Positions 1-36,866 of a DNA stretch of 36,866 bases are shown piece after piece. Origin of the DNA: Methanobacteriota archaeon. Lineage in GTDB: Archaea > Thermoplasmatota > Thermoplasmata > Lutacidiplasmatales > UBA184. A model generated the notes under the pieces. That model worked only from the letters and a program-made list of their open reading frames with translations. It was not told the DNA's origin and made no database searches. Both the position numbers and the translations under genes were made by a program. The stretch spans positions 1-36,866 of the forward strand of contig JABCYU010000006.1 of the NCBI GenBank assembly GCA_013290045.1. The letters run 5' to 3'. Every line of letters starts with the position of its first letter. Within the stretch, counting starts at the first letter, position 1.

Positions 1-1
1 A

Positions 2-3000
2 CGTCGATCCGGTCGCCGCCAGGAACTGCTCGTACTGCTGTCCGGAGCCGACCGGGACCAGCTGCGTGGTGTTGACGCTCGGCGTGAACGTCGCTCCGTC
101 GGGGACCACGACGGAGTAGTGACCGCTCAGCGCGGTGACGGGGATCGCGATCCCGTAGGGGCCGGTCAGCGTGAACTCGAAGCTGGCGTTCAGCGGGCCC
201 CCCGAGGGCATCGTGAGGTTGCCGGAGAGCGTCGACCCGCTTGGGATGAGGGAGATCGGGATCTTGATCTTCCCCGTGGCGTTGATCGTCGTCGTGCCGA
301 TCGTCGCGTACGTCCGATTCCCCGCCTGGGCGACGGCGTAGACCTGGTAGCCGCCCGGCGCCGCGTAGAATCGCCCCTCGAAGGTCGCGCCGTTGACGGT
401 GAGGTTCATCTGCGCGGAGTGGAGATGGAGCGTCACCGACGAGTTGGTGACGTTCCCCGGGAGGTCCAGATCGCCGGTCGATAGGACCTGGCGGAGCACG
501 ATCAACGTGATGTTCGTCTGCTGCGAACCGAAGGGTATGACGGCGTAGCCGGTCGCCGCTGGCAGATAGAGCGCCGAGCCGTTCGGAACCGTCGCGAACG
601 CGGTGATCCGATAGCTCCCCGGGTGGACGGTGAGGGCGAAGGTGGGACCCCCGGTCGCGAAGACGCTCTGGGCGGTGGAGCTGTTCGCCGTGAGGTTCAG
701 CGATAAGGAGCTCCCGGTCGGCAGCCCGACGACTTGGACGCTCACGGGAACCTGATCGACGGTGAGCGGGACGGCGGTGAGCGCCCCCACCGTGCTCGGG
801 GAAAGCCCGCAGCTGGAATAGGGGGCATACCCCACCGCGTTCACCCCGACGCAGTAGGTGGAAGAAGTAGGGAGCGTCCCCGGGAGAACGAAGCTGACGT
901 TGCCCGTTGAGTTCGACAGCGTCGAGACGATCGCGCCGCCGGTCGTCGAGACGGTGACCACGGCGCGGACCGCCGGGTAGTATCCGGTCGATCCGGAGAA
1001 GGTCGCCAGGCCGACGACCGCGCTCAACCGGATCCCCGGGACGAGCGTCAGATCGAGCTCCTGCGAGGCCGCTCGCAACGTCACCGTGGTGAGCTGGGCG
1101 TAGGTGGTCCGGGCGCTGCCGAGCCCCTGCGCGGCGAGCACCGTGTAGCTTCCCGCGGGGAGCCAGTCGACATAGCTCGAGGAGCCGTTCGAGAACGTCG
1201 AGGTCTGGTCGCCGCGCGCGTTGTAGACCGACACGAGCGTCGGCGCGGTCCCCACGGAGGTCGTGGGCGCGTGGATCCCCCCGTAGAGCTCCACGGCGGG
1301 GGAGATGAACAGCGGAGGGAGCGGGAATCCGCCCGGATTCGCCGTGACGTAGGCGTCCTCGAACCCGGCCTCGAGCGTCGATCCGACCAACCCGAGGCCG
1401 TAGACCGAGTAGTTGCCGACGGGGAGGACGGCCGTGATCGTTCCATCGGCGCCCGTGACGTACGTCGTGGAGTTCGTCGAGGTCGGCGTCGTGCCGCTAC
1501 CGGGGACCGGCCCGACCGTCGTCGTGTTGCTCGATTTGCCGCTCGAGTTCGTCGTGCTGGTCTCGGCCTCGAGGGCAAAGTTGGGCGTCGTCGAGAACCG
1601 AACGGGGAACCCGGCGACCGGATTGCCGGCCGCGACGACGGTCAGGACGACGGACTCGACGGGGACGAGGGTGAGGTTGAGCTTCACGCGGCCCCCGGCC
1701 GAGGAGATCGGGATCGCCACGCCCGCCGACGCCTCGCTCCCGCGGCTCGCAGAGACGGAGTAGTTGCCGGGGACGAGGTTGCCGATCAGGAACCCGCCGG
1801 TCCCGTTGGTGGTCGTCGTCCCGACGACGGCGCCGGAGGAGGAGACGACCTTCACCGTCGCCCCCTGGGCCGAGCTCCGATCGGCGAACAACGCGACCCC
1901 GAAGACCTGGCCGGGGCGCAGCGCGGTGGTCTGGTTCACGACCTGGCCGGGGAGGGCGTAGACCTTCGACTCGCTGAAGTTCGCGCCCTGGAGCACCACG
2001 GAGAAATTGTAGACGCCCGCGGGGATGTTCGGGAAGTCGAACGCGCCGCTCGCGTCGGCGATCGCCCGGTGGGTCGACAGCCCCTGGCCCCACAGTTCGA
2101 CGGACGCGCCGGCGGCCAGCGGGTCCAGGTGGGGGATGTAGCTGGAGTTGTTCGCCGCATTCCAGTAGACGAACCCCTGCACCGTTGACGGCGGGAGGAC
2201 GATGGGGCGCACGACCGTGGGCGCGTCGAGCGAGAGGCCGAAGGCGTTGGGGACGAACAGATGGACCGTCCCGAGATGGCTGGTCCCGGCCTGCGAGAGG
2301 CCGTCGAGGGGGCCGGCGGTGACGTTGACGGTGTCGTTTCCGGGAGGCAGGACGACCGAGTAGGCTCCCGTCGAGCTCGTGATCGTCGTCATGTGGGGGA
2401 TCCCCCAGCTATCGTAGACCGTGACGCGCGCCGAGCTGACCGGGGTCCCGTCGGGGAGCTGGACGGTACCCGTCATCGGCTGTCCGGGGAAGTACTCCAG
2501 CATCGTTTCGCCGCCCTGGAAGTAGGCGCTCGGAGAGGTGTCCGCCGTGCCGTTGTGCGCCTTGGCCATCGCGACGGCCGTCGGCAGGTTCGCGGCGCTG
2601 AAGCAGCCCGGATGGGCGTTCGGGTTCGCGTAGGGGCAGTAGTACGCCGTCCGGTAGACGATCTGGAAGTGCTGGAGCATCCAGCCGGGTTCGATCGGGG
2701 AAGAGGCTGCCGCCCCCGTGACCCCGGGGATCCCGCCACCGGCCCCGATCTGGGTGCCGTTGTAGCCGATGAAGATGTGGTAGATCATCGTGTGGTAGAA
2801 CGCCGGAAGCCAGTTGATGTTGTACTGGGCGACGGCGATCCCCGGCGGGACGTGGTTGACGGGGTAGGTATTGCCGTCCGAGCCGAGGGCGCTCAGCGTA
2901 TAGTACGCCGTGGCGGCGCCGTCACCCCCGATGGCCCGGTCGGTGAGGTCCGCCGGGGCGTAGAAGATGCCGGTGTTGCTGCCCGAGAATGGGAACAGAC

Positions 3001-5188
3001 GGTTGTCGACCATCGCGTAGCGGATCGACCAGCCCGTGTACGCCTGGACGTCGTTGTAGATCACCGACGATTGGTTGGTCCCCTGGCTCCCGAGGAAGTA
3101 GGAAACGGAATCGTAGAGCGCGTTGGGGGCGTCGAGGTGCGAGGGGTCCACGGCGACATAGCGCTCCGGGTGCGCGATCACGAGGGGGATGTCGTTCGAG
3201 CTGTTGACCATCAGCGTATGCAAGGTGGTCAGGTTGACCCCGTCCCGGGCGAGGATCTGGTTGAGGGCGGCCGGTAGGTAGGGGTCGGCCGAGCGTTTCT
3301 GCTCGGCCACGAGGAGCGTGGTGGTCAGGATGCCGATCGCCTGGCTCTCGTTCTGCGAGAGCAGGAAGTTGCCGGCCGGGTCGATGCCGTTCTGGAAGTT
3401 GTCCGCGACGGTCGGATGCAACCCTTGGCTCGCCGCCTGGAATCCGTAGTCCCACCAGCTGACGAACGCGGGGCGCTGCGGAGCCGGAAGGTTCTGATCC
3501 TGCTGGGCGAGCCAGTTGTACCCGGCCTCGTCGTACTGGTTCGGCGTGTCGAGCTGGGTGCCCGCGGCGCCGAGGTAGAAGCTCGTCGCATTGCTCGCCG
3601 AGGTCCGCAATACGGTCGGCAGGCTGTTGAAGATCTGCTGGTTGTACGTGCTCTTCTGGTTGTACGGGATCCCGGCGTCGATCGCGTACCAGACGTTGGG
3701 CAGGAGGATCCCGACGACCAGGACGAGGATGAGGATGTGCCGAGCCTTGATCGACTTGCGGAACGCCGTGAACTGGCTGCGCCGGTCCGAGAGCGACGCG
3801 ACGTTGCGGCGCAGCTTCGAGTAGCTGCCGATGTCCAACGCGCGGACGATCGCCTCGGCCGGCAGCAAGGAGAACGCGGCCGACCCCAGGAAGAAGAATT
3901 TAGCGGCCGAGACCGGCAGGTAGATCGAGATCACCGCGAAGACGAGGAACATCAGCTGCGGGCGACGGAACCGTCCTCGGATGAGCGCCCAGACGAGGAG
4001 CCCCAGCCCGACGAAGGCGAGGAAGAACGTCACGACGCCGTAGCCGAGGATCAGCGCGTCGATGCTGGGAGCCTGCGCCTCGGCAACGGTCGAGTAGACG
4101 AGCGTCTTGACGAAGTAGCCCTGCCCCGTGATGATGTTGGTGAAATCGTTCTTGTCGAGGAAGTAGAGCGCCCCGACGACGGCGGCGCCCACGCCGGCCA
4201 GCACCGGTATCGACACGACCCAGGGCTGGTCGCGGAGCATCAGGAACGGGAGGAGGACGAGGAGCGCCCCGAAGAAGATCAAGAGAGGCAGGTTGAACCA
4301 GCCGGCGAACAGCCCCTGGGGGACATAGTAGGGCACCGCCATCGGGAAGCCGACCAGCCCGACGATCCACGTGGCGACGTACAGGCCGAACGAGTCCACC
4401 CGGCGGATCCGTTCGATGATCATCGCCAGCACCACGAAGACGACGATCGCCGAGACGACGAACGAGTACCCCTGCCAGGCGAGCGCCACGGAACCGAAGC
4501 AGACGCCCGTGAAGACCGCCCATTTCACCGCGTTCCGCTCGACGCGGAGGAAGGCGCGTAGCCCCGCCCAGACCTGTCGGGGTTGCCGGTAGTCGTCGAC
4601 CCAACGTCGGGAGCCGACGGCCCGGACCGTCCGAAGGTAACCGTAGACGGTGAGCAGGATGAAGAACGTGTAGAACGAGAGATAGTTCGCGTACCCCAGC
4701 GTCGACGAATCGATGTTCGCCACGAGCAGGGGGTAGATCATCGCGGCGACCAGGCCCACGCGCCGCCCGCTGACCTCCCGGCCGATGAGATAGACCGGGA
4801 ACACCCCGAGCGCCGCCCAGATCGGACCCTGGGCATCGAGGAACCAGGCGGCCGCCACGCCGGCGTTCCCGTGGAAGAACGGGGCGAACAGGATCCCGAG
4901 GATCGCGTTCATCCAGTCGAACAGCGGCTCCCGCGGGTTCACCGCCCCGTTCGGGTAGTTCAGCAGGTTGTCGCGCACCAGGTTGTGGTGGTTGAGGACG
5001 ATGTACTCGGCGACCCGGGAGTGGTAGAACGAATCCGAGCCCCCTCCGTAGACGTACAGCGGACCCCATTGCTGGATCAGCGTGGCCATCCAGAGCGACC
5101 GGATCAGGATCGCCGACGTGAATGCGGTGAGCAGAATGACGACCGTCCAGATGTGACGGCGCCACCAGCTCGTTCCGGACGGATCCAT
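2..5188 (-). CDS. aglB: Oligosaccharyltransferase STT3/AglB-like protein with a very long repetitive exodomain (C-terminus truncated by left window edge)
   Basis: Reading the minus strand from ATG at 5188 gives MDPSGTSWWRRHIWTVVILLTAFTSAILIRSLWMATLIQQWGPLYVYGGGSDSFYHSRVAEYIV..., many TM segments, then the STT3 signature WWDYG (AFVSWWDYGFQAASQG, about 3445-3490). No stop was seen in the stretches I translated down to the window edge. The frame is missing from the ORF track, as expected for an ORF open to the edge. The C-terminal ~700+ aa are Ser/Thr/Asn-rich beta-sandwich-like (carboxypeptidase-regulatory/Ig-like) repeats. Confidence 0.88.
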   Translation of the reverse strand, partial: MDPSGTSWWRRHIWTVVILLTAFTSAILIRSLWMATLIQQWGPLYVYGGGSDSFYHSRVAEYIVLNHHNLVRDNLLNYPNGAVNPREPLFDWMNAILGILFAPFFHGNAGVAAAWFLDAQGPIWAALGVFPVYLIGREVSGRRVGLVAAMIYPLLVANIDSSTLGYANYLSFYTFFILLTVYGYLRTVRAVGSRRWVDDYRQPRQVWAGLRAFLRVERNAVKWAVFTGVCFGSVALAWQGYSFVVSAIVVFVVLAMIIERIRRVDSFGLYVATWIVGLVGFPMAVPYYVPQGLFAGWFNLPLLIFFGALLVLLPFLMLRDQPWVVSIPVLAGVGAAVVGALYFLDKNDFTNIITGQGYFVKTLVYSTVAEAQAPSIDALILGYGVVTFFLAFVGLGLLVWALIRGRFRRPQLMFLVFAVISIYLPVSAAKFFFLGSAAFSLLPAEAIVRALDIGSYSKLRRNVASLSDRRSQFTAFRKSIKARHILILVLVVGILLPNVWYAIDAGIPYNQKSTYNQQIFNSLPTVLRTSASNATSFYLGAAGTQLDTPNQYDEAGYNWLAQQDQNLPAPQRPAFVSWWDYGFQAASQGLHPTVADNFQNGIDPAGNFLLSQNESQAIGILTTTLLVAEQKRSADPYLPAALNQILARDGVNLTTLHTLMVNSSNDIPLVIAHPERYVAVDPSHLDAPNALYDSVSYFLGSQGTNQSSVIYNDVQAYTGWSIRYAMVDNRLFPFSGSNTGIFYAPADLTDRAIGGDGAATAYYTLSALGSDGNTYPVNHVPPGIAVAQYNINWLPAFYHTMIYHIFIGYNGTQIGAGGGIPGVTGAAASSPIEPGWMLQHFQIVYRTAYYCPYANPNAHPGCFSAANLPTAVAMAKAHNGTADTSPSAYFQGGETMLEYFPGQPMTGTVQLPDGTPVSSARVTVYDSWGIPHMTTITSSTGAYSVVLPPGNDTVNVTAGPLDGLSQAGTSHLGTVHLFVPNAFGLSLDAPTVVRPIVLPPSTVQGFVYWNAANNSSYIPHLDPLAAGASVELWGQGLSTHRAIADASGAFDFPNIPAGVYNFSVVLQGANFSESKVYALPGQVVNQTTALRPGQVFGVALFADRSSAQGATVKVVSSSGAVVGTTTTNGTGGFLIGNLVPGNYSVSASRGSEASAGVAIPISSAGGRVKLNLTLVPVESVVLTVVAAGNPVAGFPVRFSTTPNFALEAETSTTNSSGKSSNTTTVGPVPGSGTTPTSTNSTTYVTGADGTITAVLPVGNYSVYGLGLVGSTLEAGFEDAYVTANPGGFPLPPLFISPAVELYGGIHAPTTSVGTAPTLVSVYNARGDQTSTFSNGSSSYVDWLPAGSYTVLAAQGLGSARTTYAQLTTVTLRAASQELDLTLVPGIRLSAVVGLATFSGSTGYYPAVRAVVTVSTTGGAIVSTLSNSTGNVSFVLPGTLPTSSTYCVGVNAVGYAPYSSCGLSPSTVGALTAVPLTVDQVPVSVQVVGLPTGSSLSLNLTANSSTAQSVFATGGPTFALTVHPGSYRITAFATVPNGSALYLPAATGYAVIPFGSQQTNITLIVLRQVLSTGDLDLPGNVTNSSVTLHLHSAQMNLTVNGATFEGRFYAAPGGYQVYAVAQAGNRTYATIGTTTINATGKIKIPISLIPSGSTLSGNLTMPSGGPLNASFEFTLTGPYGIAIPVTALSGHYSVVVPDGATFTPSVNTTQLVPVGSGQQYEQFLAATGST

Positions 5189-5231
5189 CGGCCTGCGGCT
5201 CCCCTCGTGAACCGCGCGCGAGACCAAGGGG

Positions 5232-5245
5232 GCCTATTTATAGGC
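5232..5245 (-). promoter_or_regulatory. Archaeal TATA box upstream of aglB-like gene
   Basis: GCCTATTTATAGGC: near-palindromic TATA element (arms GCCTAT/ATAGGC) about 45 nt upstream of the aglB ATG. Confidence 0.6.
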
Positions 5246-5279
5246 TTCACACCCGGAGGGAGCCACCGGCCCTCGGTGG

Positions 5280-5774
5280 CTACGGTTGGGCGCGGAACCG
5301 GTAGAAAACGCGGCCATCCGGCACGTCGAACGGCTCGACGGAGACGCTCATCCCGATCTCGCATCCGTCCCAGGGTCGGCCGACGATGCGGCCGAACAAA
5401 CGGAGCGCGACCCCCTCGAGATCGACAAGGCCGACGACGAACGGAACGTCCGACTCCATCCCGAGCGGGGCGCCCGCCAGAACGGCGCTGAAAGCGTAGA
5501 CGGTGCCGCGCTTGGGGAGCTCGATCCACTCCATCTCTTCCCCGTGGCACGTGGGACAGACGACCCTCGGGGGCCACGCCATCGTCGCATCCCTCGGGCA
5601 CCGCGTCGTCGTGAGGCGACCGAGACGCAACTCGTCGAAGAACTTCGCGAGTCGGGTCTGACCGGCGTCCTCGAGGGGAAAGAAGTCGAGGAGGAACGGC
5701 GGGCGATCGTACGGAGGTTCCGGAGGGCCGGGCACCCGGCCCCCCGAACCTACCGTCGGGACCGCGCCGGCCAT
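5280..5774 (-). CDS. DUF35 OB-fold / acyl-CoA-associated zinc-ribbon protein (thiolase partner)
   Basis: 164 aa: ...RCPRDATMAWPPRVVCPTCHGEEMEWIELPKRGTVYAFSAVLAGAPLGMESDVPFVVGLVDLEG..., a typical rubredoxin-like + OB-fold DUF35 arrangement; start directly abuts the thiolase stop. Confidence 0.85.
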   Translation of the reverse strand: MAGAVPTVGSGGRVPGPPEPPYDRPPFLLDFFPLEDAGQTRLAKFFDELRLGRLTTTRCPRDATMAWPPRVVCPTCHGEEMEWIELPKRGTVYAFSAVLAGAPLGMESDVPFVVGLVDLEGVALRLFGRIVGRPWDGCEIGMSVSVEPFDVPDGRVFYRFRAQP

Positions 5775-6956
5775 CTAGCCCCCCCGTTGGTAGATCATCA
5801 TCGAGTGGACGTTGGCGCTCCCGGAGAGGTTGTGGACCAGCGCCCAGTTCGGATCCGGTACCTGACGCGCGGCCGGGACCCGGTGGGCGAACTGGTCGAA
5901 CACCTCGACGGCCTGCGCGATCCCCGTGGCTCCGAGGGGGTGGCCGCAGCCGAGCAACCCCCCGCGCGGGTTCACGACGATCTTCCCCCCGAGGTCCGAC
6001 GAACCGTCGGCGGCGAACGCGCCACCCGCCCCCGGGGGGCAGAGGCCCAGCGCCTCGTACTCGATGATCTCGGAGATCGAGAAGCAGTCGTGGAGCTCGG
6101 CCATGTCGAGGTCCCCGACGCTGATGTGGGCGCTACGGAACGCTTCGTCGGCCGCCTTGCGCATCCCCGTCCACTCGGTGAGCGAGCCGGCGTTCGCGAG
6201 GTTGTGGAAGTCCGAGTACTGCCCGGAGCCGCGGATCCAAGCGGGCGTGTCGGTGTAGCCGCGGACGAGCTCGCGCGCGGCGAGCACCACGGCCGCCGCC
6301 CCATCGGTCATCGACGAGCAGTCGCCGAGACGAAGCGGGGGGGAAACGAGCGGAAGGCGCAGGAGCTTCTCGGTCGAGAAGACCTTCTCGTGGAACTGCG
6401 CGTTCGGGTTGGAGTTGGCGAACCGATGGTTCTTCGCTGAGACGGCCGCCATCTGCTCGGCCGTCGTTCCGTGCTCGAGCATGTGGCGCTGGGCCACCAT
6501 GGCGAAGAACGGGGGCGCCGTCGCCCCGTGGGCCCCGTCCCACGGACGGTCCATGACGCACGCCATCGACGTGTTCGCCTCGGCCATCGACGGCAGGTTC
6601 ATCTTCTCGACGCCGACCGCCACCGCGACGTCGGAGAGCCCGGAGGCGATCGCGGCGTAGGCGGAGCGGATCGCCGACTGTCCCGAGGCGCACGCGAGCT
6701 CGGTCCGCTGCAGGATGCGGCGGGGAGCGAGGCCCATCTGCTCGGCGGCGAGGGGAGCGACGTGCGACTGGAACGCGAACCGTTCGGGCTCCGCCGCCCC
6801 GACGAACAGCGAATCGACGTCCTTCGCATCGAGCCCCGGCACCGCCCGGAACAGTTGCGCCCCGGCCTCCTGGGCGAGCTCGGGCCACGTCGCGGCGCGG
6901 AGGCCGAACTTCGTCGTGGCCCCCCCGACGACGGCGACCTCGCGGAGCTCGGTCAT
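5775..6956 (-). CDS. SCP2-type thiolase (acetyl-CoA acetyltransferase family), catalytic motifs intact
   Basis: 393 aa; ELACASGQ nucleophile motif, ELHDCFS motif, GCGHPLGATG motif; overlaps upstream LeuB-like gene by ATGA. Confidence 0.9.
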   Translation of the reverse strand: MTELREVAVVGGATTKFGLRAATWPELAQEAGAQLFRAVPGLDAKDVDSLFVGAAEPERFAFQSHVAPLAAEQMGLAPRRILQRTELACASGQSAIRSAYAAIASGLSDVAVAVGVEKMNLPSMAEANTSMACVMDRPWDGAHGATAPPFFAMVAQRHMLEHGTTAEQMAAVSAKNHRFANSNPNAQFHEKVFSTEKLLRLPLVSPPLRLGDCSSMTDGAAAVVLAARELVRGYTDTPAWIRGSGQYSDFHNLANAGSLTEWTGMRKAADEAFRSAHISVGDLDMAELHDCFSISEIIEYEALGLCPPGAGGAFAADGSSDLGGKIVVNPRGGLLGCGHPLGATGIAQAVEVFDQFAHRVPAARQVPDPNWALVHNLSGSANVHSMMIYQRGG

Positions 6957-8086
6957 GCGGCCTCACCTCGGACCGCGGTCAGGACGGCGTCCCCCGCCCC
7001 CGTGGTCGATATCGGTCCCCCCTGGTCGTAGGTCCGCGCGGAGCCTGCGGCGATCACCCGGCCGAGCGCCCGTTCGAGGCGGTCCGCTTGGCGCGTCATC
7101 CGAGCGTCCCCGTGGCGCTCGCCGAGCCAGCGCAACATCATCTCGACGGCGAAGAACGTAGCGAACGGGTTCACCTGGTCCTTCCCGGCGTACTTCGGCG
7201 CGCTTCCGTGGACCGGTTCGAACATCCCGTGCTCGGTCCCGATATTGCCGCCGGCCGCGAAGCCCATCCCGCCCTGCAATACCGAGGCGAGGTCGGTGAT
7301 GATGTCGCCCATCATGTTCGTGGAGACCACCACATCGTAGTGCTCCGGGTTCCGGACCACCCACTGGGTGAACGCGTCGACGTAGGCGTAGTCCCGCTCG
7401 ATCTCGGGGTACTCCGTCGCCACGCGATCGAACGTCTCCCGGAAGAACCGGCACCCCTCGAGCACGTTCGACTTGTCGACGCACGTGACGCGCTTCTTCC
7501 CGTCCTCCGGGGCCCCTCGGGAGCGTCGGCGGGCGAGTTCGAAGGCGTAGCGGATGACGCGCTCCGCCCCCTTGCGGGTGATGACGCGCGTGTCGATCGC
7601 CACCTCGGTCCCCTCCCCACGGGTCAGGCGGCCGTGGGCCGGCGTGTAGAGCCCCTCGGTGTTCTCCCGGATGATCACCATGTCGACGTTCTTCGGAGAC
7701 CAGACCTGCTTGTACTCTCCGCTGATCCGGTGGAGGACCCCCGGGTACAGCCGACACGGACGAACGTTGGCGAACAGATCGAGCTGGCGTCGAAGCCCGA
7801 GGACGATCGAGGCCCCGGCGATCTCCCCGTTCGGCAGCGAGACGCCCGGCCAACCGACGGCGCCGAGCAGGATCGCGTCGGCCTGGCGGGCCGCCGTCTC
7901 GGCCTCCTCCGTCCACTCCCGGCCATGGGCCTGATAGTACTGCGCGCCCCCGGGATGCTCGGCGATCCGCCACGGCGCGCTATCCCCTTCGGCGAGGGTC
8001 TCCAACAGACGTCGGCCCTGTCGAACAACCTCGGGTCCCGTCCCGTCGCCCGGCAAGAGGACGAGGTCGTACGGGGCCCCGCTCAT
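6953..8086 (-). CDS. Isopropylmalate/homoisocitrate dehydrogenase-like decarboxylating dehydrogenase
   Basis: True start taken as ATG 8086 inside track ORF 6953..8599: MSGAPYDLVLLPGDGTGPEVV...MVIIRENTEGLYTPAHGR...TNMMGDIITDLASVLQGGMGFAAGGNIG...FEPVHGSAPKYAGK. Confidence 0.9.
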   Translation of the reverse strand: MSGAPYDLVLLPGDGTGPEVVRQGRRLLETLAEGDSAPWRIAEHPGGAQYYQAHGREWTEEAETAARQADAILLGAVGWPGVSLPNGEIAGASIVLGLRRQLDLFANVRPCRLYPGVLHRISGEYKQVWSPKNVDMVIIRENTEGLYTPAHGRLTRGEGTEVAIDTRVITRKGAERVIRYAFELARRRSRGAPEDGKKRVTCVDKSNVLEGCRFFRETFDRVATEYPEIERDYAYVDAFTQWVVRNPEHYDVVVSTNMMGDIITDLASVLQGGMGFAAGGNIGTEHGMFEPVHGSAPKYAGKDQVNPFATFFAVEMMLRWLGERHGDARMTRQADRLERALGRVIAAGSARTYDQGGPISTTGAGDAVLTAVRGEAA

Positions 8087-8595
8087 GCGCCGGCCTGCCC
8101 CGCCAGCTCGCGTCGTACCTTCTCGACCAGGCCGCCCGCATCGAGCAGCTCCAGGAGATGGGTAGGGAGGGGAGGGAATCGGATCTGCGTCCCGGTCCGC
8201 TCGTTGGTGACCGTTCCGCCGCGCATCTCGATGCGGGCGGGGTCCCCGTTCTCGAAGATCGCGCGAACGCCGCGGACCTCGATGGTCGGGAGGCCGAGGT
8301 TGATCGAGTTGCGGAAGAAGATGCGCGCGAACGTGTCGGCGACGATGGCGCCGACGCCGATCGCCCGAAGGGCTTGCGGGGCATGCTCCCGGCTGCTCCC
8401 GCAGCCGAAGTTCACCCCCGCGACGAGGATGTCCCCCGGCCGTGCGCCCTTCGCGAATTCGGGGAGCGCGATCTCGAAGACGTGCTTCTTGAGCTCGTTG
8501 GGATCGATGACCGTGAGGTACTTTCCGCTGATGATCCCGTCGGTATCGACGTCGTCGCCCAACGTCCAGACCCGGCCCCGGATGATCTCCTCCAC
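8083..8595 (-). CDS. leuD: 3-isopropylmalate dehydratase / homoaconitase small subunit
   Basis: 170 aa: MEEIIRGRVWTLGDDVDTDGIISGKYLTVIDP...FGCGSSREHAPQALRAIGVGAIVADTFARIFFRNSINLGLP; overlaps the dehydrogenase start. Confidence 0.92.
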   Translation of the reverse strand: MEEIIRGRVWTLGDDVDTDGIISGKYLTVIDPNELKKHVFEIALPEFAKGARPGDILVAGVNFGCGSSREHAPQALRAIGVGAIVADTFARIFFRNSINLGLPTIEVRGVRAIFENGDPARIEMRGGTVTNERTGTQIRFPPLPTHLLELLDAGGLVEKVRRELAGQAGA

Positions 8596-8605
8596 TCACG
8601 CCTCC

Positions 8606-9892
8606 CTACATCATCTCGCGAGGATCGGTGATCTCCCCTCGGATCGCGGTGGCGACCGTCGCCGCCGGGCTCATCAGGTAGATCCGCGCCTCCTTGGCGC
8701 CCATCCGCCCGGGGAAGTTGCGGTTCGACGACGACGCGCAGACCTCCTCCGGGGAGAGGATCCCCATGTTCCCGCCGAAGCACGCCGAGCAACTGGAGTT
8801 CGTGAAGACGGCCCCGGCTTCGGTGAACACCTCGATAAGGCCCTCGCGAAGGCACTGGCTGTAGATCGAGGTCGACGCCGGGGAGACGATGAATCGGACC
8901 CCGTGGTGGACCTTCTGGCCCTTCATCAGGACCGCGGCCTCCCGGATATCCTCGATCCGGGCGTTGGTGCACGACCCCAGGAACACCTGGTCGACCTTGA
9001 TGTGCTCCCGGGCGACGTCGGGCATCGGCCGGACGTTGTCGGGCGAGTAAGGGCACGCCACCATCGGCGGCATGCCGGTCACGTCGATGTCGATCGTCTG
9101 CTCGTAGTCGGCGTCCGGGTCCGCATAGAGCGGGTGCATGGCATGCTTCGCGGTCTTCTGAAGGTATTCGAACGTCTTCGCGTCCGGGGCGACCATGCCG
9201 CACTTGGCCCCCATCTCCGTCGTCATGTTGCAGATGGTGAACCGCTCGGGCATCGAGAGCGACTCGATCGTCGGCCCGCTGAACTCCACCGACTTGTAGG
9301 TCGCGCCCGTCGTCTTCACTTCGCCGAGGACCCGGAGCACGAGGTCCTTCGCCGTGACGCCGCGTCCGAGCTCCCCACGCACCCGGATCCGGATCGTCGG
9401 AGGGACCTTCAACCACAGACGGCCGAGCGCGAGGACGGCCGCCATCTCGGTGGGACCGATGCCGGCGGATACCGAACCGACGGCGCCGAGCATGTTGGTG
9501 TGCGAGTCCGTCCCCACGCACAGATCGCCCGGCACCACCCAGCCGTTCTCGGCGAGGATCTGGTGGCAGATCCCGTGGTTCCCGACGTCATAGAAGTGCG
9601 GAAGGCTCTGCTCGGCGGCGAACTTGCGGAGGATCCGGTGGAGCACCGCTGCCCCTTCCGTTGACGCCGGGACCCAGTGGTCGATCGCGATGACGACCCG
9701 CTCGGGGTCCCAGACCTTCTTCGCGCCCATGTCGTGGAACGGGCCGACGGTCTGAGCGCCCTGCTCGTGCATCATCGCGAGATCGACGCGACCCTCGATG
9801 ATCTGGCCGGGGACCACATGATCGAGCCCCGAGACCCGGGCGAGCACCTTTTCGGCGAGGGTCATCCCGTGTCGGCTCCCATTCCCCGTCAT
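8606..9892 (-). CDS. leuC: 3-isopropylmalate dehydratase / homoaconitase large subunit
   Basis: C-terminal part of track ORF 8606..11287: MTGNGSRHGMTLAEKVLARVSG...GTDSHTNMLGAVGS...VFLGSCTNARIEDIREAA...SCSACFGGNMGILSPEEVCASSSNRNFPGRMG. Start at ATG 9892 (ATGA overlap with upstream stop) or ATG 9865. Confidence 0.92.
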   Translation of the reverse strand: MTGNGSRHGMTLAEKVLARVSGLDHVVPGQIIEGRVDLAMMHEQGAQTVGPFHDMGAKKVWDPERVVIAIDHWVPASTEGAAVLHRILRKFAAEQSLPHFYDVGNHGICHQILAENGWVVPGDLCVGTDSHTNMLGAVGSVSAGIGPTEMAAVLALGRLWLKVPPTIRIRVRGELGRGVTAKDLVLRVLGEVKTTGATYKSVEFSGPTIESLSMPERFTICNMTTEMGAKCGMVAPDAKTFEYLQKTAKHAMHPLYADPDADYEQTIDIDVTGMPPMVACPYSPDNVRPMPDVAREHIKVDQVFLGSCTNARIEDIREAAVLMKGQKVHHGVRFIVSPASTSIYSQCLREGLIEVFTEAGAVFTNSSCSACFGGNMGILSPEEVCASSSNRNFPGRMGAKEARIYLMSPAATVATAIRGEITDPREMM

Positions 9893-11166
9893 GTGCCCTC
9901 CGTGGCGATCCCGAGCCCCCTCACCATCTGCCAGAACTCCGCGTCCGAGATCCCGGGATGCTCGTACAGGGACCGGTACGTGAGGAGAAACTTGTCGACC
10001 TCGACCTTGCCTCGCTGCTCGCTCCGCTCCTTGATGCGCTTGAGCAGTTCCGCCAGCAGGGGGTCGGTCGCCGTCGCGTGACGCTCCTTGAGCTTCTCGA
10101 CGACCGCGGCTTTGCCGGTGTGCTTGCCCAGGATCATCTGGCGCGACCGGCCCAGTGACTCCGGTTGGAGCGGCTCGTAGGTGAGGGTGTTGGCGAGGAT
10201 CCCGTGGGTATGGATCCCGGCCTCGTGGGAGAACGAATTGTATCCGACGAGCGCCTTGTTCGCCGCCAGGGGGACCCCAGAGACCTCCTCGACCAGGCGG
10301 GAAAGCTCGAACAATCGGTTCGTCTGGATGCCGGTGGGGACGCCGTACAGCGACTCGAGCGCCATGACGAGCTCCTCGAGCGACGTGTTGCCCGCCCGTT
10401 CCCCCAACCCGTTGACGCAGACGTGCGGGCTGTTGACCCCCTCCTCGAGCGCGGTCAGGGTGTTCGCGACGGCGAGTCCGAAGTCGTTGTGGCAGTGCAC
10501 CGACCAATCCTTCGGCCGGACCCGACGCCGGAACTCGCGGAGGAACCAGCGGAACGTCAGCGGCGTCATGATCCCGACGGTGTCGGAGATCACCAACCGG
10601 TCGGCGCCGGCCTCCTGGACCGCACGGTACAGGCGCTCGACGAAGTCGAGCGGGGCCCGCACGGTGTCCTCGGTGACGAACGCCACGTGAAGCCCCGCGG
10701 CTTTCGCCTGCCCGACGGCGGCGAGCGAGGCGTTCAGGACCTCCTCCTGGCTCATCTTCAGCTTGTAGCGGAGGTGGACGTTGCTCGCGGCCACGAAGAT
10801 CGCGATATGGGTCGCTCCGCTGCGGATCACCGCCTCGACGTCCCCCGGTACGGTCCGGGCCGCGGCGAGCACCTTCGCCCGCAGGCCGGCCTCGGCCAGC
10901 AGTCGGACGGCGCGCGCCTCCTCCTCGGAGACCACGGGGATGCCGGCGTTCAGCAGCGGGATCCCCACGTCGCTGAGGAGCTCGGCGATCCGGAGCTTCT
11001 CCTCTGGCGAGAAGTGAACGCCGGGGGTCTGCTCCCCGTCCCGGAGCGTCTCGTCCCAGAGCACGATCGGCTGGGCGAACGTCCGTTCCCGCACCGTCTC
11101 GCGGTGGAAGTTCTCCACGAGCGCCGGTTCGGACATCTGGAGAGAACCGAGCGAGGGAAGCGACAT
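9889..11166 (-). CDS. Homocitrate synthase / 2-isopropylmalate synthase family (short form without LeuA regulatory domain)
   Basis: 425 aa: WDETLRDGEQTPGVHFSPEEKLRIAELLSDVGIPLLNAGIPV...HCHNDFGLAVANTLTALEEGV...VNGLGERAGNTSLEELVMAL...NSFSHEAGIHTHGIL. Confidence 0.9.
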   Translation of the reverse strand: MSLPSLGSLQMSEPALVENFHRETVRERTFAQPIVLWDETLRDGEQTPGVHFSPEEKLRIAELLSDVGIPLLNAGIPVVSEEEARAVRLLAEAGLRAKVLAAARTVPGDVEAVIRSGATHIAIFVAASNVHLRYKLKMSQEEVLNASLAAVGQAKAAGLHVAFVTEDTVRAPLDFVERLYRAVQEAGADRLVISDTVGIMTPLTFRWFLREFRRRVRPKDWSVHCHNDFGLAVANTLTALEEGVNSPHVCVNGLGERAGNTSLEELVMALESLYGVPTGIQTNRLFELSRLVEEVSGVPLAANKALVGYNSFSHEAGIHTHGILANTLTYEPLQPESLGRSRQMILGKHTGKAAVVEKLKERHATATDPLLAELLKRIKERSEQRGKVEVDKFLLTYRSLYEHPGISDAEFWQMVRGLGIATEGT

Positions 11167-11286
11167 AACCTTTCTCGACGAGGGTCGGGCGTACGCTAAC
11201 GTACCGCCGACCGGCGGGGCCGGCGACGGCGGTTCCGGGCGCCCCGCCGCGTCGAAACCGGCGCGCCGGAGCGGGTCCCTTCCCCA

Positions 11287-11297
11287 TTCTTAAATAC
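11287..11297 (+). promoter_or_regulatory. TATA-box candidate for korAB
   Basis: TTCTTAAATAC located about 50 nt upstream of the korA start. Confidence 0.45.
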
Positions 11298-11343
11298 GGT
11301 CGGTCAATCGATTACCGGCGAGGACGGGGGCCCCCGTCCCGCC

Positions 11344-13146
11344 GTGACCACCATGACCACACCGGCGACTCAAACGACGCCGATCGCCGCCGATTCCTTG
11401 CCGTTCGGCCAGCGACCGCCGAAGGAGCTCACCGACCTGGCGGTCCTGATCGGGGGACAGGGAGGCGACGGGACCCTGACGGTCTCGGACCTGCTCGGCC
11501 GCTACTTCCGCAAGCGGGGCCTGCACGTCTACACCTCCCGGAACGTGCTCTCCCGGATCCGCGGCGGCCACGCCGATTCGTCGATCCGGGCCTCTCGAGA
11601 CCCGATCGCGGCGATGAAGGCCCATGTCGACCTGCTCGTCGCCTTCGACAACGAGGCGGTCCAGATCGGCCAGCCCGAATTGGAACCGGACGCCCTCATC
11701 CTCTACGACTCCTCGGTCTTCCACTCCGACCTTCCGAACGCCCTCGGCTTCCCGTTCGCCACGCTCGCCGGGAGCCAGCTCGGCCAGCCGATCTACAAGA
11801 ACACGGCGGCGTACGGCGCGATCTCCGCCCTGATGGGGTTCGACCCGGCGACGACCCGCCAGGTGATCGAGGAACGGTTCAAGCGGCGCAGCCCCGAAGC
11901 GCTCGAGAAGAACCTCAAGGCGCTGGAGATCGGCCGCAAGGCCGCGATGGAGCTGCCGAACGCCCACGACCGATGGCACGTGAGCGATGGCGACGCCCAC
12001 AACCAGATCCTCACCATCGGCAACCAGGCGGTCGCGCTCGGATTCGTCGTCGCGGGGGGGCGGTTCTTTGCGGGCTACCCGATCACCCCGGCGACGGAGA
12101 TCATGGAGTATCTCATGCGCTACCTTCCCCCGTTCCACGGCGTCGTCCGCCAGGCGGAGGACGAACTCGCGGCGATCAACATGGTGATCGGCGCCTCGTA
12201 CGCCGGCGCGCGCGTCATGACGTCGACGAGCGGTCCCGGCCTATCCCTCATGACCGAGGGGATCGGCCACGCAGGGACGGCCGAGCTCCCCGTGGTCGTC
12301 GCCGATTGTCAGCGGGTGGGTCCTTCGACCGGCGAGCCCACGCGGCACGAGCAATCCGACCTCGCGCACCTGGCCCATCTCGGCCACGGGGAGTTCCCAC
12401 GGTTCATCATCGCCCCCGGGACCCTCGAGGACTGCTTCTACCTCACGATCGACGCCGTGAACCTCGCCGACAAGTGGCGGCTACCGGTGATCCTGCTCCT
12501 CGACCAGGCGCTCTGCCAGAACTCGGCGACCTCCGCGCCCCTCGACCTCTCCCGCGCCCGCATCGACCACGGCAAGCGGCTCACCGAGGCGGAGCTCGCC
12601 CAGCTGACCTCGTACAAGTACTACCAGTTCACCGACGACGGGATCTCTCCGCAGGTGCCGCCGGGGACCCCCGGGGCGTTCGCGCAGGTGACGGGGAACG
12701 AGCACGACGAGAACGGCCACGTTTCGGTCAATCCCGTCAACCGGGTCCGGATGATGAAAAAGCGGATGGAGAAGATGGTCCACGCGCGTGACGATCTCCC
12801 GCTCCCCCAGTACTACGGTCCATCGGGGGCGAAGATCGGTTTCATCGGATACGGTTCGACCTGGGGTCCGATCCGGGAGGCCCAGGAGCTTCTGGCCCTC
12901 GATGGCGTCCCGACCCGGTTCTTCCAGGCCCGCACCCTGTTCCCCGTCCAGACCCACACCCTCGCTCCGTTCCTGGAAGGGGTCGAGGTGGCGTACGTGG
13001 TGGAGCACAACTACAACGGGCAGTTCGCCCAGCTGATCCGCGAGGCCCTGCCGCAGCACCACGCGAAGCTGCGATCGATCGTCAAGTACGACGGCCTCTC
13101 CTTCCGCGCTCCCGACCTGGCCGCGCGCGTCCGGGAGGCCCGATGA
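11344..13146 (+). CDS. korA: 2-oxoacid:ferredoxin oxidoreductase, fused gamma-alpha subunit
   Basis: 600 aa (GTG 11344 or ATG 11353). N-terminal gamma domain LIGGQGGDGTLTVSDLLGRYF...SRIRGGHADSSIR; alpha domain GYPITPATEIMEYL...VRQAEDELAAINMVIGASYAGARVMTSTSGPG...GPSTGEPTRHEQSDL. Confidence 0.93.
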   Translation: MTTMTTPATQTTPIAADSLPFGQRPPKELTDLAVLIGGQGGDGTLTVSDLLGRYFRKRGLHVYTSRNVLSRIRGGHADSSIRASRDPIAAMKAHVDLLVAFDNEAVQIGQPELEPDALILYDSSVFHSDLPNALGFPFATLAGSQLGQPIYKNTAAYGAISALMGFDPATTRQVIEERFKRRSPEALEKNLKALEIGRKAAMELPNAHDRWHVSDGDAHNQILTIGNQAVALGFVVAGGRFFAGYPITPATEIMEYLMRYLPPFHGVVRQAEDELAAINMVIGASYAGARVMTSTSGPGLSLMTEGIGHAGTAELPVVVADCQRVGPSTGEPTRHEQSDLAHLAHLGHGEFPRFIIAPGTLEDCFYLTIDAVNLADKWRLPVILLLDQALCQNSATSAPLDLSRARIDHGKRLTEAELAQLTSYKYYQFTDDGISPQVPPGTPGAFAQVTGNEHDENGHVSVNPVNRVRMMKKRMEKMVHARDDLPLPQYYGPSGAKIGFIGYGSTWGPIREAQELLALDGVPTRFFQARTLFPVQTHTLAPFLEGVEVAYVVEHNYNGQFAQLIREALPQHHAKLRSIVKYDGLSFRAPDLAARVREAR

Positions 13147-14021
13147 CCCCGCTCTCCGTGAAACCGGTGGCGTCGACCTGGTGTCCCGGGTGTGGCGACT
13201 TCGGGGTCCTCGCCGCCGTCAAGAAGGCGCTGATCGAGGTCCAGGTCCCCCAGCACGAGGCCGTGCTGGTCGGGGGGATCGGCTGCTCCGGCGGGATCCA
13301 CAACTTCCTCGAGATCAACGGGATCCACGCCTTGCACGGCCGCCTGCTCGCCCAGGCGGTGGGGGTCAAGCTCGCGAACCCGAAGCTGACCGTCGTCGCC
13401 GCGGGCGGGGACGGCGACGGATACGCCATCGGGATGGGCCACTTCATCCACGCGTTCAAGAAGAACGCCTCGATCCTCTACATCGTGATGATGAACGAGA
13501 CCTACGGGCTCACGAAGGGCCAGGCCTCGCCGACGGCCCCCATCGGGTTCGAGGGGAACGTCGAGCCGCCGTTCGACGCGATCCTTACCGCGCTGAGCCT
13601 CCCGGCGCACAACTTCATCGCCCGGACGTTCTCCGGCGACCCGAAGACGATGACGGCCGTGCTGGTCGAGGCCCTGCGGTTCAACCGGGCGAACCAAGGC
13701 TACGCGTTCGTCGAGGACCTCTCGCCGTGCGTCACGTACAACGACACGTTCAAGGACTGGCGCGAGCGCGTCCTCGACGTCTCGAAGCTCCCCGGTTACG
13801 ACCCGACGGACCGCAAGGTCATGTTCCAGCTCTGCCTCGACACGATGGAGAAGGGGAAGATCCCGATCGGCGTGATGCACCGCCCCGCGCCGAAGACCAC
13901 CGACTCCGCCGACTCCCTCGAGCTCAAGCTCCTGCCCGACCGGATCGGTCCGGCCGTCACGGGGATCGAGCTCGCGGACAACCTCGCCGCCTACGACAAG
14001 CTGATCAAGAGCGTCACCTAG
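13143..14021 (+). CDS. korB: 2-oxoacid:ferredoxin oxidoreductase, beta subunit (TPP-binding)
   Basis: 292 aa: STWCPGCGDFGVLAAVKKAL...GGIGCSGGIHNFLEINGIHALHGRLL...VVAAGGDGDGYAIGMGHFIHA...NETYGLTKGQASPT; ATGA overlap with korA. Confidence 0.94.
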   Translation: MTPLSVKPVASTWCPGCGDFGVLAAVKKALIEVQVPQHEAVLVGGIGCSGGIHNFLEINGIHALHGRLLAQAVGVKLANPKLTVVAAGGDGDGYAIGMGHFIHAFKKNASILYIVMMNETYGLTKGQASPTAPIGFEGNVEPPFDAILTALSLPAHNFIARTFSGDPKTMTAVLVEALRFNRANQGYAFVEDLSPCVTYNDTFKDWRERVLDVSKLPGYDPTDRKVMFQLCLDTMEKGKIPIGVMHRPAPKTTDSADSLELKLLPDRIGPAVTGIELADNLAAYDKLIKSVT

Positions 14022-14053
14022 GCCCGGTCGGGCCGCCACGGGGGAGTCCCGGA

Positions 14054-15031
14054 ATGCGTCGGTTCGGGCTGCCCGCCGGTGTCGGCGCCTTCTGGATCGT
14101 CGCGGGATTCCTTCTGCTCTCGATCGCCGGCGTCGCCCGCGCTCCCGCCCCTCCGGTCCCGCAGCCCGACTCGGCGACCCTCTCGATCACTCCCTCGGGC
14201 CTCCTCGCGGTGAACTTCACCCTCGCCGACCCGAACGGCAGCCCGCTTCGCTACGCCATGGACGGGAACTTCTCGCCGCTCGTCAACAGCCTTCCGGCGA
14301 ATGCGACGACGAAGTCCAACGCCCTCCGACAGATCGCCGCGCTCGAGTCGGCGCCGCTGGTCGGGGGATTCTTCGGGAACCGGGATGGGAGCGTCTCGAG
14401 CGCCGAGGTGATCCTGTTCCAGGGACTCCTGCACCAGCTCACCTCCGGCGTGGGCGGGTCGCTCCCGACGGGCACGCTTTCGGCCTCGGCGGTCGCCGGC
14501 CTGACCTTGGACGGGGCCAAAGCCTCGACGTCGACGTTCCAGTCGGTGACGTTCGCCGGCGCGGAGGGTCCGGACAACTCGACGCTCCCGATCGGGATCT
14601 CGCTGCAGTTCTCCTACCAGTTCCCGATCTCGGGGAGCCAGCATACGCTCTCCTTCGCCATCGGAGGCGGTGGACTCCCCTCGGCGATCGTGATCCCGAA
14701 CGCCATCGCCACGGTCTCGTTCTCGACGCCTCCCGGCACCACGATCACCTCCGTCGACGGTCTCGGTTCCGTCTCGACCTCCTCCGACCCCTGGGGTTGG
14801 GGAGGCTCCCAATCGTCCGGCACCTACACCCTCGCGACCAACTCGACCATCGCGTTCCACTACCAGAGCTCGTTCCCGACCGGCGACCTCGTGCTCGGGG
14901 GCATCGCGACGGGGGCGATCGCGCTCGGTGCGTCGCTCCTGCTGCTCCGTCGACGCCGCCGGCGTCGGGGAGCCCCGGCTCCCGGCCCGAAGGCCGAGGA
15001 GGGCGCGGTGGGACCATCTGGGTCGGCGTAG
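14054..15031 (+). CDS. Predicted secreted/C-terminally membrane-anchored protein of unknown function
   Basis: MRRFGLPAGVGAFWIVAGFLLLSIAGVARAPAPP... signal-like N-terminus, Ser/Thr-rich ectodomain with NxS/T sequons, C-terminal TM LVLGGIATGAIALGASLLLL followed by RRRRRRR. Confidence 0.75.
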   Translation: MRRFGLPAGVGAFWIVAGFLLLSIAGVARAPAPPVPQPDSATLSITPSGLLAVNFTLADPNGSPLRYAMDGNFSPLVNSLPANATTKSNALRQIAALESAPLVGGFFGNRDGSVSSAEVILFQGLLHQLTSGVGGSLPTGTLSASAVAGLTLDGAKASTSTFQSVTFAGAEGPDNSTLPIGISLQFSYQFPISGSQHTLSFAIGGGGLPSAIVIPNAIATVSFSTPPGTTITSVDGLGSVSTSSDPWGWGGSQSSGTYTLATNSTIAFHYQSSFPTGDLVLGGIATGAIALGASLLLLRRRRRRRGAPAPGPKAEEGAVGPSGSA

Positions 15032-16326
15032 ACGACACCGACAGCCCCCGGGGCGGTTGCACCACCTTCACGCTGACCGAGCTCATCGACCGGGCGCGCC
15101 GGTCGGGCGCCGACGTCATCGGCTGGCCCCGGCTGGTGCGACTCAACCCGAACATCCCGTGGAAGACCCGGGGCAACGCCGCGCTGGCGGTTCGGTTCGG
15201 CCACGGGTCCGGTCGGAACTGGAGGATCGGGGAACTACCGGACGGGCCCGTCGTGGCTCACGGTAGGGGGTCTCCGCTCACGCCCGCCGAGGCCGAGCGG
15301 CTCGAGTCGGCGCTGTGGGAGACGGTGCGCTCGACGTCGCGGACCGGGGAGGCGGGCACCGACCCGGCGATGGCCGTGAGCGCCCGGCGTCCGGGCCCGG
15401 AGCTCTACCGACGGGCCGTCACCGAGGTCGTGCCGGTACCGGAGGCCCGGGCCGCCCTGGAGGCGGTCGGCGGCCACGTCCGCACGCTCGACTCATCCCG
15501 CGGGATCGTCGGCGCGGCCGCGGCCCTGTCCTGGCCCGCCCGTCGGAGGACCTTCGAGCTGATCGCCTACCGGGCCCCGGAACGGGAGGTGAGCCGGCGG
15601 TCCGTCGATGCGACGTCGGTCCGGCGCGCCCAACGCCGTTTCCCGGAGCTGTTCCTCTGCTACGACCCGCGCACCCGGAGGACGCTCGTCACGCCACACA
15701 CCCCCTGTCCGATCCTGTTCGGCCTTCGGGCGACCCGGCCCCACCGGCTCGAGGCCGCCTTCCGGTCGATCCGATCCGAGCCGGTCGACCGGTGGCTGAT
15801 CTTCGCCACCAACCAGGCGACCGGCGACCACGTCCGCGACGTGGCGGCGTCCGAGGTTCCCCCGTACGGCGCCGCGAGGTTGACGGGACGCGTCGCGGGC
15901 CCAGCGGAAACCGGGAAGGGCGGCCACGTCCGATTCGAGCTGGAGGACCCTTCCGGGATCCTCACCCCCTGCCTGGTGTTCGAGCCCACGAAGACCCTGC
16001 CCCGCATCGCGCGCGCCCTAGCTCCGGGCGACTCGGTCCGGGTCTGGGGAGGGCGCGGTCTCGACCCGCAGTTCCGGGTCGAGGGGATCGAGGTCCGACG
16101 GCTCTCCCCGCGTTGGGGACCCCCGACCCCCCCGCTCTGCCCAAGCTGCCGGCGCAGGACGCGCTCGCTCGGGACGGCGAGGGGGTTCCGATGTCCGGCG
16201 TGCCACCGGCGATTCCCCCCCGAAGAGGCCCACCGGGAGCGCCGGCCACCGGGGATCGAACCGGGAACGTATCACCCGACGGCGTCGGCGCGCCGTCACC
16301 TCCACCCGCTCGCCCCCGAGGTGTGA
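15016..16326 (+). CDS. tiaS: tRNA(Ile2) 2-agmatinylcytidine synthetase TiaS (start codon uncertain)
   Basis: IWVGVDDTDSPRGGCTTFTLTELI...RLVRLNPNIPWKTRGNAALAVRF...OB-fold and zinc ribbon CPSCRRRTRS...FRCPACHRRF, C-terminal RRPPGIEPGTYHPTASARRHL. No ATG/GTG/TTG near the conserved N-terminus in this frame; the track start at 14797 (TTG) is inside the upstream gene. Confidence 0.88.
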   Translation: MWVGVDDTDSPRGGCTTFTLTELIDRARRSGADVIGWPRLVRLNPNIPWKTRGNAALAVRFGHGSGRNWRIGELPDGPVVAHGRGSPLTPAEAERLESALWETVRSTSRTGEAGTDPAMAVSARRPGPELYRRAVTEVVPVPEARAALEAVGGHVRTLDSSRGIVGAAAALSWPARRRTFELIAYRAPEREVSRRSVDATSVRRAQRRFPELFLCYDPRTRRTLVTPHTPCPILFGLRATRPHRLEAAFRSIRSEPVDRWLIFATNQATGDHVRDVAASEVPPYGAARLTGRVAGPAETGKGGHVRFELEDPSGILTPCLVFEPTKTLPRIARALAPGDSVRVWGGRGLDPQFRVEGIEVRRLSPRWGPPTPPLCPSCRRRTRSLGTARGFRCPACHRRFPPEEAHRERRPPGIEPGTYHPTASARRHLHPLAPEV

Positions 16327-16365
16327 GTAGCCCCGGCACGCTACGGCGTGCCAGCCCAAGGGTCC

Positions 16366-16379
16366 GATTTATACTCCCC
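16366..16379 (+). promoter_or_regulatory. TATA-box candidate for htpX
   Basis: CCGATTTATACTCC about 40 nt upstream of the HtpX ATG. Confidence 0.5.
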
Positions 16380-16416
16380 CCGATTTTCTCGCCGTCGGCC
16401 CAGGGGGGACAAGTCG

Positions 16417-17346
16417 ATGACAGGGACCGCGCTTCGAACGGCGGCGTTGTTCGCCGCGATTATCGCCATCTTCGTCGTGGCGGGTGGGATCCTCGGCGCC
16501 TACCTGTTCGGGAGCTTCCTCGGCGGTCTGGTGATCGCCCTGATCCTGTCGGCGGCGATCAACCTCGTCTCCTACTTCCTGTGCGACCGGTTCGTCCTGT
16601 GGAGCAACGGCGCCCAGATCGTGACGGCCGCCGAGGCGCCTCGCCTCGCCCGCCTCGTCGACGAGCTCGCCCCGAAGTTCGGGCTCGTCGCGCCGCGCCT
16701 GGCGATCGTCCCGACGCAGACGCCGAACGCCTTCGCGACCGGCCGGGACGCCAGCCACGCCGTGGTGGCCGCCACCGAGGGGATCCTGCGCCTATGCGAC
16801 GACCGGGAGCTGCGCGCGGTGCTCGCCCACGAGCTCGCCCACGTCAAGGACCGCGACATCCTCGTCATGACCCTCGCGGCCACGCTCGCCGGGGCGATCT
16901 CCTACGCGGCCCAGATGGTCTTCTTCCAATCGATGTTCGGCGGAGGCGGCGGCCGCGGGAACCAGAACATCATCCTGGTCCTCATCGCGGCGATCACCGC
17001 GCCGATCGCCGCCATGCTCGTCCAGCTCGCGATCTCCCGCTCCCGCGAATCCCACGCCGACGAGGTCGGCGCCCGGACGATCGGGGATCCGAATGCCCTC
17101 GCGGACGCGCTCGTCAAGCTCGAACGCGGGAACCAGGCGGCCCCCATGAACGTCGGTTCGCCCGCCGCCTCGAGCCTCTACATCGTCAACCCGTTCCGGG
17201 GGAGCTGGTTCGCGAGCCTCTTCTCCACCCACCCCCCGATCGAGGAGCGGATCGCGCGCCTCCGGTCGATGACGGTCGACTACCAGTATCGCCCGGCGCT
17301 GCGCACTCCCGGCCGCGGTGGCCCCCTCGGGCGCACTGCGGCATAG
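16417..17346 (+). CDS. htpX: HtpX-like M48 family membrane metalloprotease
   Basis: MTGTALRTAALFAAIIAIFVVAGGILGAYLFGS...LAHELAHVKDRDILVMTLAATLAG...SRSRESHADEVGARTIGDPNALADALVKLE...FSTHPPIEERIARLRSM. Confidence 0.93.
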   Translation: MTGTALRTAALFAAIIAIFVVAGGILGAYLFGSFLGGLVIALILSAAINLVSYFLCDRFVLWSNGAQIVTAAEAPRLARLVDELAPKFGLVAPRLAIVPTQTPNAFATGRDASHAVVAATEGILRLCDDRELRAVLAHELAHVKDRDILVMTLAATLAGAISYAAQMVFFQSMFGGGGGRGNQNIILVLIAAITAPIAAMLVQLAISRSRESHADEVGARTIGDPNALADALVKLERGNQAAPMNVGSPAASSLYIVNPFRGSWFASLFSTHPPIEERIARLRSMTVDYQYRPALRTPGRGGPLGRTAA

Positions 17347-17377
17347 AATTGATGAGGTGACGCGCGGTCACCGGGGT

Positions 17378-18559
17378 GTGACCATCGACTGCCCCGCCTG
17401 CGGCTGGGTCAACGCCGACGGCGGGACGGAGTGCGCCCGATGCCATCTCTCCACCGGGCTGTTCGCCTCCGTCCTCGATGCCGTGGGGGACGCCAACGCC
17501 GACCCGCACTACGTGCGCGTCGTGAGCGAGATGCTCGCGGCGGTCGACGACGGGTCGGGAGGAGCCGCGTCGGAGACCGGTCCTGGTCCCGCCCGCCTCG
17601 CCCACCCGCTCCGCTTCCCGGCCATCGAGGCTCCCCGGCCTGAAGGGACGCCCGTGGAGCCGATCTCGGGGCTCGATTCGCTCCCGGCCCTCCCCGCGCT
17701 CCCGCCGGGAGGCGGGTTCGAGGTCTATCGTCACCAGGTCGACGAGTATCTCCAGCTGGCGCGCCGACAGGGGATCGACCTGGCGGAGTTCGCCGATCGC
17801 GCGAAGCAGGCGATCTTCGTCCAGGACCGCGAGTCCCTCGAGGTCCTCAGCCGGGAGCTGTTCGTCTTCCTCGCCTCGTCGCTCGGAGAGGAGTTCGACG
17901 CGGTCTGTTCGAGACGCAACGATCTCGCGGCGTTCGTCCCGACGGCGACGCCGGACGCCGAGCTCGACGCCTGCCGAAAGTCGCTCCTGATGGGTGACCT
18001 CGCCGGGGCCCAACGACGCCTCAACCGGGTCTCCGAGGCGCTCGGGGAGCTCGAGGAGCACTGGGAGACCGTCCAGATCCTGCTCACCGAGGCGGACCTG
18101 CTCGCGGAGACGATCCGCGAGCTCCGGGGAGACCCGACGCCGGCGCTCGGACCCCTCGAAGAAGGGCGTCGGCTCGCCCAGGAGGGACGGCGCGAGGAGG
18201 CCGAGCCGCTGCTGGCCCGCGCGACCCACGCCCTCTGGTCCGTGCTCAATCCCCTGTTCTCCCGCGAGCTGCAGCGCACGAAGGAGGTCCTCCTCCGGGC
18301 CCGCTCGGAGGGCGCGGACGTTACCGGGGCCGTCGTCATCATGCGGGAGCTCGCCTCGAGCCTGCGGCACCGCAACTTCGCGCTGGGCGTCATGACGTTC
18401 CGGCGCCTTCGGCAGAGCGTCGACGCGTTCGCCACGGGCCCGTCGGTCGAGCCCGCGCTGATCGTCCCTCCGCCGACGGCAGCCGCCGAACCGGCGCCCG
18501 CCGATCCGGCGCCCGCCGACACCGGCGTCGAGAACGCCCCGCCCTCCCCGGCGGGGTAG
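17378..18559 (+). CDS. Hypothetical N-terminal zinc-ribbon, predicted coiled-coil protein
   Basis: MTIDCPACGWVNADGGTECARCHLSTG... (CxxC...CxxC) followed by an alpha-helical region; GTG start at 17378 (or 17357). Confidence 0.7.
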   Translation: MTIDCPACGWVNADGGTECARCHLSTGLFASVLDAVGDANADPHYVRVVSEMLAAVDDGSGGAASETGPGPARLAHPLRFPAIEAPRPEGTPVEPISGLDSLPALPALPPGGGFEVYRHQVDEYLQLARRQGIDLAEFADRAKQAIFVQDRESLEVLSRELFVFLASSLGEEFDAVCSRRNDLAAFVPTATPDAELDACRKSLLMGDLAGAQRRLNRVSEALGELEEHWETVQILLTEADLLAETIRELRGDPTPALGPLEEGRRLAQEGRREEAEPLLARATHALWSVLNPLFSRELQRTKEVLLRARSEGADVTGAVVIMRELASSLRHRNFALGVMTFRRLRQSVDAFATGPSVEPALIVPPPTAAAEPAPADPAPADTGVENAPPSPAG

Positions 18560-18571
18560 CGTTTTTTACCG
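18560..18571 (+). promoter_or_regulatory. TATA-like element upstream of hisS
   Basis: GCGTTTTTTACC about 25 nt upstream of the hisS ATG. Confidence 0.35.
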
Positions 18572-18589
18572 GTCCCGCGTGGCGCGCCG

Positions 18590-19891
18590 ATGACGTTCGT
18601 CTCGCTGCGCGGTTTCCGGGACTATCCGCCCCCGGAGGCCGGCGCCCGCTCCGAGCTGCGACGGCGGATGCGCGCCGCCGCCCGGCGCTGCGGGTTCGTC
18701 GAGCTCGAGACCCCCAGCGTCGAGAGCCTCGAGTTGTTCAAGGCGAAGAGCGGCGAGGAGATCGGCGAGCAGCTGTGGACGTTCACCGACAAAGGTGGGC
18801 GGGCGGTGGCCCTCGTCGCCGAGACCACCCCGTCGCTTGCCCGGGTCTTCGTCGATCGGGCGAAATCGGAGCCGCTCCCCGTGAAATGGTTCACGATATC
18901 GCGGCTGTGGCGCTACGAGGAGCCGCAGGCCGGCCGCACCCGCGAGTTCACCCAGTTCAACCTGGACGTCCTCGGGGTCGAAGGCCCGGAAGCGGACGCC
19001 GAGGTGTTGAGCACGGCGGCCCTGGTGCTCGATGAGTGCGGGGCCGCGGGTCTCTACCGGTTCCGGGTCAACGATCGGGGACTTGCCGAGGGGATCGGGG
19101 CCGCGCTCGGGGCGACCGACCTCCCGAAGTTCTTCCGCGTCCTCGACCGGTTTCGCAAGCGGACGGGAGCCGAGTTCGACCGGGAGCTCGCGGGTACCGG
19201 GGTCGGAGCGGACGGACGCCAGAGGCTGACCGAGCTGTTGGGCGAGTCCGGCGCCGGCATCCCCGCGGCCTCCCTCGGGGCGACGCTCGACCGGTTCCTC
19301 TCCTGGCCCATCGCCGAGCCCGGGCCGACCGGGGCCGCCCGGCTGCGGGCCCTGTTCGGCCTCCTCGAGCGCACCGGCCTCGCCGACCGGACCGTCTTCG
19401 ACCCGAGCCTCGTGCGGGGTTTGGCCTACTACTCGTCCACCGTCTTCGAGGCGTTCGACCTTTCCGGAGAGTATCGGTCGCTGTTCGGCGGCGGTCGCTA
19501 CGACCAGCTCGTGGAACTGTTGGGCGGGCCGCCGACGCCGGCGGTCGGCCTCGCCATCGGCGACCAGACCCTCGAGCTTTTGCTGAGGCCGAACGGCCGA
19601 ATGCCCGAGGGGGAGCCCCCGCTCGACACCTATGTCGTCGCCGTCACGCCCGAGCAGGCGCCGCTCGCGCTCGACTGGGTCCGTCGGCTCCGCGCCGCCG
19701 GGCGGTCCGCCGACTCCGATCTCCTCGGGCGATCGATGTCGCGCCAGATGAAGGAAGCGGCCCGGCGACGCGCCCGCCGGGCCATCATCCTCGGACCGAG
19801 GGAGCTCGAGCGGGGCGTCGTCGTCGAGCGGGATCTCACGACGGGGGATCAGCGGGAGCGGGCGCCGGATGCGGTGCTAGCACCGGAGTGA
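18590..19891 (+). CDS. hisS: Histidyl-tRNA synthetase
   Basis: 433 aa; class II motifs: RGFRDYPPPEA..., FTISRLWRYEEPQAGRTREFTQFNLDVLG, GLAYYSSTVFEAFD, SLFGGGRYDQLVELLGG. Confidence 0.95.
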   Translation: MTFVSLRGFRDYPPPEAGARSELRRRMRAAARRCGFVELETPSVESLELFKAKSGEEIGEQLWTFTDKGGRAVALVAETTPSLARVFVDRAKSEPLPVKWFTISRLWRYEEPQAGRTREFTQFNLDVLGVEGPEADAEVLSTAALVLDECGAAGLYRFRVNDRGLAEGIGAALGATDLPKFFRVLDRFRKRTGAEFDRELAGTGVGADGRQRLTELLGESGAGIPAASLGATLDRFLSWPIAEPGPTGAARLRALFGLLERTGLADRTVFDPSLVRGLAYYSSTVFEAFDLSGEYRSLFGGGRYDQLVELLGGPPTPAVGLAIGDQTLELLLRPNGRMPEGEPPLDTYVVAVTPEQAPLALDWVRRLRAAGRSADSDLLGRSMSRQMKEAARRRARRAIILGPRELERGVVVERDLTTGDQRERAPDAVLAPE

Positions 19892-20633
19892 TCCCTTCGA
19901 TCGTCGGCCCGTCCCAGAGCAGGATGCCGGGCGGGGAGACCGCGCCGTCGACATAGCCGTACCAGTAGACGACGGCCCCCTCGCCGAACAGCTCCGTGTA
20001 CGGCCCGAGCTGGCGCTTCAGGTTCTTGCGGAGCTCGACGTCGTCGCCGAAGTTCGCCTTCGACTCGATCCACTTGAGCTTCTGGCCGTAGAAGATGATC
20101 GGATGATCGAGGAGCGCGTCGGGGGTCTTCGTGTACTTGCCGCGGAGATCCTCCTCGGTACGGTACTTGATCCCGTGCTGCTCGAGCCACCGGTAGAGGC
20201 GGGCCTCCCCGCGCTTGCCTCGCTCCCGCTGCAGCTCCATCCCCCGGGGCGAGTAGATGGGGTCGGCGGCGAGGAGGTGGTCGACCTCGGTGCGGATCCG
20301 CTGGTCCGGGGCCTGCTCCGGGTGCAGGAACGTCTGCCAGACGCGCTTGCGCGGTATCCCGAGCTCGCCCAGCATGATCTGGCCGAGGAGGACCGGCGGG
20401 AACGTCCACTCCCGGGCGATGTCCAGCATCGAGCGCCCGTGCTTCCACTGGGTGACGAGCCGGGGAACCTGCCGTTTGAGCACGTAGAAGCGTCGGGTGG
20501 CGTCCCGCGTCACCCGGTGGGTGTGGATGACGAACAGGAGCTCCTCGTCGAGGTGCTCGTCGTGGGCCATCCGGTGGACGTCGTCGGGGGTGGCTAACGT
20601 ATCGAGGAGGCGTTGGTAGGTTGCGCGGTCCAT
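19836..20633 (-). CDS. TPD-motif protein, homolog of eukaryotic CDIN1/C15orf41 (predicted nuclease-fold)
   Basis: 265 aa; C-terminal KYTKTPDALLDHPIIFYGQKLKWIESKANFGDDVELRKNLKRQLGPYTELFGEGAVVYWYGYVDG...GILLWDG closely follows the human CDIN1 TPD..LLD.P....WIESKA.FGD...VIYWYG pattern as I recall it. 56-bp convergent overlap with hisS. Confidence 0.82.
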   Translation of the reverse strand: MDRATYQRLLDTLATPDDVHRMAHDEHLDEELLFVIHTHRVTRDATRRFYVLKRQVPRLVTQWKHGRSMLDIAREWTFPPVLLGQIMLGELGIPRKRVWQTFLHPEQAPDQRIRTEVDHLLAADPIYSPRGMELQRERGKRGEARLYRWLEQHGIKYRTEEDLRGKYTKTPDALLDHPIIFYGQKLKWIESKANFGDDVELRKNLKRQLGPYTELFGEGAVVYWYGYVDGAVSPPGILLWDGPTIEGITPVLAPHPAPAPADPPS

Positions 20634-20727
20634 GGGCTAGGATCTACTCGGCCGAGGAACAGGGTCGGGTCCGACGGTTCGACCGAAGGGAACGTGGGCG
20701 CGCTAAAAGCTCTCCGTCGCCGTTCGG

Positions 20728-21534
20728 TCACTCCCGCCAATCGACGCCGATCGTCCGGAGCGACAGCTTCGGTATCGGCGGCATCCGACGCTTGTGCCGG
20801 TTCCGCTCGACCCGCGTGGCGATCCGATGCACTTCCGGGAGCGGGAGACCGGTCGCTCCCGCGATCTCCTCCTCGGTCCTCAGCTCCTCGATCCCCCGGA
20901 GCACCCGGTCGAGCTCCGCATACGGGAGGCCCAGCTCCCCCTCATCGGTCTGGCCCGCCCACAGCCCCGCCGTGGGGGGCCGGGTGCGGATCGCCATAGG
21001 CAGGCCGAGCTCCTCGGCGAGCGCCCGGACCTCGGTCTTGTACAGGTCCCCGATGGGGAGCAGGTCGGCGCCGCCGTCGCCGTACTTGGTGAAGTAGCCG
21101 AGCAGAAGCTCCGACTTGTTCCCGGTGCCGAGGACGAGCCGGTTCCGCCCACGACCCAGGGTGTAGAGCAGGACCATCCGGAGGCGGGCCTTGACGTTGC
21201 CCACGGATTCCCGGTCCAGGCCGGGCTCGAAAAGCGTCAGGACCGCCGCCTCCACGGCGGCGATCGGGAGCTCGACGCATTCGATCGCGAGGGCCCGGGC
21301 ATACGAATGGATCTCCTCGGTCAGGGCGGGGTCCTGCGTCGCGTCGGGGAGAGAAGCCCCCGTCACCGCGGCCGCCCCGAGGGCGTCGACGGCGAGTCGG
21401 GCCGCGACGGCGGAGTCGATCCCCCCGGAGAGCCCGAGGACGACCCCGGAGGCGCCGGCGTGGGCGACGTGGGCCCGCAGGAACTGGTGGATCGACGCCT
21501 CGGCGTGGGCGGGGAGCCGGGGGACGAGGTTCAT
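20728..21534 (-). CDS. nadE: NH3-dependent NAD+ synthetase
   Basis: MNLVPRLPAHAEASIHQFLRAHVAHAGASGVVLGLSGGIDSAVAARLAVDALG...GTGNKSELLLGYFTKYGDGGADLLPIGDLYKTEVRALAEELGLP; start ATG 21534 overlaps the next gene's stop. Confidence 0.94.
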   Translation of the reverse strand: MNLVPRLPAHAEASIHQFLRAHVAHAGASGVVLGLSGGIDSAVAARLAVDALGAAAVTGASLPDATQDPALTEEIHSYARALAIECVELPIAAVEAAVLTLFEPGLDRESVGNVKARLRMVLLYTLGRGRNRLVLGTGNKSELLLGYFTKYGDGGADLLPIGDLYKTEVRALAEELGLPMAIRTRPPTAGLWAGQTDEGELGLPYAELDRVLRGIEELRTEEEIAGATGLPLPEVHRIATRVERNRHKRRMPPIPKLSLRTIGVDWRE

Positions 21535-22550
21535 GCCTCGATGCCCAGCGGCTCCAGTCGGGCGAGCGCGCGGTAGTCGGCCCGGCAGCCGCAATCGAGG
21601 GCCGAGAGGGGCTCGAACCGTTGGGACAGGGACGCCTCCTCGAGCGCGTCGAGGACCCCGCGGTCACACTTTCGGCAGTTGTGCGGGCCGCGCGGCAGGC
21701 CGCCGGCCGTCGGGAACGTGACGAGCCGGGTCTCTCCGCGAAGGCGCGACCCCTCGGTCATCACCGTCACGAGGCTCCAGAGCCACGGCGGGCGGTAACG
21801 TCCGCGCCGGTAGAGCCACTCGACGACCGTCCCGTTCTGGATGTGGACCGGATTCACGGAGATCGCGTCGAACCGGCGGGCGGCCTCCCCGATGCTCGTG
21901 ACGACGTCGTCGATCGACTCCTGCTCCGTCAGGTACGGCGGCTTGAGCAGTAGGTACGCCTTCGCCCGGATCCCGAGCGCCCGGATCCGTTCGGCGGCGG
22001 CGAAGTACTCCGAGGGCGGGGATCCCTTGTTGATCAGGCGGCGCAGGACGTCCGGCTGCGTCGACTCGAGTCCCTGGGCGACCTCGAGTTCCCCGGAGAA
22101 GGCGTCGCGGAGGGGAGCGAGCGACTCCGAGGTCGCGAACTCCGGGAGCGTCTCGAACAGCAGGCGGCGCGCGTGTCCCCCGAACGCGCGGACCAGGGCG
22201 AGACGGGAGCCCGGATCGACCTCCCGGTCATCGAGGAAGCTCCCCGAGGTGTAGATCTTCACGTACGGCTCGCCCCGGTACGCCCTCAGGGCGTGCTCGA
22301 GCTGGGTGGCGAGCTCGGCCGGGGTCGCCGATCGGCCGAGAGTATCCTTGGCGTATCCGCACATCGAGCAGCCCTTGACGTCGGCCCAGTAGCAGCCGCG
22401 CGTCCGCAGGATCAGCACGAACGCCCGGACGCGCTCGGCTCCGATCGCCTCGTCCTCCGACCACAGGTTGACGTAGCGGGCCGCCGAATCGGGCGCCGCG
22501 GGCGGGGGCCGGCGGTCTCGGGCGACCTCCCGGGCCACGGACTCGGGCAA
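21531..22550 (-). CDS. Archaeosine synthase radical SAM subunit RaSEA (Elp3-like, TIGR01210 family)
   Basis: ILRTRGCYWADVKGCSMCGYAKDT radical-SAM Cys motif, KIYTSGSFLDDREV, ISVNPVHIQNGTVVEWLYRRGRYRPPWLWSL, C-terminal Cys cluster NCRKCDRGV. Confidence 0.85.
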   Translation of the reverse strand: MPESVAREVARDRRPPPAAPDSAARYVNLWSEDEAIGAERVRAFVLILRTRGCYWADVKGCSMCGYAKDTLGRSATPAELATQLEHALRAYRGEPYVKIYTSGSFLDDREVDPGSRLALVRAFGGHARRLLFETLPEFATSESLAPLRDAFSGELEVAQGLESTQPDVLRRLINKGSPPSEYFAAAERIRALGIRAKAYLLLKPPYLTEQESIDDVVTSIGEAARRFDAISVNPVHIQNGTVVEWLYRRGRYRPPWLWSLVTVMTEGSRLRGETRLVTFPTAGGLPRGPHNCRKCDRGVLDALEEASLSQRFEPLSALDCGCRADYRALARLEPLGIEA

Positions 22551-22552
22551 CG

Positions 22553-23239
22553 TCAGGCCTCCCGGATCTCGACGTCGATCCCGTCGCCGTCCTTCACGCG
22601 AAGCGCCTCGCGCAGCGAGACCGCCGAAATGAACTCGACGACGTCCTGGTGGTGCGTCCGGTCCGGGATGATCAGATGGCTCACGGGGCCGCCCAGGATC
22701 CCGGGGTAGCAGGTCGCGCCGCCGAACGTCCGTCCGCTCGCCTGGAATCCATCGATCCGGATGCCGCTCCAGTGCTTCACGGAGCCGACCTTGAGCATGT
22801 CCGACGGGGAGACGCGGACGTTCAGCGTCCCGGGGAACGGGGTGTATCCCAGCCGCTCGGTGAACTGGACCACGTAGCCCGGCTGGCTGAGGTAGTAGCG
22901 GCCCTCCCCGAGGCCGGAGCTGACGGTCCCTCGGAACGTGACCTTCGCCGGGCCCTCGAAGATCCTCCGGTAGCCGTGGTACTCCTTGCGGAGCAGATCG
23001 ACGGCGAGCGGGGTCAACAGGAGCCGCTGCTTGCGCGCCCCGAAGGTGCGGGTGACGTACCCCTCCTTGTCGAGCGCCATGAGGTAGCGGTCGGCGGCCT
23101 GCTGGCTCACGCCGATCCGTTCGCCCGCCTCGCGCGACGTCAGGACGACGGGCACGTGGTCGCCTCCGGATCCGGCGAGGATCTTGAGGAGCTGGACCTC
23201 CTCACCTTTCAGCCGGGGACGACGCGCAGAGGTCGACAC
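22553..23239 (-). CDS. ribK: CTP-dependent riboflavin kinase with N-terminal winged-HTH (RbkR-type)
   Basis: N-terminal HTH (LTSREAGERIGVSQQAADRYLMALDKEGYV) plus kinase domain GTVSSGLGEGRYYLSQPGYVVQFTERLGYTPFPGTLNVRV...GGPVSHLIIPDRTHH. Confidence 0.92.
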   Translation of the reverse strand: MSTSARRPRLKGEEVQLLKILAGSGGDHVPVVLTSREAGERIGVSQQAADRYLMALDKEGYVTRTFGARKQRLLLTPLAVDLLRKEYHGYRRIFEGPAKVTFRGTVSSGLGEGRYYLSQPGYVVQFTERLGYTPFPGTLNVRVSPSDMLKVGSVKHWSGIRIDGFQASGRTFGGATCYPGILGGPVSHLIIPDRTHHQDVVEFISAVSLREALRVKDGDGIDVEIREA

Positions 23240-23257
23240 GGCCGAGCGCTCCGCGAC

Positions 23258-23502
23258 TCAGGGACCCCGCGCGGCGACGCCGCTGGGCGCCTGGAGGCTC
23301 ACCACATTGGACCCTCGAAGAACGACGCGACCGAGCCGACGCTCGACCTCGTTCGTCTTCTCCTCGACCTCGTCCAGCACGAGGTTCATGTGCTCGTCAC
23401 CGCCGAGCAGTCGACCGGCGAGAACGCGGCCGTCCTTCAACTGCAGGACGATCCGCTGCTGGAGCATCCGCTCGAGAAGCGCATGAGGGGGAGTGTCCAT
23501 GT
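23258..23502 (-). CDS. Archaeal Lsm/Sm-like protein (SmAP)
   Basis: MDTPPHALLERMLQQRIVLQLKDGRVLAGRLLGGDEHMNLVLDEVEEKTNEVERRLGRVVLRGSNVVSLQAP; Sm1/Sm2 motifs; start ATG 23502 inside a longer track ORF. Confidence 0.9.
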
Positions 23503-23655
23503 CCCGACCGACCCGGGCGATTTCCTTAAGCCTTTCCTGAGGAGGGCGGACTATCGCCCCGACGACGACCGCGGAGGGCGAGGACCGTAGGGCGCCACCG
23601 GCGCCGACCCCGGCGAGGCTATCTTCCCCGGGTCGCTCGGGCCCTCTCACAGGTC

Positions 23656-24786
23656 ATGGACGTTCCCTTGCGCGGCCTGGAAGGGGTCGTGATCGACCGC
23701 TCGGCGATCACCCTCGTCGAAGGCGAGACGGGCGGCCTCGTCTACCGGGGATTCCGGATCGACGAGCTGGTTCCCGGAGCCCCGTACGAATCGGTGGTCC
23801 ACCTGCTTCTCTGGGGAGAACCCCCCGAAGAGCAGCCACCACCCCGGCTGGTCCGGGAGCTGGCCAAACGTCGTTCCCTCCCCCGTCGGCTCGAGACGGT
23901 GGTGGACGCCCTGCCCCCCGGTCTTCCCCCGCTGGAAGCGCTCCGGACGATGATCTCGGCGATGGGCGACGGGTCGTTCCCCTATCCCCCGACCGACGAG
24001 CAGGCGTTCGACCTGATCGCCCAGACGCCGACGATGCTCACCCGGTACGTCCGGCGGTCCGCCGGTCTGACGGCGGTGGCGCCACGCCCCGATCTGGGTC
24101 ACGTCGCCAACTACCTGTACATGTTGAACGGCGTCCTCCCCGACGCCCGGCAGGTCCGCGCGCTCGAGGGGTATTTCGTTCTCCTGGCGGACCATGGGAT
24201 GAACGCCTCGACCTTCGCGCTGCGGGTCGTCCTCTCGACCCATTCGGACCTATTCTCGGGGGCCACCGCGGCGCTCGCCGCGCTCAAGGGGCCCCTGCAT
24301 GGCGGCGCCCCGTCGAAGGTCTCCGACATGCTCGATGCCGTCGGTTCGGCGGAGAACGCCGAACGTTGGGTCGCCCAGTCCCTCGCCCGCAAGGAGCGTC
24401 TCATGGGATTCGGCCATCGCGCCTACAAGGCCGAAGATCCGCGGGCCGTGATCCTGAAACAGATCGCCCGGGACGTGGCGGCCCCGGCCCGGCTGAAGCT
24501 CGCCGAACAGGTGGAGGAGGTGGCGCTCGCCGCCCTGGAGCGACAGCGACCCGGGCGACGGCTCTACACGAACGTCGAGTTCTACGGGGCGGTGGTACTC
24601 GAAGCCGTGGGGCTGCCGCGCAACTTGTTCACTCCGACGTTCGCGCTCGCGCGGACCGCCGGCTGGGGGGCTCACGGTCTCGAACAGGCCGCCGACAACC
24701 GCCTGATCCGGCCGGACATCGAGTACGTCGGGCCGGCGCCGGGCCGCCGCTGGCCGGAGCGATCCCCAACGGTCTCCCCCCCGTAG
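23656..24786 (+). CDS. Citrate synthase family protein
   Basis: MDVPLRGLEGVVIDRSAITLVEGETGGLVYRGFRIDEL...DHGMNASTFALRVVLST...GPLHGGAPSKV...MGFGHRAYKAEDPRA...NVEFYGAVVLEAVGLP. Confidence 0.93.
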   Translation: MDVPLRGLEGVVIDRSAITLVEGETGGLVYRGFRIDELVPGAPYESVVHLLLWGEPPEEQPPPRLVRELAKRRSLPRRLETVVDALPPGLPPLEALRTMISAMGDGSFPYPPTDEQAFDLIAQTPTMLTRYVRRSAGLTAVAPRPDLGHVANYLYMLNGVLPDARQVRALEGYFVLLADHGMNASTFALRVVLSTHSDLFSGATAALAALKGPLHGGAPSKVSDMLDAVGSAENAERWVAQSLARKERLMGFGHRAYKAEDPRAVILKQIARDVAAPARLKLAEQVEEVALAALERQRPGRRLYTNVEFYGAVVLEAVGLPRNLFTPTFALARTAGWGAHGLEQAADNRLIRPDIEYVGPAPGRRWPERSPTVSPP

Positions 24787-24810
24787 GGGGGGTGGGCCGT
24801 ACGGGCGCCC

Positions 24811-26712
24811 CTACGCCTTCCCCTTCCCGTCCCCCGATTCCTTGTCGACGACCTTGAACTCCGCATCGACCGGACCCGGGCCCGGACCCGTCGGCGTCGA
24901 CTCGTCGGGCGGCGGGGTCGAGGTCGTCGGCGGGGCGTCGGCCGCCGAGCTCTCCCCTGGTCGGACGTCCTGGTAGAGCTTCTGGGCGATCGCGTGCAGC
25001 GACCGGGTCAGCTCGTCGAAGAGGCGGGGCAGCTCGCTCGGCTCCTTCGCCGATAGGGCCGTGCGGATCGCCGCGACCTTCGCCCGCACGTCGGCGGCGT
25101 CCGTCTCGGAGATCTTCGCCTTGTTCTCCTCCAGGACCCGCTCGGCCTCGTAGGTCAACGTCTCGGCCTTGTTGCGGGCTTCGGCGGCCGACGCGCGCTG
25201 GCGGTCCTGCTCGGCGAACTCCGCGGCCTGCTTGAGCATCCGATCGACCTCGTCCTTCGTGAGCTTGTTGGACGCGGTGATCGTGATCCCCTGCTTCTTC
25301 GCCGTGGCGAGGTCCTTCGCCGAAACGTTCAGGATCCCGTTCGCGTCGATGTCGAAGGAGACCTCGATCTGCGGGGTCCCCCGAGGAGCCGGCGGGATGC
25401 CGGTGAGCATGAAGTCGCCGAGGGCGACGTTGTCCGCCGCCAGCGGTCGCTCCCCCTGGTAGACCTTGATCTCCACCGAGCTCTGGCTGTCGCTCGCCGT
25501 CGTGAAGATCTGGCTCTTGCGCGTGGGGATCGTCGTGTTCCGCTCGATGAGCTTGGTGAACACCCCGCCCAGCGTCTCGACCCCGAGGGAGAGCGGCGTC
25601 ACGTCGAGCAGCAGGACGTCTTTGACCTCGCCCGCGAGGACCCCGCCCTGGATCGCCGCTCCCATCGCGACGCACTCCATCGGGTCCACGCCGTGCTCGA
25701 TCGGACGCCCGACCTCCTGCTCGACCAGCTTCTGGACGATCGGCATCCGTGTCGGACCGCCGACGAGGACGATCCGGTCGACCTGCTCCTTGCCGAGCTT
25801 GGCGTCCTTCAGGGCCTGCTGGACCGGAGCGCGGCACCGTTCGAGGATCGGCCGAACGAGTTCCTCGAGCTTCGCCCGGGTGAGCTGGAGCGCGAGGTGC
25901 TTCGGCCCGTCCTGGGTGGCGGTGAGGAACGGGAGGTTGACCTGGGTATCGATCGTGGACGAGAGCTCGATCTTCGCCTTCTCGGCGGCGTCGCGGACGC
26001 GCTGCATCGCCATCTTGTCCTTCCGGATGTCGATGCTGCTCTCCTTCTGGAACTCGCCGGCGATGTACTCGGTGAGCGCGTTGTCCATGTCGGTCCCCCC
26101 GAGCTGGGTGTCCCCGCTCGTCGAGAGCACCTCGAAGACGCTCTCGCCGAAGTCCATGATCGTGACGTCGAGGGTTCCCCCTCCCAGATCGAACACGAGG
26201 ATCTTCTGGCTCTTTCCGGCCTTGTCGAGGCCGTAGGCGAGGCTCGCGGCGGTCGGCTCGTTGATGATCCGGACGACGTCGAGCCCGGCAATGGCGCCGG
26301 CGTCCTTCGTCGCCTGCCGCTGGTTGTCGTTGAAGTAGGCGGGAACGGTGATGACCGCCTTCTCGACCTTCTCCCCGAGGAACGCCTCGGCGTCCCGCTT
26401 GATCTTCTGGAGGAGGAAGGCGGAGAGCTGTTGGGGGGTGTACTCCTTCCCGTAGATCCGGTAGCGGTGGTCCGTTCCCATCTTCCGCTTGAAGGCGGAG
26501 ATGGTTCCCTCGGGATTGGAGACCGCCTGGCGGCGTGCGGGCTCGCCGACGATGAGCTGGCCGTCCTTCGTGAACGCCACGTACGAAGGGAACGCCTTGC
26601 CGCCACCGACGGTGGTCCCCTCGGCGCTCGGGATGATCACGGGCCGGCCTCCCTCGAGGAGGGAGGCGGCGGAGTTGCTGGTTCCTAGGTCGATTCCGAT
26701 GATCTTCGTCAT
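24811..26712 (-). CDS. dnaK: Molecular chaperone DnaK (Hsp70)
   Basis: [32 protein letters not shown]...[20 protein letters not shown]...[17 protein letters not shown]...[15 protein letters not shown]...[17 protein letters not shown]. Confidence 0.97.
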
Positions 26713-26788
26713 GGGTTTTTTCTCCTCGAAGACCTCGGGAGATTCTTCCCCCTCGATCCTCGGATTTGCATCATCGGAATGTATGCAC

Positions 26789-26801
26789 TACTATAAAAGC
26801 G
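26789..26801 (-). promoter_or_regulatory. TATA box for dnaK
   Basis: Minus strand reads CGCTTTTATAGTA about 80 nt upstream of the dnaK ATG; GGAGAAAAAACCC lies immediately before the start. Confidence 0.55.
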
Positions 26802-26932
26802 AGTGTGCGCCGAGGTTCTGCCCATTTCGTCTGGCGAACGTTCCCTCGGGAGAGCCGCAGCCATTCGGCCGGTCATCCGGGCCGACGATCCGGGGCTCGG
26901 ACGATAGCTCGCGATCGTAGCATCGACCCCTC

Positions 26933-27262
26933 TCAACGCGCCAGCCGAAGCCACCCGGCCAGCGGCCGAAGGCTCCGGTACAGTTCATTCCCCGAAGGGG
27001 TAAGGGCGTACGCCTTCACGGGCCCTCGGGGGCCGTCCGCAAGCTCTCTCCGTACGAGACGGGCGCGTTCCAGGGAACGCAACGTCGACGTCAAGGTAGC
27101 GGGGCTCACTCCGGAAAGGCACCTCTGGATCGGCCCGAAGCGCACGATCCCGTACTTCCCGAGAAGGGAGATCACGCAGACGGCCCATTTCTTCCCCACG
27201 ACGTCAATCAATCCGATGGGTGGGCAGGGGCACTCCAGTTCGCCCTCGCAGCACTGCGACAC
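26933..27262 (-). CDS. HxlR-family winged-HTH regulator with N-terminal Cys cluster
   Basis: 109 aa (GTG start 27262): MSQCCEGELECPCPPIGLIDVVGKKWAVCVISLLGKYGIVRFGPIQRCLSGVSPATLTSTLRSLERARLVRREL...VKAYALTPSGNELYRSLRPLAGWL. Confidence 0.82.
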   Translation of the reverse strand: MSQCCEGELECPCPPIGLIDVVGKKWAVCVISLLGKYGIVRFGPIQRCLSGVSPATLTSTLRSLERARLVRRELADGPRGPVKAYALTPSGNELYRSLRPLAGWLRLAR

Positions 27263-27293
27263 TCTGTCCGTACGTAGCGGCCCCTTATGAGCG

Positions 27294-27308
27294 CTTCAGC
27301 AATTGAAG
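27294..27308. promoter_or_regulatory. Inverted repeat in the HxlR / Cys-peptide divergent promoter (operator candidate)
   Basis: CTTCA-GCAAT-TGAAG, a 5+5+5 interrupted palindrome just downstream of a TATA-like CTTATGAG (27284-27291) and upstream of ATG 27323. Confidence 0.4.
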
Positions 27309-27322
27309 TGACAGAGGTACCT

Positions 27323-27409
27323 ATGGCCGAAGGAAAGTGTTGTGAGAAGGCCTGCTGCGTATGCGATCCGACGACCTGTCCGCCCGGCTGTTGTGACGAC
27401 TGCTGTTGA
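27323..27409 (+). CDS. 28-aa cysteine-rich (metallothionein-like) peptide, absent from the ORF track
   Basis: ATG GCC GAA GGA AAG TGT TGT GAG AAG GCC TGC TGC GTA TGC GAT CCG ACG ACC TGT CCG CCC GGC TGT TGT GAC GAC TGC TGT TGA = MAEGKCCEKACCVCDPTTCPPGCCDDCC; 10 Cys of 28 residues. In-frame ATG at 27287 would give a 12-aa N-terminal extension. The stop overlaps the TTG start of ArsC (TTGA). Confidence 0.75.
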   Translation: MAEGKCCEKACCVCDPTTCPPGCCDDCC

Positions 27410-27840
27410 CGACGGGTCGCACGGTCCTGTTCGTCTGCGTAGAGAACGCCGCCCGGTCCCTGATGGCGGAGGCGATCTTCAACGCCGATCCACCGACCGG
27501 TTGGCGGGCGGTCTCCGCGGGGACGAGGCCGGCCGCGTCTCCGAACGCCCGGACGGAACCGATGCTCGGGGAGATCGGACTGAGGCTCCCACCGCATCCT
27601 CCTCGGGAACTGACGCCGGAGATGATCGACTCCGCCTCGATGCGGGTCACGATGGGGTGCCTGAACGACGCCAGTTGCCCGGCCCGACTGAAATCCCGGG
27701 AACTTCGAGACTGGGCGCTCCCGGATCCAGCGCGGCTGGATGACGACGGGTTTCGAGGCGTCCGCGATGAAATCCAGCGGCGGGTGCGCCTCCTCTACGA
27801 CGAAGTTCGGGAATCCGCCTCGCCCCCGTCAACGGCCTGA
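27406..27840 (+). CDS. arsC: Low-molecular-weight-PTP-type arsenate reductase ArsC
   Basis: MTTGRTVLFVCVENAARSLMAEAIFNADPPTGWRAVSAGTRP... CX5R P-loop (CVENAAR) and MGCLNDASCP Cys pair typical of thioredoxin-coupled ArsC. Confidence 0.87.
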   Translation: MTTGRTVLFVCVENAARSLMAEAIFNADPPTGWRAVSAGTRPAASPNARTEPMLGEIGLRLPPHPPRELTPEMIDSASMRVTMGCLNDASCPARLKSRELRDWALPDPARLDDDGFRGVRDEIQRRVRLLYDEVRESASPPSTA

Positions 27841-27851
27841 CCCGGGGGACC

Positions 27852-28568
27852 TTGTTGAGACCCCCACTACTGACTCGACTGGGTGCGGAATTCGTTGGGA
27901 CTTCCGTTCTCGTCGGAATCGGGACGGGCGCAGTTGTCGGGGCTTCGAGGGTCGGAGGCGTCCCGCAGTGGGTGATGGCCGTCGCCTGGTTCTTCGCGGT
28001 ACTCCTCCCGATCCTGCTTTGCCTCCGGGTTTCCGGGGCCCACCTCAATCCTGCGGTGACGCTGGGCTTGGCCGTCAGTGGTAGGATGCCGAGGTCGGAG
28101 GCGCCGTCGTACGTCGCCGCCCAGTTCGCCGGGGCATTCTTTGGGAGTGCGGTGGTCTTGTTCTCGCTCGGAGACTTTGCCCACCTGGGAGCCACGACCC
28201 CGTCGGTCGGAAATCTCGCTACGGTGTTCGCTGGCGAGCTGCTGTTCAGCGGGGCCCTGATCGCCTCCGTGTTCGCGCTGGCGGATCGACCCGAGGGAGG
28301 GGTCGGCTGGCGGATCCTGTTACCTCCGGCGACCGTGGGGGTATCGACCTACGTCATCGGACCGATCACGGGGAGTTCGCTGAACCCTGCCCGGACCGTG
28401 GCCCCTGCCGTCCTCTCGGGCACGTACACCGACCTCGGAGTGTACCTCCTGGCGGTGCCGCTCGCAGCCATCCTCGTCGCGCTAATGTGGAGGAACGACG
28501 TGACGAACCTGCCGTCCAACGGCCGACGAGTCGCCGCCGACCCGAAGGGAGTCGGACCGGCCGATTAG
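27852..28568 (+). CDS. MIP-family aquaporin/aquaglyceroporin (AqpS-like candidate)
   Basis: Two NPA boxes (GAHLNPAVT, GSSLNPART) in a six-TM protein; follows arsC by 11 bp. Confidence 0.88.
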   Translation: MLRPPLLTRLGAEFVGTSVLVGIGTGAVVGASRVGGVPQWVMAVAWFFAVLLPILLCLRVSGAHLNPAVTLGLAVSGRMPRSEAPSYVAAQFAGAFFGSAVVLFSLGDFAHLGATTPSVGNLATVFAGELLFSGALIASVFALADRPEGGVGWRILLPPATVGVSTYVIGPITGSSLNPARTVAPAVLSGTYTDLGVYLLAVPLAAILVALMWRNDVTNLPSNGRRVAADPKGVGPAD

Positions 28569-28681
28569 GTCACGGAACCGTTGGCGGGTTTCCGGTTGGG
28601 CGCCCACAGCAGGCGGGTAGCGCCGCCGGAAGCGAGCCCCCCGCGGCCGCCGTCAAATAGCCCGGCGCCCCTCGGGCCCTG

Positions 28682-29872
28682 ATGCCGAGGCCGCGCGGCC
28701 CATGGACCGTGGAAGCCCGGCGCGTGTTGCCCGCCATGCGGGCCTGGCGGGCCGCCCTCCACCAGGAGCCGGAACTCGCCAACGAGGAGCGACGCACCCA
28801 GGCGAAGATCGTGGAGGCGCTCAACGCCCTCGACCTCCCCCCCGCGACTTTCGAAGGGTTCACGGGCGTCAAGGCCGTGATCGGCGCCGACCGCCCTGGC
28901 GCGGTGGTGGCGCTGAGGGCCGATATGGACGGGCTCCCGGTCAGTGAACGGAGCGGTCTGCCTTTCGCCTCGCGAACACCGGGACGGATGCACGCTTGCG
29001 GCCACGACGTCCACATGGCCTGCCTCCTCGGGGCGGCGGCGGCGCTGAAGCGTCGCGAGGGCAGCCTGCGCGGCCCCGTGGTGCTCCTCTTCCAACCCGC
29101 CGAGGAAGAGGGGAACCGGGGCGGAGCCCAGCCGTTCCTCGAGCTCGGGGCGTTCGAGCGGCCGAAGGTCGATTTCGTGGTCGGCCAGCACGTGGCCCCG
29201 GAGATCCCCCTCGGCCACATCGGCTGGAAGAAGGGAGCGATGATGGCCGCCGCGGACCACGTGATCATCCGGGTTCGAGGGCGTGCCGGGCACGCCGCCT
29301 ACCCGCACGCCGGGCCGGATGCGGTCCTGACGGCCGCCGAGATCATCACCGGCCTGCAGGCGATCGTGAGCCGGGTCCGCGACCCGGTCGATCCGGTCGT
29401 GATCAGCATCGCCTCCGTCCACGGCGGCACCCGCCACAACGTCCTCCCCGAGGAGGTGCTCCTCGAGGGCACGATCCGGACCTTCCTCCCCTCGACCCGG
29501 CGGCAGATGGAGAACGCACTACGACGGCGGGTGGCCCACATCGCGGCGAGCAACGGCGCCTCGGCCCGGGTGACCATCCGGCACGGCTACCCGGTCACCT
29601 TCAATCCGCCGGCCACGACCGAGGTGATCGTCCAGGCGCTCGCCGAGGAGTTCGGCGAGGAGGCGGTCCAGGAGATCGAGCGGCCGGTGATGGGAGCCGA
29701 GGACTTCTCGCGGTATCTCGAGCGGGTGCCGGGAAGCTTCTTGTTCTTGGGCGTAGGAAGGGGGAGCGTGCCCGAGTCGTTGCACTCCCCGTCGTTCGCG
29801 CCACCGGAGGAGTCGCTGGTCTATGGCTGCGCCGCCCTCCTCGCGGCGACCGCCGGGCTTCAGAGGAGCTGA
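28682..29872 (+). CDS. M20 family amidohydrolase/peptidase (IAA-amino acid hydrolase / carboxypeptidase-like)
   Basis: MRAWRAALHQEPELANEE...VVALRADMDGLPVSE...GRMHACGHDVHMACLLGAA...LLFQPAEEEGNRGGAQ...GTRHNVLPEEVLLEGTIRTF...MGAEDFSRYLERVPGSFLFLG. Confidence 0.92.
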   Translation: MPRPRGPWTVEARRVLPAMRAWRAALHQEPELANEERRTQAKIVEALNALDLPPATFEGFTGVKAVIGADRPGAVVALRADMDGLPVSERSGLPFASRTPGRMHACGHDVHMACLLGAAAALKRREGSLRGPVVLLFQPAEEEGNRGGAQPFLELGAFERPKVDFVVGQHVAPEIPLGHIGWKKGAMMAAADHVIIRVRGRAGHAAYPHAGPDAVLTAAEIITGLQAIVSRVRDPVDPVVISIASVHGGTRHNVLPEEVLLEGTIRTFLPSTRRQMENALRRRVAHIAASNGASARVTIRHGYPVTFNPPATTEVIVQALAEEFGEEAVQEIERPVMGAEDFSRYLERVPGSFLFLGVGRGSVPESLHSPSFAPPEESLVYGCAALLAATAGLQRS

Positions 29873-31092
29873 TGACGGCCGTCGACGCCCTCCGCGCCCG
29901 GTTTCCGGCGCTCCGCGATCGTCCCGACGGCCCCACCCCGGCCTACCTCGACTCGGCGTGCATGAGCCTCGTCCCCCTCGAGGTCCTCGACGCCATGGAG
30001 GAGTACTATCGCGACTATCCCGGATGCGCTGGGCGCTCCCTCCACCGGTTCGCGGAGGAGGTCGGCCACCGATACGAAGGGGCGCGGGCGGGCCTCGCGA
30101 AGTTCCTGGGGGCCGAGAGCCCGGAGGCGGTCGTGTTCCTTCGGAACGCCTCGGAGGCGATCAACCTGGTCGCCCAGGGGCTCCCCTGGAAGGCGGGCGA
30201 CGCGGTCCTGATCTCCGACCAGGAGCACAACTCCAACCTGATCGTCTGGCAGCGGCTGGCGAGCGAGCGGGGGATCCGGATCGAGGTCCTCAACCTCCCT
30301 CCCGGCGGGGGATTCCCTTCGGCCGAGTATGAGGAAGCGCTGAAACGTCAGGTGAGACTGGTGAGCCTGTTCCACACCTCGAACCTGGACGGTCGGACGC
30401 TCCCGGTCCGGGAGATCGTCGAACGGGCCCACGCCCACGGCGCGCGGGTGCTGCTGGACGGCTGCCAGGCCGCCCCTCACGTACCGGTGCGGCTACGCGA
30501 GTGGGGGGTCGATTATTATGCGATCAGCGCCCACAAGATGCTCGGTCCGACGGGGACCGGGGCCCTGGCCGGGACCGCCCACTCCCTCGGGGACCTGCGA
30601 CCCCTGCTCGTGGGCGGCGAGACCGTCGAATGGTCGACGATGACGGAACACCAGCTCCGACCGCCGCCCCACCGATTCGAAGCCGGGCTCCAGAACTATG
30701 CCGGCGTGCTCGGGGTCCACGCGGCCGTCCGGTTCCTGGAGCGCGCCGGCCTCGACGAGATCCGCGCCCACGACCTCGCCCTCAACCGCAAGGTCTCCAA
30801 GGCGCTCGAGGGAGAGCGCCGGGTCCACGTGCTCGGCCCCACCGACCCCGGCGATCGGCCGAGCATCTACGCGTTCCACCTCGACGGCGTCGACGCGAAC
30901 GACGCGGCCCTGTTCCTCGATGAAGGTTATCAGGTCCTGGTCCGCTCCGGGATGCACTGCGTCCACTCGTGGTATCGCAAGCGCAACCTTCCCGGCAACG
31001 TCCGGGCCTCGTTCTACCTGTACAATGACGAGCGGGACGCCGATCGGCTCATCGACGGCGTCCGCGAGATGATCGAGAAGATCCCGGCGTGA
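29872..31092 (+). CDS. Class V PLP aminotransferase, cysteine desulfurase-like
   Basis: MTAVDALRARFPALRDRPDGPTPAYLDSACMSLVP...LISDQEHNSNLIVWQRLA...VLLDGCQAAPHVPVRLREWGVDYYAISAHKMLGPTGTGAL...VLVRSGMHCVHSWYRK; ATG overlaps upstream TGA. Confidence 0.87.
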   Translation: MTAVDALRARFPALRDRPDGPTPAYLDSACMSLVPLEVLDAMEEYYRDYPGCAGRSLHRFAEEVGHRYEGARAGLAKFLGAESPEAVVFLRNASEAINLVAQGLPWKAGDAVLISDQEHNSNLIVWQRLASERGIRIEVLNLPPGGGFPSAEYEEALKRQVRLVSLFHTSNLDGRTLPVREIVERAHAHGARVLLDGCQAAPHVPVRLREWGVDYYAISAHKMLGPTGTGALAGTAHSLGDLRPLLVGGETVEWSTMTEHQLRPPPHRFEAGLQNYAGVLGVHAAVRFLERAGLDEIRAHDLALNRKVSKALEGERRVHVLGPTDPGDRPSIYAFHLDGVDANDAALFLDEGYQVLVRSGMHCVHSWYRKRNLPGNVRASFYLYNDERDADRLIDGVREMIEKIPA

Positions 31093-31111
31093 ACCGGGGC
31101 CGTTCGGACGG

Positions 31112-31927
31112 CTACCGGTACATCGGCGGCGAGGCCGTCTGGGGCCGCTCCGTGTGGCCCTTCTCCTGCGCGTGCCGCTGGATCGACAAGAGCTGCTGCT
31201 CGATCCGCTCCGCTTCGTGGTAGAGGGGCACCGGGTCGAGCGGGGTCCGCAACAGGATGTGGTTGATCGTCTCGATGACCTTCGCCGCCGCGCGGGCGTC
31301 CGGATAATCGGACTGGGCCTCGGCGAGGAACGTCAGCACGTCGAAGCCGCGGCGCCGGCCTTCGTTGAGGAGGACCCCGGCGATCCCGGTGATGACCCCC
31401 TCGGTGAACGGGAGCATGTTGGGCTCGACATAGAGGTCCCGCGCCTTCCGGGTGCTCGCCACCCCGTAGACCTTCACGTCGGAGAGCTTCGGTGGCCGCC
31501 CGCGTCCGACGTCGCCCGCCGGCTTGTCGACGACCAGCCCCTCCGGCGACACGAGCATGGAGCAGCGCTGCTCCTGGACCCAATCCATGATCGAGGTCGC
31601 CAGCGGATGGATGATCGCCGGGGCGGGATGGAACTCCGAGACGAACGCCACAATCCGGTCGGCGACCCGTCCGGCCCGGTCCGCGGCCGGGCGACCCGCG
31701 TAGATCCGTACCGGGTGCTGGGGGTTGCCGCCCCGGACGAGCGAGACGGTGGGAAACGCCGGGGACTCGACGATCCCGATCTGTTCCATCTCGAGGGTGT
31801 CGATGAGGTAGTTGGCGACGATGGAGCTGACGAGGCCGACCGACGGGAAGCCGTCGATCACGATCGCGCCCTCGACGTCGACCCGCTTGAGCTCGTAGAT
31901 CCGGACCTGGTCCGGTTGCATCGTCAT
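31112..31927 (-). CDS. PAC2 (proteasome assembly chaperone-like) family protein
   Basis: MTMQPDQVRIYELKRVDVEGAIVIDGFPSVGLVSSIVANYLIDTLEMEQIGIVESPAFPTVSLVRGGNPQHPVRIYAG...FTEGVITGIAGVLLNEGRRRGFDVLTFLAEA; start ATG 31927 inside a longer track ORF. Confidence 0.88.
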   Translation of the reverse strand: MTMQPDQVRIYELKRVDVEGAIVIDGFPSVGLVSSIVANYLIDTLEMEQIGIVESPAFPTVSLVRGGNPQHPVRIYAGRPAADRAGRVADRIVAFVSEFHPAPAIIHPLATSIMDWVQEQRCSMLVSPEGLVVDKPAGDVGRGRPPKLSDVKVYGVASTRKARDLYVEPNMLPFTEGVITGIAGVLLNEGRRRGFDVLTFLAEAQSDYPDARAAAKVIETINHILLRTPLDPVPLYHEAERIEQQLLSIQRHAQEKGHTERPQTASPPMYR

Positions 31928-31932
31928 GGTTT

Positions 31933-32292
31933 CTACAGCGACTTCTCGACGATCTGGCCAAGTTCGCGGCTGATGAGGTCGACGATATCCTTCGTCAGGG
32001 CGGCCCGGACGTTCGGGGGAACCGTCGCCATGCCGAGACGGGCCGTGCACGTCCCGACCCGGATGAGCGCGGCGTACTCCATCGCCCGCGCCTCGAGGAG
32101 CTGGCGCACCGAGTCTTTCAGGTCTCGGGCCAGCTGCGGGTCCTCCTCTAGCGTCCGTTCGATGTGGCGCCGGATCTCGTCCTTGATGATGTCGCGCGTC
32201 GCCTCCCGGACGATCTCCTCCGGCCGCAGCAGGTCGCGGGTACTCTTCATCAGGGTGTCGATGGGCTCGCCCGCCGAGGACCCGTCCGGCAT
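31933..32292 (-). CDS. Hypothetical helical protein
   Basis: MPDGSSAGEPIDTLMKSTRDLLRPEEIVREATRDIIKDEIRRHIERTLEEDPQLARDLKDSVRQLLEARAMEYAALIRVGTCTARLG...; six nucleotides from the PAC2 gene start, same strand. Confidence 0.65.
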   Translation of the reverse strand: MPDGSSAGEPIDTLMKSTRDLLRPEEIVREATRDIIKDEIRRHIERTLEEDPQLARDLKDSVRQLLEARAMEYAALIRVGTCTARLGMATVPPNVRAALTKDIVDLISRELGQIVEKSL

Positions 32293-32383
32293 CAGCGGCG
32301 ACCATCGGCCCCCGCGGGATAAGCGTTTGTGCCGCTCGGCGGCGGCGCTCGGTCCGGAGGGCGCCCGGGCCGCCCGCGCGGCC

Positions 32384-32397
32384 ATCTCTTTTAACGC
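32384..32397 (+). promoter_or_regulatory. TATA-like element upstream of tRNA-Ala
   Basis: TCTCTTTTAACGCG about 25-38 nt upstream of the tRNA 5' end. Confidence 0.4.
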
Positions 32398-32421
32398 GGG
32401 CCGGTGTGGCCCGGCCGCAGT

Positions 32422-32527
32422 GGGCCGGTAGATCAGTCCGGAAGATCGCTACCTTGGCAAGGTAGAGGCCGCGAGTTCAAACGGGGCACGGGAACCACCC
32501 GAACCCCGGAGATTCTCGCCCGGTCCA
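32422..32527 (+). tRNA. tRNA-Ala(GGC) with a 32-nt intron in the T-loop (exons 32422-32481 and 32514-32527; intron 32482-32513)
   Basis: Spliced: GGGCCGG TA GATC AGTCCGGAA GATC G CTACC TTGGCAA GGTAG AGGCC GCGAG TTCAAAT CTCGC CCGGTCC A. All four stems pair fully, with G3.U70 and A73 (Ala identity), anticodon GGC. The T-stem only forms if 32482-32513 is removed. Confidence 0.88.
32482..32513 (+). other. Predicted archaeal tRNA intron at noncanonical position 59/60 (BHB-like)
   Basis: CGGGGCACGGGAACCACCCGAACCCCGGAGAT; intron stem GGGG/CCCC + CGGG/CCCG; 3-nt bulges AA|C and AU|U flank a central TTCA/GGAG helix (3 pairs incl. one G.U, plus A.G mismatch); outer helix is the T-stem GCGAG/CTCGC. Confidence 0.8.
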
Positions 32528-32599
32528 CTCCTCTTTCCCGCCGGGCCGATCGGCCGGGTTCGTACATTGTCGAACCCCCCCACCGACATGAAGGCTTAC

Positions 32600-32611
32600 C
32601 GATTTATACCG
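32600..32611 (+). promoter_or_regulatory. TATA box for HTH-HMGS operon (probably leaderless)
   Basis: CGATTTATACCG about 20-30 nt upstream of the GTG start at 32631. Confidence 0.55.
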
Positions 32612-32630
32612 ACCGTCTCCTCCCAAAGCG

Positions 32631-33308
32631 GTGGACGCCGAGCTCCGGGAGAAGATCGCCGGCGAGGTCGTCCTGTCGCCCCATCCGGGGCGCACGCTCC
32701 GCAAGTGGCGCGAGGATTTCGGCATCTCGCAGCGGGACCTGGCGAAAAGCATCGCCACCGTCCCGTCGGTGATCTCCGACTACGAGAGCGAGCGGCGCGC
32801 GAGTCCCGGCGCCGCGTTCATCCGCCGGTACGTCCAGGCGCTCGTCGACGTCGACGCTCGGACCGGTGGGAAGGTCGGCCAGCGCCTCGGGATCCGTCCG
32901 CACTCCGACGGGATCGTGGGGATGCGGGAGTTCTCCGTCGCCGTGCCCCTGAAGGCGCTTTCCGACCAGCTCGACGCCCGCGCCGTGAGCCGGGTCGACC
33001 TGCACCGCGACATCCACGGGTTCACTCTCCTGGATGCGCCGCGCGCGATCCTGTCCATCGACGCCGCCCACTTCGTCGAGGTCTACGGATGGACCACCCA
33101 GCGGGCCCTCATCTTCTCCAACGTCAAGTACGGGCGGTCCCCGATGGTGGCGATCCGCGCCCACCCGCTGAAGCCGGCCGCCGTGTTCTTCTCCGACCCC
33201 GGGCGCGTCGATCCGCTCGCGATCCGGCTGAGCGAGCTCGAGAACATCCCCCTCCTCACCACGCCGTTGGCCGCCGCCGAGGTGCTCGGGCGACTCGAGG
33301 AACTGTAG
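32631..33308 (+). CDS. XRE-type helix-turn-helix archaeal regulator
   Basis: [71 protein letters not shown]...; first gene of the HMGS cluster. Confidence 0.85.
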
Positions 33309-33325
33309 GACGGAAAAGGATCGCA

Positions 33326-34378
33326 ATGGAAGCGGGAATCGTGAGCTACGGAGTGTACGTGCCGCGCCACCGGATCACGCCGACGGAGATCGGGAAGGTC
33401 TGGGGGGTCGACGGTGCCGGGATGGGCGCCGGGCTCAACGTCCACCGCAAGAGCGTCCCGGCCCCGGACGAGGACACGATCACGATCTCGACGGAGGCGC
33501 TTCGGACCGCCCTGATCCGCGGGGCGATCGATCCCCAGGAGATCGGCGCCTTGTACATCGGGAGCGAATCGCATCCGTACGCGGTGAAACCGTCGGCGAC
33601 CGTCGTCGCCCAGGCGGTCGGCGCCACCCCGAACCTCACGGCGGCCGACTACGAGTTCGCCTGCAAGGCGGGGACCGCGGCGATCCAGACGTGCCTCGGG
33701 CTCGTGGGAGCCAAGATGGTCCGCTATGGCGTCGCCATCGGCACCGACACCTCGCAGGGGGCGCCGGGCGACGCCCTCGAGTACTCGGCGAGCGCCGGCG
33801 GCGCGGCGCTCATCATCGGCCGCGAACGGGTCATCGCCCGGGTCGAGGACACGGTCTCCTACACGACGGACACCCCGGATTTCTGGCGGCGGGAGGGCCA
33901 GCGCTACCCGAGCCACAGCGGTCGATTCACGGGCGAGCCGGCGTACTTCCGGCACGTCACGGAGTGCGCGCACCGGATGATGGAACGCGTCCACACCACC
34001 CCGGCCGACTACCAGCACGTCGTCTTCCACCAGCCGAACGGGAAGTTCCCGCAGCGCGTCGGAAAGCAGCTCGGGTTCACCGAGGCCCAGATGCGCCACG
34101 GTCTCGTGACGCCGTTCATCGGGAACACCTACTCGGGCGCGGCCCTGATCGGTCTCGCCAATGTGCTCGACCACGCGAAACCGTCGGAGCGGATCCTCAT
34201 GGTCGGCTACGGCAGCGGAGCGGGATCCGATGCGTTCGACCTGACGACGACCGAGGAGATCGCCCAGTTCGACCGCTCCTTCGGACCGCCGGTCGAGCAG
34301 TTCCTCCACAACGGGATCGAGATCCCGTACGCGACGTACGCGAAATTCCGCGGCAAGATCAACATGGGAGGCGAGTAG
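33326..34378 (+). CDS. Hydroxymethylglutaryl-CoA synthase (archaeal type)
   Basis: [27 protein letters not shown]...[23 protein letters not shown] (nucleophile Cys context)...[20 protein letters not shown]...[21 protein letters not shown]. Confidence 0.95.
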
Positions 34379-34379
34379 C

Positions 34380-35549
34380 GTGCGCGACGTCGCCATTCTC
34401 GGCGTCGGGATGACGAAGTTCGGCGAGCTGTGGGACCGGTCGTTCCGGGAGATCGGGATCGAGGCCGGGTTCCAGGCGCTGGTCGACGCCAAGCTCTCCT
34501 CGGGGGACCTGGGAGCCCTCTACCTCGGCAACATGGCGAGCGGCTCGCTCATCGCCCAGGAGCACATCGCGCCCCTCATCCTCGACTACTCCGGCCTCGG
34601 TCCCCATCACATCGCCGCGGTGCGGGTCGAGGGCGGGGGCGCCTCGGGAGCCCTCGCGCTCCACGAGGGGTGGCTCGCGGTGGCGAGCGGCGCCCACGAC
34701 TTCGTCGTCGTAGGGGGCGCCGAGAAGCTCACCGACGTGCCGGACGTCGAGGCGAGCCGCATCACCGGCGGCACCGCCGATCACGAGTGGGAGGCCGTCT
34801 TCGGCGCCACCCTCCCCGGATTGTGGGCGATGATCGCCCGCCGGCACATGCACGACTTCGGGACGACACGCGAAGCGTTCGCCCAGGTGGCGGTCCAGAT
34901 GCACGAGAACGGTTCGAAGAACCCCAATGCCCACTACCGGAACAAGATCACCCTCGAGGCCGTCACCGGCGCCACGCCCGTCGCCGAGCCGCTCGGCATG
35001 CTCGACTGCGCCCCGTTCTCCGACGGGGCGGCGGCCGTGGTTCTCGGCCCGATGGAACGGGCCCGGAAGTTCACCGACACCCCGATCCGACTCGCGGCCA
35101 GCCAGGTCGCCTGCGATGCGATGGCGCTGCACCATCGAAGGGAGATCACCACCGTCGACTCGACGGTCGTGGCGGCCAAGCGAGCGTTCGCCCAGGCCCG
35201 ACGCGCCCCGGCCGACGTCCAGCTCGTCGAGGTGAACGACGCCTACACGATCGCCGGGCTCGTGGCCCTCGAGGACCTGGGGTTCGTCGAGAAGGGGAAG
35301 AGCGGTCCGGCGTTCCTCAACGGCGAGTTCGCGCGCGGGGCCCGCCTCAGCATGAACACCTCGGGCGGGTTGAAGTCCCAGGGCCAGCCGTTCGGTGCCG
35401 TCGGCGTCGCCCAGGCGGTGGAGATCGTGCGCCAGCTGCGCGGCGAGGCGAAGGAGCGGCAGGTGAGCGGTGCGACCTTGGGGCTGGCCCACAACTTGGG
35501 CGGCACCGGCGGTACCAGCGTCGTGCACCTATTGGAGCGGACGAACTAG
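34380..35549 (+). CDS. Thiolase-family protein of the HMGS operon, catalytic residues apparently lost
   Basis: MRDVAILGVGMTKFGELWDRSFREIGIEAGFQAL... clear archaeal acetoacetyl-CoA thiolase-like; VEGGGASG where VExACASG is expected, VNDAYT instead of xHDCF/HDAF, SQGQPFGAVG instead of xGHPxGATG. GTG start 34380. Confidence 0.88.
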   Translation: MRDVAILGVGMTKFGELWDRSFREIGIEAGFQALVDAKLSSGDLGALYLGNMASGSLIAQEHIAPLILDYSGLGPHHIAAVRVEGGGASGALALHEGWLAVASGAHDFVVVGGAEKLTDVPDVEASRITGGTADHEWEAVFGATLPGLWAMIARRHMHDFGTTREAFAQVAVQMHENGSKNPNAHYRNKITLEAVTGATPVAEPLGMLDCAPFSDGAAAVVLGPMERARKFTDTPIRLAASQVACDAMALHHRREITTVDSTVVAAKRAFAQARRAPADVQLVEVNDAYTIAGLVALEDLGFVEKGKSGPAFLNGEFARGARLSMNTSGGLKSQGQPFGAVGVAQAVEIVRQLRGEAKERQVSGATLGLAHNLGGTGGTSVVHLLERTN

Positions 35550-35561
35550 GGAGTAACCTCG

Positions 35562-36059
35562 ATGACGATCGCACGATTCTGGCGAGAGACGCCACAGCGG
35601 TACAACCTGGGCGGCGCCAAGTGCACGGTCTGCCAGACCGTCTATTTCCCGCCGCGGTCCGTCTGCCCGTCCTGCGCGCAGCACCGGCAATCGATCGGCA
35701 AGCTCGAGCCGTTCCACCTCTCCGGGGAGGGGGAGGTCGTCACGTTCAGCGTCGTCCACGACGCCGCGGAAGGGTTCGAGATGCAGGTCCCCTACGTCCT
35801 CGCCATCGTCCGGACTCGGGAGGGCCCGCAGCTGACGGGCCAGGTCGTCGACGTCGACCCCAAGGAGGTGAAGATCGGACTGAAGGTCCGCGCCACGTTC
35901 CGAAAGCTCCGCGAGGAGGGGAAGGCTGGAGTCATCCATTACGGCTACAAGTTCGCTCCCGCCGAGGATTGGGACGGCCGTCCGCCAGGCCGGGGGATGC
36001 CGGCGCACGTCCCCTCGGAGCTGCCGACCCGCCCCGCGGAAGGAAGCGCCCGCGCGTGA
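35562..36059 (+). CDS. DUF35 OB-fold / zinc-ribbon protein (HMGS-thiolase bridging partner)
   Basis: MTIARFWRETPQRYNLGGAKCTVCQTVYFPPRSVCPSCAQHRQSIGKLEPFHLSGEGEVVTFSVVHDAAEGFEMQVPYVLAIVRTREGPQLTGQVVD. Confidence 0.93.
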   Translation: MTIARFWRETPQRYNLGGAKCTVCQTVYFPPRSVCPSCAQHRQSIGKLEPFHLSGEGEVVTFSVVHDAAEGFEMQVPYVLAIVRTREGPQLTGQVVDVDPKEVKIGLKVRATFRKLREEGKAGVIHYGYKFAPAEDWDGRPPGRGMPAHVPSELPTRPAEGSARA

Positions 36060-36832
36060 ACCGGTACGGCCCGCCCGCCCCGCAGCGTGACCCGGAGCCC
36101 GACGGCGCCCCCGACGAGGATTACGCCCGCGCCTACGCCGACGGATACGGCGAGGGACTCCGAGAGGCGTTCCGCGAGCTCCTCTCGCACGCTTCGCGGG
36201 GCCACACGCCGCAGGAGCTTCGGATGCTCGTCGAGAGCCGGCTCGCCCGCGTCAAGGAGGATATCGAGTTCAAGCGTCGCAGCATGCTCGCGCCGCCGCG
36301 GCGACCGGACTGGGGCTCCCTATTGCGGAGCCCCGCCCCCGCGCCGACGGTCCTGGGGAGCCTGGCGACGACCCCCGTCCCGAGAGCCGGAGGGACGTAC
36401 CTGTGGTGGGAGGCGCGGCCGCAACGGTCGGTCGACTTCGTCGCCGCGAATCTCGGACGTTTCCCGCGCCTCCTCTGGATCTCCATCCATCCGCCTCCCG
36501 GGAGGCCCGACCTTCCACCGGAGAAGTTGACGGCCCTGCGGGTCGGGCCCCGGCTCTCAGCGCCGACCGCCGGCGAGGGGACCCTCGGTCCCGAGCAGAT
36601 CGCCGGCCAGGTCCAGGATGCCGTGGCCGAGCCCGGCGGGGCTCTCGTGTACCTCGAGGCGGTCGAGTTCCTCTCGACCGAATACCAGACCGAGGGGATG
36701 CATCGGCTCGTGAACTTCATCGCCTCGAAGGTCGTGGGAACGACGTCGGTGTTCGTGGCCTCGGTGGATCCCGATGCCCTCGCGCCCACGGACCGCAGCC
36801 GGCTCGGCCATTCGTTCGGGACCGTTTCCTAG
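36056..36832 (+). CDS. DUF835-like domain protein
   Basis: GTG 36056: MNRYGPPAPQRDPEPDGAPDEDYARAYADGYGEGLREAFREL...GGTYLWWEARPQRSVDFVAANLGRFPRLLWISIHPP...GALVYLEAVEFLSTEYQTEGMHRLVNFIASKVVGTTSVFVASVDPDALAPTDRSRLG. Confidence 0.65.
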   Translation: MNRYGPPAPQRDPEPDGAPDEDYARAYADGYGEGLREAFRELLSHASRGHTPQELRMLVESRLARVKEDIEFKRRSMLAPPRRPDWGSLLRSPAPAPTVLGSLATTPVPRAGGTYLWWEARPQRSVDFVAANLGRFPRLLWISIHPPPGRPDLPPEKLTALRVGPRLSAPTAGEGTLGPEQIAGQVQDAVAEPGGALVYLEAVEFLSTEYQTEGMHRLVNFIASKVVGTTSVFVASVDPDALAPTDRSRLGHSFGTVS

Positions 36833-36866
36833 GGGGTGCCCTCGGGTCGATGGAGATCGCCTTTTT

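Follow-up and report, generated by a model that had tools for sequence, protein, structure and literature searches.

How could a cell rid itself of arsenate with an arsenate reductase and a passive channel, and no efflux pump beside them? This question is raised by a compact archaeal locus (positions 26933-28568) in the window, that is, the whole 36,866-nucleotide stretch of DNA analyzed here, which lies on contig 6 of a 2.23-Mb genome in 183 contigs, about 90% complete. From left to right, the locus consists of a divergent gene for an HxlR-family regulator on the minus strand, a common promoter and, on the plus strand, the genes for a cysteine-rich peptide, ArsC and a MIP channel. This content, a divergent HxlR followed by a tightly packed Cys peptide, ArsC and a MIP with two NPA boxes, had been proposed in an earlier note, and matches to PF01638, LMWPc and PF00230 together with an ORF holding ten cysteines bore it out. 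Judged from sequence comparison, the locus is probably an arsenite-inducible, pump-less operon for arsenate detoxification. In the mechanism that we propose, HxlR would repress the promoter by binding a palindrome between a TATA-like box and the transcription start, and binding of As(III) to the HxlR cysteines would release it; ArsC would reduce arsenate to arsenite, the small thiol-rich peptide would bind and buffer cytoplasmic As(III), and neutral As(OH)3 would leave the cell down its own gradient via the aquaglyceroporin-type channel. The gene identities, the correspondence of regulator and operator, the alternation of MIP with Acr3 and of HxlR with ArsR, the clade and filter of the channel, and the coding nature and site-specificity of the peptide were computed. 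Our verdict is that the locus represents a genuine variant of the AqpS-like unit, widespread and coherent in function, and that the peptide is its most surprising part.

Gene content and related arsC loci

The ArsC of the locus (27406-27840, plus strand, TTG start) matched LMWPc with 68.8 bits and has the CX5R loop, the two distal redox cysteines and the DP motif of thioredoxin-type arsenate reductases. Its P-loop reads CVENAARS, and the P-loop Cys, Cys85 and Cys91 were all invariant in 17 aligned sequences (full set of invariant residues: C11, R17, C85, C91, D107 and P108). Because its scores were far under the cut-offs of the curated NCBIfam ArsC models, neither of which it passed (TIGR02691, 40 bits against 174; PRK13530, 49 against 215), we describe it as a divergent ArsC. 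These low scores, as well as the Pfam name LMWPc, could be taken to mean that the protein is not an arsenate reductase but a low-molecular-weight protein phosphatase. We consider this extremely unlikely, since the second and third Cys (C85 and C91) are invariant, the best solved structures are arsenate reductases, with Archaeoglobus ArsC (1y1l) as the best match, and the partners of the gene in relatives are Acr3, ArsM and ArsR.

Relatives of this ArsC were drawn from public genomes and 400 genomes assigned to the class Thermoplasmata; with an ArsC profile that we built, 95 distinct loci exceeded 185 bits. The gene directly after arsC encoded a MIP in 63 of these loci and Acr3 in 28, never both together, and was unassigned in the other four. 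The regulator was HxlR in 44 loci and ArsR in 36, none being found in 15, and ArsM was encoded upstream of arsC in 33. The relatives' partner proteins exceeded the cut-offs of the corresponding models: Acr3 with 387 and 384 bits (cut-off 282.8), ArsM with 298 and 315 bits (cut-off 263) and ArsR with 82 and 85 bits (cut-off 55, subfamily model). On well-supported branches of the ArsC tree there were at least four changes of transporter, at least seven of regulator, at least ten of ArsM and at least ten of peptide presence, and the putative ars parts are shuffled among relatives yet kept at arsC. Since MIP alternates with Acr3 and HxlR with ArsR, often with arsM alongside, the channel, HxlR and ArsC belong to arsenic operons, and this alternation lends support to the proposal of a pump-less arsenic locus of ArsC and MIP under HxlR. 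A further arrangement was observed in Rhodococcus (L039-L055), where as many as three arsC genes in tandem come after an Acr3 gene.

The lack of an efflux pump, also part of the original proposal, held for the locus itself and, with regard to Acr3, for the window's genome: no Acr3 was found in the assembly (about 90% complete), and most Acr3 genes found in the family of this genome sit beside arsC on the same contig. There was likewise no ArsM above cut-off in the window's genome. As a statement about the whole genome the claim needs amending, since one permease of the CitMHS/ArsB superfamily (CitMHS/ArsB/MamN-like) is encoded away from the locus (G000:C70:5109-6188). This permease, a PF02040 match, was set aside as an arsenite pump, with 186 bits for CitMHS versus 77 for ArsB and 106 bits against an NCBIfam ArsB cut-off of 457; it could still export arsenite.

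The flanking genes (window 23656-31936) were called by codon-usage scoring and family profiles in place of longest-ORF calling, antisense frames being open in this high-GC DNA. They encode citrate synthase, Hsp70, an M20 peptidase, a class-V aminotransferase and PAC2 proteins, and Hsp70 and M20 genes also flank one of the related loci (L004).

A channel in the place of the pump

The MIP gene (27852-28568, plus strand, TTG start) matched PF00230 with 110 bits, and its product has the two NPA boxes and the membrane helices of the MIP family, with a predicted fold of pLDDT 86. It adjoins arsC in an operon without ArsB or Acr3, which makes the locus a pump-less pairing of arsC with an aquaglyceroporin-type channel. 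MIP fold and NPA boxes alone do not tell the substrate, and the protein might be an ordinary water or glycerol channel whose position after arsC is incidental. The earlier note had named just this, a MIP grouping with ordinary water and glycerol channels and unlinked to arsC, as the result that would speak against it, and the tree that we built gave the opposite one. In its 95 rows, 61 ars-linked MIPs including that of the window formed a single clade with a support of 100/100, apart both from the paralogues encoded in these genomes and from two thaumarchaeal arsC-linked MIPs. Of the 95 related arsC genes, 63 have this MIP directly behind them. The selectivity filter was read by alignment with GlpF and AqpZ. 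It is W39-T159-S168-R174 in the window's MIP and the same in 60 of the 61 (the other one being WTTR); the paralogous MIPs carry PGAR, FNAR, FHTR and similar filters. An almost invariant filter in proteins that are elsewhere 48-68% identical to the window's MIP indicates a dedicated substrate, and the small residues at two of its positions would suit a solute the size of glycerol, As(OH)3 for example. The separate clade, the fixed filter and the alternation of MIP with Acr3 directly after arsC across the 95 loci all argue against an ordinary channel in an incidental position, which we regard as very unlikely; conduction of As(OH)3 outward by this MIP appears probable. A plasmid search with the window's MIP returned distant MIPs only, below 60% identity.

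Pump-less resistance by ArsC and a MIP is already known. In the ars operon of Sinorhizobium meliloti the aquaglyceroporin AqpS replaces the efflux pump beside ArsC (Yang et al. 2005, reviewed in PMC6205960 and PMC4435449), 18 bacterial ars-operon MIPs have been listed (PMC4435449), and AQP-ArsC fusion proteins have been described in Salinispora and Mycobacterium (PMC9775063, PMC6205960). By gene content, the window's locus is like the AqpS operon in having ArsC and an aquaglyceroporin in the pump's place, but it is archaeal, has HxlR instead of ArsR, an extra Cys peptide and a WTSR filter, and its MIP belongs to a clade apart from the paralogous and thaumarchaeal MIPs compared. With the AQP-ArsC fusions it shares the coupling of a channel to arsenate reduction, whereas here the two are separate polypeptides in the opposite order (arsC, then MIP), with a different regulator and an added Cys peptide. 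The ars-MIP profile scored fusion-like MIPs (L052 and L059-L070) at no more than 35-56 bits. Acr3-type ars operons have a closely related ArsC with HxlR or ArsR, and differ in that the same slot holds a pump instead of a channel. We found no paper joining Thermoplasmata, arsenic, ArsC and aquaporin in the open literature, an absence that is weak evidence. If our reading is true, channel-based arsenic export extends to archaea, with channel and pump swapping repeatedly at one slot, and the natural combinations in the 95 loci make it directly testable how cells can be protected by a passive channel that admits the same poison.

In two thaumarchaeal genomes (L036 and L037), the MIP encoded behind arsC belongs to another clade and has a PIAR filter; the pairing of arsC with MIP may therefore have had more than one origin among archaea.

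The HxlR regulator and its promoter palindrome

The regulator gene (26933-27262, minus strand, GTG start) encodes a winged-helix protein of the HxlR family (PF01638, 50.4 bits, cut-off 20.8). HxlR was the sole Pfam or NCBIfam model above cut-off, and the protein was not assigned to ArsR/SmtB. The best solved match of its AlphaFold model (pLDDT 81) was Bacillus subtilis HxlR (7bzd), with QsrR and YodB also matched, and the best NCBIfam matches, which stayed below cut-off, were the redox regulators RrpA and RrpB. Cys11, Cys13 and Cys29 were invariant in 43/43 ars-linked HxlRs, and C11 and C29 are absent from the four other HxlRs of the window's genome. We rejected this triad as proof of arsenic sensing, since a similar Cys motif occurs in HxlRs without an arsC neighbour; for the same reason we read the motif as a thiol-sensor signature. 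The window's HxlR is like the thiol sensors YodB, QsrR, HypR and B. subtilis HxlR in its fold and N-terminal Cys, and differs from them by the additional C11 and C29, its location in an ars operon and a palindrome of its own.

The promoter shared by the two transcription directions contains a 19-bp palindrome, CGCTTCA-N5-TGAAGTG (27292-27310), which the earlier note did not mention and which was expected 0.00 times in shuffles. It lies three bases after a TTAT (27285-27288, plus strand) that is conserved in relatives and may serve as TATA-like box; further upstream is a conserved element, CGTACGTAG(C) (27269-27278, plus strand), present in nearly all HxlR-type promoters. In the family, the palindrome has the form CACTTCA-N5-TGAAGTG, downstream of a TTAT-like box, and its presence (with up to two mismatches) follows the regulator: 26/26 HxlR-MIP, 4/4 HxlR-ArsM-MIP and 8/13 HxlR-Acr3 loci have it, against 0/36 ArsR loci. 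A search with a spacer of 4 bases gave no match, the actual spacer being 5. Allowing one mismatch, the palindrome occurs once in the window's genome, at 27292-27310, and together with the TTA box it was matched 34 times in 103 genomes of the family versus 0 for a reversed control. We presume that it is the HxlR operator. Two loci (L085 and L109) have the palindrome without an adjacent HxlR, and HxlR is encoded elsewhere in the same genomes, so the regulator may act in trans. In one of these genomes (G108), an HxlR gene lies beside an arsC split over two frames (L257:1974-2916), and an operon of palindrome, peptide, arsC and MIP without HxlR lies on another contig (L109), an arrangement that suggests control in trans.

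The structural matches to B. subtilis HxlR, QsrR and YodB, the sub-threshold RrpA and RrpB matches and a Cys motif common to HxlRs without an arsC neighbour would all fit a sensor of redox state or electrophiles, as YodB, QsrR, HypR and B. subtilis HxlR are. The operon would then answer general thiol-reactive stress, with ArsC still acting on arsenate and the peptide serving as a general thiol or soft-metal (Cu, Cd, Hg) buffer. We judge this unlikely, given that HxlR swaps repeatedly with ArsR before the same arsC, arsM, MIP and Acr3 genes, and that the genome has a single copy of the palindrome, located at arsC, instead of copies at several thiol-stress genes. Arsenic sensing by HxlR is inferred mainly from its exchange with ArsR, and As(III) is quite likely to be the inducer. 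If this is true, a new regulator family is added to arsenic sensing; in the open literature we found no paper joining HxlR, arsenic and arsenite, and no description of such a unit under HxlR or of the hypervariable thiol peptide, although such absence is weak evidence.

Additionally, in the Thermoplasmata family f19 (L246, L247 and L262), a distant HxlR with a CLC motif is divergent to arsC, and the link between HxlR and arsC may predate the family of the window's genome.

The cysteine-rich peptide

The peptide gene (27323-27409, plus strand) encodes 28 residues, of which ten are Cys (MAEGKCCEKACCVCDPTTCPPGCCDDCC). A GAGG at 27314-27317 (plus strand), five nucleotides before the ATG and with similar sequences in relatives, is its probable ribosome-binding site. 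Overlap of its TGA stop with the TTG from which arsC is read suggests that translation of the two genes is coupled. A longer Cys ORF from an ATG at 27287 was rejected, as this ATG lies within the TATA-like box, the palindrome would fall inside the gene, and in many relatives the only possible start is the later ATG, after GAGG. Of 85 ORFs in the window that begin with ATG and encode 20-45 aa, only the peptide gene has eight or more Cys codons. Peptides in 25 loci, highly variable and mostly coupled to arsC, contain 250 Cys in 864 residues (29%); they are about 22-40 residues long and have up to 8-9 Cys in a row, many ending with a CPPGCCxxC block and others carrying runs such as CCCCCCCC. A scan of 669 kb (ORFs of 20-45 aa, at least eight Cys and at least 25% Cys) gave 30 matches, including loci counted twice in two overlapping sources, all of them at this type of promoter. 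Differences per pair at the three codon positions of the C-terminal block were 0.09, 0.11 and 0.45, a supporting result only, the block having been chosen by its motif. The peptide is a real coding sequence and is site-specific. It had no match in Pfam or NCBIfam and was not assigned to a metallothionein family. By analogy, it is like bacterial metallothioneins and phytochelatins in being short, Cys-dense and presumably metal(loid)-binding, but these peptides are hypervariable, have Cys runs of up to 8-9, are ribosomally encoded and are mostly coupled to arsC.

Short, variable, just 5' of arsC and mostly overlapping it, the peptide might instead be a functionless regulatory leader, whose translation or stalling (when cysteine or cysteinyl-tRNA is scarce, or in the presence of arsenite) tunes arsC. 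Two cassettes of HxlR, palindrome and peptide have no arsC behind them (L259, 424-880, and L260, 935-1450; peptides MPTTRGSDGRCDPSCCPPGCCDE and MTERPPKDRCCTRTTECTADGPCECVEECCCCCSDGSGPPSRR), their genomes carrying arsC elsewhere. Furthermore, in L131 an HxlR gene, a palindrome and a peptide with a nine-Cys run are followed by a second palindrome and arsM-arsC-MIP. The peptide is therefore a unit of its own, and these arrangements, together with the Cys density, make a mere leader function quite unlikely.

In HxlR loci without ArsM, the peptide was present in 20/27 with MIP versus 2/13 with Acr3 (P = 0.0007); over all MIP and Acr3 loci, peptide or ArsM was present in 46/63 with MIP versus 10/28 with Acr3 (P = 0.001), both tests ignoring kinship; the repeated changes on the ArsC tree make a single ancestor an unlikely explanation of these associations. 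As a passive channel also admits external arsenite, a sink (the thiol peptide) or a converter (ArsM) would suit a channel more than a pump. We lean slightly towards binding of As(III) by the peptide. Chances seem evenly balanced for the broader reading, that hypervariable ribosomal poly-cysteine peptides, under HxlR arsenic sensors of a novel class, are the As(III) sink that makes leaky channel export workable, and that the peptide is also a stand-alone arsenite-inducible module without arsC. If true, this uncovers a group of very small thiol peptides that escape profile searches.

By the criteria used, seven HxlR-MIP loci are without a peptide. In L005 and L030 the peptide position is taken by a short ORF poor in Cys or devoid of it, and in L033 a short ORF between palindrome and arsC, at the place that the peptide or arsM takes in other loci, resembles the C-terminal end of ArsM (33 bits) and is apparently a decayed arsM.
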